From NCBI GenBank assembly GCA_017303635.1, contig JAFLCG010000014.1, positions 62,001-126,000 on the forward strand: DNA of 64,000 nt, in the 5' to 3' direction. This document shows, piece after piece, positions 1 to 64,000 of this stretch. The position numbers and the translations under genes are program-made. This DNA is from Anaerolineae bacterium (GTDB lineage: Bacteria; Chloroflexota; Anaerolineae; Aggregatilineales; Phototrophicaceae). Positions within the stretch are counted from its first letter, which is position 1, and every line of letters begins with the position of its first letter. Below the pieces are notes generated by a model that worked only from the letters and a program-made list of their open reading frames with translations, was not told where the DNA came from and ran no database searches.

Positions 1-721
1 TGCCGCCTCCGACTGCACGCGCAGTGCGTAGGCATATATCCGCTAATTCGGGTGTCACCGGGCAGTTTGACGCTTTGCCACCACGGGCTGTATTGGTGAT
101 CCAGTGCGGAGAGTCCCGGTAGATCGCGCAGATGGCTTGGTCGCCAACGACAAAGGCTCGAATGTCCCGGCCCGGTTTACGAATGAGTTCCTGTGTATAG
201 AACAGGTGGAGACTGTAATCCCCAAGCGTTTCCCGGTGTTCAATCACCGCTTCGGCTGCATCACGATCATTGACTCTCGCCAGCATTCTTCCCCAAGAAC
301 CCGTGACTGGCTTGAGGACAGCGGGATAGCCGATCTGTTCAATCGCTCGCAGGGTGCTTTCCGACTCAAAGCTCAGACGAGCACTGGGTTGGGGCACACC
401 CGCTTTGGTTAGCGCAATGGTGGTGCGGAACTTATCCGCACACGTTGAGGCTGTCTGAAAGCTGTTAATGGCGTTCACGCCCCAGTTTTCCAGCATCGCC
501 AGTGTATAGAGACCCCGTGAGGTGCTGACGCTCCGTTCGAGTACTACGTCGTAGTCATGCCAAGCGGTACCCGTGGGGGAGGATTGCTCCGGCCCGGCAG
601 TGATGTCAAAGATGATTTCCCGGTCATTGATGATTTCTGGTTCAACACCCTGCGCCTGAAAGGCACTGATGAGCAGTTTTTCTTCCGGACGGATGTGCGA
701 AATGACGATGCCGACTCGCAT
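1..721 (-). CDS. lysX: LysX, ATP-grasp LysW-amino acid ligase (3' end outside the window)
   Basis: LysX ligates the amino group of alpha-aminoadipate to the C-terminal Glu of the carrier protein LysW, opening the carrier-bound part of the AAA lysine pathway in the cytoplasm. The first 240 residues are present and the C-terminus runs off the left edge; the family is about 280-290 aa. Visible are an N-terminal pre-ATP-grasp fold ([14 protein letters not shown]), Lys98 in DKFRT, Lys137 in AVLKPV, GSWGR (141-145), RDIRAF (185-190) and NTARGG (210-215), the RimK/LysX signature. The ATG lies 2 nt after the lysW stop, so the two are co-transcribed. ArgX or a dual LysX/ArgX role cannot be excluded from this fragment, but lysine is favoured by the lysine-rich leader upstream. 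Confidence 0.93.
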
Positions 722-723
722 GA

Positions 724-894
724 CTATTCGCCCCAGTCTTCCTGTACTTCCGGCGCGCGATCGAGTGTCAACGGGTTCAGGCTGATGATCTCCAGTTCAG
801 TGCCACAATCCGGGCAGGGCAACAGCTCGTGCTGCATGGCGTTAGCAGGGATTGTGATGGCGGCTCCGCATTCAGGGCATTCTGGCATGTTCAT
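724..894 (-). CDS. lysW: LysW, amino-acid carrier protein for lysine biosynthesis
   Basis: A 56-aa acidic zinc-ribbon protein. Two CxxC pairs (CPEC at 6-9 and CPDC at 27-30) form the zinc site. The protein ends in EDWGE, the diagnostic LysW tail whose terminal Glu is conjugated to alpha-aminoadipate by LysX and carries the intermediates through LysZ, LysY, LysJ and LysK. The start ATG at 894 is preceded by GTGAGTGAGG, a good ribosome site; a second in-frame ATG is two codons on. lysX follows after 2 nt. The gene is small and easily missed by ORF callers. Transcription would have to read through two terminator hairpins upstream (938-971 and 1093-1115). Confidence 0.95.
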
Positions 895-933
895 GTTCCT
901 CACTCACTTTCGTTAAAGACCGATACTGAAAAT

Positions 934-972
934 AAAACCGCCGCCAGATCTCGTACGAGGTCTGGCGGCGGT
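934..972 (-). terminator. Rho-independent terminator/attenuator 2 directly upstream of lysW
   Basis: On the minus strand, 971-938 forms a GC-rich stem of about 17 pairs (arms CCGCCGCCAGACCTCGT and ACGAGATCTGGCGGCGG, one C-A mismatch), followed at once by TTTTATTTT. It lies 43 nt before the lysW ATG and 27 nt after the stop of lysine-rich leader ORF 2. The 5' arm contains CCAGACC (965-959), the exact complement of GGTCTGG (1008-1002) in the last codons of that leader ORF. The two structures are therefore mutually exclusive, as in amino-acid attenuators. Confidence 0.8.
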
Positions 973-997
973 GACGACCCTTTGGGACAGGGCGCAG

Positions 998-1066
998 CTA
1001 ACCAGACCGTATGGGCGGCTTCTTGCTCAACTTCCGCTTGGTTTCAACGTATTTGCCGATGACCAT
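998..1066 (-). CDS. Putative lysine-rich leader peptide 2 (22 aa)
   Basis: Short ORF upstream of lysW: ATG at 1066, TAG at 1000-998. It encodes five Lys in 22 residues, with the core KRKLSKK at codons 10-16, and is preceded by GTGGAG at 10-nt spacing, an acceptable ribosome site. Its final codons (CGG TCT GGT) contain GGTCTGG, which can pair with the 5' arm of the terminator at 938-971. A ribosome reaching the stop would cover this segment and let the terminator form. A ribosome stalled at the Lys run would leave it free as antiterminator. The coding call rests on position and composition, not on homology. Confidence 0.6.
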   Translation of the reverse strand: MVIGKYVETKRKLSKKPPIRSG

Positions 1067-1082
1067 GCTGGTTAGGCTCCAC

Positions 1083-1115
1083 TCAAACAAAAAACCCGCC
1101 GTGTCCGGGCGGGTT
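1083..1115 (-). terminator. Rho-independent terminator/attenuator 1 in the lysW leader
   Basis: The minus-strand stem AACCCGCC (1115-1108) with GGCGGGTT (1100-1093) has a 7-nt loop and is followed by TTTTTTGTTTG. It sits 44 nt after the stop of leader ORF 1. Directly after that stop, GTCCGGG (1157-1151) is complementary to CCCGGAC (1109-1103) in the loop and upper stem. A second patch, TTCG (1147-1144), is complementary to CGAA (1117-1114) at the base of the 5' arm. Together they could form a competing antiterminator. It could also simply end metal-transporter transcripts. Confidence 0.8.
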
Positions 1116-1158
1116 CGTTTGCGATCGTTCGTTCATCACAACGCGAAAATCCCGGACG

Positions 1159-1209
1159 TTAGTCGGGTAGCTGCTTCTTCGCCTTCTTGATGAACATTGA
1201 CTGAGTCAT
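1159..1209 (-). CDS. Putative lysine-rich leader peptide 1 (16 aa)
   Basis: ATG at 1209, TAA at 1161-1159, product MTQSMFIKKAKKQLPD. Four of five consecutive residues are Lys (AAG AAG GCG AAG AAG). The stop lies 1 nt before GTCCGGG, the proposed antiterminator strand, so a terminating ribosome would mask it. The Shine-Dalgarno is weak: AAGGGA lies about 14 nt before the first ATG, and an internal ATG at codon 5 is an alternative start. No homology is claimed. The evidence is the Lys run, the spacing and the terminator that follows. Confidence 0.6.
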   Translation of the reverse strand: MTQSMFIKKAKKQLPD

Positions 1210-1309
1210 GATTAACTGCGTCCCTTATTGCAACGTTCTAGAACGATACCGGATAGGCGCAAAAATGCCTATGTGTATTCTGTCTGAATACATCTGTGCA
1301 TAATGATCA
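1210..1309 (-). promoter_or_regulatory. Candidate promoter/operator region of the lysW leader
   Basis: Two palindromes lie between the metal permease stop and leader ORF 1: TGTATTC-N5-GAATACA at 1274-1292 and CGTTCTAGAACG at 1234-1245. A weak sigma70-like pair TTGCGC (16 nt spacer) TAGAAC on the minus strand would start transcription near 1228, with the second palindrome overlapping the -10 region. Read-through from the upstream transporter operon is also possible, as no T-tailed hairpin separates them. The regulator is unknown. Confidence 0.35.
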
Positions 1310-2767
1310 TCAGGACCCGGTTCGCAACGTTTGCTCAAAGCTCAGGGCCGCCCGCACGCCGGGTTCAGTCAACTGCACACGATTCTGTGTTATCACGATG
1401 AGCTGCAATCGCCGCAACCGCCGGAGCACTTGTTGGGTGCGCGCAGGTGTCCACCGGAAGTGCTGATGCAGGGTATCGGTTGCTAATTCCTGACTGGCTT
1501 CCAATGTTTCCTGATGATTCAGGATGTGGCCCATCACCACCTGGTCTTCAAAATGCCGCCGTTGATTCTGCCGCCGCAGCATAGCTGCAACAAAGCCCTG
1601 TTCCGGGGAGAGCGCCCAAGCCAGCAAGAAGACGATAAATTGAGCGATGACCATGGCTGCAGAGATGGATGTGTTCCAAGTTAAACCGGGTATGAGTTCA
1701 CTGAATGGCAGCCAGCCAAGCAGGTTTGCGCGAGCCAGATCATAGCCGACCAGAGCAGAAATTGCTCCGAGGAACGGACTGAGTATCAGCATCCAGCCCA
1801 ATCGGTGGGTCAATAGATAGGCAGTGGCAGGGGGGATAATGAAGAAGGCAACCACCAATACTGCTCCCACAGCATCAAAGGCTCCGACTGCAGTGATGCT
1901 CACCAGAATCATCAACGTGTAATGCAGCCAGCCGGGCTTGAAGCCTAAGGCCCGCGCTAATGCAGCGTCGAAACTTGCCAGCTTTAACTCTTTGTAGAAG
2001 ATCAGGATAAATGCTACGTTCAGGAGCGTAATGACTCCCATGGTCGTGATCGAGCGAGGCCAGAGTACCAACAACGGCTGTACATCGGTCAGACCTTGTG
2101 CCCAGGCTTCCGCTGCGTTGTAAGTGCCGCAGTTGGAGCATTGCTCAGTAAAGACTGCTTCCGGGCTGCGGGGATTAATGCCGCCTGGGGAGCAATTGGT
2201 GCAGACACGCCCAACACGGGCGGCAGGGTGCTCGGGTGTAATGACCACATCCTCACAGCCCGTGTAGCAATGGGTGTTGGTATTTGCCCAGGCAACGCCA
2301 ATTTCGCCCACAATGACTGAGTCATTATCCAGATGGATATTGCTGGTGAAGCGGGAAACCAGCAATACCGCGATGGCAAACAGCAGTGGAAATACCAATC
2401 CGAGGGCGGTATCACCCTTAATCAGCCCTGACCGTTGAACCAACTCGGTTAATATGACGGTGCCGACTCCAGCCAGCGCCGCCCCAAGAATCAGGCCTGG
2501 AGATGATAGATCCGGTTCAAGACCGAGGATGCTCGACATGACGATGAATGCCACCACTATTCCCAGCAAGATAGTGTGACTAATCGCGTCAGTCGTCAGG
2601 GACATGTGCCTCAGTTTGAGGAAAACGCCCAGCAATCCTCCAGAGGCTGCTACTAATCCTCCAATGATGATGGCGACAATGCGCGGGTCATTGAGTATAG
2701 TGTTGATGGATTCTTGAGAGGTGAAGTTGAGCAAAAACTGAATGATGACTTGTTCCAGACCGTACAT
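1310..2767 (-). CDS. Metal ABC transporter permease (ABC-3 family) with Cys-rich insert and C-terminal winged helix
   Basis: Membrane subunit of a Mn/Zn/Fe uptake ABC transporter. It has multiple hydrophobic segments (about 30-150 and 235-390) and the ABC-3 family core around the LASFDAALARALGF coupling region. At 485 aa it is far longer than the usual ~280. Two additions explain this. An insert at about 155-230 carries CYTGC, CTNC and CSNC pairs, possibly a metal-binding loop. A soluble C-terminal region (about 400-485) resembles a winged helix, with a recognition-helix-like RTQQVLRRLRRLQLI and a wing before a closing helix, like DtxR or MarR DNA-binding domains. It is the last gene of the transporter operon, 18 nt after the other permease. 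Metal specificity is not readable. Confidence 0.88.
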   Translation of the reverse strand: MYGLEQVIIQFLLNFTSQESINTILNDPRIVAIIIGGLVAASGGLLGVFLKLRHMSLTTDAISHTILLGIVVAFIVMSSILGLEPDLSSPGLILGAALAGVGTVILTELVQRSGLIKGDTALGLVFPLLFAIAVLLVSRFTSNIHLDNDSVIVGEIGVAWANTNTHCYTGCEDVVITPEHPAARVGRVCTNCSPGGINPRSPEAVFTEQCSNCGTYNAAEAWAQGLTDVQPLLVLWPRSITTMGVITLLNVAFILIFYKELKLASFDAALARALGFKPGWLHYTLMILVSITAVGAFDAVGAVLVVAFFIIPPATAYLLTHRLGWMLILSPFLGAISALVGYDLARANLLGWLPFSELIPGLTWNTSISAAMVIAQFIVFLLAWALSPEQGFVAAMLRRQNQRRHFEDQVVMGHILNHQETLEASQELATDTLHQHFRWTPARTQQVLRRLRRLQLIVITQNRVQLTEPGVRAALSFEQTLRTGS

Positions 2768-2785
2768 GGTCTTTTGTCCTGATGA

Positions 2786-4018
2786 TTAGCGATGTTCGTT
2801 CAAGAATTGTTCGGCTGCCTGTAGCCCGCTGCCGGTTAGCTGCCAGCGGGTACCCGATTTCACAGCCTGATTGTGTTGTTCCAGCCAACCCAAGGCGCGT
2901 TTACCTGGTCCGTCGTACAGGCCTGTGATGAGTTCCTGCGGAGCCCAAGCATAGTTATCGCCATGGGATTGCGCATGGCGGTAGAGGCTGATCAGTACAT
3001 TGCGCCGCGCAAAACTTACACGTTCGCGCCGCTGCTTCCACAGCTCCCAGACGACACCTCGTTCAGGAGCAAACAAAATCGAAACACCGACAATGATTGA
3101 TGCCATAATGATGATGAGTGGTCCCGTTGGTAGGCCGCTATCTGCAGCACTGATAATGGCTCCAGTACCACCGGCAAAGGCACCAAATATGCCAGCAAGG
3201 ACTACCATCTGGTCAAGCCGCCTCGACCACTGCCGCGCTGCAACTGCGGGCGCGATGAGCAAGCCAACCATGAGAATTACTCCGGCTACCTGCAAACCCA
3301 TTACAATGACCACTACGATCAGTGTAGAGAGCAGGGCCTCAACCGGCTGAGTCCGCATAATGGTTGCTGCAAAGACTGGATCAAAGGTCAGTAGTTTGAG
3401 TTCTTTCCAGAACAACGCTGTTATGAGCAAGATGGCGCTGCCGACTAGCGCAATCGTAAGCAAACTATCTAGCCGGATTGAAGCGGCTTGACCAAAGATA
3501 AATTGAGCTAGACCAGCCTGACTGGCGTTCTGTTGGCCTTGAATAATCGTCAGTAAGGCCAGCCCTATGGCAAAAAACGCTGCAAGGGTGATCCCCATTG
3601 CGGCATCTTGCTTGATGCGAGTGGTTGAGGTCACTGCCCGGATGAACTGCGCGCCGAGCCAACTGGCAATGGCTGCACCGATGAGTAGTGCACCCATCTG
3701 CCTACCTACTAACATAAAGGCAATGGCGACTCCTGGCAGGGCTGCGTGAGAGAGTGCATCTCCCATCAGGCTTTGCTGGCGCAAGACAGCGAATGACCCG
3801 ATGACACCGCTGAGTAACCCCAACACGGCGCCGCCGAGAGCTACGACCAGCAGGGTGTAGTCATAGCGCACATTGAAGAATTGATTGGTGATGAGGACAA
3901 AGAGCAGTATGGCCATTAAGGTGATGCCCAAGCTGCGCCAAATGCCGCCGGGTAAAGCTGGTCGCCGGCTGTTTGAATCTGTCATCAGCGGAACGGAAGA
4001 GGGGAGTTCACGTTGCAT
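2786..4018 (-). CDS. Metal ABC transporter permease (ABC-3 family) with C-terminal winged-helix-like domain
   Basis: Second permease of the metal transporter, 410 aa. Hydrophobic helices span about 28-310 and include the family features LLTALFWKELKLLTFDP and GLLIAPAVAARQWSRRL. A soluble tail from about 320 to 410 (RRNVLISLYRHAQ onward, ending LTGSGLQAAEQFL) reads as a helix-turn-helix/winged-helix module like that in the neighbouring permease but divergent in sequence. The start at 4018 overlaps the ATPase stop as TGATG and has GGGAG upstream; an internal ATG at 3985 is less likely. The two permeases probably form a heterodimer with the ATPase encoded upstream. Confidence 0.88.
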   Translation of the reverse strand: MQRELPSSVPLMTDSNSRRPALPGGIWRSLGITLMAILLFVLITNQFFNVRYDYTLLVVALGGAVLGLLSGVIGSFAVLRQQSLMGDALSHAALPGVAIAFMLVGRQMGALLIGAAIASWLGAQFIRAVTSTTRIKQDAAMGITLAAFFAIGLALLTIIQGQQNASQAGLAQFIFGQAASIRLDSLLTIALVGSAILLITALFWKELKLLTFDPVFAATIMRTQPVEALLSTLIVVVIVMGLQVAGVILMVGLLIAPAVAARQWSRRLDQMVVLAGIFGAFAGGTGAIISAADSGLPTGPLIIIMASIIVGVSILFAPERGVVWELWKQRRERVSFARRNVLISLYRHAQSHGDNYAWAPQELITGLYDGPGKRALGWLEQHNQAVKSGTRWQLTGSGLQAAEQFLNEHR

Positions 4019-4767
4019 CAGCTTACTCCCAGAGCTTTAAGGGTACGCGAGCCGTAGGTTCGCCGGATGTTTGCCTCTGTGAAGGCTTCGGTAGTTGGCC
4101 CGCTAGCGATTAGTTCGACATTGAGCAGGGTCACATGGTCGAAGTAGTCAGTGACTGTATCGAGGTCGTGGTGGACGACTATCACTGTACGCTGCAAGGA
4201 TCGAAGTTCCTGCAACAGATTAACTATGGCGGCCTCTGTCACTGCATCGACCGCTGCGAAGGGTTCATCCATGAAGTAGAGGTCGGCATCCTGTACCAGA
4301 GCGCGGGCGATGAATGACCGCTGCTGCTGGCCGCCGGAAAGCTGTCCGATCTGCCGATGAGCAAAGTCCTGGAGACCGACCTGTTCCAGGGCATGCATGG
4401 CCCGGTCGAATTCTGCTCGTCCCGGTCTCCGTATCCAGCCGAGCTTGCCGTACAAACCCATCAGCGTCAGGTCAAGGACGGTGGTGGGAAAATCCCAATC
4501 GACGCTGCCGCGCTGCGGTACATAGCCTACGCGCAGACGGACTTCATCGTAAGGTTTCCCGAAGAAGTGCACACTGCCCGCCGCACGCGGTACTAACCCC
4601 AAGGCTGCTTTGATGAGCGTGCTTTTGCCCGCACCATTTGGTCCGACGATTGCCATGAGCACGCCAGGTGGGACGTGTAGATCCAGGTCCCAGACGACTG
4701 GTTGGCTGCGGTAGGCAACCGTCAAGTCTTCAATATCGAGGGCAATAGGAGGTGTTTGATCTGGCAT
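4018..4767 (-). CDS. Metal ABC transporter ATP-binding protein (ZnuC/MntB-like)
   Basis: Nucleotide-binding subunit powering divalent metal import. The 249-aa protein has Walker [10 protein letters not shown], a Q-loop ([17 protein letters not shown], the arrangement typical of metal transporter ATPases), the signature LSGGQQQR, Walker [15 protein letters not shown] and the H-loop VVHHDLDTV. It overlaps the downstream permease by 1 nt and follows the binding-protein gene after 44 nt. That gap holds a small GAGGCG/CGCCTC hairpin (4786-4803), which could reduce expression of downstream genes relative to the binding protein. Confidence 0.93.
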
Positions 4768-4811
4768 GAGAGTTGGCTTTCTCGAGAGGCGTGTGAGCGC
4801 CTCCCGATGAT

Positions 4812-5831
4812 TTATGTGTTGATTGCTGCTGATTCGAGTAAGTCTGTCGGTGGCTCTGGGCTGAGATCATTCGGCCAGTCGGCAATTGATTCATCAAAGG
4901 ATTGCAATATCGTGATGATGTTGCTGGCAATCATGCCCACATAGGTTCCGCCAAAAGTTCCCACACTATCCATTGCATCGGAGTAAAGTGGTCGGATTCC
5001 AACATCTACAGTCCCACCCTGAGCACGCACCGCATCCTTGACTGCTTCGATGGTAGTTGGTGGCACGCTACTTTCGACGAACATCACAGGAATCTGGTTT
5101 TCGACTACAAAGTCGGCTAATTCCTGAACGTCACCGACGCCGGCTTCAGCCGCAGTGCTGATACCCTGAAGGCCGCGTACTTGAAAACCAAACGCGATCC
5201 CAAAGTATTGGAAAGCATCATGTGAGGTGATGAGAATTCGCTTGGTCTCTGGGATAGTCTCGACAGCACCCACAGCCCATTGATAGAGGGTGTCTAATTG
5301 GGCGACATAGGCGGCTGCGTTGGCCTGATAGGTCAATTCATTATTTGGGTCAATCTGGCTCAAACTATCGGCCAGGAATTGAGCGGATAGCTGCCAGTTA
5401 CGCGGGTCAAACCAGAAGTGTGGATCATCGACATTGGTGAATTCTTCCGAGAGGTTAAATCCACCAATCGTGAAACCATTGTCTTTAACTGGTTGGGAAA
5501 GTGCAATGATTCGGGTATCTTGTGCTGCGAGAGACTCGAATAGTTCACCAAAGCGTCCTTCAAGGTTCAGCCCCATATATACGATTACGTCAGCATCACT
5601 CATGGCGGCAATATCGCGTTCCTTCGGTTGGTACAAATGGGGATCTACGCCCGCACCCATTAAAGGGGTGAGTATGACATCGCTATTGAGCAGATCCCCC
5701 ACAATGATCGTGGTTAGATCTGTAGCCTGAGTCGTAGTTGCGACAATTTGGAGGGGTGCCTTTGCTTCTTCCTGCGCCAATACAGGCCAAGTCATCAATA
5801 GCAGCAGCAGGGTGACTATGTACTTCAACAT
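4812..5831 (-). CDS. Metal ABC transporter substrate-binding protein (TroA/ZnuA cluster A-I)
   Basis: Exported solute-binding protein that captures Zn2+ or Mn2+ for the permease pair. A signal peptide covers residues 1-19 ([20 protein letters not shown]), with no lipobox Cys. Likely metal ligands by family alignment are His65 (GVDPHLY), His138 (DDPHFW), His204 (TSHDAF) and Asp285 (YSDAM). The His3-Asp set is as in TroA/ZnuA rather than the Glu-containing set of manganese binders such as PsaA. A His-rich loop typical of strict zinc binders is absent. This is the first gene of the operon; a DtxR-family-like palindrome lies upstream at 5904-5921. Confidence 0.92.
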
Positions 5832-5855
5832 CTTATAATACGCCTCATCGATAGT

Positions 5856-5921
5856 GTTGATAGCTTATTCAGTACGACTCAATTTAGGCTGCTATCAACA
5901 TTGATTTAGATTTGTCTAAAT
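5856..5921. promoter_or_regulatory. Metal-operon control region with two inverted repeats
   Basis: Between the divergent metal binding-protein gene and nagA there is a perfect 7-4-7 palindrome, ATTTAGA-N4-TCTAAAT (5904-5921), close in form to DtxR/MntR-family operators. A second 9-bp repeat, GTTGATAGC (5856-5864) with GCTATCAAC (5891-5899), brackets a TTTAGG-like half site. Placement suggests metal-dependent repression of the transporter. No regulator gene is in the window, except that both permeases carry winged-helix-like tails. Confidence 0.5.
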
Positions 5922-5997
5922 ATAACCTTTTGGCGCAACTTCTGTCAAGTGCGTGGTACTATCGCTGCGGACTCCTTACTGAATAGGGACTTTCAAA

Positions 5998-7158
5998 ATG
6001 GCGACTACACTTTTTCGAAATGCTCGCATTCTAACCAGCACACGTACGCTGGAACGTGGATGGTTGCTGGCAAATGGACGTGCAATTGCATCTTTTGGTG
6101 AAGGTGATGCACCGGACTTTGAAGGTGCAAGCATTATAGATTCGGCAGGTTCCGTACTCCTGCCGGGCTTTATCGATGTACATGTGCACGGGGCAGTTGA
6201 TCATGATTCAATGGATGCCACGCCTTATGCAGTCCGTGCGATGGCTCGCTTCTATGCTCGACATGGTGTCACTAGTTTCCTGGTCACTACATGGACGGAT
6301 ACCGATACTCGCATACAACGAGCGCTGGACAATGCGGTAGCTTGTGTTGGCCCACAAGAAGAGGGCGCAACCGTGTTAGGCGTCCATCTGGAAGGGCCCT
6401 ATATCAATGCAGAAAAGCGTGGCGCGCAGCGCGAACAAGATGTTCGGTGGGCAGATCCTGTGGAAGCATTGCGTTATCTGGACACCGGAATCATCCGTTT
6501 GCTTTCCCTCGCGCCCGAGTTTGAGGCCAATCACTGGCTCATAACCGAATGTGTGAAGCGCGGCATTACCGTCTCGGTTGCCCATACTGCTTCGACTTAT
6601 GCTCATATGCAAAAAGCGGTTTCACTGGGGTTGACACATTCTACACACACCTATAATGCCATGATGCCCTTAACACATCGTGATCCAGGCACAGTCGGGG
6701 CTGTGATGACGATGCCTCAAATCCGCTGTGAGCTGATCGCTGATAACATCCATGTGCATCCGGTTGCGATGAACGTGTTATATCGTGCAAAAGGGGTTGA
6801 GGGAGTTATCCTCATCACGGATGCGGTACGCGTGGCGGGGTTGCCGGATGGCGAATACACACTCGATGATCGTCCGGTGGTAGTAAAGGATGGGGCGGTT
6901 CGGTTGCCAGATGGTACATTGGCGGGGAGTACGCTCACGATGGAACGTGGGCTGAAGAACTTCATAGCAGCTACTGGTGAGTCTCTAGATAGGCTTTGGC
7001 CGACCAGCAGCTTGAATGCTGCCCGCGCTGCTCATGTGGCAGATCGCAAGGGAAGCATTGAGGCCGGCAAAGATGCCGACCTCGTTCTCTTAAACGCTGA
7101 TTTAGAAGTGCAACTGACGATGGCTCAAGGCCGGATTATCTATCGAAGTGGAGTTTAG
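5998..7158 (+). CDS. nagA: N-acetylglucosamine-6-phosphate deacetylase
   Basis: Amidohydrolase that deacetylates GlcNAc-6-phosphate to glucosamine-6-phosphate in amino-sugar and cell-wall recycling. Its 386 aa match the family. Motifs visible are GFIDVHVHG (metal HxH), HLEGPYIN (metal Glu), VSVAHTAS and STHTYNAM (metal/substrate His), the catalytic Asp in ILITDAV, and the C-terminal GSIEAGKDADLVLL of amidohydrolases. It is a single-gene unit whose stop overlaps the convergent livF end by 4 nt. No nagB or sugar transporter is adjacent. Confidence 0.95.
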   Translation: MATTLFRNARILTSTRTLERGWLLANGRAIASFGEGDAPDFEGASIIDSAGSVLLPGFIDVHVHGAVDHDSMDATPYAVRAMARFYARHGVTSFLVTTWTDTDTRIQRALDNAVACVGPQEEGATVLGVHLEGPYINAEKRGAQREQDVRWADPVEALRYLDTGIIRLLSLAPEFEANHWLITECVKRGITVSVAHTASTYAHMQKAVSLGLTHSTHTYNAMMPLTHRDPGTVGAVMTMPQIRCELIADNIHVHPVAMNVLYRAKGVEGVILITDAVRVAGLPDGEYTLDDRPVVVKDGAVRLPDGTLAGSTLTMERGLKNFIAATGESLDRLWPTSSLNAARAAHVADRKGSIEAGKDADLVLLNADLEVQLTMAQGRIIYRSGV

Positions 7159-7877
7159 TTTTCTCCCAGGTAGACTTTCCGTACCATTTCGTTCTGGATG
7201 AGATTCTGAGCAGAGTCCGCCAGTACGATCCGACCACTTTGCAGGACATAACCTCGATTGGCGACTTCCAGCGCCATCAACGCATTCTGCTCAACCAGCA
7301 GGACGGTCATCCCCTGTTTATTGATGCGCTGGATGATCTCAAAAATGTTTTCTACCAGCACTGGTGCCAGACCCATCGACGGTTCATCCAGCAGGAGGAG
7401 ACGTGGACGGGCCATGAGTGCGCGTCCCATCGCTAACATCTGCTGCTCGCCACCGGAGAGCGTCCCTGCATATTGTTTGGTCCGTTCCTTGAGGCGGGGA
7501 AATAGGCCGTAGACCATTTCGATATCCGCTTTGATTCCGGGACGGTCATTACGGTGAAATGCACCCATTTCCAGGTTATCCAGGACGGTCAAGCGCGGGA
7601 AAATGCGGCGTCCTTCTGGTGATTGGGAAATTCCTTTAGAGACCAGGGCGTGTGCGGGTACCTGATGGATAGGTTCGCCATCCAGCAGAATGCTGCCTTC
7701 ACGAGGATGCATGATACCGCTGATGCTGCGGATTATGGTGGTTTTGCCGGCGCCATTCGAACCGATCAGCGTAACGATTTCGCCTTCATCAATGTGCAGG
7801 CTGATACCATGCAGAGCATGGATGTTGCCATAGTAGGCGTGGATGGAGTCCACTTTGAGCAAAGGATTAGTTCCCAC
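7155..7877 (-). CDS. livF: Branched-chain amino acid ABC transporter ATPase LivF
   Basis: Second ATP-binding subunit of the Liv-type importer, 240 aa. Walker A GSNGAGKTT, signature LSGGEQQML, Walker B LLLLDEPSMGLAP and H-loop LLVEQN are present; the GLAP after Walker B and SPEGRRIFPRL are characteristic of LivF. GTG start at 7877 overlaps the livG stop by 11 nt, indicating translational coupling. Last gene of the operon; its 3' end overlaps that of the convergent nagA. Confidence 0.95.
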   Translation of the reverse strand: MGTNPLLKVDSIHAYYGNIHALHGISLHIDEGEIVTLIGSNGAGKTTIIRSISGIMHPREGSILLDGEPIHQVPAHALVSKGISQSPEGRRIFPRLTVLDNLEMGAFHRNDRPGIKADIEMVYGLFPRLKERTKQYAGTLSGGEQQMLAMGRALMARPRLLLLDEPSMGLAPVLVENIFEIIQRINKQGMTVLLVEQNALMALEVANRGYVLQSGRIVLADSAQNLIQNEMVRKVYLGEN

Positions 7878-8658
7878 GTTTCAGAACCTCCAGCGCTCGC
7901 TTGCCCAGGTAGGCTTCAATCACGCGCTCATCACGTTGAATTTCTTTAGGCAGACCTTCCGCAATCTTTTGACCGTAATCCAGCACTGTGACTTTATCCG
8001 AGATATTCATGACTACCTGCATGTCGTGCTCGATCAACAGGATGGTTTGCCCACGATCATCACGGAGCCGCCGGATCAGGCCGATCATGTCCTGCGTTTC
8101 ATTTGGGTTCATTCCGGCGGTTGGTTCATCCAGCAACAGCAGCTTTGGCATGGTGGCCATGGCCCGTGCAATTTCCAACCGCCGTTGCAGGCCATAGGAC
8201 ATGCTGCGTGCCAGGACTTCTTCGTACCCTTTGAGGCCAACGAAAGCTAACAACTGACTGGCCTCCTCGGCTGCACGGCGTTCTTCATTACGCACCCAAC
8301 TCGGTTTGGCAATATCGGTGAACCAATTGGATTTTAGGCGATGATGCATTCCAACCAACACGTTTTCGAGTGCCGTTAGGTTGTTGAACAGGCGAATGGT
8401 TTGGAAGGTGCGAGCAATGCCAATCCGGGTCAGTTTATTTGGCACCATCCCACTGATCTCTTGCCCAAGAAAGCGGACATAGCCTGTGGTGGGCTTATAG
8501 TAGCCGGTTATTACATTGAAAAATGTGGTTTTGCCGGCACCGTTCGGGCCGATGATGCTGTTGATACTTTGTTTTGCCAGGGAATAGTCCAGCGTGTTGA
8601 CGGCGATCAGGCCACCAAACGCCTTGCTGACTCCCTTGGCTTCGAGGACGTTTTCCAT
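7867..8658 (-). CDS. livG: Branched-chain amino acid ABC transporter ATPase LivG
   Basis: First ATP-binding subunit of the Liv-type importer, 263 aa. It has Walker A GPNGAGKTTFFN, the LivG-type FQTIRLFNNLTALENVLVG segment, signature-like MSYGLQRRLEIARAM (YGLQRR in place of SGGQ, typical of LivG), Walker B LLLLDEPTAGMNP and H-loop LLIEHD. ATG at 8658 lies 2 nt after the livM stop. It functions with LivF as a heterodimer on the cytoplasmic face of LivH/LivM. Confidence 0.95.
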   Translation of the reverse strand: MENVLEAKGVSKAFGGLIAVNTLDYSLAKQSINSIIGPNGAGKTTFFNVITGYYKPTTGYVRFLGQEISGMVPNKLTRIGIARTFQTIRLFNNLTALENVLVGMHHRLKSNWFTDIAKPSWVRNEERRAAEEASQLLAFVGLKGYEEVLARSMSYGLQRRLEIARAMATMPKLLLLDEPTAGMNPNETQDMIGLIRRLRDDRGQTILLIEHDMQVVMNISDKVTVLDYGQKIAEGLPKEIQRDERVIEAYLGKRALEVLKRGN

Positions 8659-8660
8659 CG

Positions 8661-9785
8661 TTAGTCGCCCCCTTTGGCAGCGGTAGAAGCGGTTGCATTG
8701 GCCGCAAGGGCTTCTTCTTCAGTTAGGACTCGTCCCTTGACCTTACGGGGGAAGAGGCCCTGTGGTCGGAAGATCATGAAGAAAATCAGGCCGATGCCGA
8801 AAAAGACCCACCGCAGGTTTTCGCTGCCACTCGGCAAGACCTGGTTGAGAATCTGAGCGAGGAAGAGACCATCGAAGAGCGATATGATGAGGCCGCCTAT
8901 CAGCACGCCCCACACGCTGCCTAAGCCGCTGAAGACCACGATTATCAGGAGGAAGATTGATACCTGAAACCGGAATAGATCGGGAAAAATGGCTCCGAGC
9001 ATGGATGCGAAGACGACGCCAGCGAGACCGGAGAAGGACGCACCAATCGCAAATGCGGAAAGCTTGGCCCGTATCGGATCAACACCCATGAAGTCGGCGG
9101 CGGTTTGGTCTTCCCGGATGGCTTTCCAGGCTCGACCGATACGAGAGTTGTCTAAGCGAAGTGTGCAGAATAGGACTAATGCAACCAAAAGTGCGATTAC
9201 GTAGAACCAGAAGTGGGGATCTACACCTACATTGAGTGCACCAGGTTCCAGACCGAACAAACCTTCAAATACACCGAAACTGGGCTTGCCAATCGGGGTC
9301 AACCCCTGGCTGCCATTGGTAAGATCATCCAAGTTGCGGACAACCGTCGGTATGATTTCACCGAAGGCCAGAGTCACTATTGCCAGATAGTCACCGCGCA
9401 AGCGCAGGGTAGGGGATCCGACTACGATGCCGAAAAATGAGGCAATCGCTGCGCACACCCACAAGGCAAGAAAGAAACTCATCTGTATTCCGTGGCTGGG
9501 ATAAGTGAGAATGCCGAAGGCATAAGCCCCAATCGCGAAGAAGGCTGCATACCCCAAGTCAAGCATCCCGGCAAAACCGACGACGATATTCAGCCCCAAC
9601 GCGAGAACGACATAGATAAGCGCTCGGTTGACCTGGGTGAGTAGTGCGAGATTGCCGCCTGCTGCCCGGATTGCACTTTCAGCTATGTCAATCACAAACG
9701 GAAACAGAATGACAAGCGCGGCGACCAATGTGATCTGCGCTGCGTTTGGAAGCCGCGACCACCATGTGCGAATCGTATTTATCAT
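8661..9785 (-). CDS. livM: Branched-chain amino acid ABC transporter permease LivM
   Basis: Inner-membrane permease subunit of about 374 aa. Hydrophobic segments include NIVVGFAGMLDLGYAAFFAIGA, the LivM family motif, and SFSGLAGVVFASMLGAI. The ATG at 9785 is preferred because AAGGAG lies 7 nt upstream; an in-frame start at 9809 would overlap livH and lacks a site. The C-terminus has an Ala-rich cytoplasmic tail (EEEALAANATASTAA). It pairs with LivH to form the translocation path. Confidence 0.94.
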   Translation of the reverse strand: MINTIRTWWSRLPNAAQITLVAALVILFPFVIDIAESAIRAAGGNLALLTQVNRALIYVVLALGLNIVVGFAGMLDLGYAAFFAIGAYAFGILTYPSHGIQMSFFLALWVCAAIASFFGIVVGSPTLRLRGDYLAIVTLAFGEIIPTVVRNLDDLTNGSQGLTPIGKPSFGVFEGLFGLEPGALNVGVDPHFWFYVIALLVALVLFCTLRLDNSRIGRAWKAIREDQTAADFMGVDPIRAKLSAFAIGASFSGLAGVVFASMLGAIFPDLFRFQVSIFLLIIVVFSGLGSVWGVLIGGLIISLFDGLFLAQILNQVLPSGSENLRWVFFGIGLIFFMIFRPQGLFPRKVKGRVLTEEEALAANATASTAAKGGD

Positions 9786-9795
9786 GGCTGGCTCC

Positions 9796-10740
9796 TTAAA
9801 TCTTTTCAATCGATTGGGTGGAGCCGAGGATGCCGGAGGGACGGAAAACCAGCAGCAAAATCAGAATACCGAAGATCATCACCCGCGTCCATGAAGGTTC
9901 GAAGTAAAAGTCACTCATCGACTTAATCATGCCGATGATGAACGCACCTAGGACCGCACCGCGGATATTGCCAATTCCGCCCAGAACGGCAGAAGTGAAG
10001 GCCATCAAACCGGCTTCGAAACCCATCAGGAAGCGACCTGAGTTGATGTAAAGCCCCCAGACTAACCCGGCAGCCCCTGCAAGTGCACCGCCAATAAAGA
10101 AGGTGGTAGCAATGATGCGATTAACATTGATCCCCATCATGGCAGCAGCTTCGCGGTCTTGCGCGCTAGCACGCATGGCCTTACCAATTTTGGTGCGTTC
10201 GATGAAGAAGTTGAGGCCAATCATGAGTGGAATGGTCACGCCGAACAAGAATAAGTCTTTGGTTGTCAGTTGGATGGCCGTGTCTAATCCAAACCACTGA
10301 CGCAATATGTCGATACGCGGGAAGTAATTGGGGTAGGGAACTTGATTGGCACCCACCCAAATTGCGTATATAGCTTCTAAAGCAAAAGATACACCGACCG
10401 CTGTTAGCAGAGGGGCTAACTTTGGGGCATTTCGCAATGGCTTATAGGCGACGCGGTCAATGAGTGTGTTCAAGCCGCCGGTTAGCAGCATGGTGATGAC
10501 AAAGATCAGTGGCAGGATGGTCAGCAGTCCGACGACATCCAGCGGGCGTGGCGGATTGATGGCAGTGAAAATCGTCAGTGATATAAAGAAACCGAACGCA
10601 AACAAGTCGCCATGAGCAAAGTTGATGAGCTCGACAATGCCATAGACCATCGTATAACCGAGCGCAATAAGCGCAAGGTAGCTTCCAATTGTCAGACCTA
10701 CGATGATCTGACCGATGAAAAATTGCAGTTCAAGATCCAT
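9796..10740 (-). CDS. livH: Branched-chain amino acid ABC transporter permease LivH
   Basis: Inner-membrane permease subunit, 314 aa from the ATG at 10740, which has GGAG 7 nt upstream; a TTG seven codons earlier (10761) is a weaker alternative. LivH signatures are YTMVYGIVELINFAHGDLFAFG near the N-terminus and AMRASAQDREAAAMMGINVNR, the coupling-loop region, followed by TSAVLGGIGNIRGAVLG. It is separated from livK by a strong hairpin (10768-10792) and is followed by livM after 10 nt. Confidence 0.94.
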   Translation of the reverse strand: MDLELQFFIGQIIVGLTIGSYLALIALGYTMVYGIVELINFAHGDLFAFGFFISLTIFTAINPPRPLDVVGLLTILPLIFVITMLLTGGLNTLIDRVAYKPLRNAPKLAPLLTAVGVSFALEAIYAIWVGANQVPYPNYFPRIDILRQWFGLDTAIQLTTKDLFLFGVTIPLMIGLNFFIERTKIGKAMRASAQDREAAAMMGINVNRIIATTFFIGGALAGAAGLVWGLYINSGRFLMGFEAGLMAFTSAVLGGIGNIRGAVLGAFIIGMIKSMSDFYFEPSWTRVMIFGILILLLVFRPSGILGSTQSIEKI

Positions 10741-10767
10741 AAATGGCTCCAGTGGGGGCAATTGAAA

Positions 10768-10792
10768 GGAGAGGGCACGTTCTGCCCTCTCC
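10768..10792 (-). terminator. Intercistronic hairpin between livK and livH
   Basis: Perfect 10-bp stem GGAGAGGGCA/TGCCCTCTCC with a 5-nt loop, followed on the minus strand by TTTCAATT. The position between the binding-protein gene and the permease gene fits a partial terminator or 3' mRNA stabiliser that keeps LivK in excess over membrane subunits, a common arrangement in ABC operons. Confidence 0.6.
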
Positions 10793-10823
10793 TGGTTGAA
10801 CTTACCTCAGCATTGCCCGAAGA

Positions 10824-12086
10824 CTAACCCGTAACCACGCATTCGGTATCCTGCATGGTGGGGCTGATCGCCACGGCGTTGCCAATTTTACCTTCGCTGA
10901 CATCATAGCCATAAAACACGGCGAGGGTCGAGTCGCCGTTTTCGTCGAAGCTGAACGTGCCGGTGATGCCATCGAAGCCGCTCAGGCCACGCATCGCGTC
11001 GAGGATCGCGGTACGGTCGGCCGCGCCAGCCTGTTCGATCGAGGCCAGGATGACCTGCATCGACTGATAGGCATACGTCGCATACGGGTCCGGTTCTTCG
11101 TTGCTGTTCTGGGCCAGATAGTCCTGATAGAAGCGCTGCCCAGCTTCACTGGTCAAGGCCGAGGGTTGCAGACCGGGGAAGGTCAACAGTACATTGCCTT
11201 CAGCTACTTCCACGCCACCGATCTGGTCGAACAGGCTGGGGCTGGTCAAACCATCTGGGCCCATGAACTTGATCCCGGCGTCAAACAGACCTTGTTCGCT
11301 CATCTGCTGGATGACCTGGGGACCGCCCGAGTCCAGTACAAAACCACCGTACACGAGGGTTGCACCGGAACGGCGAACATCATTCAGCAGCGCGCGGAAG
11401 TCAATGTCAGTCGATTCCACGCTGGCACGACCGGCGACGGTCAGGCCGATGGATTCGGCGTGCAGAACAAATTCGTCGGCGATGCCTTTGCCGTAAGCCT
11501 GGGTATCATCCAGGACGTAGACGCTTTCGAAGCCCGCGCACTGCGCCCAGGAAGCCGCTGCCGGACCCTGGACATCATCGGTCGCGTTGGTGCGGAAATA
11601 GTTGACTACGCCACTCGGACGATAGATGGTTGGTTCATCGGCGGCACAAGAGGCCGCAGTGCGGGTCAGGCAGGGGTTGCTGTTGGCGGGGCTAATCTGA
11701 GCAATGCCAGCCGCATTGGTGATAGGCATACTCACCTTGGCTGCACCGCTGTTATAGGTGCCGAAGTAGACCATACACGCGGGGTCATTGACACAGCGCT
11801 GGGCATTTTCGGCTTCGATGACGCCGTCCCATGCACCGGTGGTCGGAGACGCATCATCCAGGGCAACAATTTCAATATTAAAGCCAGCGGGGCCACCTTC
11901 GTTATCCGCAATATAGTGTTCGACTGCGAGTTGAGCAGCTTTCAACATGCTCTCGCCCACGGCCTGGGTACCGCCTGTCAGCGGCCAGCTTGTATAAATC
12001 TTGATCGTTTCTTGCGCGGCAACTGGCGCGACTAGCAGGGCTGCCAGCGCCAATAAGACCACTGCAACCAGCAGACGTTTGGACAT
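10824..12086 (-). CDS. livK: Branched-chain amino acid ABC transporter substrate-binding protein
   Basis: Exported type I periplasmic binding protein of 420 aa. An N-terminal signal peptide (hydrophobic LLVAVVLLALAALLVAPVAAQ, cleavage after AQ likely) precedes IKIYTSWPLTGGTQAVGESM, the Leu/Ile/Val-binding family start, and two-lobed fold motifs such as YVLDDTQAYGKGIADEF. Cys pairs (QRCVNDPAC; PCLTRTAASC) may form disulfides. First gene of the liv operon with a clear sigma70-like promoter at 12163-12191 and AAGGAGAG 8 nt before the ATG. The actual ligand (amino acid, amide or urea) cannot be told from sequence alone. Confidence 0.9.
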   Translation of the reverse strand: MSKRLLVAVVLLALAALLVAPVAAQETIKIYTSWPLTGGTQAVGESMLKAAQLAVEHYIADNEGGPAGFNIEIVALDDASPTTGAWDGVIEAENAQRCVNDPACMVYFGTYNSGAAKVSMPITNAAGIAQISPANSNPCLTRTAASCAADEPTIYRPSGVVNYFRTNATDDVQGPAAASWAQCAGFESVYVLDDTQAYGKGIADEFVLHAESIGLTVAGRASVESTDIDFRALLNDVRRSGATLVYGGFVLDSGGPQVIQQMSEQGLFDAGIKFMGPDGLTSPSLFDQIGGVEVAEGNVLLTFPGLQPSALTSEAGQRFYQDYLAQNSNEEPDPYATYAYQSMQVILASIEQAGAADRTAILDAMRGLSGFDGITGTFSFDENGDSTLAVFYGYDVSEGKIGNAVAISPTMQDTECVVTG

Positions 12087-12147
12087 CGTGCCTCTCTCCT
12101 TATAATGGATACCGATGTGGTGACCGGGCGAACGGATGGGTACCGTT

Positions 12148-12207
12148 TCCCAGATGGGCGGGATTGTAGCGTGACATTAAGAAATCGCCAATTAATCTCC
12201 CAGATGG
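12148..12207 (-). promoter_or_regulatory. livK promoter flanked by two direct 10-bp repeats
   Basis: On the minus strand TTGGCG (12191-12186), a 17-nt spacer and TACAAT (12168-12163) form a good sigma70-type promoter. The 10-mer CCATCTGGGA occurs at 12207-12198, just upstream of -35, and again at 12157-12148, near the expected transcription start. The copies are exactly 50 bp apart, so they would lie on a similar face of the helix, suggesting a repressor bound at both sides. Confidence 0.6.
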
Positions 12208-12271
12208 TTGCAATACTTCCCCAAAGCGTCGCTAGTAAACCCTATTCGCTACAATAAAAAGGTGTTATGAC

Positions 12272-13165
12272 ATGATGCTACGTGGTGCGATATATGGGTT
12301 GAGTGCAGCGGCGATCTGGGGTGGGATGTATGTGGTTTCTGATGTAGTGCTACCCGTTATTCCGCCTTTTGCTTTGCTGACCTTGCGCCTGTTGTTGGGC
12401 CTGGTTGTGTTGATTCCCCTTTGGTGGTGGTCGCAACGGGGGCGCGGTCATGGCTTCCATTTGCCGAAGGGAAAGGATGCGTTCCGGTTATTGGCTGTGG
12501 GATTGGTAGGTTTTGGGTTTTCTATCGGTGCTCAGTTTGTTGGCACTGATCTCTCAACCGCCATGAATGGTTCGCTGGTCACCAGTGCGTCGCCCGCATT
12601 CATCCTCATTTTTGCGTTACTCATTCTCAAAGAACGACTGACCCGAACACAGATTGTCGCCGTTGTGCTAGCGACGATTGGTGTCCTCATCATTCTTGAC
12701 CCAACCCAAGCTCAGTTCGGCTCGGAGACATTTGTCGGAGATGTTTCTCTGGCAATAGCCGCTCTTACCTGGGGGCTTTATTCGGTGTTGGTGCGCCTTG
12801 TCAGTCGTCAGTTTGATACGTTATTGGTCACGATTTATGCCTTTGTTGGAGGACTTTTCCTGACTGTTCCTGCTGCTTTTCTTGAACGCACTGGTCGTTC
12901 GATTGGAGAGATCGATCTGCCCGTGATCATTGGGGTGTTGTACCTAGGGGTAGTCTCTACCGCTGGAGCTATGTGGCTTTGGAATCGCTCCTTTGCCCTG
13001 GTGGATGCCTCGATTGCTTCGCTATTTTTCTTCGCCCAACCCGTAGTTGGTGCTGTTTTGAGCATCGTCCTGCTTGGGCAGCAATTTACCCCGGCTCTTG
13101 CTCTAGGCAGTGCATTAATTGGCACGGCATTGCTGCTATCCCTTAGTCCCCGACGTGAGGCGTGA
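12272..13165 (+). CDS. DMT-superfamily EamA-type transporter
   Basis: Integral membrane protein of 297 aa with about ten hydrophobic helices and two EamA repeats: the first from GLSAAAIWGGMYVVSDVVLPVIPPF-type sequence near residue 10, the second from about 155. Such proteins export metabolites or amino acids, and the substrate is not predictable here. ATG at 12272 has no strong Shine-Dalgarno, but TACAAT at 12250-12255 could be a -10 giving a very short leader. Its 3' end overlaps the convergent helicase gene by 23 nt. Confidence 0.85.
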   Translation: MMLRGAIYGLSAAAIWGGMYVVSDVVLPVIPPFALLTLRLLLGLVVLIPLWWWSQRGRGHGFHLPKGKDAFRLLAVGLVGFGFSIGAQFVGTDLSTAMNGSLVTSASPAFILIFALLILKERLTRTQIVAVVLATIGVLIILDPTQAQFGSETFVGDVSLAIAALTWGLYSVLVRLVSRQFDTLLVTIYAFVGGLFLTVPAAFLERTGRSIGEIDLPVIIGVLYLGVVSTAGAMWLWNRSFALVDASIASLFFFAQPVVGAVLSIVLLGQQFTPALALGSALIGTALLLSLSPRREA

Positions 13166-15167
13166 TGGTCTGTTGTTGTACGTAGTCTATAAGCGGTATA
13201 AGCGGGGAAGGCAGTGTGCCGGTACAGCTTAGTGCCAGACTATAGCGTGCCCGGGTCATGGCAGTGAACAGTTTTCGCCGAACCATCGCGACGTTATCCT
13301 GATCAAGCGGAGTGATAAAGGCCGTGTGCAGATGAGGTATGACGACTGCATGAAACTCCAGGCCTTTCATACGATCAAAGTGCTGGACATAGACACCTCG
13401 CTTTGACAATGAATCCCAGTTCTTCAAATGCCACCGATTGTGGCAAAGGATGGCAATTTGCTGAGGTGCAATGCCTTCAGCCAAGAGTTTTTGAATATGT
13501 TCATGAATCCAGGCGGCTTCGCTCGCTTCAAGCGGTGTGGTCAGCAGCAGGGGGAGGGGGCCATCCTGTAAGCCTTCCGCCTCGAGATCTGGACGTGGAC
13601 GGTCATCCTGTGATCGAAGGGTTTCATCTGCCTCAATTAGACTGTGGGCAGCCCGGTTAATGGCTTTGGTCGATCGGAATGGCACCCGTAATAAACGGCT
13701 GTGCCCCACGATATTCAGGCCTTTTTGAGACCAAGTATAGGAACAAAAGATACTCTGAGATGGGTCATCACATAGGAAAAGATCACCATCCGTTTTGACT
13801 AGTTTTCTGCAAACCTGAATCCAAGATGGTGCGAAATCCTGTGCTTCATCTACGAAGAGGGCATCATAATGATGTTGGAGCGGATGGTTTTCCAGCGCTT
13901 CCAGTGTCAGAAACGGAACATCATCCCAATCGAACCAGACAACGCCTTTAGCTCGCAGGGCACTCTGCGCCTGCAAATAGGCACTAAATAACAGATCGAT
14001 TTCCTCACGTTGATGACGGTCAAGTCGTTTGCCGCGACCGCGCCGATCTGCATGAAGGTAGACATTGGAGTCGTAAAGCCCTAGTTCTTTGCGCCATCCA
14101 AATTCGCTGGCAGCGTAATCTGCTGACACATCTATCAAGCGCAGTCGTTCGATGGTATAGCGCCGTAACCAATCCACTGCTCGTAAAGGATCTGCCCAGT
14201 AGGGTTGCATGACAAGCCGACACAGTCGATGGAAGTTCATTACCTCTACATTGTTGAATCTTCCAATCCGCTGCCGGAGATCCGTCGCTATGTCGACGTT
14301 GAAGGTGAGTACTAATTGCCTAGCTTTTGGATGTTGGCGCACAAGTTGTTGAACTCGCCGCACGAGTACCAGCGTTTTGCCACTACCCGCTACGCCCCGT
14401 ACTAGTCGAACCGATTGGTCGATGGCTGCTTGAGTGGTATCTTCTGGCAGAAAGTCTTCTGACAGCAATGGGAGTTGCCGGGGCTTGAAACCTGTCAATG
14501 GCTCACTGATCAAACGATCTTGCACGGCGGTGAGGGTTCCAAGGGGATTACCCTCTTTGGTTTCAACGATCAAGCTAGGTTGCAGTGTTTCCCGGATCAC
14601 ATCTAAGGTCGTGTTTGGGATCGGGGCTGTGAGCCTGAACCGCCAGGGTAAATGTTGAATAATCTGATCAAGTGAAAATGGGCTTTCGAGTAATTCACGT
14701 CCAATGACTACCCCACGCGGCCAGATGCCCACACCCTCGAATTGTTCGATGATCGATTGGGAGATATATGGCAGTACAACCAGTACTTGCCAGGGGAACC
14801 GCAAGGTCTGCCTTCCCCGATAAGCTTGCCAGAGTTCCGCTCGCTCCTCAAAACGTTGTTTGAGATGATAGGCAAAGCGTTCTACGGTCAGGACGGGATT
14901 GGGATAGGACTTAATTTCACCATCAAAGCGTCTGGTAGTGATCGATTGCTGGTCGCCGCGTTCGATGTGATTCCAATCCTTCACTTCGACAATGATGACA
15001 CCAAGGCGGCGATTGACAATGACAAAGTCAGGTTTGCTTGACTGACCATCTGCTGTGTGAACATGGGGTTCATGGATGAACCAGTAATCATCCGTATTTA
15101 GCTGGCCCAGCAGGTGTTTTAGGCGGCTTTCACCGGGGGTGAAAGACTTGTGGGGTAGGCCGATCAT
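13143..15167 (-). CDS. NERD-domain UvrD/Rep-like superfamily I helicase
   Basis: A 674-aa protein joining an N-terminal NERD nuclease-related domain (about 12-130; GESRLKHLL, then KPDFVIVNRRLGVIIVEVKDW-type D...E-x-K core) to a superfamily I helicase. Helicase motifs are Walker A GVAGSGKTLVLVRRV (about 265), Walker B LFVDEAQDF, the motif III-like LFLCDDPSQSI, motif V FDRMKGLEFHAVVIP and motif VI KLFTAMTRARYSLAL. The ATG at 15167 is preferred over a TTG just before it. Standalone NERD helicases are linked to DNA repair or processing; a defence role is possible, but no defence neighbours are present. Confidence 0.85.
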   Translation of the reverse strand: MIGLPHKSFTPGESRLKHLLGQLNTDDYWFIHEPHVHTADGQSSKPDFVIVNRRLGVIIVEVKDWNHIERGDQQSITTRRFDGEIKSYPNPVLTVERFAYHLKQRFEERAELWQAYRGRQTLRFPWQVLVVLPYISQSIIEQFEGVGIWPRGVVIGRELLESPFSLDQIIQHLPWRFRLTAPIPNTTLDVIRETLQPSLIVETKEGNPLGTLTAVQDRLISEPLTGFKPRQLPLLSEDFLPEDTTQAAIDQSVRLVRGVAGSGKTLVLVRRVQQLVRQHPKARQLVLTFNVDIATDLRQRIGRFNNVEVMNFHRLCRLVMQPYWADPLRAVDWLRRYTIERLRLIDVSADYAASEFGWRKELGLYDSNVYLHADRRGRGKRLDRHQREEIDLLFSAYLQAQSALRAKGVVWFDWDDVPFLTLEALENHPLQHHYDALFVDEAQDFAPSWIQVCRKLVKTDGDLFLCDDPSQSIFCSYTWSQKGLNIVGHSRLLRVPFRSTKAINRAAHSLIEADETLRSQDDRPRPDLEAEGLQDGPLPLLLTTPLEASEAAWIHEHIQKLLAEGIAPQQIAILCHNRWHLKNWDSLSKRGVYVQHFDRMKGLEFHAVVIPHLHTAFITPLDQDNVAMVRRKLFTAMTRARYSLALSCTGTLPSPLIPLIDYVQQQTITPHVGD

Positions 15168-15227
15168 CAACAGTTATTCACGATATGCCGAAGAATAGCC
15201 CCAGTCTAGCATCGAATGCCTGTTCGC

Positions 15228-16277
15228 TCAAAGCAAGGTGGTGATAGGCCAGAGCGATCTGGCTTCAATATTCATCATGGTCGACTCTCCAGTCTGAAGG
15301 CGGGCGTACCCTGCGGCAGCTACCATGGCCCCATTGTTCATGCAGAGGTGCAATGGAGGATATCGGACCGGGACTTTGATCTCGCGATTGATTTGCTGAC
15401 GCAGATAGTGATTGGCTGCCACGCCACCCACGACCATTACTTCATTTGCTTCACTTTGACGGAGGGCTTCCTTCAGTTGCCGAAGCAAGATATCTACCAA
15501 ACTCGTCTGTAAACTGGCCGCTATATCGTGGATAGAAATATCCGATTTGAGTTGCCGTTTCCCACCGGGGTGACTCATCCGACCTGTTGCTCCAACGGGT
15601 GCGACCGTTATCTCGTTCAAGACAGCAGCTTTGATGCCGTTGAAGCTAAGCACGTCATTTTGTTGGCGGATCTGCCGAAGGAAATTATAGGCAATACCGT
15701 TGCCTCGAGCGGCCGACTCCTCGATTTTGGGTCCTGCGGGATAACGGAAGCCTAGAACCCGCCCGATTTTCTCGATGGTTTCGCCAATGGTGTCGTCAGC
15801 GGTTTCTGCAATGACTTCGTATTGGTTGTAGTCGGTCATCTTCAGAAAACTGGTAGTTGCACTGGAGATGATTACGGCGAGTGCCGGGAATTGAATTTCA
15901 CGGAACGGCTGTACCAGTTTGCAGGCGTAGATATGTGCTTCGGCATGATGGACACTTACCATCGGTTTGTTATGAATCAAGCTGATGGCCTTAGCATAAT
16001 TCAGGCCGATATCGAGTGACGTGCCAAGTCCGGGTCCCTGCGTAACTGCAATTGCACTCAACTGTGCTGGGCTGATCCCGGCATCGGAAATGGCCTGGTC
16101 GGCGACATATGTAATATATTGCAGTGGATCATGTCGTGATTCCTGAAACTGACTGTCAGTTGGCGGCAAACGTTTGAGGCGAGATGTGTTGACTTCGGAG
16201 GCAATTTGTACGCCATCAATCACTACCCCGGCGACAGTATCATTACCTGACGTATCAATCCCAAGTGTATAGTGCAT
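15228..16277 (-). CDS. Divergent second TsaD/Kae1-like protein
   Basis: A 349-aa ASKHA-fold protein clearly paralogous to the TsaD encoded just upstream (13 bp away). Conserved: VTQGPGLGTSLDIG (79-91) and the metal-binding His pair in HHAEAHIY (His111 and His115). Changed: the phosphate-binding SGGHT is SSATT (138-142), the N-terminal ESSCDDT is DTSGNDT, the PEIAARKH helix is lost, and the C-terminal metal ligand Asp of CTDNGAM is Asn (CMNNGAM). It is therefore likely catalytically impaired and may be a partner subunit or have a new role. Last gene of the t6A operon. Confidence 0.8.
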   Translation of the reverse strand: MHYTLGIDTSGNDTVAGVVIDGVQIASEVNTSRLKRLPPTDSQFQESRHDPLQYITYVADQAISDAGISPAQLSAIAVTQGPGLGTSLDIGLNYAKAISLIHNKPMVSVHHAEAHIYACKLVQPFREIQFPALAVIISSATTSFLKMTDYNQYEVIAETADDTIGETIEKIGRVLGFRYPAGPKIEESAARGNGIAYNFLRQIRQQNDVLSFNGIKAAVLNEITVAPVGATGRMSHPGGKRQLKSDISIHDIAASLQTSLVDILLRQLKEALRQSEANEVMVVGGVAANHYLRQQINREIKVPVRYPPLHLCMNNGAMVAAAGYARLQTGESTMMNIEARSLWPITTLL

Positions 16278-16289
16278 AGAATCGGATTC

Positions 16290-17318
16290 TCATTTATAGA
16301 TTACGCCACTAATCCCAAGTGGGGCATTGGCCTGGGCGTCTAGACGCAGGTCAGATACGGCTCCGCTCATGATTTTATGATAGGCAAGCCCAGCGATCAT
16401 TGCACCGTTATCTGTACACAGCGGAAGCGGTGGATAAAAGGCTTCTATCGAATGACTTTCGGCAAGTTTAGCTAAAGCAGACCGCAAACCGCGATTGGCA
16501 GCAACACCGCCACAAACGGTTACCGTGGAAAGATTGTACACGGTGGCAGCACGCAAGATTCGCCCGATCAGTACGTCAACAACGGCTTGTTGGAAACTGG
16601 CAGCTACATCGGCCAGTGGAATGGGTGTACCCGCTCGTTGCAACTTTTCGATTTGCCGAATGACGGCTGTTTTGAGACCGCTGAAGCTGAAATCATAGCC
16701 AGGGTCATGTAGCATGGGGCGTGGCAGATCCAATGCGGTAGAGTTTCCCTCAAGTGCCAGCTTATCGATAATCGGACCACCAGGAAAGCCAAGGTCAAGG
16801 TAGCGAGCGATCTTATCGTAAACTTCTCCCGCGGCATCATCCAGTGCTCGCCCGAGGAGTTCGTAATGGTCAAGCGCGTGGACTAGCAGCAGGAGTGTGT
16901 GCCCGCCAGATACCGTTAAGCAAAGGTGTGGGAATCGGATGGAATCTCCATGCTCCAGAATGTTTGAGTAAATATGTCCTTCAATATGATGAATACCAAC
17001 CAGTGGTACATTCAAACTCAAGGACAGGGCTTTACCGGCTGCTGCGCCGACTACGATTGATCTCAAGAGGCCGTGGCGGGCAGTAACCCCAATCGCATCT
17101 ATCTGGTTGTAGTTTAATCCTGCATCGGTTAGAGCTTTTTCGATGACCTCGCCAATGGATTCAACATGCTTTCTCGCTGCAATTTCTGGGACCACGCCAC
17201 CAAAAGGGGCATGTTCCTTGAGTTGTGAGGAAATGATGTTTGAAAGGATATGTCGACCATCTACCACGACAGCGGCAGCAGTGTCATCACAGGACGATTC
17301 AATACCGAGTATTCGCAT
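16290..17318 (-). CDS. tsaD: tRNA N6-adenosine threonylcarbamoyltransferase TsaD
   Basis: Transfers threonylcarbamoyl from TC-AMP to A37 of ANN-decoding tRNAs with TsaB and TsaE. The 342-aa protein has IESSCDDT, GGVVPEIAARKH, metal ligands His111/His115 in HHIEGHIY, SGGHT (137-141) and Asp in CTDNGAMIA near residue 299. One oddity: the usual xGPGLxxS segment reads ARHGLLRS (80-87), while the downstream paralog keeps it. The ATG at 17318 gives the canonical MRILGIESS start; a TTG two codons earlier is unlikely. Between tsaB and the second tsaD-like gene. Confidence 0.93.
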   Translation of the reverse strand: MRILGIESSCDDTAAAVVVDGRHILSNIISSQLKEHAPFGGVVPEIAARKHVESIGEVIEKALTDAGLNYNQIDAIGVTARHGLLRSIVVGAAAGKALSLSLNVPLVGIHHIEGHIYSNILEHGDSIRFPHLCLTVSGGHTLLLLVHALDHYELLGRALDDAAGEVYDKIARYLDLGFPGGPIIDKLALEGNSTALDLPRPMLHDPGYDFSFSGLKTAVIRQIEKLQRAGTPIPLADVAASFQQAVVDVLIGRILRAATVYNLSTVTVCGGVAANRGLRSALAKLAESHSIEAFYPPLPLCTDNGAMIAGLAYHKIMSGAVSDLRLDAQANAPLGISGVIYK

Positions 17319-17324
17319 AGTCAA

Positions 17325-18029
17325 TCAGGTAACCTGGACCTTAAACTCAATCTCGGCAGAAGATGGTTGGACGTATAACGGTTTCAACGAAATTACCGCT
17401 TCATGCTCGTAGGTGATCTGTCCATATTTCAAGGTGCTCTGAGCTATATAGCGAAGATACCGGCTATCAGCCTGCGGTTGCTGGCATATGAACTGCCAGC
17501 CAGCCTGTTTGTAGGGTGCAAGAAGCTGTGCACCATCACCGATAATCGTGAGATCGGTAAGGTCAACAGCTCGAAGTGCGGTTGCTCTGGGTACCTCCCA
17601 CGAATCTGCTCCAACTAATTGATAGCCTTCCTGGTGCCATACAAACACTGCTGAGTAGACTTTTCCTCCACCAGCATCTAGCGCTGTCAACAAAGTAGGG
17701 GATGTGACACCCATTAATTCGGCATACCCCGCGATAATTTGGCTACTGGTTAGGGTAGTCAACGCGATCTGATTAGTCATGCAGAGCAATTTAACGGTTG
17801 CCAGACCAATTCGCAGGCTCGACCAGGCTCCCGGTCCAATCACTGTGCTGCAACGGTTAATCTGCTGAATATGCCATCCTGCATTATCAAGTAGGTGCCG
17901 AATTCCAGGGGTCAAGTTAATGAGACATGACTGTTTGTCTTCGAAGTGTAGACAGCCGCACATTCGATCATCTTCAAAAAGCGCAATCCAGTTTTGGCGC
18001 GTCGAGGTGTCGACGATTAGATGCTTCAT
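17325..18029 (-). CDS. tsaB: tRNA threonylcarbamoyladenosine biosynthesis protein TsaB
   Basis: Non-catalytic ASKHA-fold partner that dimerises with TsaD in bacterial t6A synthesis. 234 aa, with the N-terminal LIVDTSTRQNWIALFEDD and the family motif VIGPGAWSSLRIGLATVKLL (around 65-85). It lies in order tsaE-tsaB-tsaD, 18 nt after tsaE, and ends 6 nt before the tsaD ATG. Sequence is otherwise divergent, as usual for TsaB. Confidence 0.9.
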   Translation of the reverse strand: MKHLIVDTSTRQNWIALFEDDRMCGCLHFEDKQSCLINLTPGIRHLLDNAGWHIQQINRCSTVIGPGAWSSLRIGLATVKLLCMTNQIALTTLTSSQIIAGYAELMGVTSPTLLTALDAGGGKVYSAVFVWHQEGYQLVGADSWEVPRATALRAVDLTDLTIIGDGAQLLAPYKQAGWQFICQQPQADSRYLRYIAQSTLKYGQITYEHEAVISLKPLYVQPSSAEIEFKVQVT

Positions 18030-18047
18030 CCGGTTGAAATCACAGAT

Positions 18048-18536
18048 CTAGGTGAACACGTTTATCAACGAGTGTATGATGCTATCATAAAGTTGACTGC
18101 CGTGTGCCTCCAATGTCATCACTCTTCCCAGATCGTCATCGTTCACTAAATCAATCTGAAGATGGAGTTGATGTGCCGGTTGTAGGGCCGGGTAGCTTGC
18201 GAGGCGTTCTGGCCATTCAATCAGGCAAACTCCGGACTGGGAAAACACATCCTGTACCATCAGTTCATCATCGAGCGATAATGAGCTGAGGCGGTAGAGA
18301 TCCATATGGAACACGGATAGGCGACCGCGATATTCGTGAATGAGGTCGTAGGCCGGACTATTGACATATTCGTAGTCCGGCACGCCCAATCCATAGGCGA
18401 TGCCTTTTGCCAGCCATGTCTTTCCGGCGCCTAAGGTGCCGGAGAGCGCAACAACACTGCCTGTTTCCAACAATTGACCAATGTGCTTGCCGATGGCCAA
18501 TGTGCGGTCAGGGGAATCGCTCTGGATAGAAACCAT
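18048..18536 (-). CDS. tsaE: tRNA threonylcarbamoyladenosine biosynthesis ATPase TsaE
   Basis: P-loop ATPase that resets the TsaBD complex during t6A synthesis. 162 aa, with Walker A SGTLGAGKTWLAKG (about 34-47), NSPAYDLIHEY (switch-like Thr/Ser segment), FHMDLYRL (DxYR motif) and CLIEWPERL. First gene of the t6A operon; 11 nt separates it from the upstream beta-helix gene on the same strand, so the operon may begin further upstream. Confidence 0.93.
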   Translation of the reverse strand: MVSIQSDSPDRTLAIGKHIGQLLETGSVVALSGTLGAGKTWLAKGIAYGLGVPDYEYVNSPAYDLIHEYRGRLSVFHMDLYRLSSLSLDDELMVQDVFSQSGVCLIEWPERLASYPALQPAHQLHLQIDLVNDDDLGRVMTLEAHGSQLYDSIIHSLINVFT

Positions 18537-18547
18537 GACTAATCCGA

Positions 18548-20836
18548 TTAGCGTATTGGTACGTCGTTCATTGAACCGCGAATATCAATCGGTGAAGCGG
18601 GTATCCATCCAACCAGGCCGTTGTAACGAATGTGCAACCAGAAGTTGCCACCATTTTGCCGAGTACGCCCGATAATGCTGAAGACACCGTTAGGCGGTAG
18701 TTGACCAAGAATAGTGGTGCGGGTACTGGGTCGGCGGCGAACATCAATGATCGCGTTCGCGATGGCGGTGACACCAATATCCGGTGCACTGTCAATCTGA
18801 TCGAAGAGGCTGCTTTGGGCAGGTATAACGGCGATATTGCCGGTGAGGTTGAGATACCGGCCCGAAACCCAGCCAAAGAGGCTGTCGCTGGCCTGAACAT
18901 AGTACCAAGTGTACTCGCCTTCGTCCTGGCTCTTTCCGAGAATGTTGTAGTTGGCCCCTGGCTCGATTCGCCCGATGAGAGTGGCCCCGAGGTATGGTCC
19001 AGTACGAACAGCTAGGCCTTCAACTTCGATGACATTCCCCTGAGCAGGGCCAAGCGCTGTGGGAACAAAGGCTGTGGGGAATACGCTGGTAGCAGCAGGG
19101 CCGCCTGGTGTGTTGGTCGGTACAACGGTTGTTGAGCCGACACAGGTTAATCCGTGGATGACAATGGGACGTAACGGGTCATTCGTGTTGAATTGAAGTG
19201 TGGCGGTTTTAAACCCGGCAGAGGCGGGTGCACAGCCAATAACTACGGGTTGCGATCCACCAGGTTGGATGGAGAACGGTGGAACGGGTGACAGGCGGAA
19301 TTCAGTGGCATTGGGACCTGCTAGCGTGCCTCCACTTATAAACAGAGGTGCAGTGCCAATGTTAAATATGGTGAGATTTGTCGGGTTTACACTGCCTATC
19401 AGTACGGTTCCAAAGTCAATCGGTGCACCGGGCAGGAATGGTGCAGAAGTATACACAGGGGTTGCTGTGCTGATTACCCGGCATTCAAGAGGATAGGTTG
19501 CTGGGCTACCCGCTCCGTTATGGGTAATTCGCAATGTTCCTGTAACGGGATTGGGATTGGGAATGTCGTTGCTGGCACAAGCCACGGTCAATGTCTGCGT
19601 GCCGCCAGTATCAGGCAAGGTGATTGGCGCTGCCGGGCCGGTTACACTCAGGCGTGTATCACCGCTGATGCTGTAGCTACTGATAATCAGGTCGCCGGTA
19701 CCAATGTTATTCATGGTGATGGCTTGACTTGCCCGCTGACCCTGGATGACGGTCAGTGAGAGCAACCCTGGAGGTGGGCTACCATTATACTGCGGTGCAG
19801 GTACCGTAACGGTGACGCACCGTGAAAACTCGGACGTGTCGTTTGTGGATGATGTTGCGGTTGCGGTGATGACCGTACCGGCCGCAACCAGTGGGAGATT
19901 AAACGAAAAAGTTGCAGCACCCTGACTATCGGTGGTGATAGTCGTCGTTCCAGCTAAGGTATCTCCCTGGCCGAACAACTGTGGAGCACAGGCGGCATTG
20001 GTAAAGAATTCAAGGGTGTAGGTGCTGCTCGCTGCGCTGTTTAGGGTGCCACTCACGACCACATTAGACCCACTGATGCGCGCAGTAGTTAGCGTGGGGT
20101 AATTCTGGAAGTTGTTTGGGCTGCCGTCTGCATCCAACGCATCATTCGTGCTAATTCCATTTCCACCGAGGTCAATGCCGAGACCCGTATTGTCCGTGAT
20201 GCTATTGTTGCTGATGCGATTGCCAATGCTTGAGTCCCCGACCACCAGTACGCCATTCGCACCATTGGTATCGATGCGATTTTGCGTAACTTGATTATCG
20301 GCACTAGCCGGTGCGGATATTTCAATCCCATCTCCACTATTCGCTGTAATGGAATTGCAGTTGATGATGTTATCGCTGCCGTTGACCAGGATGCCATCAC
20401 CATCAAATCCAGTGATGCTTAGTGCGCGAATAGTCGAATTTGAGGTTGCAAGAGTCAGACCAGTTCCTGTGACTGTACCACCATCCAAAACTATAACTGG
20501 GGTGCTGCAGGTTGAACCTGTCTGAGTCAATCCATCAATTAGTACTGCTTCGGTCACGGTAGGCAAGGAGCTGGACAATGTTATGGTTGTGCTGCCAGGG
20601 AGAGCAAAGCTAATGCTATCACTGCCCGCACTACCATTGGCCGCATTGATGGCTTCACGTAGACTGCAATGGGTTACGTCGCAGGCGGTGTCATCTACAT
20701 CATCGTTTGTGTTGACCGTGAAGGTTGCTTGCGCTCGTGTGGGCAGCAAAAGCGATATCCAGATCAAGAGGGTTGTCATCACGACAATGAACGAACGATG
20801 GCGATTGAACACAGGTAACATGGCGTGAGTTCCCAT
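18548..20836 (-). CDS. Secreted CSLREA/beta-helix protein with choice-of-anchor and SH3 domains
   Basis: A 762-aa exported protein. It has a signal segment (hydrophobic VVMTTLLIWISLLLPTRAQA, about 18-38), the CSLREAI motif near 57-63 that opens parallel beta-helix proteins, and right-handed beta-helix repeats (NSTIRALSITGF, NIINCNSI, NRISNNSITDNTGLGIDLGG). Ig-like/ASPM-SPD-2-Hydin type repeats follow (about 350-570: QAITMNNIGTGDLIIS, NLTIFNIGTAPLFISGG), then a Pro/Thr linker and two SH3-like domains at the end (VRTGPYLGATLIGRIEPG; VRRRPSTRTTILGQLPPNG). It probably acts at the cell surface in carbohydrate or wall binding. No catalytic residues are identified. ATG at 20836 has GAGAGG upstream; ATG at 20821 is an alternative. 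Confidence 0.8.
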   Translation of the reverse strand: MGTHAMLPVFNRHRSFIVVMTTLLIWISLLLPTRAQATFTVNTNDDVDDTACDVTHCSLREAINAANGSAGSDSISFALPGSTTITLSSSLPTVTEAVLIDGLTQTGSTCSTPVIVLDGGTVTGTGLTLATSNSTIRALSITGFDGDGILVNGSDNIINCNSITANSGDGIEISAPASADNQVTQNRIDTNGANGVLVVGDSSIGNRISNNSITDNTGLGIDLGGNGISTNDALDADGSPNNFQNYPTLTTARISGSNVVVSGTLNSAASSTYTLEFFTNAACAPQLFGQGDTLAGTTTITTDSQGAATFSFNLPLVAAGTVITATATSSTNDTSEFSRCVTVTVPAPQYNGSPPPGLLSLTVIQGQRASQAITMNNIGTGDLIISSYSISGDTRLSVTGPAAPITLPDTGGTQTLTVACASNDIPNPNPVTGTLRITHNGAGSPATYPLECRVISTATPVYTSAPFLPGAPIDFGTVLIGSVNPTNLTIFNIGTAPLFISGGTLAGPNATEFRLSPVPPFSIQPGGSQPVVIGCAPASAGFKTATLQFNTNDPLRPIVIHGLTCVGSTTVVPTNTPGGPAATSVFPTAFVPTALGPAQGNVIEVEGLAVRTGPYLGATLIGRIEPGANYNILGKSQDEGEYTWYYVQASDSLFGWVSGRYLNLTGNIAVIPAQSSLFDQIDSAPDIGVTAIANAIIDVRRRPSTRTTILGQLPPNGVFSIIGRTRQNGGNFWLHIRYNGLVGWIPASPIDIRGSMNDVPIR

Positions 20837-20921
20837 ACAGCCTCTCAGGGGGCAGAAGGCAAGTGCGGCAGCAGATACTACCTAATCGAATTATAGGGGC
20901 GTCCGGGATATATACGCAACT

Positions 20922-22220
20922 TCAGGTTGTCTGCCTCAACTGGACTTTCATCGGAACGCCGGGGCGTGGTTCCAAGGTAGCACCCATATAGGCATAGGCT
21001 CGATTGATTTGTAAGTCGAAGTCGAACTTCTGAAGCAGACGTGCCAGAACCAGTTTTGCTTCGACCTGGCTGAAGGCTGCACCGATACAGTTACGTGGTC
21101 CACCCCCGAAGGGCAGGAAAGTGTACGGCTCATGTTTGATGCCAACTGCAAAGCGCTCTGGCTGGAACTCATGCGGGGACGGCCAGTAGGTTTTCATGTG
21201 GTGGGTCAGGTAAATGGAGTAGACTACTCGCGTGCCGGCCTTAATTTGCCGTCCGTCGAATTCGAGGTCCCGGGCTGCGATGCGGGAACCCAGGTGGATT
21301 GGTGGGTACATGCGCAATGCTTCATCAATCACTTGTCCCAAGTAGGGGAGTTGATGGGCATGTTCAATCCCCGGTAGCCCGTTCCCAATGACCTGCTGGA
21401 CTTCCGCACGGGCGCGCTGCAGAGCATCAGGGTGTTTGCCAAGGAGATAGAACGCCCAACTTAGCAGGGCGGTACTGGTATCATGCCCTGCAATCAACAT
21501 CGTGAGGAGTTGATCGCGGATCACTCCATTGTCCAAACCAGCGTCTATCAGGGCACCCAGTAAATCTTCGCGATGGTCGTCTTGGCGCCGGATATCGATG
21601 ACCTGATATAGATAGTCATCCATGTCGGTGAGGGCTTTTTGATAGCCTGGGCGTGGTATGCTGCCCCACAACATCCATAATCCAGGCGAGATGTAAGCCA
21701 GAGTTTTCAGGATCGATTGCCAGAGACGTTCCAGTTGTGGATGAAAATCGACTTTAAAAAGGGTTTGAACCAGAATGAGCAGGGCAATTTTCCGCATTTC
21801 CACCAGCATGTCATAGGTGTTGCCGGACTTCCAGGTACCACAGATCTGATCAGTGCAGGCCACCATGGCTTCAGCATATTGTGTGAGCATCTGCCGATGT
21901 AGGGACGGATTCATCAAATTGCGGATGCGGTCATGATAGTCGCCGTCAATGACGAGGACACCATCCCGGAGTAAATGAGTGACAGGATCACCCTCCGAGC
22001 GCCAGCGAACATCGTCCCTCGATGTCACTAGAACAAAGCGTGCTGCTTCTGGTCCGACCAGCATGACGGCATTAAAACCGGGTAGCGCTAGTTGAAAGAT
22101 GTTGCCAAGCCCCTGGTGAAAGACTTCGATTGCAGCCAGGACGCTACGCTCGCGGATCATAGCCTGAAGGGCTTTGAGAGACAGGAGGCCATCGGGGCGG
22201 GGGGCAGGAATTGTAGCCAT
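20922..22220 (-). CDS. Cytochrome P450
   Basis: Heme-thiolate monooxygenase of 432 aa, soluble bacterial type. The I-helix oxygen-binding AGHDTSTALLSW, K-helix ExxR in EALRMYPP, PERF (QPERFAVG) and the heme loop FGGGPRNCIGAAF with the axial Cys are all present. The substrate is unknown and no ferredoxin or reductase gene is adjacent, so electron donors must come from elsewhere. Monocistronic by spacing: 85 bp to the beta-helix gene, and divergent from 22347. Confidence 0.93.
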   Translation of the reverse strand: MATIPAPRPDGLLSLKALQAMIRERSVLAAIEVFHQGLGNIFQLALPGFNAVMLVGPEAARFVLVTSRDDVRWRSEGDPVTHLLRDGVLVIDGDYHDRIRNLMNPSLHRQMLTQYAEAMVACTDQICGTWKSGNTYDMLVEMRKIALLILVQTLFKVDFHPQLERLWQSILKTLAYISPGLWMLWGSIPRPGYQKALTDMDDYLYQVIDIRRQDDHREDLLGALIDAGLDNGVIRDQLLTMLIAGHDTSTALLSWAFYLLGKHPDALQRARAEVQQVIGNGLPGIEHAHQLPYLGQVIDEALRMYPPIHLGSRIAARDLEFDGRQIKAGTRVVYSIYLTHHMKTYWPSPHEFQPERFAVGIKHEPYTFLPFGGGPRNCIGAAFSQVEAKLVLARLLQKFDFDLQINRAYAYMGATLEPRPGVPMKVQLRQTT

Positions 22221-22346
22221 AAGTTGATGTGGGTTCGTGAGAAAAAGCTATCCAGAGAGTGTAACTTACTCATCCCCTGACTTGTAGGCCATACCTGGTT
22301 GGCGTAGCATGGCTCTTTGATTCTCTGGAGCGATGGGGCAAATACG

Positions 22347-22802
22347 ATGGGCTATTTGATGCGTTTTTTTGTGACCGATAAGATGGATCTGACCCTTCAA
22401 TATCTTGGAAGCGCTTTACAGTTGGTTGACGCCCGATACCAGCTTGCCAATACGGACGTGCCTGATATCGCTGATTTGCTGTTTGATGGTACGCAGCTGG
22501 CTGTGCTGGAGATAAACCGCCCCGGTGACGATATGTTTGAAGATGACTTAGCGGAATTCGATGAGATGGTGGGGCCAGATCACGATCCGGCAACGACCCA
22601 GGTTCGCGAGGTGTTGCGCCAAACTAAAGCCTTGGTTGTCGCTGAAGTTTTTTGGGAGGGAACAGAATCTGAAGCTGCTCTGGAGAAGCTTGACCCACTT
22701 TGGAATTGGCTGTTTCAGCATGTACAGGGTCTAGCCCAAGCGGATACGGAAGGGTTCTACGATTCGTCCGGTTTGGTGCTTGAACGGCGATTTACGTTAT
22801 AA
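22347..22802 (+). CDS. Conserved-looking hypothetical protein, 151 aa
   Basis: Acidic cytoplasmic protein without signal peptide or membrane segment. It begins MGYLMRFFVTDKMDLTLQ and has an Asp/Glu-rich middle (NRPGDDMFEDDLAEFDEMV) and a helical Trp-containing region (LDPLWNWLFQHVQGL). I do not recognise a family. ATG at 22347 is chosen; a TTG ten codons earlier is possible. Codon use resembles neighbouring genes, supporting real coding. It lies 75 bp before the pullulanase gene on the same strand, but a link in function is not evident. Confidence 0.6.
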   Translation: MGYLMRFFVTDKMDLTLQYLGSALQLVDARYQLANTDVPDIADLLFDGTQLAVLEINRPGDDMFEDDLAEFDEMVGPDHDPATTQVREVLRQTKALVVAEVFWEGTESEAALEKLDPLWNWLFQHVQGLAQADTEGFYDSSGLVLERRFTL

Positions 22803-22877
22803 TCGTCGAGGAAAATTAAACAGAACTCTGTCAGAACCGCGTCAATAGTTGTCGAAAATTAGGTTGAGGAGTCCAGC

Positions 22878-25800
22878 ATGATGCAATGGCGATGGCGGTT
22901 GTCGAGCCTCCTAGTGTTTGTTTTGCTGATTACGTTGGGGATAGGGGTACAGGCCTCAGATACTGCTAATCCCGAGTCAGTGACTATTGCGGGATCGTTT
23001 CAAGCGGCGCTAGGCTGTTCAGCAGACTGGCAACCGGAGTGCGAAGCAACCCGACTGACCTACGATGAAGGCAGTGATGTCTGGATAGGCAGCTTCGATT
23101 TGCCTGCCGGGAGTTACGAATACAAAGCGGCTCTGAATGGCACCTGGGATGAAAACTACGGTTTGAACGCGGAGGCCGGTGGTGCCAATATCCCGTTAGT
23201 GCTGGATGCGGATAGCACAGTCGAATTTTACTACGACCACAAGACTCACTGGATCACAGATAACGTAAATTCGGTGATTGCTACGGCCATCGGCTCATTC
23301 CAGACGGCGCTTGGTTGCGCGGAGAACGATGATCCGACATGTCTGCGTTCGTGGATGCAGGATGAGGATGGGAATGGTCTATACAGCTTCGCAACGGCTG
23401 GCCTCCCGGTAGGTGAATATGCTGTTCGCGTGGCTCTTGACCGAGGTGCAGGCGCAACGTATGGGCAACGGGGTGCCGAAGATGGTGATCCAGTCTCATT
23501 TACCATCGAGCAAGAGGGCTTCGGCGTCACTATTGGTTACAGCCCTTCACGAAATTTGGTTAATGCGCGCGTCACTGACCCGAATGCAGTGGAACCTACT
23601 CCTGTGCCGACCGCTGTGGTGGCCTTTACCGGTATCGTGGTTGCTCCTGGTAATTATCAAAGTGAGGTAGGCTGCGAGGATACGACTGGGAATGGTGGCG
23701 ATTGGGAGCCGGGCTGTTTACTGACTCAGCTTCTGGATGACGATGGTGATGGCATTTATACCATCATCATCAGCAGTATCCCCGCAGGAAGCTACGAGTA
23801 CAAGATCGCTATCGACCAGACATGGGGCACCAATTATGGGGCGGACGGCGCAGCTGGTGGCGCGAATATTCCACTGGAAGTTCCCGTTGATTATGCCCAA
23901 GTGACGATTAACTGGGACTCTGTCACCAAGATTCCGGTGGCAACGGTCGATGAATCCATTATCGGAGGCCCTGCGGCTCCGGCTGGAAGCACACCGATCA
24001 GCGTTTTGCCCCCGGTTGAGCAACCAGGATTGGTTAGTATTCCTGGCTCGATCCAAAGCGTTCTCGGTTGTCCTGGCGATTGGGCACCGGATTGTGCAAA
24101 TACGGCATTGACCTTTGACGAAGGCGACCAGATTTGGACGGGCGCTTTTGACCTTCCAGCAGGTAACTATGAGTATAAAGTGGCGATCAACGGCACCTGG
24201 GATGAGAACTATGGCGGGAATGCTGATGCTGGTGGCGCGAATATCCCTCTAAATTTGGACACAGATACCACGGTTCGATTCTATTATGACCACCGCACGA
24301 AATGGGTGGCTGATAGTGTGGGTGATGTGATTGCAACTGCTCCAGGCAGCTATCAAGCTGCTATTGGGTGCCCGGCTGATTGGTCGCCGGACTGTCTGCG
24401 CTCCTGGTTACAGGACCCGGATGGAGACGGCCTGTATGTGATGACGACGGATGCTATTCCAGCAGGTGACTATGAGGTGAAGGTTGCAATCAATGAGACC
24501 TGGGACGTCAATTACGGGATGGATGGTGCGCCAGGCGGTGCCAATATTCCGTTTAATGTTCCTACAGACGGTACCCCAGTCGCTTTTGTCTACAATGCTT
24601 CCAATAATCAACTCTTGATCGGGGTTGGTACCATGCCGTTAAGCGGGCCAGTTGCCAAGATTCCAGACCTGAGCCGCCAACGCGCTCACTGGGTCAGTGC
24701 GGATACAATAGCCTGGGATGTGGATGATCTGCCGGAAGGCGCTACCTTCAAGTTGTTCTACTCTCCTGATGGCAACATGGAGGGTAGTGCCTCTGGTTTC
24801 TCCAACAGTTCTTCAATCGACCTGACGCTTGATCCAAACGGTTTATCCGAAGCGATCCAAGCGCAATTCCCGCATCTGGCCGATTACATGGCGTTGCGAA
24901 TTGCAGAGGCTGATCTGGATAAGGTCGCGGGCATTGTTCGTACGCAGATGGGCGTGGCGGTCTTCGATGCCGAAGGGCAGGCCCTGGATGGTACCGGCCT
25001 GCAAATCCCCGGTGTGTTGGATGATTTGTTCAGTTACGATGGCTCATTGGGGGTGACGTTTGAGGATGGTGTTCCGACCATCCGCGTGTGGGCACCTACA
25101 GCCCAGCGGGTGCGCCTGAATCTATTCGCGGATGCGGACCCGAACAGCGAAGCTGAACGCATCAATATGGATTTTGATCGGGCGACGGGTGTTTGGAGCG
25201 TGACAGGTACTCCAGACTGGTATGGTAAGTACTATACGTTCCAGGTGCGGGTCTACTCACCGACTGCTGGTGAGATTGTCACCAACAACGTGACCGACCC
25301 CTATTCGCTCAGCCTTTCGATGAATAGCACGCGGAGCCAGATTGTTGATCTGAGTGATCCCGCGCTGCAACCCGAAGGCTGGAATGAACTCGTCAAACCT
25401 GCACTGGAAGCGCCTGAGGACATCGTCATCTACGAGATGCACATCCGCGACTTCAGTATCTTTGATCAGACCGTGCCAGAAGCCCACCGCGGGACTTACA
25501 TGGCCTTCACGGATATAGCTTCCAACGGGATGCAGCACCTCAGCGGACTAGCGCAGGCCGGATTGACGCACCTGCATCTGCTGCCGAGCATGGACTGTGC
25601 GACGATCAATGAAGATGCTTCAGCTCGAGTAGAAATCGACCCGGCTGAACTGGCGACATTCCCAGCCGATTCTGAGGAACAGCAGGCGCTCATCAATGCG
25701 ATCCGCGATCAGGACGGATTCAATTGGTGTTACGATCCTTTCCACTTCAATGTACCAGAGGGCAGTTACTCAACCAATCCCAGTGATACGACCCGCATTC

Positions 25801-27296
25801 TCGAGTATCGGCAGATGGTGCAGGCACTCAACCAGGCCGGTCTTCGCGTGGTGATTGATGTGGTCTATAACCATACCAATTCAGCGGGTCAAGGTGAGCG
25901 TTCGGTCTTTGATCGGATTGTCCCCGGTTACTACCATCGTCTCAATGCAACCGGTACTGTGGAAAGCAGCACGTGCTGCGCGAACACTGCGACTGAACAC
26001 TATATGATGGGCCGCTTTATGCTGGACTCGGTGCGGTTGTGGGCGACCCAGTACAAAGTGGATGCTTTCCGCTTCGACCTGATGGGACATCATATGCGCT
26101 ACAACATGGAAGATGTACGCGCGATGCTGGACTCGCTGACGCTGGAAGCTGATGGCGTGGATGGTAGTGCGATCTACGTTTACGGCGAGGGCTGGAACTT
26201 CGGTGAAGTGCAGGATAATGCACGAGGGGTGAACGCGACCCAGCAAAATATGGGTGGTGCGGGAATCGGTACTTTCAACGATCGCCTGCGCGATGCAGTA
26301 CGAGGTGGGAGCCCTTTCGGTGATCGTGAGTTCCAGGGGTTTATCAGCGGCCTTTCCCTTTATGATAACGGTTTGACGGCGGGGACGCCGGAAGAACAGC
26401 GTGCCCGTTTGCTTCTGTTCTCGGATCAGATTCGCATCGGATTGGCGGGCAATCTACGCGATTTCAGTTTCATCGGTGCGGCGGGTGATTCCGTGACGGG
26501 TGCTGATATTGTCTACAACGGTTCACCAGCGGGTTATACGCTCGATCCTCAGGAGCAGATCGTCTACATTTCCAAGCACGATAACGAGACGATCTGGGAT
26601 ATCCTGATGTATAAGCAGTTACCCGGGGCCACTGTAGACGATTATGTGCGTATCAATAACCTGGGCACCAGCATTGTGATGCTGAGCCAGGGGGTGCCGT
26701 TCTTCCACGCTGGTGACGATATGCTGCGTTCGAAGTCACTCGATCGGAACAGTTATAACTCTGGTGACTGGTTTAACCGGTTGGATTTCACCTACCAGTC
26801 CAATAATTTTGGGGTAGGGTTGCCACTGGCGGGTGATAATCAGGATCGGTGGTCGATCATCCAGCCGATTTTGGCGAATGAGGCACTGCGCCCCGGCGAA
26901 GCCCAGATCCAGGCGGCGATGGCGCACTTCCGCGAGATGCTCCAGGTTCGGCAGAGTTCGCGCTTGTTCCGGTTGCGGACGGGTGAAGAAGTGCAGCAGC
27001 ATTTGTCCTTCCAGAATGTTGGCCCGGATCAAATCCCCGGCTTGATCGTGATGACGATTGCCGATAACGGGGAGACTGATCTCGACGTCAACTACGAGAT
27101 GGCGGTAGTGTTGTTCAATGCCTCGCCGGACGCGGTGAGCTTTACCCAGGCTGAGCTAGTTGGGATGGGGTTGGAACTGCACCCAGTGCTGGCCGGATCG
27201 GCGGATGTCGTGGTGCAGACTGCTTCGTTTGACTCGGAGACAGGAACATTCACAGTTCCGGGGCGTACGGCAGCCGTCTTCATGTTGGGCGAATAA
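22878..27296 (+). CDS. pulA: Secreted type I pullulanase with five X25 modules
   Basis: A 1472-aa extracellular GH13 debranching enzyme cleaving alpha-1,6 links in pullulan and branched starch or glycogen. A signal peptide (1-26, cleavage near VQA-SD) is followed by five X25-type beta modules at about 35-128, 137-233, 247-352, 388-481 and 490-588, each with a GSFQ/GSxQ-ALGC start and a GGANIPL end. Then come a CBM48-like domain (GVTFEDGVPTIRVWAPTA, ~725 on) and the catalytic barrel. Motifs: FNWCYDP (YNWGYDP type), DVVYNH (~995), FRFDLMG with nucleophile Asp (~1066), YGEGW with acid/base Glu (~1104) and KHDN (~1235). The ATG at 22878 has GAGGAG upstream. A terminator follows at 27318-27347. 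Confidence 0.95.
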   Translation: MMQWRWRLSSLLVFVLLITLGIGVQASDTANPESVTIAGSFQAALGCSADWQPECEATRLTYDEGSDVWIGSFDLPAGSYEYKAALNGTWDENYGLNAEAGGANIPLVLDADSTVEFYYDHKTHWITDNVNSVIATAIGSFQTALGCAENDDPTCLRSWMQDEDGNGLYSFATAGLPVGEYAVRVALDRGAGATYGQRGAEDGDPVSFTIEQEGFGVTIGYSPSRNLVNARVTDPNAVEPTPVPTAVVAFTGIVVAPGNYQSEVGCEDTTGNGGDWEPGCLLTQLLDDDGDGIYTIIISSIPAGSYEYKIAIDQTWGTNYGADGAAGGANIPLEVPVDYAQVTINWDSVTKIPVATVDESIIGGPAAPAGSTPISVLPPVEQPGLVSIPGSIQSVLGCPGDWAPDCANTALTFDEGDQIWTGAFDLPAGNYEYKVAINGTWDENYGGNADAGGANIPLNLDTDTTVRFYYDHRTKWVADSVGDVIATAPGSYQAAIGCPADWSPDCLRSWLQDPDGDGLYVMTTDAIPAGDYEVKVAINETWDVNYGMDGAPGGANIPFNVPTDGTPVAFVYNASNNQLLIGVGTMPLSGPVAKIPDLSRQRAHWVSADTIAWDVDDLPEGATFKLFYSPDGNMEGSASGFSNSSSIDLTLDPNGLSEAIQAQFPHLADYMALRIAEADLDKVAGIVRTQMGVAVFDAEGQALDGTGLQIPGVLDDLFSYDGSLGVTFEDGVPTIRVWAPTAQRVRLNLFADADPNSEAERINMDFDRATGVWSVTGTPDWYGKYYTFQVRVYSPTAGEIVTNNVTDPYSLSLSMNSTRSQIVDLSDPALQPEGWNELVKPALEAPEDIVIYEMHIRDFSIFDQTVPEAHRGTYMAFTDIASNGMQHLSGLAQAGLTHLHLLPSMDCATINEDASARVEIDPAELATFPADSEEQQALINAIRDQDGFNWCYDPFHFNVPEGSYSTNPSDTTRILEYRQMVQALNQAGLRVVIDVVYNHTNSAGQGERSVFDRIVPGYYHRLNATGTVESSTCCANTATEHYMMGRFMLDSVRLWATQYKVDAFRFDLMGHHMRYNMEDVRAMLDSLTLEADGVDGSAIYVYGEGWNFGEVQDNARGVNATQQNMGGAGIGTFNDRLRDAVRGGSPFGDREFQGFISGLSLYDNGLTAGTPEEQRARLLLFSDQIRIGLAGNLRDFSFIGAAGDSVTGADIVYNGSPAGYTLDPQEQIVYISKHDNETIWDILMYKQLPGATVDDYVRINNLGTSIVMLSQGVPFFHAGDDMLRSKSLDRNSYNSGDWFNRLDFTYQSNNFGVGLPLAGDNQDRWSIIQPILANEALRPGEAQIQAAMAHFREMLQVRQSSRLFRLRTGEEVQQHLSFQNVGPDQIPGLIVMTIADNGETDLDVNYEMAVVLFNASPDAVSFTQAELVGMGLELHPVLAGSADVVVQTASFDSETGTFTVPGRTAAVFMLGE

Positions 27297-27317
27297 CCGA
27301 GTCTTTGCAGCTTTTAC

Positions 27318-27347
27318 AGAGAGGGCAGCTTCGGCTGCTCTCTTTTT
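27318..27347 (+). terminator. Terminator of the pullulanase gene
   Basis: Stem AGAGAG(GG)CAGC / GCTGCTCTCT with a stable TTCG tetraloop and T-run (TCTTTTT), 22 nt after the pulA stop. Confidence 0.85.
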
Positions 27348-27757
27348 GCGCCGATTTATGGCTTCCATGCCAGCGTTGTCGCCGTAGCCAACAGCGGGAA
27401 GGCGGTAGGTTGGCGCTATGAGCAATATGTGACCAGCGGGAATAATGCTTGCAGCCACCTGGATGTTGTCCGTTTGGCGGAACGCAGAGAAGACGCCGCC
27501 GCCCGCCAAATTGTTGACTGCCATGGTGGGAGCGCGCGACCGCACCGCTGACAAAGGGATTTCGGGCTTGACCGTGAGGTGAGTAGGGGGAAGTGTTCAT
27601 AGATTTCAGTGTAACACTGATGTATTGATGGGGTGGAACATATGTTCCGAATTTGTTCCGGTTTCTGCGGGTCATGTCGCTATTCAGCAGCGCCTGAAGC
27701 GCCCCTGGCCTGTGGTACAATGCGGATGATTATCAGGTTCGTCGACAGGGAACCGCG
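27348..27757. other. 410-bp region without a recognised gene; palindromes and open frames
   Basis: 27355-27540 stays open on both strands: a minus-strand frame starting at 27523 (MAVNNLAGGGVFSAFRQ) and a plus-strand frame (PIYGFHASVVAVANSG). I recognise neither, and the minus frame runs through the pulA terminator into pulA, so I do not call it a gene. Downstream are a perfect CAGTGT-A-ACACTG (27607-27619) and GGAACATATGTTCC (27635-27648), which fits the GAAC-N4-GTTC pattern of Gram-positive-type LexA boxes, followed by another GTTCC half. TACAAT at 27716-27721 may be a -10 for the next gene. Confidence 0.4.
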
Positions 27758-29098
27758 GTGGCTCAGTCGTATAAGTATTGCCCAATCTGTAACACACCCA
27801 ATCACCGGAATGCAACGGTATGTACGACCTGCGGGGCGACGTTAGCCGTTGTTAGGGCGGCTTCAGCGGAACGGACGTCGCTGTCAAGCCAGGGTTACGC
27901 ACATGATTTTGGTGAAACAGATTTGCTGGAGAGCAATCTGCGCTGGCGGGGTAGTACCTATATCATTGGGACGATAGCCGGTCTCTTCCTGCTGGCCTGT
28001 ATCGGTGGGCTGGCCTGGGGAACCTGGCAGGCGGCGACATCCGCCGGTTTGATTGTGACACCATCGCCCTTGCCGATTACCCAGCCCCCGGCAGTCAGCG
28101 GCCTCACAACCAATACACCACGGCCCACGCTGGTATTTGCAACGGTGACCCCGGCACCACCCACCGCCAGCCCATCACCTTCACCAACTATTACCCCGAC
28201 TCAAGGGCCGTGTTTACAGCGTGTCCAACCAGGGGATAGCCTTATCAGCGTAATCGTGCGCTGCGGACATCGGGATCTGGACCCGGTCATGAGTACGGTA
28301 GTTGCCCTCAACGACCTGGCTGATGCTTCTCGTATTCAGGAAGGACAGGAGATCCAAGTCCCCTGGCCGACGCCAACATTTGACCCGAATGCAGTTCCCA
28401 CGCCGACAACAGAAGGGCAGGCTAATGCGACTGTTGATCCGTTTGCTGTTGTGGCGGCAGGTGGGGCGGAATTCCTGGGTGTAGCGCTTCCTGCTACAGC
28501 CACGCTTCCGGCAGGAATCCAATGGCATACGGTGATGAAGGATGAAAATATCATCACCATTGGTGTGCAATATGGTGCCAATGTGCGTGTGCTTTCTGAA
28601 TTAAACCCGCAGATCTCATTCTCCCAGTGCGATTTTGGTTTGCAATTTGGCGGGCCGAACTGTACGGTCTTGCTGTATGAAGGTCAGCAGATGAGGGTGC
28701 CCGCCCCGACACCCACTCCATTCCTGAGTCCGACACCGAACGGGAGCGAGACGCCTACCCCGACGGCGACGGCGACGTTTAACCTGCCAGGCGCATTGAG
28801 CCCCAGCGACCGCGCTTTCTTCGCTTACGGTGAACTGATTACCCTACGTTGGACGGCAACCGGGACCCTGGCTGCGGACGAAGTATATCTGGTCACGGTC
28901 GAAGACCTGACGACGGGGCAAGTCTTTACGGCCACGACCAGCGAGCTTTCTTTTGTGCTGCCAGATGAATGGCGCGTCCAAGACGCGGATCGCCACGATT
29001 TCCAGTGGACAATTGGTGTCATTACCACGGGGCAACAGGATAGCCCGCGTTACACAACCGAACCTCGCCAGTTTACGTGGCAGGGGCGGGGAGCTTAA
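27758..29098 (+). CDS. Membrane-anchored zinc-ribbon protein with two LysM domains
   Basis: A 446-aa protein. A cytoplasmic zinc ribbon at the N-terminus (CPICNTPN...CTTCG, about 8-30) precedes one transmembrane helix (IIGTIAGLFLLACIGGLAW, ~70-90), a Pro/Thr-rich linker, LysM 1 (VQPGDSLISVIVRCG...IQEGQEIQVP, ~150-205), LysM 2 (WHTVMKDENIITIGVQYG...LYEGQQMRVP, ~258-315) and a C-terminal Ig-like beta domain (~355-446). The outer part probably binds peptidoglycan or related glycans, and the ribbon faces the cytoplasm. GTG start at 27758 with AGGGAA upstream. The next gene repeats the LysM-LysM-Ig layout, suggesting tandem duplication. Confidence 0.85.
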   Translation: MAQSYKYCPICNTPNHRNATVCTTCGATLAVVRAASAERTSLSSQGYAHDFGETDLLESNLRWRGSTYIIGTIAGLFLLACIGGLAWGTWQAATSAGLIVTPSPLPITQPPAVSGLTTNTPRPTLVFATVTPAPPTASPSPSPTITPTQGPCLQRVQPGDSLISVIVRCGHRDLDPVMSTVVALNDLADASRIQEGQEIQVPWPTPTFDPNAVPTPTTEGQANATVDPFAVVAAGGAEFLGVALPATATLPAGIQWHTVMKDENIITIGVQYGANVRVLSELNPQISFSQCDFGLQFGGPNCTVLLYEGQQMRVPAPTPTPFLSPTPNGSETPTPTATATFNLPGALSPSDRAFFAYGELITLRWTATGTLAADEVYLVTVEDLTTGQVFTATTSELSFVLPDEWRVQDADRHDFQWTIGVITTGQQDSPRYTTEPRQFTWQGRGA

Positions 29099-29101
29099 CT
29101 T

Positions 29102-30193
29102 ATGCGGTATTATGTCATTTTGATGGTCGTTCTGGTTGGTCTGCTGGCAGGGTGTGGTGGCACTGCTGTCCCGACTGCTACCCCCAGCGCGACAGCTTCA
29201 CCCGCCGCCGTGGCACAAGTGCCGACGGTTACCCAGACCCCGCTGCCGACGGTTCCCCCTGTTCAGGTTGAAAGCCCGACGCCAACGTTCTCCCCGGAGC
29301 CACCGACCCTGACTTTACCGCCCAGCCCGACGCCTGGTCCTTATGAACATACGGTGGAGGCCAGTGATACGCTGCTTTATGTGATCCAACTCTACGGCTA
29401 TACAGACTTGAGTACCGGGCCGGGGAGTATCGCGGCGGAAGTGGTATCCCTGAATGGTATGTTCAGCGCTGACATTATGCCCGCACCTGGGACGGTACTC
29501 CTGATTCCGCGACAGACGGCTACCCCGACGCCAGCCAACGAGGCAACGGCGGTGATAGCGGCGGCGACCGGTACAGCTGAAGCGCCCAATGTCGTCTTTA
29601 GTTCGGGTACCACATTCTTCGATTACACGGTTGAAGAAGGCGATACCATCGTGGGTATTGCTGCAGAATACGGCGTGACGCTGGAACAGATTGCCCAGTT
29701 GAATACCGATCTGAACTTTTCGGGGTGTGTATTTGAAATTCCAAGCGGTGGGCCGCGCTGCATTGTTCCGCTAGGGGTTGGACAAATTGTGAGATTACCT
29801 GCACCAACCCCAACTCCAACATTCTCCCCAACGCCTTCTGGTAGTGAGACCCCCACGGCGACCCCAACGTTCAGCAGCCTGGGGCTGTTGTTCCCTCCAC
29901 GGAATGCTGATGTGGCCGCCGGGGTATTGACTTTGCAGTGGGTGGGGGCCGGGGTGCTACAGTCGGAGCAATCCTATCTGGTGCAGGTAACCGATGTAAC
30001 TGCGGGTTCGACCCAGTTTACAGGTTTAACCCGTTCGACCAGCTTCACATTGCCGGATTCTCTGATCCCAGCGAGTGGAGAGCCACATACGATCAACTGG
30101 ACCGTATTTATTGTCGAGCCGAACGGACAAGGGGCATATCGCCCGATTGGTGGACCATCTGAAGTGCGATCGTTCACCTGGCAAAGTCGTTAG
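29102..30193 (+). CDS. LysM-domain lipoprotein
   Basis: A 363-aa exported lipoprotein. The signal peptide ends in a lipobox LLAGC with lipidated Cys near residue 18, followed by a Pro/Thr-rich tether (~22-80), LysM 1 (HTVEASDTLLYVIQLYGY...APGTVLLIPRQ), LysM 2 (YTVEEGDTIVGIAAEYGV...GVGQIVRLPAP) and an Ig-like C-terminal domain ending FTWQSR. LysM 2 contains a Cys pair around GGPRC, also present in the upstream gene, so these are likely disulfide-bonded paralogs. It starts 3 nt after the upstream stop and is probably co-transcribed. Confidence 0.87.
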   Translation: MRYYVILMVVLVGLLAGCGGTAVPTATPSATASPAAVAQVPTVTQTPLPTVPPVQVESPTPTFSPEPPTLTLPPSPTPGPYEHTVEASDTLLYVIQLYGYTDLSTGPGSIAAEVVSLNGMFSADIMPAPGTVLLIPRQTATPTPANEATAVIAAATGTAEAPNVVFSSGTTFFDYTVEEGDTIVGIAAEYGVTLEQIAQLNTDLNFSGCVFEIPSGGPRCIVPLGVGQIVRLPAPTPTPTFSPTPSGSETPTATPTFSSLGLLFPPRNADVAAGVLTLQWVGAGVLQSEQSYLVQVTDVTAGSTQFTGLTRSTSFTLPDSLIPASGEPHTINWTVFIVEPNGQGAYRPIGGPSEVRSFTWQSR

Positions 30194-30235
30194 CCAAGAA
30201 TTGAATCGTTATCTACCCAGATGGCGACCTCGTGT

Positions 30236-32026
30236 TTAAGCTCCGAGGCGGCCAAATTCTTTGGCTAGTTGTTCATTGGTCAGATGGAGCATGGTGGGCC
30301 GCCCGTGAGGGCAGGTGTGTGGCGATTCACAGCGTTCGAGCTGACGGATGAGATCCTGCATTTCGTTCAAGCTCAGGATTTGACCGGCCTTGATGGCAGC
30401 CCCTTTACAGACGCGCGTGATAATTTTGTGTTCGATGGCGGCCTGACCTGGCTGACGTTCAGCGGAGAGGTCTGCAAGAATGTCGGCGATGACATCTCCC
30501 GGTGAGGCATCTCCCAACACTGCCGGGACACTGCGGATGACATAGGTGTTGGGGCCGAAGGGTTCAATCTCAAAACCCAGGCGGGCAAGCGATTCGGCAT
30601 ATTCATCCAGCAGGCGGGCTTCGGTCGGCGGCAAATGAATAGACTGCGCGGTCAAGGTGTACTGCTTAATCGGTTCCTGACGGGCGAAATTGGCCATGAA
30701 CTGCTCGAATAACACTCGTTCATGGGCTGCATGCTGATCGATCAGATATAGGCCGCTTGGCCCTTCGGCAACGACGTACATGGCCCCGACCTGACCTACG
30801 GCGCGCAGAATAGGCAACGTGCGCGGGCGCGCCGGGGCATCCGGCCCTGCGGGTATTTCCGTAGGATCGTTTGTGGACGCATTCTGATCGTAGAGGCTTT
30901 GCCGCCGGTACTGCCCCGGTGTTTCCAGGGGTAATCCCATGTCCATCTGAGTATTGCGAGTTTCGTAGCTATGCAGCGGATATGGCAGGATTTGACCAAA
31001 CCGCGCTCCACGCATGGAAGGGGTACTGGCTAAGTCCACGACCGCACGCCGCACGCCGCGCTGAATCGCCCCGAAGATTGAGTCGGTATCGCGGAAACGC
31101 ACTTCGGCTTTGGTGGGGTGAACATTGACATCGACATCCTGGGGGGGCAGCCGGAGCATCAACACTGCAACAGGATAGCGGCCATTCATCAAGAAGGTGT
31201 GGTAAGCCTGGGTAACGGCATAAGATAGGCGAGTGTCCTGTATCCAGCGTCCATTCACGAATAGAGTGATCTGATGGCGATCTGCACGATGCAAGGACGG
31301 CACTGAGGTGTAGCCGTGAATGTATGTCCATGGAGCGCGGTCCGTTTCATCACTTTCGACCTCGACCATGTTGCGGAAGCTTTCGATCCCCAGACTATGG
31401 ACGATGACATCAGCCAGTTGACCGCTACCATTAGAACGAAAGACTTCACGGTCATCCTGTTCCAATACAAAACGCACCTGAGGGTAGGCCATCGCATAGC
31501 GCGTGATAATCAAGCTAATTTGCCGCTTTTCGGTGTTTTCTTTTTTCAGAAACTTGAGGCGGGCAGGGGTATTAAAAAACAGATTTTCCACGGTGGTGAC
31601 TGTACCGACTGGCGCACCCACAGCCTGCTGGCGTTCTAAGGTGCCGCCATTCAAATGGAGCAGTGTACCTGCCTGATAGTCACTATGCCGTGAGGTCATG
31701 GTCAACTGGCTGACGGATGCGATACTGGCAAGGGCTTCCCCCCGGAAACCGAGTGTGGCAATGTGTTCGAGGTCGGCGGTGGTGCGAAGCTTGCTGGTGG
31801 CGTGTCGCTGGAAGGCGAGCAAGATTTCATCTGGCGGTATGCCCACGCCATCGTCACTGATGCGGATGCGCCGGCGTCCGCCGCCACTTACTTCGACGTG
31901 GATGGTTCGCGCGCCGGCATCGAGTGCGTTTTCAATGAGTTCTTTGACGACGGAGGCTGGCCGTTCGACGACTTCCCCGGCAGCAATCTGCGCAACGACA
32001 TGCTCTGGCAGTACTTGGATGGACAT
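30236..32026 (-). CDS. mutL: DNA mismatch repair protein MutL
   Basis: GHKL ATPase/endonuclease of mismatch repair, 596 aa. N-terminal motifs are IAAGEVVERPASVVKELIENALDAG (split ATP motif I), DDGVGIPPDE, TLGFRGEAL and FFNTPARLKF. The C-terminal domain has the metal-dependent nicking motif DQHAAHERVLFEQ, plus CKGAAIKAG and CPHGRPT near the end, so this is the endonuclease type found in bacteria without MutH. ATG at 32026 gives the family-standard start; a GTG at 32044 is possible. No mutS nearby. Confidence 0.96.
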   Translation of the reverse strand: MSIQVLPEHVVAQIAAGEVVERPASVVKELIENALDAGARTIHVEVSGGGRRRIRISDDGVGIPPDEILLAFQRHATSKLRTTADLEHIATLGFRGEALASIASVSQLTMTSRHSDYQAGTLLHLNGGTLERQQAVGAPVGTVTTVENLFFNTPARLKFLKKENTEKRQISLIITRYAMAYPQVRFVLEQDDREVFRSNGSGQLADVIVHSLGIESFRNMVEVESDETDRAPWTYIHGYTSVPSLHRADRHQITLFVNGRWIQDTRLSYAVTQAYHTFLMNGRYPVAVLMLRLPPQDVDVNVHPTKAEVRFRDTDSIFGAIQRGVRRAVVDLASTPSMRGARFGQILPYPLHSYETRNTQMDMGLPLETPGQYRRQSLYDQNASTNDPTEIPAGPDAPARPRTLPILRAVGQVGAMYVVAEGPSGLYLIDQHAAHERVLFEQFMANFARQEPIKQYTLTAQSIHLPPTEARLLDEYAESLARLGFEIEPFGPNTYVIRSVPAVLGDASPGDVIADILADLSAERQPGQAAIEHKIITRVCKGAAIKAGQILSLNEMQDLIRQLERCESPHTCPHGRPTMLHLTNEQLAKEFGRLGA

Positions 32027-32097
32027 GGCGGTATCCCGGCTCACTACCTGTGATTGTCAGTCGGGTACAGTAGCACAGCCGTGTGTGGTGTGGTAGA

Positions 32098-33153
32098 TCA
32101 GCCTGCGGTGCTGGTTCCAGTGATGAGGTTGTCGCCTTCAAGCGGAATAGAGATAAGGAATGTTGCACCCTGACCGGGAGTACTTTCCACCCAGGCCCGT
32201 CCCCCGTGACGCTGGGCGACACTTTTGACGATGAACAGTCCCAGACCGCTACCCTTGATCTTCTTGTGGGTTTCGCGGGCCAGGCGGACATGTTTCTCGA
32301 ACAAGCGGGGTTGATCCTCTAGTGGGATGCCGTCGCCAGTATCTCTTACATAGAGAATGATGGCATGGTCGGCATGGGTTACTCCGACTTCGATTACGCC
32401 ACCCCCAGGGGTGTATTTGACGGCGTTATCGTAGAGGTTGAGCATCGCCCGCCCGATCATGTGGGAGTCCACATTCACAATTGGGATGTTATCGTCAATG
32501 CGTACTGAGACACTCAGGGGTTTGTCGCCGGGGAGGAGGTGGGTATCGACCACGTTCCGGGCCACTTCACCCAGGTCACACTGGGAGCGCATCATTTCAT
32601 AGAATCCGGCTTCAGGGTCGTAGCGACCGGCATCCTGAATATTCTCAACGAGTCCTGTCATCTGACTGATGCCAGACATAATCTTGCCGAGAAAGTACTT
32701 TTGGCGATCGTTGAGTGGACCGACAGTCTCCATCTCCAGCATGTTGCCGAAGCCCTTCATCGAGGTGAGAGGGGAGCGCAAATCATGGGAGACGATGCGG
32801 AGGAATTCGCTCTGATTTTTGCTCAGGCGTTTGAAACGACTAACGTCCTCTAGAATGAGTGTGTACCCTTCTTCTGACGGGATTAAGCGAGGCACAAATA
32901 CTGCGTTTTCATTGAGTGCCCATTCTTTAAGCTGAGATTTGCCCTCAATGATGGCGAGCAATTCAGGGATTTGAAGGGCGCTGCTGATGACTTGACCGTA
33001 ACTGCTCCGCAGGGATTCACCGAATAAAGTCTGGGCAGCCTCATTGGCCATGACCAACTGTTTCGAGGAATCCAATAGGAGTACGGGATCAGGAATTGCA
33101 TTGAGAGCAGTGCCAAGTAATGCAACTGCCTGGTTCACCGAAACATCGCTCAT
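32098..33153 (-). CDS. PAS-domain sensor histidine kinase
   Basis: A 351-aa soluble kinase. An N-terminal PAS domain (about 10-120: NAIPDPVLLLDSSKQLVMANEAAQTLFG) is followed by a HisKA dimerisation domain with phospho-acceptor His in SHDLRSPLTSM (~123) and a HATPase_c domain with N-box NLYDNAVKYTPGGG, G1 DTGDGIP and G2 GSGLGLFIVK. No membrane helix and no receiver domain, so it senses an internal signal. No response regulator gene is adjacent, making it an orphan kinase. Confidence 0.92.
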   Translation of the reverse strand: MSDVSVNQAVALLGTALNAIPDPVLLLDSSKQLVMANEAAQTLFGESLRSSYGQVISSALQIPELLAIIEGKSQLKEWALNENAVFVPRLIPSEEGYTLILEDVSRFKRLSKNQSEFLRIVSHDLRSPLTSMKGFGNMLEMETVGPLNDRQKYFLGKIMSGISQMTGLVENIQDAGRYDPEAGFYEMMRSQCDLGEVARNVVDTHLLPGDKPLSVSVRIDDNIPIVNVDSHMIGRAMLNLYDNAVKYTPGGGVIEVGVTHADHAIILYVRDTGDGIPLEDQPRLFEKHVRLARETHKKIKGSGLGLFIVKSVAQRHGGRAWVESTPGQGATFLISIPLEGDNLITGTSTAG

Positions 33154-33252
33154 AGTTTTACTCGTCGAGTCGGGTCGATAAACTGCCTGTGTAAAGCGCT
33201 TTCATAGAAATTATTATATCGGTCTTAGGTCTATCCGGGCAAGCGAGAGTCA

Positions 33253-33897
33253 CTAGACAGCCTGTTCACGTTCGCGGAGCAGGCTCCGAATACGCGAAGC
33301 AACCATTTCAATGGCGACCAGATTATGCCCACCTTCAGGGATGATGATGTCGGCATGGCGTTTGGACGGTTCAACAAATTGAAGGTGCATTGGCCTGACC
33401 GTCGAGAGATATTGTTCGATCACGGAATCGGCAGTTCGTCCACGTTCAACAAGGTCGCGTTGCAACCGACGAATGAAGCGGATGTCTGCATCAATATCCA
33501 CGTAGATCTTGATATCAAATAGTTCACGCAGAGCTGGCTCGGATAAGATCAGGATACCTTCCACCATAATCAGGGGTTGGGGGTCAATAGGTTGTGTTTC
33601 TTCAGTGCGTCGATAGTGGGTGAAGTCATAAACGGGAATCGCGACTGCCTGATTGGCTTGCAACTGCCGGATGTGCTCGATCATGAGAGGCGTTTCCAGC
33701 GCATCCGGATGGTCGAAGTTACGGATGTTGGCATCGGCGAACGGGATTTCGGCAAGGTCCTTGTAGTAAGCATCGTGGGGGATGAGGGCGATACGGTGAC
33801 TGCCAACACGTTCCTGAATTGCTCTTGCGATGGTGGTTTTGCCCGCGCCAGAACCACCTACAACGGCCAGCGTGATCGGTCGTTTGGTCGGTGTCAT
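33253..33897 (-). CDS. udk: Uridine kinase
   Basis: Phosphorylates uridine/cytidine to UMP/CMP in pyrimidine salvage. 214 aa with Walker A GGSGAGKTT (14-22), the nucleoside-binding HDAYYKDL, NFDHPDALE, YDFTHYRR and the LID region RFIRRLQRDLVERGR. Size and motifs are typical. The tRNA-Thr gene lies upstream, separated by a terminator, so it likely has its own promoter or reads through. Confidence 0.94.
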   Translation of the reverse strand: MTPTKRPITLAVVGGSGAGKTTIARAIQERVGSHRIALIPHDAYYKDLAEIPFADANIRNFDHPDALETPLMIEHIRQLQANQAVAIPVYDFTHYRRTEETQPIDPQPLIMVEGILILSEPALRELFDIKIYVDIDADIRFIRRLQRDLVERGRTADSVIEQYLSTVRPMHLQFVEPSKRHADIIIPEGGHNLVAIEMVASRIRSLLREREQAV

Positions 33898-33926
33898 GAT
33901 TATCCTTCACGGTCCATAAATGAAAT

Positions 33927-33954
33927 GCCCGCCACGTAATGGACGCTGGCGGGC
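33927..33954 (-). terminator. Terminator downstream of tRNA-Thr
   Basis: Stem GCCCGCCA/TGGCGGGC with additional CGT/ACG pairs above a one-base bulge, followed on the minus strand by ATTTCATTT. It lies 11 nt after the tRNA 3' end, the usual place for a tRNA terminator. Confidence 0.75.
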
Positions 33955-33964
33955 AACGAAGAAA

Positions 33965-34036
33965 GCCATCTGAGGGAGTTGAACCCTCAACCTATCGCTT
34001 ACGAAGCGATTGCTCTGCCAATTGAGCTAAGATGGC
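33965..34036 (-). tRNA. tRNA-Thr (anticodon CGU)
   Basis: 72-nt cloverleaf on the minus strand: acceptor GCCATCT/AGATGGC, D stem GCTC/GAGC with loop AATTGGCA, anticodon stem ATCGC/GCGAT with loop TTCGTAA (anticodon CGT, decoding ACG), variable AGGTT, T stem GAGGG/CCCTC with loop TTCAACT. CCA is not encoded. Confidence 0.97.
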
Positions 34037-34047
34037 GCACTGCTGAC

Positions 34048-34076
34048 AGTATAGCAGTGCGCTCATTCCGGTTCAA
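34048..34076 (-). promoter_or_regulatory. Promoter of tRNA-Thr
   Basis: Minus-strand TTGAAC (34076-34071), 17-nt spacer, TATACT (34053-34048), placing the start a few bases before the tRNA 5' end. It lies just downstream of purH. Confidence 0.75.
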
Positions 34077-34097
34077 GAGTTGAGCGACGCCGCATTT

Positions 34098-35639
34098 TTA
34101 GTGCCGGAAATGTCGTACGCCTGTGAAAATCATGGTCACTCCGGCACGGTTGGCTGCTTCGATGACTTCTTTGTCACGGATTGAGCCGCCGGGTTGGATG
34201 ATGGCTGTGATACCAGCGGCGATGGCTGCATCTACCCCATCGGCAAAAGGGAAGAAGGCATCTGACGCCATGACTGCGCCCTTGGTGCGAGCACCGGCTT
34301 TTTCAATTGCCAGCTTCGCCGCGTCAACCCGGCTCGAGAGACCTCCACCAATGCCAAGTGTGCTAGTCCCACTCGCCAGGACAATTGCATTCGATTTCAC
34401 ATGCTGTACAACTGACCAGGCAAACTTCAGTGAAGCCATTTCAGCCTCGGTCGGGTGCCGTTCCGTCATGATTTTGTAGGTGACGGCCTCTGGGTCGCCT
34501 TGATCTCGGCTTTGGACGAGTAATCCATTCAGGACGGTCCGGATCTCCAGATCCGCGCTGGCACTGAATCCAGTTGGCATTCTCAGTAATCGGCAGTTCT
34601 TTCGGTTGGACAGCAGATCTGCCTGAGCGTTGGTAGAAAAGGCTGGGGCGACGATGGCTTCAACAAATAAGGACCCCAGCGCGGCTACAAAGTCCTCATT
34701 TACTTCCCGATTGACAGCAATCACACCTCCAAAGGCGGATACCGGGTCGGATTGTAAAGCTCTGGCATAAGCATTTGCAACCGTCGTGGAACAGGCAATT
34801 CCGGTTGGATTCAGATGTTTGACGATAACCACACAGGGTTCACTGAAGCTACTGACTGCTCGCCAAGCCGCATCAAGATCCAGAATGTTATTGTAAGAAA
34901 GCTGTTTTCCACCGAGGACCTCGCCGCCCAGTGGGCCACTGCCGGCCTGCCGACTATAATAGGCGGCAATCTGATGTGGATTTTCGCCATAACGTAGTGT
35001 TTCGATGCGCTTGGCTCCAAACGAGAGTTGTTCGGGTAGGGAGGTGGGGGTTAGCGGCGATGCCATATCACCGGCCAGATAGCTGTGGATGGCCGTGTCA
35101 TAATCACGGGTGAGGGCGAAGGCCTTGACGGCTAATGCTCGCCGGGTGGCTAACTCTACTTGTCCGGCAGCCTTTAATTCTGCGATGATTTTGTTGTAGT
35201 CAGTTGGTTCGCAGACGACTGCCACATGCAGGAAGTTCTTGGCTGCTGCCCGCAAGAGGGCTACACCGCCTATATCAATCTGTTCAATGGCATCCTGTAA
35301 GCTGATGCCCGCCTGCGAGACCGTCTGCTGAAACGGATACAAGTTGCTAACAACCATATTGATGGGTGCCAGATTGTGTTTTTTCAAGGAGGCCAGGTCA
35401 TCTTCCCGATCACGCGCCAGTATACCGGCATGGATGGCTGGGTGGAGCGTTTTGACACGACCATCCAATAACTCTGGCATACCCGTTAACCGTTCAACCG
35501 CAGTGACGGGTATGCCGGCTGCTTGGAGCGCTTTTTCGGTTCCTCCGCTGGCGACGAGATCCCATCCTAGCCCGACTAATGCCGAGGCAAAAGGTACCAG
35601 GCCGGTCTTATCGTGAACACTGATGAGTGCGCGTGGCAT
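34098..35639 (-). CDS. purH: Bifunctional AICAR transformylase/IMP cyclohydrolase
   Basis: Catalyses the last two steps of purine synthesis, AICAR to FAICAR to IMP. 513 aa: N-terminal MGS-like cyclohydrolase (RALISVHDKTGLVPFA, KTLHPAIHAGILARDR) and C-terminal transformylase (RYGENPHQIAAYY, KHLNPTGIACS, SDAFFPFADGVD). Full length and standard. Single gene, with the small ORF at 35729 divergent upstream. Confidence 0.97.
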   Translation of the reverse strand: MPRALISVHDKTGLVPFASALVGLGWDLVASGGTEKALQAAGIPVTAVERLTGMPELLDGRVKTLHPAIHAGILARDREDDLASLKKHNLAPINMVVSNLYPFQQTVSQAGISLQDAIEQIDIGGVALLRAAAKNFLHVAVVCEPTDYNKIIAELKAAGQVELATRRALAVKAFALTRDYDTAIHSYLAGDMASPLTPTSLPEQLSFGAKRIETLRYGENPHQIAAYYSRQAGSGPLGGEVLGGKQLSYNNILDLDAAWRAVSSFSEPCVVIVKHLNPTGIACSTTVANAYARALQSDPVSAFGGVIAVNREVNEDFVAALGSLFVEAIVAPAFSTNAQADLLSNRKNCRLLRMPTGFSASADLEIRTVLNGLLVQSRDQGDPEAVTYKIMTERHPTEAEMASLKFAWSVVQHVKSNAIVLASGTSTLGIGGGLSSRVDAAKLAIEKAGARTKGAVMASDAFFPFADGVDAAIAAGITAIIQPGGSIRDKEVIEAANRAGVTMIFTGVRHFRH

Positions 35640-35728
35640 GAAGTGGCTCCTTGAGAGTTGCCATGAGCTAATACGCTGATAAAATTACTGTCATCTATTT
35701 GGCTGCGCGATGATAGGGCAAGCTTCCC

Positions 35729-36034
35729 ATGAATAAGACTGAACTACTGCAAAAACGTGATGCAAAAGCGAGACCACACCTCGAACAATATGCCCCCGTC
35801 TGGATCATCGACGAGAAATTGATTCTCGATGAGGATGCAGTCCAGTTCAATGTTATGTTTCAGCACAGCGAGTACGGCTGGGTGAATCGTCGTTACCGTT
35901 ATGACGGCTTCAATAACGTTCTCTATCACAAGGGGCAGGTGCTGATGCCCGAAGCCGAGGTGGTTGCTGTGCTAGAGCGTGAACCCTATGTTGAACCCTC
36001 CGTTATGGATATTCCGAACTCATACGGCGGTTAG
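35729..36034 (+). CDS. Small hypothetical protein, 101 aa
   Basis: Cytoplasmic, aromatic- and charge-rich (YGWVNRRYRYDGFNNVLYHKGQ), with no signal peptide, membrane helix or recognised motif. The beta-strand-like middle hints at a compact single domain. ATG at 35729 has AGGG upstream. Its 3' end overlaps the convergent glycosyltransferase gene by 32 nt. Codon use fits neighbouring genes. Function unknown. Confidence 0.6.
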   Translation: MNKTELLQKRDAKARPHLEQYAPVWIIDEKLILDEDAVQFNVMFQHSEYGWVNRRYRYDGFNNVLYHKGQVLMPEAEVVAVLEREPYVEPSVMDIPNSYGG

Positions 36035-37283
36035 TAATCGTTTTCATGATTGCCTGCTGAAAGACAACTTCTAGTTGATCAGCAATATTCCCCCAACTGT
36101 ACTGGGCTGCGGCTTGCACCGCAGCCTTGGACATTCGGCGTTGTAAGTCCGGGTTCTCCATAATGTCCACCATATGGGCAGCTAGTTCGGCTGGCTCGCG
36201 GGAAGGGACCAGAAATCCGGTTTCTTCATCTTTCACCAGATATGCCAGTCCTCCAACCTCTGAAGCGATGACCGGCGCACCAGAGGCCATTGCTTCCAGC
36301 GCGACCATACCGAATGATTCATAGTCTGAAGGCATAAGCACTGCGGTGGCCGCGGCATATAACTCGCGTAGACGGCTATGTTCCTGGGAACCAATGAAAC
36401 GCACCTGCTCTTCAACTTGTAGTTGAGTCGTAAGAGCCTTGAGCCGATTCAGTTCGGGGTCGTGGTCATCCAAGTTTCCCCCTACAACGATCAACTCCAT
36501 GGATAGCAGGAGATCCTGCCGAGACTGGGCGATGAGAGATAGCGCTTCCAGTATGCTGTCAATAGCTTTGAGCGGTTCTAGTCTCCCGACGAACACAAAT
36601 ATATGACGTGTTTTAGTTGCACCAATGGACCTGCGAGCACTTTCCATATCGGTTGGATAAAACAAGTCAGGATTGTACCCTGGCGGTATGATCTCAATCT
36701 TGCGCCTATCGGCACGATAGAGCCAAAGTAATTGGGTATATTCGGCTCGGGTTGCTGCGATCAGCGCGTCGGCCCACTCTACCACTTTGGTTTCATACGT
36801 TACACGGATATCTGGCAGGGATGGTGTGACTGGCAGGCTGTTGGTAATCCGATTTTTCATCTGTCCCAATGTGTGAAACATCTGGACAAATGGTGTTCCC
36901 CAGTTTTCACGTAGCTGGTGGGCAACGACACCACTTAACCAATAGTGGCTGTGGATGAGGTCATAGCGCATACCCTGATTTGCCACGAAGTCGATTAGTT
37001 GTCGGGTGAACTGTTGCAGATGACCGATGACATCATTAGGCTGCATAGGCGCACGCGGCCCCGCTTCGAGGGAGATCACGCGCACTTGATTGCCCAGGGA
37101 CATATCAATCTGGGGGGTATCCGGGTGAGTATAGCGGGTGAAAATATCTACTTGAATTCCACGTGAACCAAACTCCTGAGCAAGTTCACGCACGTAGACG
37201 TTCATGCCTCCAGCCTTATCACCCCCCAGACGTGCCAATGGGCTGGCATGGACGCAGATGATTGCAAGTGATTTGATGGGCAT
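36003..37283 (-). CDS. Family 4 glycosyltransferase (GT-B, MshA/sucrose synthase-like)
   Basis: 426-aa retaining glycosyltransferase. N-terminal acceptor domain with GGDKAGGMNVYVRELAQEF, the glycine-rich GT4 start; C-terminal donor domain with GRLEPLKAIDSILEAL and the EX7E motif in YESFGMVALEAMASG. Related enzymes include MshA and sucrose-phosphate synthases; donor and acceptor are not deducible. ATG at 37283 is preferred; a GTG at 37301 would overlap the upstream gene. It follows the GNAT-like gene by 10 nt, so the two probably form an operon, perhaps for a surface glycan or glycolipid. Confidence 0.85.
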   Translation of the reverse strand: MPIKSLAIICVHASPLARLGGDKAGGMNVYVRELAQEFGSRGIQVDIFTRYTHPDTPQIDMSLGNQVRVISLEAGPRAPMQPNDVIGHLQQFTRQLIDFVANQGMRYDLIHSHYWLSGVVAHQLRENWGTPFVQMFHTLGQMKNRITNSLPVTPSLPDIRVTYETKVVEWADALIAATRAEYTQLLWLYRADRRKIEIIPPGYNPDLFYPTDMESARRSIGATKTRHIFVFVGRLEPLKAIDSILEALSLIAQSRQDLLLSMELIVVGGNLDDHDPELNRLKALTTQLQVEEQVRFIGSQEHSRLRELYAAATAVLMPSDYESFGMVALEAMASGAPVIASEVGGLAYLVKDEETGFLVPSREPAELAAHMVDIMENPDLQRRMSKAAVQAAAQYSWGNIADQLEVVFQQAIMKTITNRRMSSEYP

Positions 37284-37293
37284 AGAATAAGGC

Positions 37294-38316
37294 CTAGGCA
37301 CGCACGGCGCGAGCTTCCAGATTAAATACCCGGGTATCTTTAGCCCCCATACGATATTTATAGCTCTCGTTGCCCCGCAGAAAATCGAATACCCGATAAC
37401 TGTGCTCTATCGCCCAGCGAATGTTGTAGGCCAACAGTACAATGCCGGAGCTTAAATGGCTGTACTGGCTGACATTCAAGCCGGAATTGTAGACCTGAAC
37501 ATGACCCTCATAGAGGAAATTGAGGTAGCTGGCGGCGGGTAATCCATCAACGGTCAGGAAGCTCATCTGCAGCCAACCGCGTTCATGCAGGATTGGGACA
37601 ATTCGATTGAAGAAATCGCGGTTCTGGGGATTCTGAAGGAAGACTTGCTTTTGTTCCTGGCTGGCGGCCATCAGCGCGAGAAAGCGTTCGGACTCGGCTG
37701 CAAGATCATGGGTGTGATCGACGATGTACCAGTCTACTTGCTCATCGGCACCTTCGGCGCGGCGCAACTTGCGGCGAAGTTCATGACGTTCTTTCTTATC
37801 TAGGGATTCAACGTAGGTTTCCCACTCCGTGGGAAGCTCAATCATCGGGCAGACTTCCTGCTGCTTGACTGTGACCTCAAATGCATTTGTTTGAAGTCGA
37901 ATCGGTAACTGCGCGTAGATAGGAGAGCTTTCAGGTAAATTGCAGAAGTCCAGCCAATCAAAGTCGGCCTGTGCTTGTTTCCAGAAGTCGGTCAGTGCCG
38001 TGAGTGTTGCTTCAAGGTATAGTGGGTCCACAATCAGATCAACATAATCGGTGACATCGACACAGCCAATTAGACGGACAACTCGTCCGCGATCGGCGGT
38101 AGCTTCAATAAAACAAGGCGCAATCCCAGTAAGCTGTCCCTGTTGATTGCGGACGGTGATGATCCATAAACTACCTGGATGATAAGCGGCCCACCACGTT
38201 TTATTCCATTCCAGTGTGCTGAAGATTCGGTTACTCTGGCTTTTGTGGACTAGGAGATTCCATTCATCCGCTAGCTTCTCAAACACCTGTTCTTCATGAT
38301 AGGCCTGAACGATCAC
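37294..38316 (-). CDS. GNAT-fold acetyltransferase of the CelD/BioF2 family
   Basis: 340-aa protein resembling acetyltransferase_6 (CelD/FemAB-like) proteins linked to polysaccharide synthesis. The N-terminal half contains FSTLEWNKTWWAAYHPG and a core GIAPCFIEA; the C-terminal half contains RFLALMAASQEQK, AASYLNFLYEGHVQVYNSG, the acyl-CoA-site region seen in such proteins, and a final KYRMGAKDTRVFNLE. Probably modifies a sugar or peptide precursor. Operon partner of the GT4 gene downstream. Confidence 0.75.
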   Translation of the reverse strand: MIVQAYHEEQVFEKLADEWNLLVHKSQSNRIFSTLEWNKTWWAAYHPGSLWIITVRNQQGQLTGIAPCFIEATADRGRVVRLIGCVDVTDYVDLIVDPLYLEATLTALTDFWKQAQADFDWLDFCNLPESSPIYAQLPIRLQTNAFEVTVKQQEVCPMIELPTEWETYVESLDKKERHELRRKLRRAEGADEQVDWYIVDHTHDLAAESERFLALMAASQEQKQVFLQNPQNRDFFNRIVPILHERGWLQMSFLTVDGLPAASYLNFLYEGHVQVYNSGLNVSQYSHLSSGIVLLAYNIRWAIEHSYRVFDFLRGNESYKYRMGAKDTRVFNLEARAVRA

Positions 38317-38405
38317 ACAGTACTCATTTCACTACAACACAATTGCCGCAATATTATAACGGTCACATAGGGTCGCTCACAACGAACCATGCGGAGCCAA
38401 CCAAT

Positions 38406-38436
38406 GAAAAGCCGCCCACTGAATGGGCGGCTTTTC
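38406..38436. terminator. Bidirectional terminator
   Basis: Perfect 13-bp stem GAAAAGCCGCCCA/TGGGCGGCTTTTC with a 5-nt loop; T-runs are present in both directions. It ends the ATPase gene at 38466. Confidence 0.85.
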
Positions 38437-38465
38437 AATCAAGACTAATGTGATATTGAAGCGCT

Positions 38466-39608
38466 TTACCGCTTGCCTTTGGCGGCTTCGGCGGTCTTGT
38501 GTTCGAAGGCCAACGAGAGCTTGGAGTTGACATCGAACAGATGCATGTTTTCGAGATTGAAGACAACACCCATCCGGTTGCCAACATGGGCGCGGGTACG
38601 CGGATCGAGGCGGGAAATGAAGTTGGCGCCTTTTTCTTCCAGGTACACAACCATTTCATTACCCATCTGTTCGACTACATCGACGTTGGCCTGTACCAAC
38701 GCCGGGATGATGCCAGGGGGTTGGAAGTCTGCATCGTGGATATCTTCCGGACGAATACCGAAGACGACCTTCTTGCCCATCTGCGCCTTATAGATTTCGG
38801 CCTGCGCAGCTGGAACTGCCAGTTGGAACGCACCGGCGTCGATGGTGATGGAGTTCCCATCCTGCTTGAGGGTGGCATCGAAGAAATTCATTGACGGGCT
38901 GCCAATGAAGCCAGCGACAAACAGGTTGCGAGGGTTGTGATACAAGTTGTAGGGGGTGTCGATCTGCTGGAGTTCACCGGCGTTGAGGACGCAGATGCGC
39001 GTACCCATCGTCATGGCTTCTACCTGGTCATGGGTCACGTAAATGAAGGTTGTCCCCAGACGCTGATGCAGTTTGCTAATGAACGAACGGGCTTCTACGC
39101 GGAGCTTGGCATCCAGGTTCGAGAGGGGTTCATCCATCAGGAAGACAGCGGGTTCGCGAACGATGGCGCGGCCTACCGCAACACGTTGGCGCTGACCACC
39201 TGAAAGCTGACGGGGGCGGCGGTCAAGCAATTGCTCGATACCTAGGCTCTTGGCGGCTTCATGAACGCGCTGGTCAATAATCTGCTTGGGAGTCTTCCGT
39301 AAACGCAGACCAAAAGCCATATTCTCATATACAGTCATGTGGGGGTACAGCGCGTAGCTTTGGAACACCATCGCCACATCACGATCTTTTGGAGCAACAT
39401 TATTTACGACACGATCACCAATCAGAATTTCGCCTTCGCTGATTTCTTCCAGACCGGCGAGCATACGGAGACTGGTGGATTTGCCGCAGCCAGAGGGGCC
39501 GACGAAGACCAGAAATTCTTTGTCAGCGATTTCGATGTGCAGGTCCTTGACCGCGACCATGCCACCGGTATATCGCTTCCAGACGTGGTTGAAAGTTACA
39601 CTGGCCAC
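38466..39608 (-). CDS. MalK/UgpC/MsmX-type sugar ABC transporter ATP-binding protein
   Basis: 380-aa ATPase for carbohydrate ABC importers. Walker A GPSGCGKSTSLR, Q-loop MVFQSYALYPHM, signature LSGGQRQRVAVGRAI, Walker B VFLMDEPLSNLDAKLR, H-loop TYVTHDQ-like (IYVTHDQVEAMTM) and a C-terminal TOBE/regulatory domain (VFGIRPEDIHDA, ~280-365). GTG start with GGAGG upstream. No permease or binding-protein genes are adjacent, so like MsmX it probably serves several sugar transporters encoded elsewhere, for example for maltodextrins released by the secreted pullulanase. Confidence 0.93.
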   Translation of the reverse strand: MASVTFNHVWKRYTGGMVAVKDLHIEIADKEFLVFVGPSGCGKSTSLRMLAGLEEISEGEILIGDRVVNNVAPKDRDVAMVFQSYALYPHMTVYENMAFGLRLRKTPKQIIDQRVHEAAKSLGIEQLLDRRPRQLSGGQRQRVAVGRAIVREPAVFLMDEPLSNLDAKLRVEARSFISKLHQRLGTTFIYVTHDQVEAMTMGTRICVLNAGELQQIDTPYNLYHNPRNLFVAGFIGSPSMNFFDATLKQDGNSITIDAGAFQLAVPAAQAEIYKAQMGKKVVFGIRPEDIHDADFQPPGIIPALVQANVDVVEQMGNEMVVYLEEKGANFISRLDPRTRAHVGNRMGVVFNLENMHLFDVNSKLSLAFEHKTAEAAKGKR

Positions 39609-39808
39609 AAGCTTCCTCCATGAAGAATAGCGCTACGAGTTATAAAAGAAACTGCAAATTTCGTTTAACCTGCACAAAGTTTTTGCTTTGCGGCAAGTAA
39701 CTGCATATGGGAATGATTATAGTGCTTCAACAGGAAATTGCAAAAACTCTAAGCTAAAATCAGTTGCAGTTTTCAAACCTCGTTCATCAAACACAGCTAA
39801 GGGTTATC

Positions 39809-41059
39809 ATGCCGGAGCTTACAACCGTCAACGCGGAAATCATCGCTATTGGTACGGAAATCTTGTTGGGTGAGATTACCGATACCAATTCAGGATTTAT
39901 TGCTCGAGCGTTACGTGATATTGGCGTCAATGTCTTTTACTTTTCAGCTGTTGGCGATAATGAAAAGCGCATTTCTGATGCGATTCGGGCCAGCATGGCA
40001 CGTTCCAACCTCGTCATTACCTGCGGTGGACTTGGGCCAACAGTCGATGATATGACACGCCAAGCCGTAGCTGCTGCTACGGATCGGGGCCTCACTTTTC
40101 ATCAGGTGCTTTTGGACCAGATTGCAGCACGCTTTGCCACCTTCCGCGCCACCATGACTGATAATAACCGCCGTCAGGCATTCTTGCCAGAAAATGCCCT
40201 GTTGATTGAAAATCCGGTCGGTACCGCTCCATCTTTTGCAGTCGAACATAACGGCAGTATGGTCATCTCCTTGCCGGGGGTTCCCCGGGAGATGAAGTTT
40301 TTACTGGCTGAGAAGGTGATCCCGCTGTTAAAGGAACGATTCAAACTAGGTGAAGGCATTATCAAGGCGCGAGTGCTTAAGACTGCTGGTATAGGTGAAA
40401 GTCTACTGGATGACCGCATTGGGGATGAATTGCTGAATCATAGCAATCCGTCGATAGGGTTGGCAGCGCATACCGGGCAGGTAGACGTGCGGATCACGGC
40501 GCGAGCGCTGGACGAGGCAGAAGCTGATGGCCTGATTGCTGATATGGAAGCAAAATTGCGGGCACGTATTGGGCATTTTGTGTTTGGCGTAAACAATGAA
40601 CGGCTGGAAGATGTGCTCATTACGCTTCTCAAACAACACGGTTGGAAGCTCAGGATTGTTGAAGCCGGGAGTGGTGGCGCAGTTTCGCACCGGTTGCGAG
40701 GATCCGCTTTTTACGAGGATGCAATTCTGGAAGCTGATACAGAATATGAAAACCCGATGGCATTGAAACTAGCAATCGATGGCGGTTCTGGTACCGAGCT
40801 GCGGTATTTGGCTGAATCCGCTGCAAAGCAGGGGAGTGCGCCAGCAGTGGCGAGCATTGCAATTGTCAGCGAACCAAACATTGCCGGAGATCAATCTGAC
40901 CGAACCCCGGCGACGGCAGTCGCTGTTTGTGTCGACGGGCAGGTGCATTCTCGGGAATACGGTTTTGGGAGCCAGGCTGATGTGGCCAGTGCCTGGGTGT
41001 CGTCCTGGTCGTTAGCGATGGTCTGGCGTGCCTTGCAAGACAAGTTCAGCCCAGCCTAG
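39809..41059 (+). CDS. cinA: CinA family protein with degenerate C-terminal deamidase domain
   Basis: 416 aa. The N-terminal COG1058/MoaB-like domain, linked to ADP-ribose pyrophosphatase activity in CinA (IGTEILLGEITDTNSG, CGGLGPTVDDMTRQA), is intact. The C-terminal PncC-like domain, normally an NMN deamidase with a catalytic Ser in AESCTGG, here reads VEAGSGGAVSHRLRGS, so the usual Ser-Cys context is lost and deamidation is doubtful. ATG at 39809 has AAGGG 8 nt upstream and gives the family-standard start; a TTG at 39764 is less likely. Confidence 0.88.
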   Translation: MPELTTVNAEIIAIGTEILLGEITDTNSGFIARALRDIGVNVFYFSAVGDNEKRISDAIRASMARSNLVITCGGLGPTVDDMTRQAVAAATDRGLTFHQVLLDQIAARFATFRATMTDNNRRQAFLPENALLIENPVGTAPSFAVEHNGSMVISLPGVPREMKFLLAEKVIPLLKERFKLGEGIIKARVLKTAGIGESLLDDRIGDELLNHSNPSIGLAAHTGQVDVRITARALDEAEADGLIADMEAKLRARIGHFVFGVNNERLEDVLITLLKQHGWKLRIVEAGSGGAVSHRLRGSAFYEDAILEADTEYENPMALKLAIDGGSGTELRYLAESAAKQGSAPAVASIAIVSEPNIAGDQSDRTPATAVAVCVDGQVHSREYGFGSQADVASAWVSSWSLAMVWRALQDKFSPA

Positions 41060-41075
41060 ATCGTGCTCATTCTCT

Positions 41076-41101
41076 GGATGCAGTGGAATTCCACTGCATC
41101 C
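41076..41101. terminator. Shared terminator between cinA and lepA
   Basis: Perfect 26-nt palindrome, GGATGCAGTGGAA and its complement, followed by CTAATATTTTA on the plus strand, between two convergent gene ends. The T-run is weak. Confidence 0.65.
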
Positions 41102-41108
41102 TAATATT

Positions 41109-42911
41109 TTACTCATCGCCTAATCGCAGGATCGCCATAAAGGCTTCCTGTGGCACTTCTACTGAGCCGACCATCTTCATACGTCTCTTGCCTTTTTTCT
41201 GCTTTTCCAGCAGTTTACGCTTACGGCTGATGTCACCGCCGTAGCATTTTGCCAGTACATCCTTGCGGAGGGCACTGACATTAGCGCGAGATATGATCTT
41301 GTTTCCGGCTGCCGCTTGGATTGGTACGACAAACTGCTGCCGAGGGATCAGATCCTTTAGCTTGGAAACCAGCTTCTGCCCCATTGTATAAGCGTTGTCT
41401 TTATGCACAATCAGTGCTAGCGCATCTACGGGTTCGTTATTGACCAGAACATCCAATTTAACCAGGTTGCCCGCTTCATAACCATCAAACTGGTAATCGA
41501 GACTGGCGTATCCTTTGGTAATGCTCTTGAGTTTGTCGAAGAAGTCAACGATGACCTCTGAAAGTGGAATGCGATAGTGCAATACAACTCGGGCCTGATC
41601 CAGGTACTCGGTTGTTACATACCGACCCCGCTTCTTGATGACCATGTCCATGATTGGGCCAATATATTCTTTAGGCGCATAGACCTGGATCTTCATCCAC
41701 GGTTCCCGGATTTCGCTGATGACGTTGTCATCAGGGAGCTGAGCTGGGCTATCAACAGTGATTTCCTCACCATTGGTCTTGACGACTTCATATTCTACGC
41801 TTGGAGCAGTTGCCAGAATATCCAGATCGTACTCGCGTTCCAGCCGTTCCTGAATGATTTCCATGTGAAATAGCCCGAGGAAGCCAACTCGGAAGCCAAA
41901 GTTCAGGGCCTGCGAAGTCTCTGGCTCAAAGGATAGGGACGCATCGTTGAGCTGCAATTTGTCCAGCGCATCACGCAAGTTCGCGTAGTCATCGTTATCG
42001 GTCGGGTAGAATCCAGCAAAGACCATTGGTTTGACTTGCGTGTAGCCAGGAAGCGCTGTATCTGCACCATTGACTGCCAATGTGATGGTGTCACCGACGC
42101 GGCATTCCTGAACCGTCTTTAGTCCTGTTGCCACATAACCAACTTCACCGGCTTCCAACGTAGCAGCAGGCTTCATCGCGGGGTTGAATACGCCAATTTC
42201 TACGGGTTCGAACTTGGTCCCGGTAGCGATCAGACGCAAATCCTGTCGCGCGTCCACACGACCGTCGACCACACGCATATAGGCAATAACGCCCTTGTAC
42301 GAGTCGTAGTGAGAGTCAAAAACGAGTGCGCGGAGTGGGGTAGTGGGCTGCCCTTTGGGTGGGGGTACTCGCTTGACGACAGCCTCCAGTACGTCCCGCA
42401 CGCCTATCCCAGATTTGGCGGAAATTCGGAGCATATCAGAAGCTGGAATACCGAGTAGGTCTTCAAGCTCTTTGGCGATATCGTCGGGACGTGCCGCCGG
42501 AAGGTCAATCTTGTTGATGATCGGGATCAGTTCAAGATTCTGCTCCAGCGCCAAGTATAAGTTGGCGAGGGTTTGTGCTTCGACTCCTTGACTGGCATCG
42601 ACTACCAGCAACGCACCTTCGCAGGCTTGCAGCGCCCGGCTGACTTCATAAGAGAAGTCGACGTGTCCGGGGGTGTCGATCAGGTTCAAGACATAATCTC
42701 CACCATCCTGGGCTTTGTAGTTCATACGTACAGCCGAGGCTTTGATGGTTACGCCGCGTTCGCGTTCCAGATCCATGCTGTCCAGTAACTGTTCCTGCAT
42801 GTTCCGTTCAGCGACGGTCTGCGTTTCCTGCAGGAGACGGTCAGCCAGTGTGCTCTTGCCATGGTCGATATGCGCGATGATACAAAAATTGCGAATGTGG
42901 TCTGCATTCAT
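41109..42911 (-). CDS. lepA: Elongation factor 4 (LepA)
   Basis: Translational GTPase acting on stalled or initiating ribosomes at the membrane-cytosol interface. 600 aa from the ATG at 42911, the usual family length; an ORF extension to 42956 is unsupported. Motifs: G1 [10 protein letters not shown]2/effector [11 protein letters not shown]3 DTPGHVDF, G4 NKIDLP, and the LepA-specific C-terminal domain ([16 protein letters not shown], ending [11 protein letters not shown]). Confidence 0.97.
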
Positions 42912-43028
42912 GGATTTGTTTCCAAATGAAGTGATCGACGTAGGCCAATTATACATGCCGTTCGGCAGGGATTATAGAGAGCGGAACGGGTATCTTCGGA
43001 AACTGCGCGTAATCTGCGCTGGAGCAGG

Positions 43029-43835
43029 TCACTGAGTAGGCAAGTGACAAACATCAAGGACTTGTTGCTGGAGAGCTTCTGGAGAAAGGGAATTATCAAT
43101 TTCGGCCGTCGCTGACCATCCTAGCCAGATGAAGAATTCTGTGTTTCCAGCAGGACCGTAGAGCACGGAACGCGCTAAACCCCGTATTCCAAAGCCGAGT
43201 TCCTGGCTGGCGGTGATGATTTCATGAATAACGCGGACATGGATCGCCGGGTCGCGCACAACGCCCCCTTTACCCACGTCCTTTTTGCCAGCCTCAAACT
43301 GGGGTTTGATGAGGGCTATACAATCGGCTTCCGGGGTCAGCCATTGGCGACTTGGTGGCAGCAAGAGTTTTAGGGAAATAAAAGCCGCGTCAATGACGAC
43401 CAGGTTGACTGGTTCTGGGAGCGCTTCGACATAACGGGCGTTGGTCCGTTCCATCAGTTTGACGCGCTCATCTTGCCGCAGGCGATAATCCAGAATGCCA
43501 TAGCCTACATCTATGGCGTAGACTCGAACGGCACCATGTTGTAGGAGGCAGTCCGTGAAACCTCCGGTGCTAGAACCTATGTCCGCACAAGTCAGTCCCA
43601 TCGGGGTAAAAGCAAAGGCTTGAAGTGCGCCTTCCAGTTTGTCGCCACCCCTGCTGACATAGCGGGGTCGTGCTAAACATTCAATAGTGGCCTGATCATC
43701 GACCGACATTCCAGGTTTGGTAACGGGCTGCTGATTAACCAAGACTTCACCGGCCATAATCATGGCGCGGGCCTTTTCCCGGCTTTCAGCCAGTTTGCGG
43801 GTGAGAACGAGTACATCTAAGCGTTGCTTGCTCAT
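43029..43835 (-). CDS. tlyA: TlyA-family rRNA 2'-O-methyltransferase
   Basis: 268 aa with an N-terminal S4 RNA-binding domain (RLDVLVLTRKLAESREKARAMIMAG) and an FtsJ/RrmJ-like methyltransferase domain (SAM site DIGSSTGGFTDCLLQHGA; ALIKPQFEAGK). TlyA methylates 16S and/or 23S rRNA at specific cytidines; the older name hemolysin A is misleading. It starts 2 nt after the stop of the trypsin-like gene, indicating co-transcription. Confidence 0.93.
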   Translation of the reverse strand: MSKQRLDVLVLTRKLAESREKARAMIMAGEVLVNQQPVTKPGMSVDDQATIECLARPRYVSRGGDKLEGALQAFAFTPMGLTCADIGSSTGGFTDCLLQHGAVRVYAIDVGYGILDYRLRQDERVKLMERTNARYVEALPEPVNLVVIDAAFISLKLLLPPSRQWLTPEADCIALIKPQFEAGKKDVGKGGVVRDPAIHVRVIHEIITASQELGFGIRGLARSVLYGPAGNTEFFIWLGWSATAEIDNSLSPEALQQQVLDVCHLPTQ

Positions 43836-43837
43836 AA

Positions 43838-46108
43838 TTAGTCCCGTGTCAGGTAAATGACAAGGTCTATCGGGTCGGGGGTTTCTTCATCAACAACCAA
43901 CCCGTCAGCGCTCATTGGCAGATAGCCCTCTGCCAGAATAACAGCACTATAGGCGATTTCATTATCTTCTGTACTAAGCTCCAAAGGACGACTGATGACA
44001 AATACGCCATTGTTGTCTGTGGTTGCGAGGGCATAGATCATGCTTTCATCCCGCGCTGCGAAGTACTCGGCTGCGGAAAAATCCTGACTGATAAGGATAA
44101 AATTGATTCCTGAAACTCCTTGTCCAGTTTCTGCATCAATGATAGTTCCTCGCAACTGAACACCTTCAGACTGTCCGAGTAGATCAATCGGTAATTGACC
44201 GATACCAACCTGCGCTGAAGCGCTGGCAAAAACGATGTTGTTGAGCAAGATTTCGATGCGATAGGTGCCATCAGGGACGTTTTGCGCTGTGGTCAACTGC
44301 ACTGGGAAGGCGACGCCATTTTCGCCTGCATTCCAGACGCTGGTTTGATCATATATCACATCAGAGTCGACCAGCCAACGCAATGTCCAAAGCGTTCCAG
44401 GGGCTATCTGCTGCCAATCAAAGAGTGCGTATAGCGCGGTAATCTGGTCAGGATAGTTATTGGAAGGTGTCGCAGTTGTGAAATCTGGCGGCAGGCTCGA
44501 GGTACTACCGACAAAACGAGGGTTAGGGAAAACATCGGCAAAAGCTCCCCGAGGTATGCCGGCAATAATAAAGTCTGAGGTAGCTGCTAGCCTCCCCTGA
44601 ATGTAGAGTTCGAGGCGGTAGCTGCCGGCTGGTAAAGCTGAACCGGCCTCAACACTGGTGGTCGCAGCGCCATCTGGCTCACCTTGCCATATGTTAGATT
44701 GTCGAGATCCTGGTATTTCAGTTCCATTTACGTACCAGATTGCCGTCCATTCGGTTCCTTGTGCCATATTCCGGTGGATAAAGCGTGCTGAAGCGATGGT
44801 TCCACCTGTTGGTAAGATATAGCCATTCCCCAGTAAATTGCCATTATTATCCACCAGACCGAATGCCACGTCCGAGAATATGGGGGTAGCTTCGTCAGCA
44901 CTGCCGATAATAATGCGCTGCGAAGCTGCAATTTCGCCATTTACGAGAATCGTGAATTCAGTGACGCCGTTAGGCCAAACCTGATTGGTACTGCCAATGT
45001 ACCACATCCCTTTCTGTCCACCGCTCCAGCGTACTGGCTCCAGACTGAAGATTCGATTGGGGCGACCATCATTCGTGACTTTCACTTCATAGATGGTCTC
45101 TGGAGTCATATTCTCATAGTCAAAGAAGAGATATAGGCTTTGGCTACCTACTGGCAATGACGAAATCACACTTGAAGGCATACCTGCATCATTAAGACTT
45201 GCTGCAAAGAAGATACGAGTTATCCGTGGTTTAGTTGATTCTGATGTCAAAGTCGTACCACTACCCTGATTAAGCGATAGTATCTGCATACCAAGTAGTG
45301 ACGCACGAATTAAGGAGCGAGCAAGATTGATAGGGCGGATGGTACCGAAGGGTTGACCTGTAGCAATACACACATCATCAGCAGATACGAGGCTATCTCC
45401 GTTACTATCCTGAAAACGCACACAATTAGCGGCCGATGCATCCTGACCGGGGAAAATGCGGTAGGCTGAAGTAGCAACACCAACCAATTCCCCAGCTGCA
45501 CTATAGATAGCGCCACCTGTACCGATCCCCGGTATTTCGTTACTAAATTTAACCCACGATCGGATGCCTGGGATTGGCTCATTGAGAAAGCTACTGGCAG
45601 TACCACGAAGGGTGACAACTGAGTCATCGGCAAGAGTAGGATAGCCAACAAAGGTAAGGGTATCGTCCAACTGAATCCCTGTGGAGTCTCCGGGCGAGAC
45701 AAAGGGTAAACTCAGCGTTTCCGGATTAATGAGCCGACCATCAATATAGCTGGCGATTCGCAGAACAGCGAGGTCAAGGCCGCGATCCGCCTGGGCAACA
45801 ACAGCCCTAAAGCGTGCTATGGGTGGCTCGTCTGGTGTAATACCCATACTGATAATGAGGAGGTCGCCAGGACAGGATTCGCTTCGCACCGTGTGATGGG
45901 CGTTGGTCAGGATTAGGCCATTTTCACTAATGATGGTGCCGGACCCAACACAACGAGTGATTTGGGTCGCGCCGCGATTTTCGACCTGGGTGATAAATAC
46001 GGTTGCGCGTTTGCTGCGCTCTACATCAAACAAATCTTGGGCGCGGACCATGGCGCTGGTCGTGAGACTGAACAGAACGAATAACATCAGCAAGGGCATA
46101 GACTTCAT
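43838..46108 (-). CDS. Secreted trypsin-like (S1) protein with Thr at the nucleophile position
   Basis: 756 aa, signal peptide 1-23 (LMLFVLFSLTTSAMVRAQ). An N-terminal trypsin-like domain (about 30-260) has His71 in TNAHHTV and Asp112 in RGLDLAVLR, but the GxSGGP motif reads GIGTGGAIYS with Thr197 where Ser is expected, so it may be inactive or use Thr. A Ca-type segment SNGDSLVSADDVC sits near 245. Ig-like beta domains follow (~300-650; repeated GxNxxTPGTxW-like patterns), then a carboxypeptidase-regulatory-like domain (GTIIDAETGQGVSG, ~660-750). Probably a cell-surface or secreted protein. It is the first gene before tlyA. Confidence 0.78.
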   Translation of the reverse strand: MKSMPLLMLFVLFSLTTSAMVRAQDLFDVERSKRATVFITQVENRGATQITRCVGSGTIISENGLILTNAHHTVRSESCPGDLLIISMGITPDEPPIARFRAVVAQADRGLDLAVLRIASYIDGRLINPETLSLPFVSPGDSTGIQLDDTLTFVGYPTLADDSVVTLRGTASSFLNEPIPGIRSWVKFSNEIPGIGTGGAIYSAAGELVGVATSAYRIFPGQDASAANCVRFQDSNGDSLVSADDVCIATGQPFGTIRPINLARSLIRASLLGMQILSLNQGSGTTLTSESTKPRITRIFFAASLNDAGMPSSVISSLPVGSQSLYLFFDYENMTPETIYEVKVTNDGRPNRIFSLEPVRWSGGQKGMWYIGSTNQVWPNGVTEFTILVNGEIAASQRIIIGSADEATPIFSDVAFGLVDNNGNLLGNGYILPTGGTIASARFIHRNMAQGTEWTAIWYVNGTEIPGSRQSNIWQGEPDGAATTSVEAGSALPAGSYRLELYIQGRLAATSDFIIAGIPRGAFADVFPNPRFVGSTSSLPPDFTTATPSNNYPDQITALYALFDWQQIAPGTLWTLRWLVDSDVIYDQTSVWNAGENGVAFPVQLTTAQNVPDGTYRIEILLNNIVFASASAQVGIGQLPIDLLGQSEGVQLRGTIIDAETGQGVSGINFILISQDFSAAEYFAARDESMIYALATTDNNGVFVISRPLELSTEDNEIAYSAVILAEGYLPMSADGLVVDEETPDPIDLVIYLTRD

Positions 46109-46120
46109 AGTAGGTTGAAC

Positions 46121-46696
46121 TCACAAACGCAATCGCTGGAGAAATTCCTCAAAAGTAGATAAGTTCGCGTCGTAAGTTTTTTCATCACTCAAGAATGAGA
46201 TAGTGATCGCTTGCCCTCGGCGGATTGTCACTACATCCTGCCCTCGGATAATGGAGGGGATGCGCTCAAGAAAAGGATCCGCTTCACTATCAGCGTAGGC
46301 ATACTCTACAACGGAAGCCGATGATCCATCCGGAAGGGTAATGTTAACTGGACTTGAGATGACATTATACGATGCCAGTGTTTGAAGGCGTTCTAATGAC
46401 AGGGTGTCAAAGACCTGACGCGGGGAAATCGTATCAGGTACTGTTTGAACTGTTATCTGGATCGTGGTTGGAAAGCCGCGTTCGGTGAGATTTCTGGCTC
46501 TAAACGGATAGGACGTACTTGAGGATACTGACCATGCCGCCGGGTAAAAGGCGGTTATTCCAAATTGTATGTCTGTATAGATTCTCACTTCAGTTAGCGC
46601 ATTGTCTCGCAGGAAAAATCCCACACCCATACCTGCAATAATGACGATTGTAGTAAAGACATGAGACCAGCGGCTACTGGTTAGTTGTTGAATCAC
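46121..46696 (-). CDS. Membrane-anchored hypothetical protein, 191 aa
   Basis: One N-terminal transmembrane helix or signal anchor (VFTTIVIIAGMGVGFFL, ~12-30) and an exported beta-rich domain (FGITAFYPAAWSV, then TIQITVQTV), a layout seen in PsbP-like or other secreted alpha/beta proteins, although no family is assigned. Start overlaps the upstream membrane-protein stop by 4 nt (ATGA), so the two genes are translationally coupled and probably act together. Confidence 0.65.
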   Translation of the reverse strand: MIQQLTSSRWSHVFTTIVIIAGMGVGFFLRDNALTEVRIYTDIQFGITAFYPAAWSVSSSTSYPFRARNLTERGFPTTIQITVQTVPDTISPRQVFDTLSLERLQTLASYNVISSPVNITLPDGSSASVVEYAYADSEADPFLERIPSIIRGQDVVTIRRGQAITISFLSDEKTYDANLSTFEEFLQRLRL

Positions 46697-47613
46697 GAAT
46701 ACTCATCCATGAATGCTACCGTCTCTGCCTCACGTGCGCGGTTTTCGGCGCTGGTGAGTAGCCAATTTGTGATCGCTATACCAGCCACAACGATGGCAAG
46801 AGCGAGGCCGAGCCCCAATAAGGGCCTTGGCACACTTGGCTCCAATGATAGCGATGCGCTTGTCAGACCGGATTGCAATGGCGTAAAGATGCCAATGAGG
46901 ATGGCACTGATGATTAACGTGAATGGCATTATGACGGACGAAGCACGATCAAATCGAGTCTGGGTTAAGCCGTAGGATAGAATGAGGCTGCTAACAACCG
47001 ATACCGCCAGATTACTAAAAAAACGGGTCGCGCCAGCATCCAAGAGCGACGAGTATTGAGATAAAAAGTAAAGATTCTCTGCGGTGGTATAGCCAACTGC
47101 TGCAGTTATACAATAAGCAATTATATCATCCCTGTATCGTACATGATTTCGCCATGCTAACAGCATCACGAGGGCATAAACAACCCCAGTCTGGGTTATG
47201 CCGACTGTAAAGGTATAGCCCAGGATGCGATCAACGGCACTGGCTAGTGGGAGCCATTGATTAGTAGTAAATATCCTGTCAATAAATGGCAATACCAGCG
47301 TATAAGTGGTGAGAAACGCCGTAAATCCAATTGACAGTAACGCCACTCTTGGTTGCGAAACGCTTCGTTCCTGTCGTATGGAGAGGCTTGCCCATATAAT
47401 GATCGGCAGTAAGCTGAGCAATACGGTAACTGCGTTTGCATAAGGTATGGTGAGCAGGGCAGGGGATACTAAACGAAGAGTCGATAAAATTCCTGCGATT
47501 GCACTTACGATAGCCACTAAGGTTATGATGCGTGTCCAAATTGGGGCGTAGGGCCGCGGATTAGTGCCATTGATAGGCGGTTCAATTAAGGCAGGTGTTT
47601 TTGAACGGAACAT
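46693..47613 (-). CDS. Multi-pass membrane protein, possibly PrsW-like
   Basis: 306 aa with about eight hydrophobic segments. AVGYTTAENLYFLSQY (~185-200) resembles the second motif of PrsW/glutamic-type intramembrane proteases (FaaGFxxxENxxY). The first Glu-Glu motif expected in PrsW is absent, and no conserved His is obvious, so proteolysis is doubtful. It could be a catalytically dead relative or unrelated. Coupled to the gene at 46121-46696 by a 4-nt overlap. Confidence 0.55.
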   Translation of the reverse strand: MFRSKTPALIEPPINGTNPRPYAPIWTRIITLVAIVSAIAGILSTLRLVSPALLTIPYANAVTVLLSLLPIIIWASLSIRQERSVSQPRVALLSIGFTAFLTTYTLVLPFIDRIFTTNQWLPLASAVDRILGYTFTVGITQTGVVYALVMLLAWRNHVRYRDDIIAYCITAAVGYTTAENLYFLSQYSSLLDAGATRFFSNLAVSVVSSLILSYGLTQTRFDRASSVIMPFTLIISAILIGIFTPLQSGLTSASLSLEPSVPRPLLGLGLALAIVVAGIAITNWLLTSAENRAREAETVAFMDEYS

Positions 47614-47637
47614 AAGTTCAAAGAATATGCTCAGGTA

Positions 47638-48582
47638 CTAATTCTTCTTATAGTCATTAGAACCCACAAGGGGAACTACCGATGTCGCTCCAGCAAAAGA
47701 AGCAACAGATTCAAACTGAGCTTCAACACCAAGAGAACAAGATGCAACCAAATTACCCCCCTGTCCACCACCAGAAAGCTTCACCCCAGACACCCCAGAC
47801 TCCAACAATAAGAAGACAATACGATCCAAAACCTCATGCGAAACACCAATAGACTGCAACAAAACATGATTTTGAAGCATCAACCTGCCAAGATGCACAA
47901 CATCAGAAGAAGCGAATGAAGGAAGAAGAGAAGAAAACAAACGTCCCATTTCAGAGACAAAAGAACCAAGGTCTAGGTGAAGATAACCCATACGAACATC
48001 AGCAACTGCCGCCATAGTTGATGCAGAGATACCCGAATCAATCACCATAAGCTGTGATAAAGGAAAATCAAATAGGCGAATTCCAAGTCCACGAACAAAA
48101 TAAACCGGCTGCTCATAAACAATTACCGTATTATCAACCCCACTGGGATTGCCATGATAAAAGCGCTCAATGTCATAAACAAAAGCATTCAGTTGTGAAA
48201 GCGAGAACTCCAACCCTAAATACTTAAGCAAAACACGAGCTAGCGCAACAGAAACAGAAGCGCCACTTCCAAGACCACTCGCAACAGGGATATCCGACCT
48301 AATTTTCACATGAACATCAGGCACACATTCAAGACCAGCCTGCTGAATTAATCGATAAGCCAAATAGAGCAGGGGAGAGGAAGGAGCCAATTCAAGATCT
48401 GTAAGAACCCAAGACTGCCCTAAATCTTCAGAAATAATCTTTAGACCACTTCCTAAATCAGATAGAGACAATTCAGCGCGTGCGCGCATAGTGGACAACG
48501 GAAGCGCAATGACAGGATAGCCATAAACTGCTGCATGCTCACCAAACAAGATAAACTTAGCGCAAGCAGAAGCCTCAATCAT
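47638..48582 (-). CDS. mvk: Mevalonate kinase
   Basis: GHMP kinase phosphorylating mevalonate to 5-phosphomevalonate for isoprenoid synthesis. 314 aa from ATG at 48582: KFILFGEHAAVYGYPVIALPL (motif 1, typical of mevalonate kinases), SGLGSGASVSVALARVLL (motif 2, ATP P-loop) and KLSGGGQGGN (motif 3, KxTGAGxGG). The start overlaps the UbiA-family stop as ATGA. The coding strand is unusually T-rich with many codons ending in T (GTT, TCT, CTT) relative to neighbours, possibly a transfer sign. Confidence 0.92.
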   Translation of the reverse strand: MIEASACAKFILFGEHAAVYGYPVIALPLSTMRARAELSLSDLGSGLKIISEDLGQSWVLTDLELAPSSPLLYLAYRLIQQAGLECVPDVHVKIRSDIPVASGLGSGASVSVALARVLLKYLGLEFSLSQLNAFVYDIERFYHGNPSGVDNTVIVYEQPVYFVRGLGIRLFDFPLSQLMVIDSGISASTMAAVADVRMGYLHLDLGSFVSEMGRLFSSLLPSFASSDVVHLGRLMLQNHVLLQSIGVSHEVLDRIVFLLLESGVSGVKLSGGGQGGNLVASCSLGVEAQFESVASFAGATSVVPLVGSNDYKKN

Positions 48583-49484
48583 GCTGGCACCAGAAGTTGA
48601 GGAACAATATATAAGATCACTACAAAGGATGCAGCCCACAAAACGAAGGCCGCTTGCAAAGGCCGGTCACGCAAAATAACCTCATCGGGAGCGCTACCAT
48701 CTCCACGCACATAAATCAGGTACATATAACGGAAAATGGCGTACATCACAAATGGAACAGTCAACAAGGCCATGTTATAGCGCCCTAATAAAGGTGATGG
48801 GGCTTCGATTGTATAGAGGATATAAGCAATCAAGGTGCTCGTAGTCACCACACGCAACATTTCGTCCAATAACGTGAGATTGTAGTAGCGAAAGATTGGC
48901 CGAGTCAGTAACGCTTTTTCGCCTAATGACACCTGTTCCTGTCTCCGTTTTCCTATCGCCAAGAACAATGCTAACAGGGCCATATCCGCATAGAGCCAGG
49001 GGGAAAAGCGAGCCACCTGAATTACAAGTACACCAGCAGCAACTCTTAACACATAGCTGGCTGCAATCGACATTACGTCGATCAATACAATATGCTTTAA
49101 ATAGAACGAATACAGGATGTTCAAAACGATGTATGACATCAGCACTAAAGTCAACAAAGGCGTAAGGAGCGTACTGAGTAACAACGTCACAATAGGGATG
49201 ATGATCGCTGATGCTATCGCGACCGGTATTGGCAAACGACCAGACGGCAATGGTCGATTTTTCTTAGTAGGATGCTGCCTATCACGCTCAATATCAACCA
49301 AATCGTTGATGATATAAACTGTGCTCGCAGAAAGACAAAGTAGAAGGAATACAGCGGTCACCCGCAAGAAAGAGTCAGTTTGCAGCAACTGCCCATCAAA
49401 GACTAAACCAGCGTACACAAAGACATTTTTTGTCCATTGTTTGGGACGCATGGTTTTCAACAGGCCAATAGCAACTGGAAACAA
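48579..49484 (-). CDS. UbiA-family prenyltransferase (decaprenyl-phosphate phosphoribosyltransferase-like)
   Basis: 301-aa integral membrane enzyme with about nine hydrophobic helices. N-terminal MRPKQWTKNVFVYAGLVFDG and the Asp-rich NDLVDIERDRQHPTKK (around 60) match the subgroup including DPPR synthase (Rv3806c-like), which moves phosphoribose onto polyprenyl phosphate; the second conserved region is around GKRRQEQ. In an organism of this type the acceptor is unknown. TTG start at 49484; ATG at 49451 is an alternative. Genetic coupling with mevalonate kinase links it to isoprenoid supply. Confidence 0.83.
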   Translation of the reverse strand: MFPVAIGLLKTMRPKQWTKNVFVYAGLVFDGQLLQTDSFLRVTAVFLLLCLSASTVYIINDLVDIERDRQHPTKKNRPLPSGRLPIPVAIASAIIIPIVTLLLSTLLTPLLTLVLMSYIVLNILYSFYLKHIVLIDVMSIAASYVLRVAAGVLVIQVARFSPWLYADMALLALFLAIGKRRQEQVSLGEKALLTRPIFRYYNLTLLDEMLRVVTTSTLIAYILYTIEAPSPLLGRYNMALLTVPFVMYAIFRYMYLIYVRGDGSAPDEVILRDRPLQAAFVLWAASFVVILYIVPQLLVPA

Positions 49485-49561
49485 AGCGGACTCCGTGACT
49501 GTGGAGCATGAGTGAATTAATGCTACACGACGAATAGTAAATCCGGTAGTATATCAACAGA

Positions 49562-50560
49562 ATGATACAAATTGACAGGAAATCATCAGTGGCTTCAGCA
49601 ACTGCACGTGCACATCCTAATATCGCATTCATCAAGTACTGGGGCAATCAAGATTCTAGCTTGAGAATCCCAGTTAATTCATCACTGAGCATGAACCTAG
49701 ATGGGCTTTTCACCGAGACAACCGTTGAGTGGAACCCGCAATTCGTCTCAGATGTTGTCGAAATCAATCATCAACCTGCTTCAGATCTGGCATCACGGCG
49801 AGTCATACAGCATCTTAATCAGATCCGACAACGATATTCAGTTACTGATTTTGCGCAGGTCCGTTCAAGCAACAACTTCCCAATGGGTGCAGGAATTGCC
49901 TCGTCTGCCTCTTCATTTGCTGCGCTGACTTTGGCAGCAACGAAAGCCGCTGGTCTTGACCTGCCTGAACGAGAATTAAGTAGTATTGCGCGGCTTGGTT
50001 CCGGATCAGCTTCCCGTTCGATTCCATCCGGGTTCGTGGAATGGCACGCAGGATATGACCATGAAAGTTCCTATGCAGAAAGTTTTGCGCTTTCAGATCA
50101 CTGGAATCTGGTAGATGTTGTGGCCGTCGTTAGTCAATCACATAAAACAACTGGTTCTACAGAAGGCCATCAATCGGCTGAAACCAGCGACCTTCAGTCA
50201 GCTCGCGTGGCTGGGGCAGAAGATCGCCTGAAAGCTTGTAAGTCAGCCATCCTGGATAGAGATTTTACGACTTTTGCTGAAGTCGTTGAGCGTGATAGCA
50301 ATCTGATGCATGCCGTCATGATGACCAGTCGTCCACCGTTGTTTTACTGGTTGCCAACCAGTTTGGTTATCATGCAGAAAGTCCGTGAATGGCGTGATTC
50401 TGGTTTGCATGTCTGTTATACCCTTGACGCTGGTCCGAACGTACATTGCCTCTGCTTACTACCTGACTCTGCTCAGGTCGCTGCCGCACTCAAGTCCATT
50501 GATGGTGTGAGTGAAGTGCGTATTGCCGCAGCCGGGGCAGGTGCCCACCTCATCAGTTAG
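49562..50560 (+). CDS. Diphosphomevalonate or phosphomevalonate decarboxylase
   Basis: 332-aa GHMP-superfamily decarboxylase. ARAHPNIAFIKYWGNQD (N-terminal signature), SSNNFPMGAGIASSASSFAAL (ATP/GHMP motif), ARLGSGSASRSIPSGFVEW and a C-terminal CYTLDAGPNVH match the mevalonate decarboxylases. In some Chloroflexota close homologs act on 5-phosphomevalonate, yielding isopentenyl phosphate for IPK, rather than diphosphomevalonate; sequence alone does not decide which. No phosphomevalonate kinase or IPK gene is in the window. It is divergent from the UbiA gene and shares a 77-bp intergenic region. Confidence 0.88.
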   Translation: MIQIDRKSSVASATARAHPNIAFIKYWGNQDSSLRIPVNSSLSMNLDGLFTETTVEWNPQFVSDVVEINHQPASDLASRRVIQHLNQIRQRYSVTDFAQVRSSNNFPMGAGIASSASSFAALTLAATKAAGLDLPERELSSIARLGSGSASRSIPSGFVEWHAGYDHESSYAESFALSDHWNLVDVVAVVSQSHKTTGSTEGHQSAETSDLQSARVAGAEDRLKACKSAILDRDFTTFAEVVERDSNLMHAVMMTSRPPLFYWLPTSLVIMQKVREWRDSGLHVCYTLDAGPNVHCLCLLPDSAQVAAALKSIDGVSEVRIAAAGAGAHLIS

Positions 50561-50594
50561 TTATTGTGTCCGCTTATCCGTTAAGGATAGCTCC

Positions 50595-52034
50595 ATGCTT
50601 GATCTTTTCACCAATAACAGTCCTATTGGGGCCATCATCGCATTTTTCGTGGTGCTCATCCCCTTAATCATTGTCCATGAACTGGGTCATTTCCTGGCTG
50701 CTCGCAGTGTAGGTATTGCTATTTTGGAGTTTGGCCTAGGCTTCCCACCTCGAATGGCGCGCCTGTTTCGCTGGAAGGAAACCGAATTTACTTTGAATTG
50801 GCTTCCACTGGGCGGATTCGTCCGTCCGCTTGGCGAAGATGCCATCAAGCCCGTTGAAGGCGAAACGCTGGAAAAAGATCGCCAGGAACTCGCTCAACAT
50901 CAGCCGCCTGGAACCAGCTATAAAGCCGTACACGAAGCTAAACCCTTGCAGCGAATCTGGTTCATGGCGGCAGGGGCATTGGCGAACTTCTTGCTGGCCA
51001 TCATCCTGTTCGCTTTGGTGGGACTATTGGGTTTCCCCCAGGTTGTTGGCGCCTTCTCTTTTGTGAGTGATACCCGTCCAGGTTCTATCGCTGATACTGC
51101 TGATCTTCGTGTCGGCGATGTTATCCTGCGTGTCAATGATGCTTACTTTGATAACTCTGCAGACTTGCTTGCTCTTTGGCAGCAAGCAACAGAACCTGTG
51201 ATGTTGCTTGTCCAGCGCGGTGAAAATGAAATCACACTTATGTTACCAGCGCCGACCGATCAATCAGCGGACTCTCTCAGAGAGCGCGTGTTAATTACCG
51301 GCATCGTCGAGAACTCGCCTGCCGAAGCAGCTGCAATTGAGCCTGGTGATCTGGTAATTGCTTTTGATGGGCAGGATATTGAAAGTGTCGACAGCTTCAT
51401 TGCCCAGACTCGTGACCAAGCAGGGCAAGAAATTACCCTCACGCTGTTGCGTGGTGGACAGACGCTGGAAGTTTCCCTGACCCCACGTGTCAATCCACCA
51501 GCGGGGCAGGGTGCCATGGGCATTGGTATCCGGGCTGCTCAGCAAGAACCGGTGCTTGGTCTGACCGTATTCGATGCAGGTGGTCAGGAAGCAATGCAAT
51601 CCCTTAACCTGGGTGATTCCATTGTGTTTGGCATCAATCGCGCATTCTCGGTCATTGATACTACGGTTCGTATTCCTGCCATGCTGCTCAGCGGCACTGT
51701 GACGGCCGAAGAAGCACGGCCAGTCAGCGTAGTAGGCATGTCGCAGATTGGCTCGCAGATTATCCAACAGAGCATTCAACAGCAGAACATCACTCCGGTA
51801 CTGAATTTCATTGCCGTGATCAGCGTCGCTCTTGGGTTCTTCAATTTACTCCCTATCCCGGCATTGGATGGTGGGCGTATTCTGTTCGTCATTATCGAAA
51901 TCATCCGTGGAAAACCGATCTCTCCTGAACGCGAAGGGTTGGTGCATTTGATCGGACTGGCAATCTTATTGTCACTCTCTGTATTCATCATTCTGAATGA
52001 TGTCATCAATCCGATCAATCTGCTGAATCCATAA
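50595..52034 (+). CDS. rseP: RIP metalloprotease RseP (site-2 protease family)
   Basis: 479-aa membrane zinc protease that cleaves substrates within the bilayer, for example anti-sigma factors and signal-peptide remnants. HELGH at 28-32 (VHELGHFLAAR), two PDZ domains (~160-235 and ~240-325; GIVENSPAEAAAIEPGDLVIA) and LDG in PIPALDGGRILFV near the C-terminus supply the active site. ATG at 50595 has AAGGA 8 nt upstream. Confidence 0.95.
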   Translation: MLDLFTNNSPIGAIIAFFVVLIPLIIVHELGHFLAARSVGIAILEFGLGFPPRMARLFRWKETEFTLNWLPLGGFVRPLGEDAIKPVEGETLEKDRQELAQHQPPGTSYKAVHEAKPLQRIWFMAAGALANFLLAIILFALVGLLGFPQVVGAFSFVSDTRPGSIADTADLRVGDVILRVNDAYFDNSADLLALWQQATEPVMLLVQRGENEITLMLPAPTDQSADSLRERVLITGIVENSPAEAAAIEPGDLVIAFDGQDIESVDSFIAQTRDQAGQEITLTLLRGGQTLEVSLTPRVNPPAGQGAMGIGIRAAQQEPVLGLTVFDAGGQEAMQSLNLGDSIVFGINRAFSVIDTTVRIPAMLLSGTVTAEEARPVSVVGMSQIGSQIIQQSIQQQNITPVLNFIAVISVALGFFNLLPIPALDGGRILFVIIEIIRGKPISPEREGLVHLIGLAILLSLSVFIILNDVINPINLLNP

Positions 52035-52052
52035 GTCACAGAAAGAATCACC

Positions 52053-53039
52053 ATGAATGACTATAACGATGTTGACAAGACTGAGAAGTTATCACTAGAT
52101 CAAGTCATAGCCTTCCTAAAGGCTGCAGAACCGGATGCCAATGCTATTCCTTATCCGATACGGGCGGCACTTGCTAATCTCTCCCCAGATGAACTGGCAA
52201 TACTAGCACCTGGTTGGAGCAATCTAGATCTGGACCGTCGCCAGTCCATCCTCGAAGCTCTGATTGAAGAGAGCGAAGACCGCTTCGATCTCGACTACAA
52301 CGAAGTCGGCCATTTTGCGTTGAATGATCCTGCTCCGAGCATCCGCCAGCGGGCTATTGACTTACTCTCGATTGATGAGAGTCCATATCTCATGCGCCGC
52401 CTTAAGGAAATTGCGCAAGCGGATGATGCCGCCGATGTAAGAGCTGCTGCCGTATCCGCTCTGGGAAATTTTGTTCTGCTGGGAGAATACGAAGAAATCG
52501 ATCTATCTGAAGCCAGCCATCTTGTCGACATGCTAAATGGCATCTGGTTTGATGAGGCCGAAGAATGGTCGGTACGACGGCGGGCGCTCGAATCACTAGG
52601 AAATTCCAGTGCGCCGGGAGTTTATGAGATCATTGCGGATGCCTATGACTCCACCGACCCCGAAGTCCGAGCCAGTGCCGTTTTTGCGATGGGCCGCACC
52701 TGTGATCGTGATCGTTGGGGCGAAACTGTTCGCCGCGAACTCTCCAGTACCGATGATATGATTCGCTATGAAGCAGTTAGAGCAGCGGGCGAGCTAGAAC
52801 TTCGGCAAAGTGTGACTACACTCCACAACATGGCCCTGAATGATAATGGTGAAATCCGCAAAGCTGCGATCTGGTCGCTGGGCGAAATTGGCGGACCACA
52901 AGCTCAGCGGTATCTAAGTACAATTGCAGAGATTGTGGAAGAAACCAGTGGTGATGCTGAGTTAGAGGAATTGATACTAGAGGCCATCGAGAATGCAACC
53001 CTGCCATCATCACTGGACTTGGACGACGACGAGGAATAG
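52053..53039 (+). CDS. HEAT-repeat protein
   Basis: 328-aa acidic, soluble helical-repeat protein. At least five HEAT-like repeats are visible (IRQRAIDLLSID, VRAAAVSALGNF, VRRRALESLGNS, VRASAVFAMGRT, IRKAAIWSLGEIGGPQ). The acidic C-terminus (DDDEE) is like other scaffold proteins. It starts 18 nt after rseP and is probably co-transcribed. No specific partner is indicated. Confidence 0.85.
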   Translation: MNDYNDVDKTEKLSLDQVIAFLKAAEPDANAIPYPIRAALANLSPDELAILAPGWSNLDLDRRQSILEALIEESEDRFDLDYNEVGHFALNDPAPSIRQRAIDLLSIDESPYLMRRLKEIAQADDAADVRAAAVSALGNFVLLGEYEEIDLSEASHLVDMLNGIWFDEAEEWSVRRRALESLGNSSAPGVYEIIADAYDSTDPEVRASAVFAMGRTCDRDRWGETVRRELSSTDDMIRYEAVRAAGELELRQSVTTLHNMALNDNGEIRKAAIWSLGEIGGPQAQRYLSTIAEIVEETSGDAELEELILEAIENATLPSSLDLDDDEE

Positions 53040-53040
53040 C

Positions 53041-53071
53041 CAGCAGGGCAGAGTAATGGCTGTCCCTGCTG
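53041..53071. terminator. Possible terminator between convergent genes
   Basis: Stem CAGCAGGG/CCCTGCTG plus CAG/CTG across a one-base bulge, at the junction of the HEAT-repeat and SCP2 gene ends. No T-run, so efficiency is uncertain. Confidence 0.4.
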
Positions 53072-53085
53072 ACCTGAAGCACATG

Positions 53086-53418
53086 CTAACCTTGTGCAAA
53101 CATGGTCTGGAGCTTCATCGCCATGCCCATATCGCCTTCAATCTTGATTTTTCCGCTCATGAATGCCTGCATCGGATTCATTTTGCCTGTTGAAACTGCA
53201 TACCAGTCGTCAGCCGCAGCTTTCAAAGTCATCTTGGGGTTTTCAGCCGCACCTTCACCTGCTTCACACGTACCATCTGCAATCTTCAGCCAGAACATCC
53301 CACCATTATCACCGCTCAGATTAAACTGGATAGTGGCATTGACGCCTTGGGCCTTGTCTGCAATGAGCCGTGTAGCCATTGCTGGGAAAATCTGGGCGAT
53401 TTCCTGGACGGTTGCCAT
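53086..53418 (-). CDS. SCP2 sterol-carrier-domain protein
   Basis: 110-aa single-domain protein. QGVNATIQFNLSGDNGGMFWLKI, followed by TLKAAADDWYAVSTGKMNPMQAFMSGKIKIEGD, matches the SCP2 fold that binds lipids or acyl-CoA in a hydrophobic groove. ATG at 53418 has AAGGAG 10 nt upstream. Convergent with the HEAT gene and divergent from the LysM-M23 gene. The ligand is unknown. Confidence 0.9.
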   Translation of the reverse strand: MATVQEIAQIFPAMATRLIADKAQGVNATIQFNLSGDNGGMFWLKIADGTCEAGEGAAENPKMTLKAAADDWYAVSTGKMNPMQAFMSGKIKIEGDMGMAMKLQTMFAQG

Positions 53419-53475
53419 TTTCTGTAAGCTCCTTGTGAAAGATACGGTCCAAGTAACCGAATCTTGGTTTAACAG

Positions 53476-55068
53476 ATGCCTCACAGTATACAGCAATTAA
53501 GGGACATTTTCAGCTTGTTGCACGTTTCCGCTAGTAGTAGGTATCGGCTCTTAGCTCTTCTAGTTCTAGTATTGGTGGTAGTGGCCTGTTCACCACGGCA
53601 GACCATTGTGATTGTCATCACCGCCACTCCGACTAATTCGATGCCGGTGACAGTTTCACCGACCGCCGTGGTTGATTCAGTTATAGTCGTTGAACCTACA
53701 CAAGATCTCCGTGTCGCTCAAGCGACCCATTATACGGTTCAATCCGGCGATACATTGTCGTTAATTGCTTTACGCAATAACACCACTATCGAAGTATTGG
53801 TAAGTCTGAATTCCCTACCAAATCCTGATATATTGGAAGTGGGGCAGGTTTTGAACCTGCCAGCGACTACTACTATTGCCACCTCTGATGAACTGCTTTT
53901 ACCAGACCAACTGTTGGTCCGTGGTCCCTATACATCTACCTTTAATGTTGCTGACTTCATCAATCAACAGCCGGGGCATATTCGCACGATAGCCGAGATG
54001 ATCGGCACAGAATTGACGCTGTATAACGCCAGTGAAATTGTCCAGCAAGTCGCGCTCGAGTTCAGCGTTGATCCACGTTTGCTATTGGCAACACTGGAAT
54101 ACCAAGCTGGTTGGTTAACACAATCGACCATTCCTGAACCGCAAAATATGTACCCTATCGTTGATACCCTAGCAATAGACGGGGTAGATCGACGTGGGTT
54201 ATATCGCCAACTAGCGTGGACAGCTAACCAACTGAACTGGGGTTTTTACAGTTGGAAGTATTATGGCAATCAATTTATCACCTTTCCGACGGGTGAGCGG
54301 ATTACACTAGGGACAGCCCTGAATGCGGGGACGGTTGGCCTGCGTTATCTGGTTAGTCGGTTTAGCACCGCCACTAATTGGGAAGCCGATGTGCGTGGCC
54401 TGCTGGCAACCTACCAACGCATCTTCGCATTACCCGAATTATCACCCACCGACTACATCACTGGAGTGGATTTTCAACAACCGGTGTTGGAATTGCCTTT
54501 TCGGACAGGGGACATCTGGTTCTATACCGGTGGGCATCATGGCGGATGGGGCAGGGGAAGCGCATGGGGGGCAGTAGACTTTGCTCCCCCTGATGAACGC
54601 CCACCTGGAAGTCCATCCTGTTATGTGTCAGAGTTTCCTGTCACCGCAGTCGCCGACGGCATCGTTGCCCGCAGCGGTGATGGAACCGTCATTCTCGATC
54701 TGGATGGGGATGGCAATGAGACCACGGGTTGGACAATTCTCTACTTGCATATCGCTACCGATGGGCGAATTCCTGCTGGATCAATAGTAGGCACCGGAGA
54801 CCCGATTGGCTTTCCCTCTTGCGAAGGTGGAGTCTCCAATGCAACACATATGCACATTGCTCGTCGGTACAATGGAGAATGGATTCCAAATGCCTGCGAT
54901 GATTGTTTACAACCCCGGATGCCATTTCCTGCGTTTGTCATGAGCGGTTGGAGCTTCTATGGACTGGCCGACCAAGAATATCAAGGCTATGCCACTCTGA
55001 GTGGTAACCTTATCGTCGCAGAACAAGGGCGCATCGACGTGAATAATCGTATAGAGCGCCCGCAATGA
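53476..55068 (+). CDS. LysM lipoprotein with C-terminal M23-type peptidase domain
   Basis: 530 aa. Lipoprotein signal with lipobox VVAC (~38), LysM (YTVQSGDTLSLIALRNN...LEVGQVLNLP, ~85-130), a helical middle region (~150-330), then an M23 peptidase domain. The zinc motifs are of the LasA/beta-lytic type: GGHHGGWGRG with downstream GAVDFAPP (Asp), and HMHIAR (HxH) near the end. It probably cleaves peptidoglycan crosslinks at the cell surface. Cys pairs (SPSCYVSEFP; PSCEGG; ACDDC) could form disulfides. ATG at 53476. Overlaps the following SH3 gene by 4 nt (ATGA). Confidence 0.85.
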   Translation: MPHSIQQLRDIFSLLHVSASSRYRLLALLVLVLVVVACSPRQTIVIVITATPTNSMPVTVSPTAVVDSVIVVEPTQDLRVAQATHYTVQSGDTLSLIALRNNTTIEVLVSLNSLPNPDILEVGQVLNLPATTTIATSDELLLPDQLLVRGPYTSTFNVADFINQQPGHIRTIAEMIGTELTLYNASEIVQQVALEFSVDPRLLLATLEYQAGWLTQSTIPEPQNMYPIVDTLAIDGVDRRGLYRQLAWTANQLNWGFYSWKYYGNQFITFPTGERITLGTALNAGTVGLRYLVSRFSTATNWEADVRGLLATYQRIFALPELSPTDYITGVDFQQPVLELPFRTGDIWFYTGGHHGGWGRGSAWGAVDFAPPDERPPGSPSCYVSEFPVTAVADGIVARSGDGTVILDLDGDGNETTGWTILYLHIATDGRIPAGSIVGTGDPIGFPSCEGGVSNATHMHIARRYNGEWIPNACDDCLQPRMPFPAFVMSGWSFYGLADQEYQGYATLSGNLIVAEQGRIDVNNRIERPQ

Positions 55069-55898
55069 GGTTTTATGCTATGAGAGTACCATATCGGAGA
55101 TGGGTCGTTCTACTGGTTTCTACGACGATACTATTTGCCATCACCACGCTCGTTGCCGCGCAGGATGGCCCCACGCCAACTGCGGCGCAGATCACATTGC
55201 CACTAGCTCCAACAGCCACTGCAGCCACTGCAGTCCCGACAATTACACCGCTTCCAACACAACCGCAGGGAGCGCTGCTGGAGGCAATTACAGAGGCCAA
55301 TGTTCGGTCAGAGGCTGACCCTTCAGGTGATCTGCTCGGCACAATAAAAGCCGGTGAAACCTATCCTGTTATTGGACGCTATTTTCGCTGGTATCAGTTT
55401 CGCTTCCCCTTATCCCCAACCAATACTGGATGGGTGTTTGAAGAATTGGTCACCATTACGGGTGATACCAGCGCGATTATTGATTTGGCGAGTATTCCTA
55501 CTGCAACACTGGACCCAATCCAGGCTGTACAGGCAGAAACCCTGGCTGCGGTGACAGCAACACCCGGTGCTGTTTTCACATTAACGGCACAATCCCTATC
55601 GATACCTCTTCCTATCCAGGGACAGTCAAGCCAATCTGCACAGAATCCAGTCAATAACTTACCTGAATCCCAACCTCAAATTCTGCCAACCTACACTTTC
55701 CCCGCCAACGTGGCTATGCTGCCACCAGACGATGCTTATTCAGTCAATCGACCGTTAACTTCATCATCTTCCGATGGATTGGATGCTCCTTCAACTTCAC
55801 GGCAACCCACTGGCACACTTCCGCCGATACTCCCAATCAGCCTACTGATCGGGGCAGGTATTCTAGGCCTCTTGATTAGTGCTGGCATGCGCCGTTAA
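55065..55898 (+). CDS. Membrane-anchored SH3-domain protein
   Basis: 277 aa. N-terminal signal peptide (VVLLVSTTILFAITTLVAAQ), Pro/Thr-rich linker, one bacterial SH3 domain (~70-140: TEANVRSEADPSGDLLGTIKAGETYPVIG, ending NTGWVFEELV), a low-complexity linker and a C-terminal transmembrane helix (PILPISLLIGAGILGLLIS) with a short basic tail. Coupled by ATGA to the M23 lipoprotein, suggesting the SH3 domain helps localise that enzyme to the wall. The second ATG at 55080 is a possible start. Confidence 0.82.
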   Translation: MRFYAMRVPYRRWVVLLVSTTILFAITTLVAAQDGPTPTAAQITLPLAPTATAATAVPTITPLPTQPQGALLEAITEANVRSEADPSGDLLGTIKAGETYPVIGRYFRWYQFRFPLSPTNTGWVFEELVTITGDTSAIIDLASIPTATLDPIQAVQAETLAAVTATPGAVFTLTAQSLSIPLPIQGQSSQSAQNPVNNLPESQPQILPTYTFPANVAMLPPDDAYSVNRPLTSSSSDGLDAPSTSRQPTGTLPPILPISLLIGAGILGLLISAGMRR

Positions 55899-55900
55899 AC

Positions 55901-55938
55901 AAAAAGAGCCTGGTCACTTCAATGACCAGGCTCTTTTT
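55901..55938. terminator. Bidirectional terminator
   Basis: A 16-bp perfect stem AAAAAGAGCCTGGTCA/TGACCAGGCTCTTTTT with a 6-nt loop; serves the SH3 gene and the convergent iron-sulfur carrier gene. Confidence 0.9.
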
Positions 55939-55953
55939 GTTATATCGCTTGAA

Positions 55954-56379
55954 CTAATGACTGCAGCTGCTGCAACCACCACTTGATTCCGTTCCGCTGT
56001 CGTTCGCCGTACGGAAGGAATGACCGCAACCGCAGCTCGAAACTGCATTCGGATTATCGATGCGGAAACCACCACCCATCAGGCTGTCTACATAGTCAAT
56101 CACTGCGCCCTGCAGGTAAATCAGGCTCGTGGGATCAACTACCAACTTGACGCCATCAATCGAAACGACGCGATCATGATCGCGAGCAGCTTCTTCAAAG
56201 GCCATACCATACTGCATACCGGAACAACCACCACCTGAAACGAATACACGCAGGGCATGGTTGGGGATATTACGCTGTTGAAGCAGATTCTGGATGATCT
56301 GCACAGCGGCAGGTGTTACAGTGAGGAGTGGTTGAGTTTCAACTGCCGGAGAGATCATCTCCAATTCATTGATTGCCAT
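55954..56379 (-). CDS. A-type iron-sulfur carrier protein (ErpA/IscA/SufA family)
   Basis: 141-aa carrier for Fe-S cluster delivery. The three cluster cysteines are at GGGCSGMQYG and SCGCGHSF (C-x~65-C-x-C). The C-terminus is extended with a Ser/Gly/Cys/His tail (GGCSSCSH), adding two Cys beyond the family core. The N-terminal extension (MAINELEMISPAVET) is short. ATG at 56379 with GGGAGAA upstream. The next-upstream region carries a 14-bp inverted repeat that could be its operator. Confidence 0.92.
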   Translation of the reverse strand: MAINELEMISPAVETQPLLTVTPAAVQIIQNLLQQRNIPNHALRVFVSGGGCSGMQYGMAFEEAARDHDRVVSIDGVKLVVDPTSLIYLQGAVIDYVDSLMGGGFRIDNPNAVSSCGCGHSFRTANDSGTESSGGCSSCSH

Positions 56380-56723
56380 CTTGCGTTCTCCCGGTCATTA
56401 CACAATTAGATCCTATGGCTTGCAGTATAGCACCTTCGCGATTATCAAGTCAATAAAACCAGATAGATAAAATCGGGACAAATGTTCCGATTTTATCTAT
56501 ACGTATGTGATAGCATTTAAGCGGTGTTTCTGAAAATGTAGACATCGAATGAGAAGCATCTAAAGGCTTATGCAACTGGTGGTAGCATCTATACTCATAC
56601 GCGCCAAACGTCAGCGACATTCAACTAAGTGGCAGTAAGTTCCCTTGGTTCCACCTAAATCGTCGCTTTTTGGTGAAAACAGGAGAGCTACCCGCGCCGA
56701 AAATAACATCAAAGGAGAGTAAA

Positions 56724-56789
56724 ATGGCGACAACACTGCATACCCTCGCCATATCCTCCAGCGAGAGTTTCCTCGTTTGTGTCATTTGA
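56724..56789 (+). CDS. Possible 21-aa peptide with strong Shine-Dalgarno
   Basis: ATG at 56724 preceded by AAAGGAGAG with 4-5 nt spacing, a very strong ribosome site. The product begins MATTLHTLAISSSESF and ends VCVI; its C-terminal half is hydrophobic. It ends 28 nt before the pheA -35 box, so it does not read into the pheA transcript start and is not a classic phenylalanine leader (one Phe only). Coding is supported only by the ribosome site. Confidence 0.35.
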   Translation: MATTLHTLAISSSESFLVCVI

Positions 56790-56816
56790 CTGACTAAACT
56801 TGGCTCAGTGGCCTAA

Positions 56817-56846
56817 TTGACGCCCTCTCCCTATCCATGCTAGTAT
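56817..56846 (+). promoter_or_regulatory. Promoter of pheA
   Basis: TTGACG (56817-56822), 18-nt spacer, TAGTAT (56841-56846, extended by AC), placing the start about 56853 and leaving a short leader before the pheA ribosome site AGAGGAG. Confidence 0.65.
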
Positions 56847-56873
56847 ACGCCCCTGTCTACAGAGGAGATTATC

Positions 56874-57716
56874 TTGGCTGATTTGATCGCATTCCAGGGT
56901 ATTCATGGAGCTTATTCTGAACAGGCCATTCGGCAGCATTTTGGGGATTCAGCAGAAGTCTTCCCAACGCCCGGTCTGACTGAACTGTTTTCGACTATTC
57001 AAAGTGGTAAAGTTCGATATGGGATGTTACCCATCGAGAACGCGCTGGCAGGTGCGGTGAGTCAGGCTTACGAGTTGTTGATGGACTCCGACCTGCGAAT
57101 TCAGGCGGATGTTGTCCTGCATGTTCATCATGCCTTGATGGTCCCACCTGGCACCAATTTCGAATCAATCCGTTTCGTGCGTTCTCATCCTCAAGCTCTA
57201 GCCCAGTGTGAGCAATACATCCGCCGTAACGGCTGGAAGCCGGTTCCCTGGTACGATACTGCCGGATCAGCTAAAGACCTAGCAGAGAATCCGCTACCAG
57301 ATACGGCAGCCATTGCCAGTCCGCTGGCTGGTAAGCTCTACAAGCTGGACGTGCTCGAAACAGAGATTGAAGACGTTGCGTTTAACTTCACACGCTTCTT
57401 TGTCCTCGGTGACGATGATCCAACTCTCGGTGAATACAACAAGACTTCGATTGTATTTGCTACCCGCAACCGACCAGCAGCACTTTATGAGTGCTTAGGC
57501 GAGTTTGCTTCACGGGGGATCAATATCACCCGCATAGAGTCCAGACCACGACGAAATCGTCCATGGGAACCTGTCTTTTACCTCGACTTTGAGGGGCATT
57601 GGCATGAGCCGCATTGTCAGGAACTCCTGGCACGTCTCCTGCAGCGAGCCTCAATGGTCAAAATGTTGGGCTCCTATCCAGCCGTCAAAACGTCGCAGAG
57701 TTCCGTAGGTCTTTAA
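56874..57716 (+). CDS. pheA: Prephenate dehydratase
   Basis: Converts prephenate to phenylpyruvate in phenylalanine synthesis. 280 aa without a chorismate mutase domain. Catalytic domain begins FQGIHGAYSEQA; the TRF motif lies in FNFTRFFVLG; the C-terminal ACT regulatory domain has NITRIESRP (Phe-binding ESRP). TTG start at 56874 with AGAGGAG 6 nt upstream. Followed by asd after 22 nt, forming an amino-acid biosynthesis operon with hisD. Confidence 0.95.
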   Translation: MADLIAFQGIHGAYSEQAIRQHFGDSAEVFPTPGLTELFSTIQSGKVRYGMLPIENALAGAVSQAYELLMDSDLRIQADVVLHVHHALMVPPGTNFESIRFVRSHPQALAQCEQYIRRNGWKPVPWYDTAGSAKDLAENPLPDTAAIASPLAGKLYKLDVLETEIEDVAFNFTRFFVLGDDDPTLGEYNKTSIVFATRNRPAALYECLGEFASRGINITRIESRPRRNRPWEPVFYLDFEGHWHEPHCQELLARLLQRASMVKMLGSYPAVKTSQSSVGL

Positions 57717-57738
57717 GCAACTGCCATAAGGTGTACAC

Positions 57739-58821
57739 ATGCAGAATAAACTCGGTGTAGCTATCCTCGGCGCAACCGGCGCAGTCGGTCAGCGGTTCAT
57801 TCAGTTGCTGGAAAATCATCCCTGGTTCTATGTAGCTGAAGTGGTCGCATCTAGCCGTAGTGCTGGGCAGACCTATCGCAGCGCCACCAACTGGGTCTTA
57901 GATGGTAATCCGCCTGCCAGCGTGTCCGAATTAGTCGTGAAACCTCTTGATGCCAACCTGGACTCGGTGCTGGTTTTTTCGGCACTACCCAAAGAAGCCG
58001 CCGAAACCCGAGAAATTGAGCTTGCTAGTGTCGGTCATATCGTTTGTACCAATGCCTCCACCAATCGTATGCTCGAAGACGTTCCATTGCTGCTGCCAGA
58101 AGTAAATGGTTCACATTTGAATTTGCTTCAGCGTCAGAGAAGTGAGCGCGGATGGAAAACGGGGGCGCTGGTTGCTAACTCGAACTGCACCGCCATGCCA
58201 GTTGTGATGGCCCTCGCACCATTGAAGCAGTTCGGCATCAGCAAGATTCAAGTAGTCAGTCAACAAGCCATCAGTGGGGCAGGTTATCCGGGTGTCGCCT
58301 CGTTGGATATCCTTGACAATATTATCCCCTACGTAAGCGGGGATGAGCAAAAGCTGGAAACTGAAACACTGAAGATGCTTGGTGAATTCGTCGGTGGACA
58401 TATTCAGTGGCTAGATAGCCTGGTCAGTGCAACTTGTACGCGTGTTCCCGTCATTGACGGACATATGGTCACGGTTTCTGTCTCTCTGGATAGCAAACCC
58501 AGCCTTGATGAAGTGATTGCCACGTGGGAGAGCTACAGGGGGTATGAGCCTGTTGCCATGTTACCATCTGCACCCCAGCCCCCTCTTGAGTATCACACCC
58601 AAATTGATCGCCCTCAGAGCCGTCGAGATCGAAATGCCGGGAATGGTATGGCAACCTCTATCGGCAGACTTCGGGAGTGCCCCATACTGGGGTACAAGTT
58701 TGCAGCACTTTCGCACAATACGATTCGTGGGGCAGCTGGTTGCAGTATTCTCAATGCGGAACTCATGGCAGTTGAGGGCTATATTCCAGAATTCACCCCG
58801 CATGATGTAGTACACGCCTGA
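57739..58821 (+). CDS. asd: Aspartate-semialdehyde dehydrogenase (archaeal/fungal type)
   Basis: Reduces aspartyl phosphate to aspartate semialdehyde for Thr, Met and Ile (and DAP-route lysine). 360 aa; NADP site GATGAVGQRFIQLL, catalytic Cys in NSNCTAMP, QQAISGAGYPG and active-site region CTRVPVIDGH. The HPWF and saGxxY spacing matches the archaeal/fungal-type subgroup. Since lysine in this organism appears to use the AAA/LysW route, Asd would serve Thr/Met/Ile. Followed by sqdB after 11 nt. Confidence 0.94.
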   Translation: MQNKLGVAILGATGAVGQRFIQLLENHPWFYVAEVVASSRSAGQTYRSATNWVLDGNPPASVSELVVKPLDANLDSVLVFSALPKEAAETREIELASVGHIVCTNASTNRMLEDVPLLLPEVNGSHLNLLQRQRSERGWKTGALVANSNCTAMPVVMALAPLKQFGISKIQVVSQQAISGAGYPGVASLDILDNIIPYVSGDEQKLETETLKMLGEFVGGHIQWLDSLVSATCTRVPVIDGHMVTVSVSLDSKPSLDEVIATWESYRGYEPVAMLPSAPQPPLEYHTQIDRPQSRRDRNAGNGMATSIGRLRECPILGYKFAALSHNTIRGAAGCSILNAELMAVEGYIPEFTPHDVVHA

Positions 58822-58832
58822 CATAGATCCTT

Positions 58833-60035
58833 ATGCGCATATTGATTGCAGGCGTTGATGGTTATCTTGGCTGGCCGCTCGCTCAACATCTGGCAATGCG
58901 TGGGCATCTCGTTGGTGGCATTGATAACCAACTCAGGCGGCGTTTGGTAGCCGAGGTAGGGAGTGTCAGTGCTATTCCCATCGCTACGATGGACGAGCGA
59001 CTGAGCGCCTTTCACGAACATTTTGGGGCTAGACTCCGCTACTATTCTGTTGACCTGCTTGATTACGACGCGCTCGCAAATGCTTTGCGTGATTTCCAGC
59101 CTGAGGCAGTTGTCCATCTGGCAGAAATACCTTCAGCACCTTATTCAATGAGAGGGCCAACCGAGTCCGTTTTCACTCAGCAAAATAATGTACTCGGCAG
59201 CCTAAACCTTCTTTGGGCAATGAAGGAAGAATCGCCTAATGCTCATTTACTCAAATTAGGGACAATGGGTGAATATGGCACGCCAAATGTCGATATTCCT
59301 GAGGGCTTTTTTGAAGTTGAGTTTCGTGGTCGCCGCGATGTGCTGCCATTTCCGCGCCAAGCAGGAAGCTTCTATCACTGGAGCAAAGTTCACGATTCCA
59401 ACAATATTATGTTTGCCTGCCGCATCTGGGGTTTGAGCGCAACTGACGTCATGCAAGGTATCGTCTATGGTATCTGGAATTCTACACAATCTAGTGATTC
59501 GCGCCTTTCGAATCGCTTCGACTTTGACTCTGAGTTTGGTACGATAATTAATCGATTCTGCTGCCAGGCAATCATTGAACACCCACTATCGGTGTATGGA
59601 CATGGCGGTCAACGGCGCAGTTTCTTGCCAATCCAGGATTCAATCAATTGCATGACTCTGGCATTGGAACACCCTCCTAAGAAGGGGGAATATCGGGTAT
59701 TGAATCAGTTTGATCGCTTTATGTCGATCTATGAACTTGCAGAGCTTGTTCGTCGATCCGCTTTGCATCTCGGTATAGATGTACAGATTTCTAGCCATGC
59801 TAATCCGCGTAATGAAGTCGAAAACCACTACTATAATCCTGATCGGAATCTCCTGAAGGATTTAGGTTATCAACCTCAATATGATCCTGATGAACTCACC
59901 CAATCCATGATGGAGTCTTTAATCCCGTGGAAAGATCGCATTGAAGCACATCGGAATGTACTCATTCCCAATGTTCAATGGGATGGGTCACACCGAACAG
60001 CATCCAAGCTAAATACGAAGGGCAATACAGCATGA
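58833..60035 (+). CDS. sqdB: UDP-sulfoquinovose synthase (SQD1/SqdB-like)
   Basis: NAD-dependent SDR-family enzyme that makes UDP-sulfoquinovose from UDP-glucose and sulfite for the sulfolipid SQDG. 400 aa. Family hallmarks are GVDGYLGWPLAQHLAMRGH (NAD site), KLGTMGEYGTPNVDIPEG around the substrate-binding Thr, and YHWSKVHDSNN with the catalytic Tyr-Lys; all match SQD1. The glycosyltransferase that finishes SQDG (SqdX/SqdD) is not in this window. It lies between asd and hisD and overlaps hisD by 4 nt (ATGA), an odd place for lipid synthesis. Confidence 0.9.
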   Translation: MRILIAGVDGYLGWPLAQHLAMRGHLVGGIDNQLRRRLVAEVGSVSAIPIATMDERLSAFHEHFGARLRYYSVDLLDYDALANALRDFQPEAVVHLAEIPSAPYSMRGPTESVFTQQNNVLGSLNLLWAMKEESPNAHLLKLGTMGEYGTPNVDIPEGFFEVEFRGRRDVLPFPRQAGSFYHWSKVHDSNNIMFACRIWGLSATDVMQGIVYGIWNSTQSSDSRLSNRFDFDSEFGTIINRFCCQAIIEHPLSVYGHGGQRRSFLPIQDSINCMTLALEHPPKKGEYRVLNQFDRFMSIYELAELVRRSALHLGIDVQISSHANPRNEVENHYYNPDRNLLKDLGYQPQYDPDELTQSMMESLIPWKDRIEAHRNVLIPNVQWDGSHRTASKLNTKGNTA

Positions 60036-61345
60036 CCGTGCAATTCTGGGAAATTGACAAAATCAGTGCGGATGAGTTAGCGCGAATCAAGCGCCGCGCC
60101 GAGATTGATATCCGTTCACTACTGCCATTGGCCCAGGATGTCATTCAACGAGTGCAAGCAGAAGGCGATACGGCCGTCATCGACTACGCCCGTAAGTTTG
60201 ATGCCCCCAACTTCACAATTGAAGCTCTTCGGGCTACGCCAGAGGATTTTGCTGCTGCTCGAAAGGCTGTAGCAGATGACGTGTATGAAGCGATTGTGGC
60301 AGCTCATGCCAATATCAAACAATTTCATGAAGAACAGTTGCCTGAATCCATGTGGTTCACCGAACTTCAACCCGGAGTTATGGCTGGTGAACGAATCACA
60401 CCAATTGCCAGTGTTGGGCTTTACGTACCGAGAGGGAAGGGGGCCTTCCCATCTGTGATGCTGATGCTAGCAACTCCTGCCAAAGCGGCTAACGTATCCC
60501 GTATTGTGGTCGTCACGCCGCCTACGCCGGAAGGAAAAGCAGATGCCGCCTCTTTAGTAGCAGCTGAAGTCTGCGGGATCAATGAAGTCTATGTGGTCGG
60601 CGGAATGCAGGCAGTTGCGGCATTGGCCTATGGAACGGAAACTATCCCGCGAGTAAGTAAAATCATCGGACCTGGCAGTAGTTATGTCTCCGCTGCCAAA
60701 CGCCTCTTGTATGGTGTAGTGGATGTTGGTTTACCAGCTGGGCCCAGTGAGTCCATTATCCTTGCGGATGAATCGGCTGACCCGCGTCTGGTTGCACTCG
60801 ATTTGCTGGTAGAGGCAGAACACGGCCCAGAATCAGCAGCGATTGCGGTTACACACAGTCGGGAAGTGGCCGATGAAGTTTTGCGAATACTGCCTGAGTA
60901 CATCAATGAGTTACCCGCATGGAGGCAGAAATTTGTCCAAACGGTTTTGAGCAATTATGGTGGTGTGATGCTCACCCGAAGCATTGATGAGTCCATTGCG
61001 TTTGTGAATGACTATGCGCCTGAGCACTTGGAACTACTTACTGCGGAACCGTTTGTGACCCTAAACCGGATTCAGAACGCTGGAGAAGTGCTACTAGGGT
61101 CAAATACGCCCATTCCCATCGCAAATTACTGTCTAGGTTTGAATGCGATTCTGCCGACCGGCGGCTTTGCCCGGAGCTTTTCATCTGTAAGTGTGCATGA
61201 ATTCTTGAAACGCACCGGTGTAGGATATCTTTCACGCGAAGGGTATCTCCGTTTACAAGGCACTACCGCAACACTTGCCGACTATGAAGACTTTCCTGCC
61301 CATGCCATGGCAATCCGCAAACGGAACGAAATCCTGGGACTATGA
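60032..61345 (+). CDS. hisD: Histidinol dehydrogenase
   Basis: Oxidises histidinol to histidine in two NAD steps. 437 aa; PRGKGAFPSVML, GPGSSYVSAAKR, GPSESIILADE and VEAEHGPES (zinc/catalytic region), then SVHEFLKR near the C-terminus. ATG at 60032 overlaps the sqdB stop; an upstream extension to 59978 lies inside sqdB and is rejected. Its 3' end overlaps the kinase-like gene by 4 nt. Confidence 0.96.
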   Translation: MTVQFWEIDKISADELARIKRRAEIDIRSLLPLAQDVIQRVQAEGDTAVIDYARKFDAPNFTIEALRATPEDFAAARKAVADDVYEAIVAAHANIKQFHEEQLPESMWFTELQPGVMAGERITPIASVGLYVPRGKGAFPSVMLMLATPAKAANVSRIVVVTPPTPEGKADAASLVAAEVCGINEVYVVGGMQAVAALAYGTETIPRVSKIIGPGSSYVSAAKRLLYGVVDVGLPAGPSESIILADESADPRLVALDLLVEAEHGPESAAIAVTHSREVADEVLRILPEYINELPAWRQKFVQTVLSNYGGVMLTRSIDESIAFVNDYAPEHLELLTAEPFVTLNRIQNAGEVLLGSNTPIPIANYCLGLNAILPTGGFARSFSSVSVHEFLKRTGVGYLSREGYLRLQGTTATLADYEDFPAHAMAIRKRNEILGL

Positions 61346-62556
61346 CCGAGTTACTGTATGACATTCAGCGCCTGCAGTTCTCAGATCGCTCTCAGGCTGA
61401 ATCGCTTCTGTTGAGCTTCATCCGACAACAATTTGAGTTGGATGTTGTTCGGGTTGAACTGCGCCCACTGGCTGTTTCGCTGAATTCGTTTAATGGGTTT
61501 ATCACCCTTGCTGACTCTACTAGGCTGTTTTTTAAGAGCCATGTAGAGTCAGGGGCTATTCTCAATGAATACTACAATGCATCTGAATTGGCTGCGTGTG
61601 GTTATCCAATGATTCAGCCCTTATTTCAATCGACGGAGGCAGGTCGGCAACTGCTGATTTATGAGATGGTTTCCGACCCAACAGTGTTTGACGTAGCCTG
61701 GCAGATTGAACAGGGCGATGTCAACTTTCTGCCGACACTAACCCGTTTACAAAATGAATCTGATGATTTGTTATTCCAGCTTTATCAGAAAACATTTGAA
61801 CCTCAGACGGCTGAAGCAGCTGCCCGATCCTCAGTACATCAATTGTTCTACCATCGACTTACTGGTGAGCGTCTCAACAGCTTTTATGCGGACACCATTC
61901 CGATCCAGTTGCCAGATGCAACTTATAGCATGGGCGAAATACGTTCATGCCGGTGGATCATTAATGGAATTGAATATGGTGAAACCCTAAATAACCTAAT
62001 CGATTCAGCCACGAAACTACTTCAACCTGGTCAATCGGGACCATCAATCTTAGGACATGGTGATGCTCATAATGGCAATGTCTTTATGAGGACAGAGGGT
62101 TTAGTCTATTTTGACCCGGCTTTTGCAGGTCGACATCATCCACTACTTGATCTGACCAAACCGCTCTTTCATAACGTTTATGCAATGTGGATGTACTATC
62201 CTCATGAAAAAGCCTCACAGACCCATATCAAGATCAAGCACACAGGTAATTGGATTGAGGTTGAACACAATTACCAAGTTCCTCATATTCGACAGATGTT
62301 CTTGAAGAGTAAAGTGGAACGGGTATTAAAACCAATAATCAGTTTGCTGAATGAGCAGGGTATGTTACGCCCAGACTGGACCGACTATCTGAAGGCCGCG
62401 CTTTTCTGTTGTCCACTGCTCACGATGCCGCTGACTAACCACAACCGATTTCCATCATCTATTAGCCTGCTAGGCCTCTCAATGGCAATCATCATGGGTG
62501 GGAAGGGTATAAGTAGAGCCAGTGAACTAGATCAGCAACTTCAATCCATCCTATAA
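61342..62556 (+). CDS. APH/choline-kinase-like phosphotransferase of unknown substrate
   Basis: 404-aa protein of the protein-kinase-like APH superfamily. The catalytic loop is HGDAHNGNV (~235) with the metal DxD-like FDPAFAGRHHPLLDL, matching the HGDxHxxN motif; an N-lobe Lys lies in RLFFKSH (~55). Such enzymes phosphorylate small metabolites, not necessarily antibiotics. It is fused by ATGA overlap to hisD and converges on hisG with a 6-bp overlap, so a histidine- or lipid-related substrate is possible but unproven. Confidence 0.78.
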   Translation: MTELLYDIQRLQFSDRSQAESLLLSFIRQQFELDVVRVELRPLAVSLNSFNGFITLADSTRLFFKSHVESGAILNEYYNASELAACGYPMIQPLFQSTEAGRQLLIYEMVSDPTVFDVAWQIEQGDVNFLPTLTRLQNESDDLLFQLYQKTFEPQTAEAAARSSVHQLFYHRLTGERLNSFYADTIPIQLPDATYSMGEIRSCRWIINGIEYGETLNNLIDSATKLLQPGQSGPSILGHGDAHNGNVFMRTEGLVYFDPAFAGRHHPLLDLTKPLFHNVYAMWMYYPHEKASQTHIKIKHTGNWIEVEHNYQVPHIRQMFLKSKVERVLKPIISLLNEQGMLRPDWTDYLKAALFCCPLLTMPLTNHNRFPSSISLLGLSMAIIMGGKGISRASELDQQLQSIL

Positions 62557-63552
62557 GTCGAGTTGAGCCAGTAATCGAGAGAATGTCGGAGAGGACTCCA
62601 AGAAAACGTAGCGGACTGGCGTAATGATAGTCTGCGTTCCACCAATACTCCGCAAATAACGCACGGCTTCTAGTACATCTCGGGATGAGATAATTATTGT
62701 CAAGGTGTACCAGTCATCCTGACTTCCAGGTACATAAGTTCGGGCGAGGGTTGGTCCCTGCAATCCTTGCGTAGACGGACTCTGAGCTACTTTTGCAGCA
62801 ATCAGATCGGGTTCAGAGCCGCGAATATTCGCTGTTACCTGATAATATCCGCGACCACTCACAGATGAATCAATCAATTCCGTTAGATTTTGAGCTACTT
62901 CCAGCATGCTCGAGTCTGCAACTAACGATTTTTTGTTGCCAATCAGACACGCCTGAGATTGTATGATGATCCCGTCAGGGATGATTTTCAGATGGTTCTC
63001 TCGAAGCGTCGTTCCAGTTTGCGAAAGATCAACAATAATGTCCGCATAACCAATTACTGGCGCCGCTTCAATGGCTCCTTCTGAATTGACCAACGTGAAA
63101 TGGTGCAATCCATGACGATGGAAAAATTCACGTGTCAGGGTAGGGTACTTGGTTGCTACTCGCAAGTTGCGCTTTTGTTTTTGGCGGAAATCCAGCGCCA
63201 CGTCAACCAAATCAGCAAAGTTATCGACATCGATCCAGCTTTCCGGAACTGCAACCACTAATTCACAGTGGCCATATCCCAGTGAGTCATGAATTACGAC
63301 AACATCTTCTGAGGGGTGTTCTCGAACCACATCGAGACCGGTGATACCAAAATGGGCAGTGCCATCGGTTACCTTGTAAAGAACATCCGTTACACGTTGG
63401 AACAATACATGTAAGTTGGGAATTCCTTTAACAATACCGGTATATTGCCTTGGATTTGGCTTTTCAACGCGGAGGCCACAATCACGCAAAAAATCGAGAG
63501 TTGGTTCTGCGATTGCACCCTTACTTGGTAACGTCATTATAGCTGGTGTCAT
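62551..63552 (-). CDS. hisG: ATP phosphoribosyltransferase HisG (long form)
   Basis: First enzyme of histidine synthesis (ATP + PRPP to phosphoribosyl-ATP). 333 aa; MTLPSKGAIAEPTLDFL start region, GITGLDVV, RVATKYPTLTREFF and the PRPP-binding IVDLSQTGTTLRENHL. The protein extends through a C-terminal ACT-like HisG_C domain (~240-333: VTANIRGSEPDLIAAKVAQSP), the long form that is feedback-regulated by itself. The ATG at 63552 overlaps the upstream hisZ-like stop (ATGA). Its presence with a hisZ-like gene is unusual. Confidence 0.93.
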   Translation of the reverse strand: MTPAIMTLPSKGAIAEPTLDFLRDCGLRVEKPNPRQYTGIVKGIPNLHVLFQRVTDVLYKVTDGTAHFGITGLDVVREHPSEDVVVIHDSLGYGHCELVVAVPESWIDVDNFADLVDVALDFRQKQKRNLRVATKYPTLTREFFHRHGLHHFTLVNSEGAIEAAPVIGYADIIVDLSQTGTTLRENHLKIIPDGIIIQSQACLIGNKKSLVADSSMLEVAQNLTELIDSSVSGRGYYQVTANIRGSEPDLIAAKVAQSPSTQGLQGPTLARTYVPGSQDDWYTLTIIISSRDVLEAVRYLRSIGGTQTIITPVRYVFLESSPTFSRLLAQLDL

Positions 63553-64000
63553 GCGCGATCAAATTCTTTCTGGAGAAGTGCGACCAGAGATTCGAAATCT
63601 TCATGGGAAAATATTCTTTGCCCAGAATCGCTGTTCAGTAATAGGCTCGCATTATCAACTAAAGTCAAGGTGTGCGACGATATTTCTACAGAATGCTCAT
63701 CTCTTAAGCGCACTACGAATCCTCGACCCCGCAACATAGTCGCCCACTTGAATGCTTGCGGTGCATCCGCAGGAAGGTACTGAATATCTATTGAGAGTTG
63801 ATTCTCATTGTCGGTTAACGACTTAACCTCTAGAAGATTATCAACATTAAGCACAAAGCCAATTGCCGGGACCTTTTCCTCAGCACCCATAAGCTGAGCT
63901 AAATCATCATAACGACCGCCACCACCTAGATGTGTGTTACTGTTGGAATCGTAAATATCAAAAACGATTCCTGTGTAATAGTCCCAAGCACGAACCAAAC
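63549..64000 (-). CDS. hisZ: HisZ-like ATP phosphoribosyltransferase regulatory subunit (5' end outside the window)
   Basis: C-terminal 150 residues of a class II aaRS-fold protein. VRAWDYYTGIVFDIYD and GGGGRYDDL are HisS/HisZ core motifs; VPAIGFVLNVDNLLEV and the short C-terminal domain are closer to HisZ than to a full histidyl-tRNA synthetase, but HisS cannot be excluded because the anticodon domain and motif 1/2 regions are not visible. It overlaps hisG by 4 nt. HisZ normally partners a short HisG; here HisG is long. Confidence 0.75.
   Translation of the reverse strand, partial: LVRAWDYYTGIVFDIYDSNSNTHLGGGGRYDDLAQLMGAEEKVPAIGFVLNVDNLLEVKSLTDNENQLSIDIQYLPADAPQAFKWATMLRGRGFVVRLRDEHSVEISSHTLTLVDNASLLLNSDSGQRIFSHEDFESLVALLQKEFDRA

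Follow-up and report, generated by a model that had tools for sequence, protein, structure and literature searches.

Why is a lysine operon in Anaerolineae preceded by two short open reading frames (ORFs), with a terminator after each? Both ORFs lie on the minus strand of the window (the whole 64,000-nucleotide stretch of DNA that was analysed), in the interval from lysW to a metal ABC transporter permease gene that ends at position 1310. We propose that the operon is governed by two ribosome-mediated (trp/his-type) transcription attenuators placed in series, a reading that we hold with high confidence and under which transcription would respond to lysine.

Parts of the double leader and its operon

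Downstream of the leader, lysW and lysX are followed on the same contig by the rest of the operon: lysY (argC-like), lysZ ([LysW]-aminoadipate kinase), lysJ (argD-like), homocitrate synthase, the large and small subunits of homoaconitase, and lysK ([LysW]-lysine hydrolase). LysW, LysX, LysZ, homocitrate synthase and LysK passed their NCBIfam cut-offs. Judged by gene content, this is a complete LysW-type (alpha-aminoadipate) lysine operon, and the full set of pathway genes indicates that its product is lysine, which is also the residue that the leaders encode.

The features of the locus are collected in Table 1. An earlier note on this DNA had described two leaders, two terminators and two competing strands on the minus strand, pairing GTCCGGG with CCCGGAC in attenuator 1 and GGTCTGG(T) with (G)CCAGACC in attenuator 2, and every element was recovered where it had been placed. 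Both competitors are perfectly complementary to their own terminators. The second terminator was missed by a simple terminator scan, yet its fold is strong. As the earlier note had cautioned, the competitor of attenuator 1 overlaps little of the terminator stem: apart from the loop, it occupies just two stem bases. This geometry is nevertheless conserved in relatives.

Table 1 Features of the double leader, the head of its operon and related elements; positions refer to the window unless a locus is named.
Feature	Position	Strand	Details
Probable promoter zone of leader transcript	1241..1270	(-)	weak TAGGCA-17-TATCGT; -10 ends 33 nt before leader 1
Leader peptide ORF 1	1159..1209	(-)	MTQSMFIKKAKKQLPD, then stop; Lys cluster conserved in relatives
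KKAKK motif of leader 1	1174..1188	(-)	Lys codons AAG AAG GCG AAG AAG
Attenuator 1 region 1 (ACCCGAC)	1162..1168	(-)	pairs with region 2 to give the 1:2 hairpin
Attenuator 1 region 2 (GTCCGGG), competing strand	1151..1157	(-)	covariation and fold
Attenuator 1 region 3 (CCCGGAC)	1103..1109	(-)	
Attenuator 1 terminator	1092..1116	(-)	GAACCCGCC[CGGACAC]GGCGGGTTT, then TTTGTTTG (T-tail); terminator scan and fold
Leader peptide ORF 2	998..1066	(-)	MVIGKYVETKRKLSKKPPIRSG, then stop; consensus of relatives ...KKQSKKPxxRSG, then stop
Attenuator 2 region 2 (GGTCTGGT)	1001..1008	(-)	overlaps RSG, the final codons of leader 2; covariation
Attenuator 2 region 3 (CCAGACC)	959..965	(-)	
Attenuator 2 terminator	about 936..972	(-)	16-bp stem, GTAC loop, then T-rich tail
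lysW, first structural gene	724..894	(-)	NCBIfam TIGR01206 above cut-off
lysX	2..721	(-)	runs past window end
f45-type elements at operon head	L154:1985-2130, L155:2405-2540, L173:3371-3478		homocitrate synthase identified in L154 and L155; L173 a model hit only

Initiation signals are the softest points of the case. In many relatives, a promoter-like pair precedes leader 1 by roughly 25-40 nt (TTGACA-17-TATCTT in family f8). The candidate in the window is weak, including its -35, which counts against attenuation, as does the poor Shine-Dalgarno of leader 1 (GGA, 11 nt), already a weak point in the earlier note. Shine-Dalgarno matches of the leaders are weak to moderate overall and weak in the window. 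A TGCACA/TTGCAC motif is found repeatedly ahead of the leader promoter, in the window (about 1300-1285, minus strand) and in many relatives; it may be a site for a transcription factor.

Conservation and coding constraint

We found lysW in 46 of the 61 genomes searched, the window's own included, and added 80 further named lysW loci; the closest bear the labels Aggregatilineales or Phototrophicales (class Anaerolineae). In the window's family, each of the 25 lysW loci carries at least one short ORF with a KKxKK-type Lys cluster, followed by a terminator. By inspection, two modules stand in series at 20 of these loci and a single module at five; double leaders also occur in families f3 and f8 of the order. 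A genome-wide search with a model of attenuator 2 also picks up attenuator 1 in the same genome, though weakly (E 0.014), which suggests that the two may have arisen by duplication.

Could only one attenuator be active in this genome, the other being a decaying duplicate? The single-module loci speak for this, together with the poor ribosome-binding site of leader 1 and the KRKLSKK of leader 2, which has fewer clustered Lys codons than its counterparts in relatives. We nevertheless consider it unlikely: neither module of the window has lost its leader, its terminator or a fully complementary competitor, and most of the family, as well as other families, share the double arrangement.

The consensus leader 1 is short and contains KKAKK. 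Among KKxKK motifs, Lys is encoded by AAG (181) or AAA (31), and the middle residue may be A, V, S, G, D, C, E or T; synonymous variation combined with a free middle residue is the pattern of coding constraint. When short ORFs in 107 distinct lysW upstream regions were screened for the pattern XX.XX, Lys filled it at 54 loci, Arg at 13, and Ile and Ser at one each. This bears on a second alternative, that the Lys-rich leaders arrest the ribosome as polybasic nascent chains, or respond to another state such as polyamines or general translation speed, instead of Lys-tRNA charging. The motif is indeed basic, and Pro directly follows KK in attenuator 2, but the preference for Lys over Arg argues otherwise, the CC of the Pro codon is explicable by region 1 pairing, the residue between the Lys pairs and the peptide tail vary freely, and the operon makes lysine, as codon-specific sensing predicts. 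We regard this alternative as very unlikely and retain sensing of Lys-tRNA charging.

In f45, another Anaerolineae family, the same element precedes homocitrate synthase, about 5-6 kb upstream of lysW. Its peptides there are MQSQPFVAKKKSKKQKPD and MSIVLCLSKHNSKKEKPD, each ending in a stop, and the element thus goes with the head of the lysine operon. With strict filters, model R1 detected the element in 8 of 150 class genomes, a lower bound on its prevalence across the class, and many lysW loci at the class level have no recognisable Lys leader directly upstream.

Three observations concern individual loci. Family f8 (L028, L030, L031 and L032) has a longer attenuator 2 leader (...KKAKKTNTRWRRLARQCA, then stop), for which a simple search gave no clear competitor. 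A distant Anaerolineae genome carries two long Lys leaders with extended competitors before lysW (L167:8256-8570), the first being CGGTCTGGCTGCT/GGCGGCCAGACCG. Three records titled Pleurocapsa minor, Planctomycetota and Synergistaceae (L052, L060 and L066) hold lysW closely similar to that of Anaerolineae and are possible mislabelled or misbinned contigs.

Pairing, spacing and the proposed mechanism

Across 93 leader-terminator modules, many of them from related genomes so that counts are not all independent, we sought the best complement to the terminator 5' arm and loop anywhere from the Lys codons to the terminator. It fell at the leader stop, mostly at stop+2 to +5 in attenuator 1 and at about stop-9 to -6 in attenuator 2. 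Complementarity to the own terminator was 20.1 for attenuator 1, against 14.9 for non-self terminators and a maximum of 16.6 in 10,000 permutations among loci; for attenuator 2 it was 19.95, against a maximum of 19.88 over the same number of permutations.

Alignment of the 2:3 helix of attenuator 1 showed pairing in 89% of cells, with both sides changing at six of eight pairs and up to six pair types at a single position; slid versions of the helix reached at most 44%. Its covariation score was 0.43 versus 0.18 when shuffled, and none of 500 shuffles scored as high. The 2:3 helix of attenuator 2 paired in 93% of cells, with a covariation score of 0.21 versus 0.13 (0 of 500 shuffles as high); its variable pair is the third base of an Arg/Gly/Ser codon, so synonymous codon choice tracks the terminator loop. 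Covarying competitor/terminator pairs are GTCCGGG/CCCGGAC (window), GTCTGGG/CCCAGAC, GTATGGGC/GCCCATAC, TGAGTGCGGGC/GCCCGCACTCA and CTGAGACGAG/CTCGTCTCAG. Covariation supports a mutually exclusive antiterminator in both attenuators.

We give practically no credence to a third alternative, that the terminators simply close the upstream metal-ABC-transporter operon and the leader ORFs arose by chance, with no regulation: a terminator is to be expected behind a permease gene lying directly upstream on the same strand, but there are two, each preceded in many genera by a conserved Lys ORF and a covarying competitor, promoter-like sites separate the upstream gene from the leader in many relatives, and chance ORFs with an upstream-gene terminator are ruled out by covariation.

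Attenuation also accounts for the spacing within the modules. In 50 of 60 attenuator 1 modules, the Lys motif is followed 15-17 nt later by the start of the competitor; given the size of a ribosome footprint, this fits a position just beyond a ribosome stalled on the Lys codons. The distance from motif to stop ranges from 3 to 21 nt, and that from stop to competitor compensates (r = -0.85), so that their sum has a standard deviation of 1.9, versus 3.3 and 3.5 for its parts; none of 10,000 permutations was as tight, in a comparison in which the competitor was picked by complementarity alone, so that the spacing was not built in, and in which related genomes are not independent. The earlier note had tied the competitor to the leader stop, where a terminating ribosome would mask it. 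The competitor does lie near the stop in most modules, but the constant distance is the one from Lys motif to competitor, not from stop to competitor.

Early-stop variants (KKAKKT, then stop) place the competitor at stop+12 to +15, where a ribosome at the stop would barely reach it. Masking at the stop therefore cannot switch these variants off, which counts against attenuation, and cannot be the sole OFF mechanism overall; in such variants the switching-off probably falls to the 1:2 hairpin. Region 1, between motif and competitor, pairs with the competitor, and the resulting hairpin of attenuator 1 has an energy of -6.0 versus -3.2 kcal/mol for shuffled sequences. Across the module set, the corresponding hairpin of attenuator 2 has -5.1 versus -2.2 kcal/mol; that of the window itself is weak (-2.0 kcal/mol), a point against attenuation. 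Row permutation of 1:2 alone gave duplex values of -6.47 versus -5.94 +/- 0.22 for attenuator 1, and attenuator 2 showed no signal; the case for 1:2 therefore comes from the stability of the hairpin and not from covariation. A T-rich tract follows the 1:2 hairpin of attenuator 1, and we interpret the combination as resembling a pause hairpin.

We then modelled the stalled ribosome as blocked bases in RNA folds. In nascent RNA that stops short of region 4, a stalled ribosome gave 2:3 pairing a mean probability of 0.94 in attenuator 1 and 0.95 in attenuator 2; with the ribosome at the stop, the values were 0.10 and 0.00, respectively. The antiterminator fold of attenuator 1 in the window includes a TTCG/CGAA patch, as the earlier note had supposed, and an inner hairpin. 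Once attenuator 2 is full length, the terminator is its favoured fold at equilibrium, even when the ribosome is stalled (P about 0.87). This counts against attenuation and means that the switch of attenuator 2 must be kinetic and depend on trapping. The trp/his logic invoked in the earlier note, and its expectation that Lys codons and competing strands would be conserved in relatives, agree with the Lys clusters at all 25 same-family loci, the covarying helices, the nascent-RNA folds and an operon that makes lysine.

Under the proposed mechanism, transcription would start just before leader 1. With plentiful Lys-tRNA, the ribosome would pass the KKxKK codons, and region 2 would either lie under the ribosome at the stop or be sequestered by region 1; with region 2 unavailable, the terminator (3:4) would form and transcription would end. 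With scarce Lys-tRNA, the ribosome would stall on the Lys codons with its footprint over region 1, and region 2, about 16 nt downstream of the stall, would be exposed and could capture region 3 ahead of the synthesis of region 4, so that RNA polymerase would read on. The second leader and terminator would repeat the test, and lysW and the eight genes behind it would be transcribed only once both gates had opened. From this arrangement we infer leader translation, stalling on uncharged tRNA-Lys, antitermination in vivo and a benefit of two gates. The double leader is very probably a real sensor of lysine starvation, through which lysine would regulate the operon. On balance, we favour a Chloroflexota attenuator family in which two homologous attenuators for the same signal would act as an AND gate, so that repression is multiplied and the response to lysine becomes sharper, with the constant distance from stall site to competitor, and not the stop codon, setting the design.

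Comparison with known leaders

Lysine genes are also controlled at the RNA level, in other bacteria, by the lysine riboswitch (L-box, RF00168) and the T-box (RF00230). Neither matched at the locus: covariance-model searches found no lysine riboswitch in the window's genome and no T-box at the locus, and no Rfam family reached its gathering score in the 6 kb scanned in this region, where there were only chance matches below threshold. Three T-box candidates lie on other contigs of this genome (C5:113323-113577, C9:29854-30075 and C4:143588-143830), two of them above the Rfam cut-off.

Tsubouchi and colleagues reportedly described leader-peptide attenuation of the Thermus thermophilus lysine cluster, at a homocitrate synthase leader, in 2005. 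That system, too, reportedly has Lys codons in a leader peptide before a LysW-type lysine operon, and the f45 element likewise precedes homocitrate synthase; unlike it, most members of the present family have two modules in series before lysW, in a different phylum. With enterobacterial trp and his attenuation (Rfam Trp_leader and His_leader), the Anaerolineae leaders share tandem cognate codons, exclusive 1:2, 2:3 and 3:4 helices and an intrinsic terminator, whereas here the signal would be lysine, two complete attenuators stand in series and the competitor in many cases begins beyond the stop of its leader.

A survey of regulatory RNA motifs included only His, Leu, Thr and Trp attenuators from Rfam and suggested a gamma-proteobacterial origin for them (PMC3766115). 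The open literature searched yielded no usable report of lysine attenuators in Chloroflexota, and within it the Anaerolineae family and its double form appear to be uncatalogued. The finding would make classical attenuation the means by which a large and mostly uncultivated class controls its lysine genes. A variable stop combined with a fixed spacing from Lys motif to competitor separates which ribosome position matters, and serial attenuators reading one amino acid would lend themselves naturally to asking whether stacking makes a response sharper or deeper.

The closest layout is that of the Salmonella mgtCBR leader, in which two short ORFs are each tied to an attenuator, mgtM answering ATP and mgtP proline (PMC3641672); this two-signal tandem leader has been called a singular example (PMC3641672). 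The tandem arrangement of ORF and attenuator is shared, but the signals differ there, whereas both attenuators here would read the same amino acid. Attenuation of this kind is already known; what is unusual here is two attenuators for one signal in series, in Anaerolineae.
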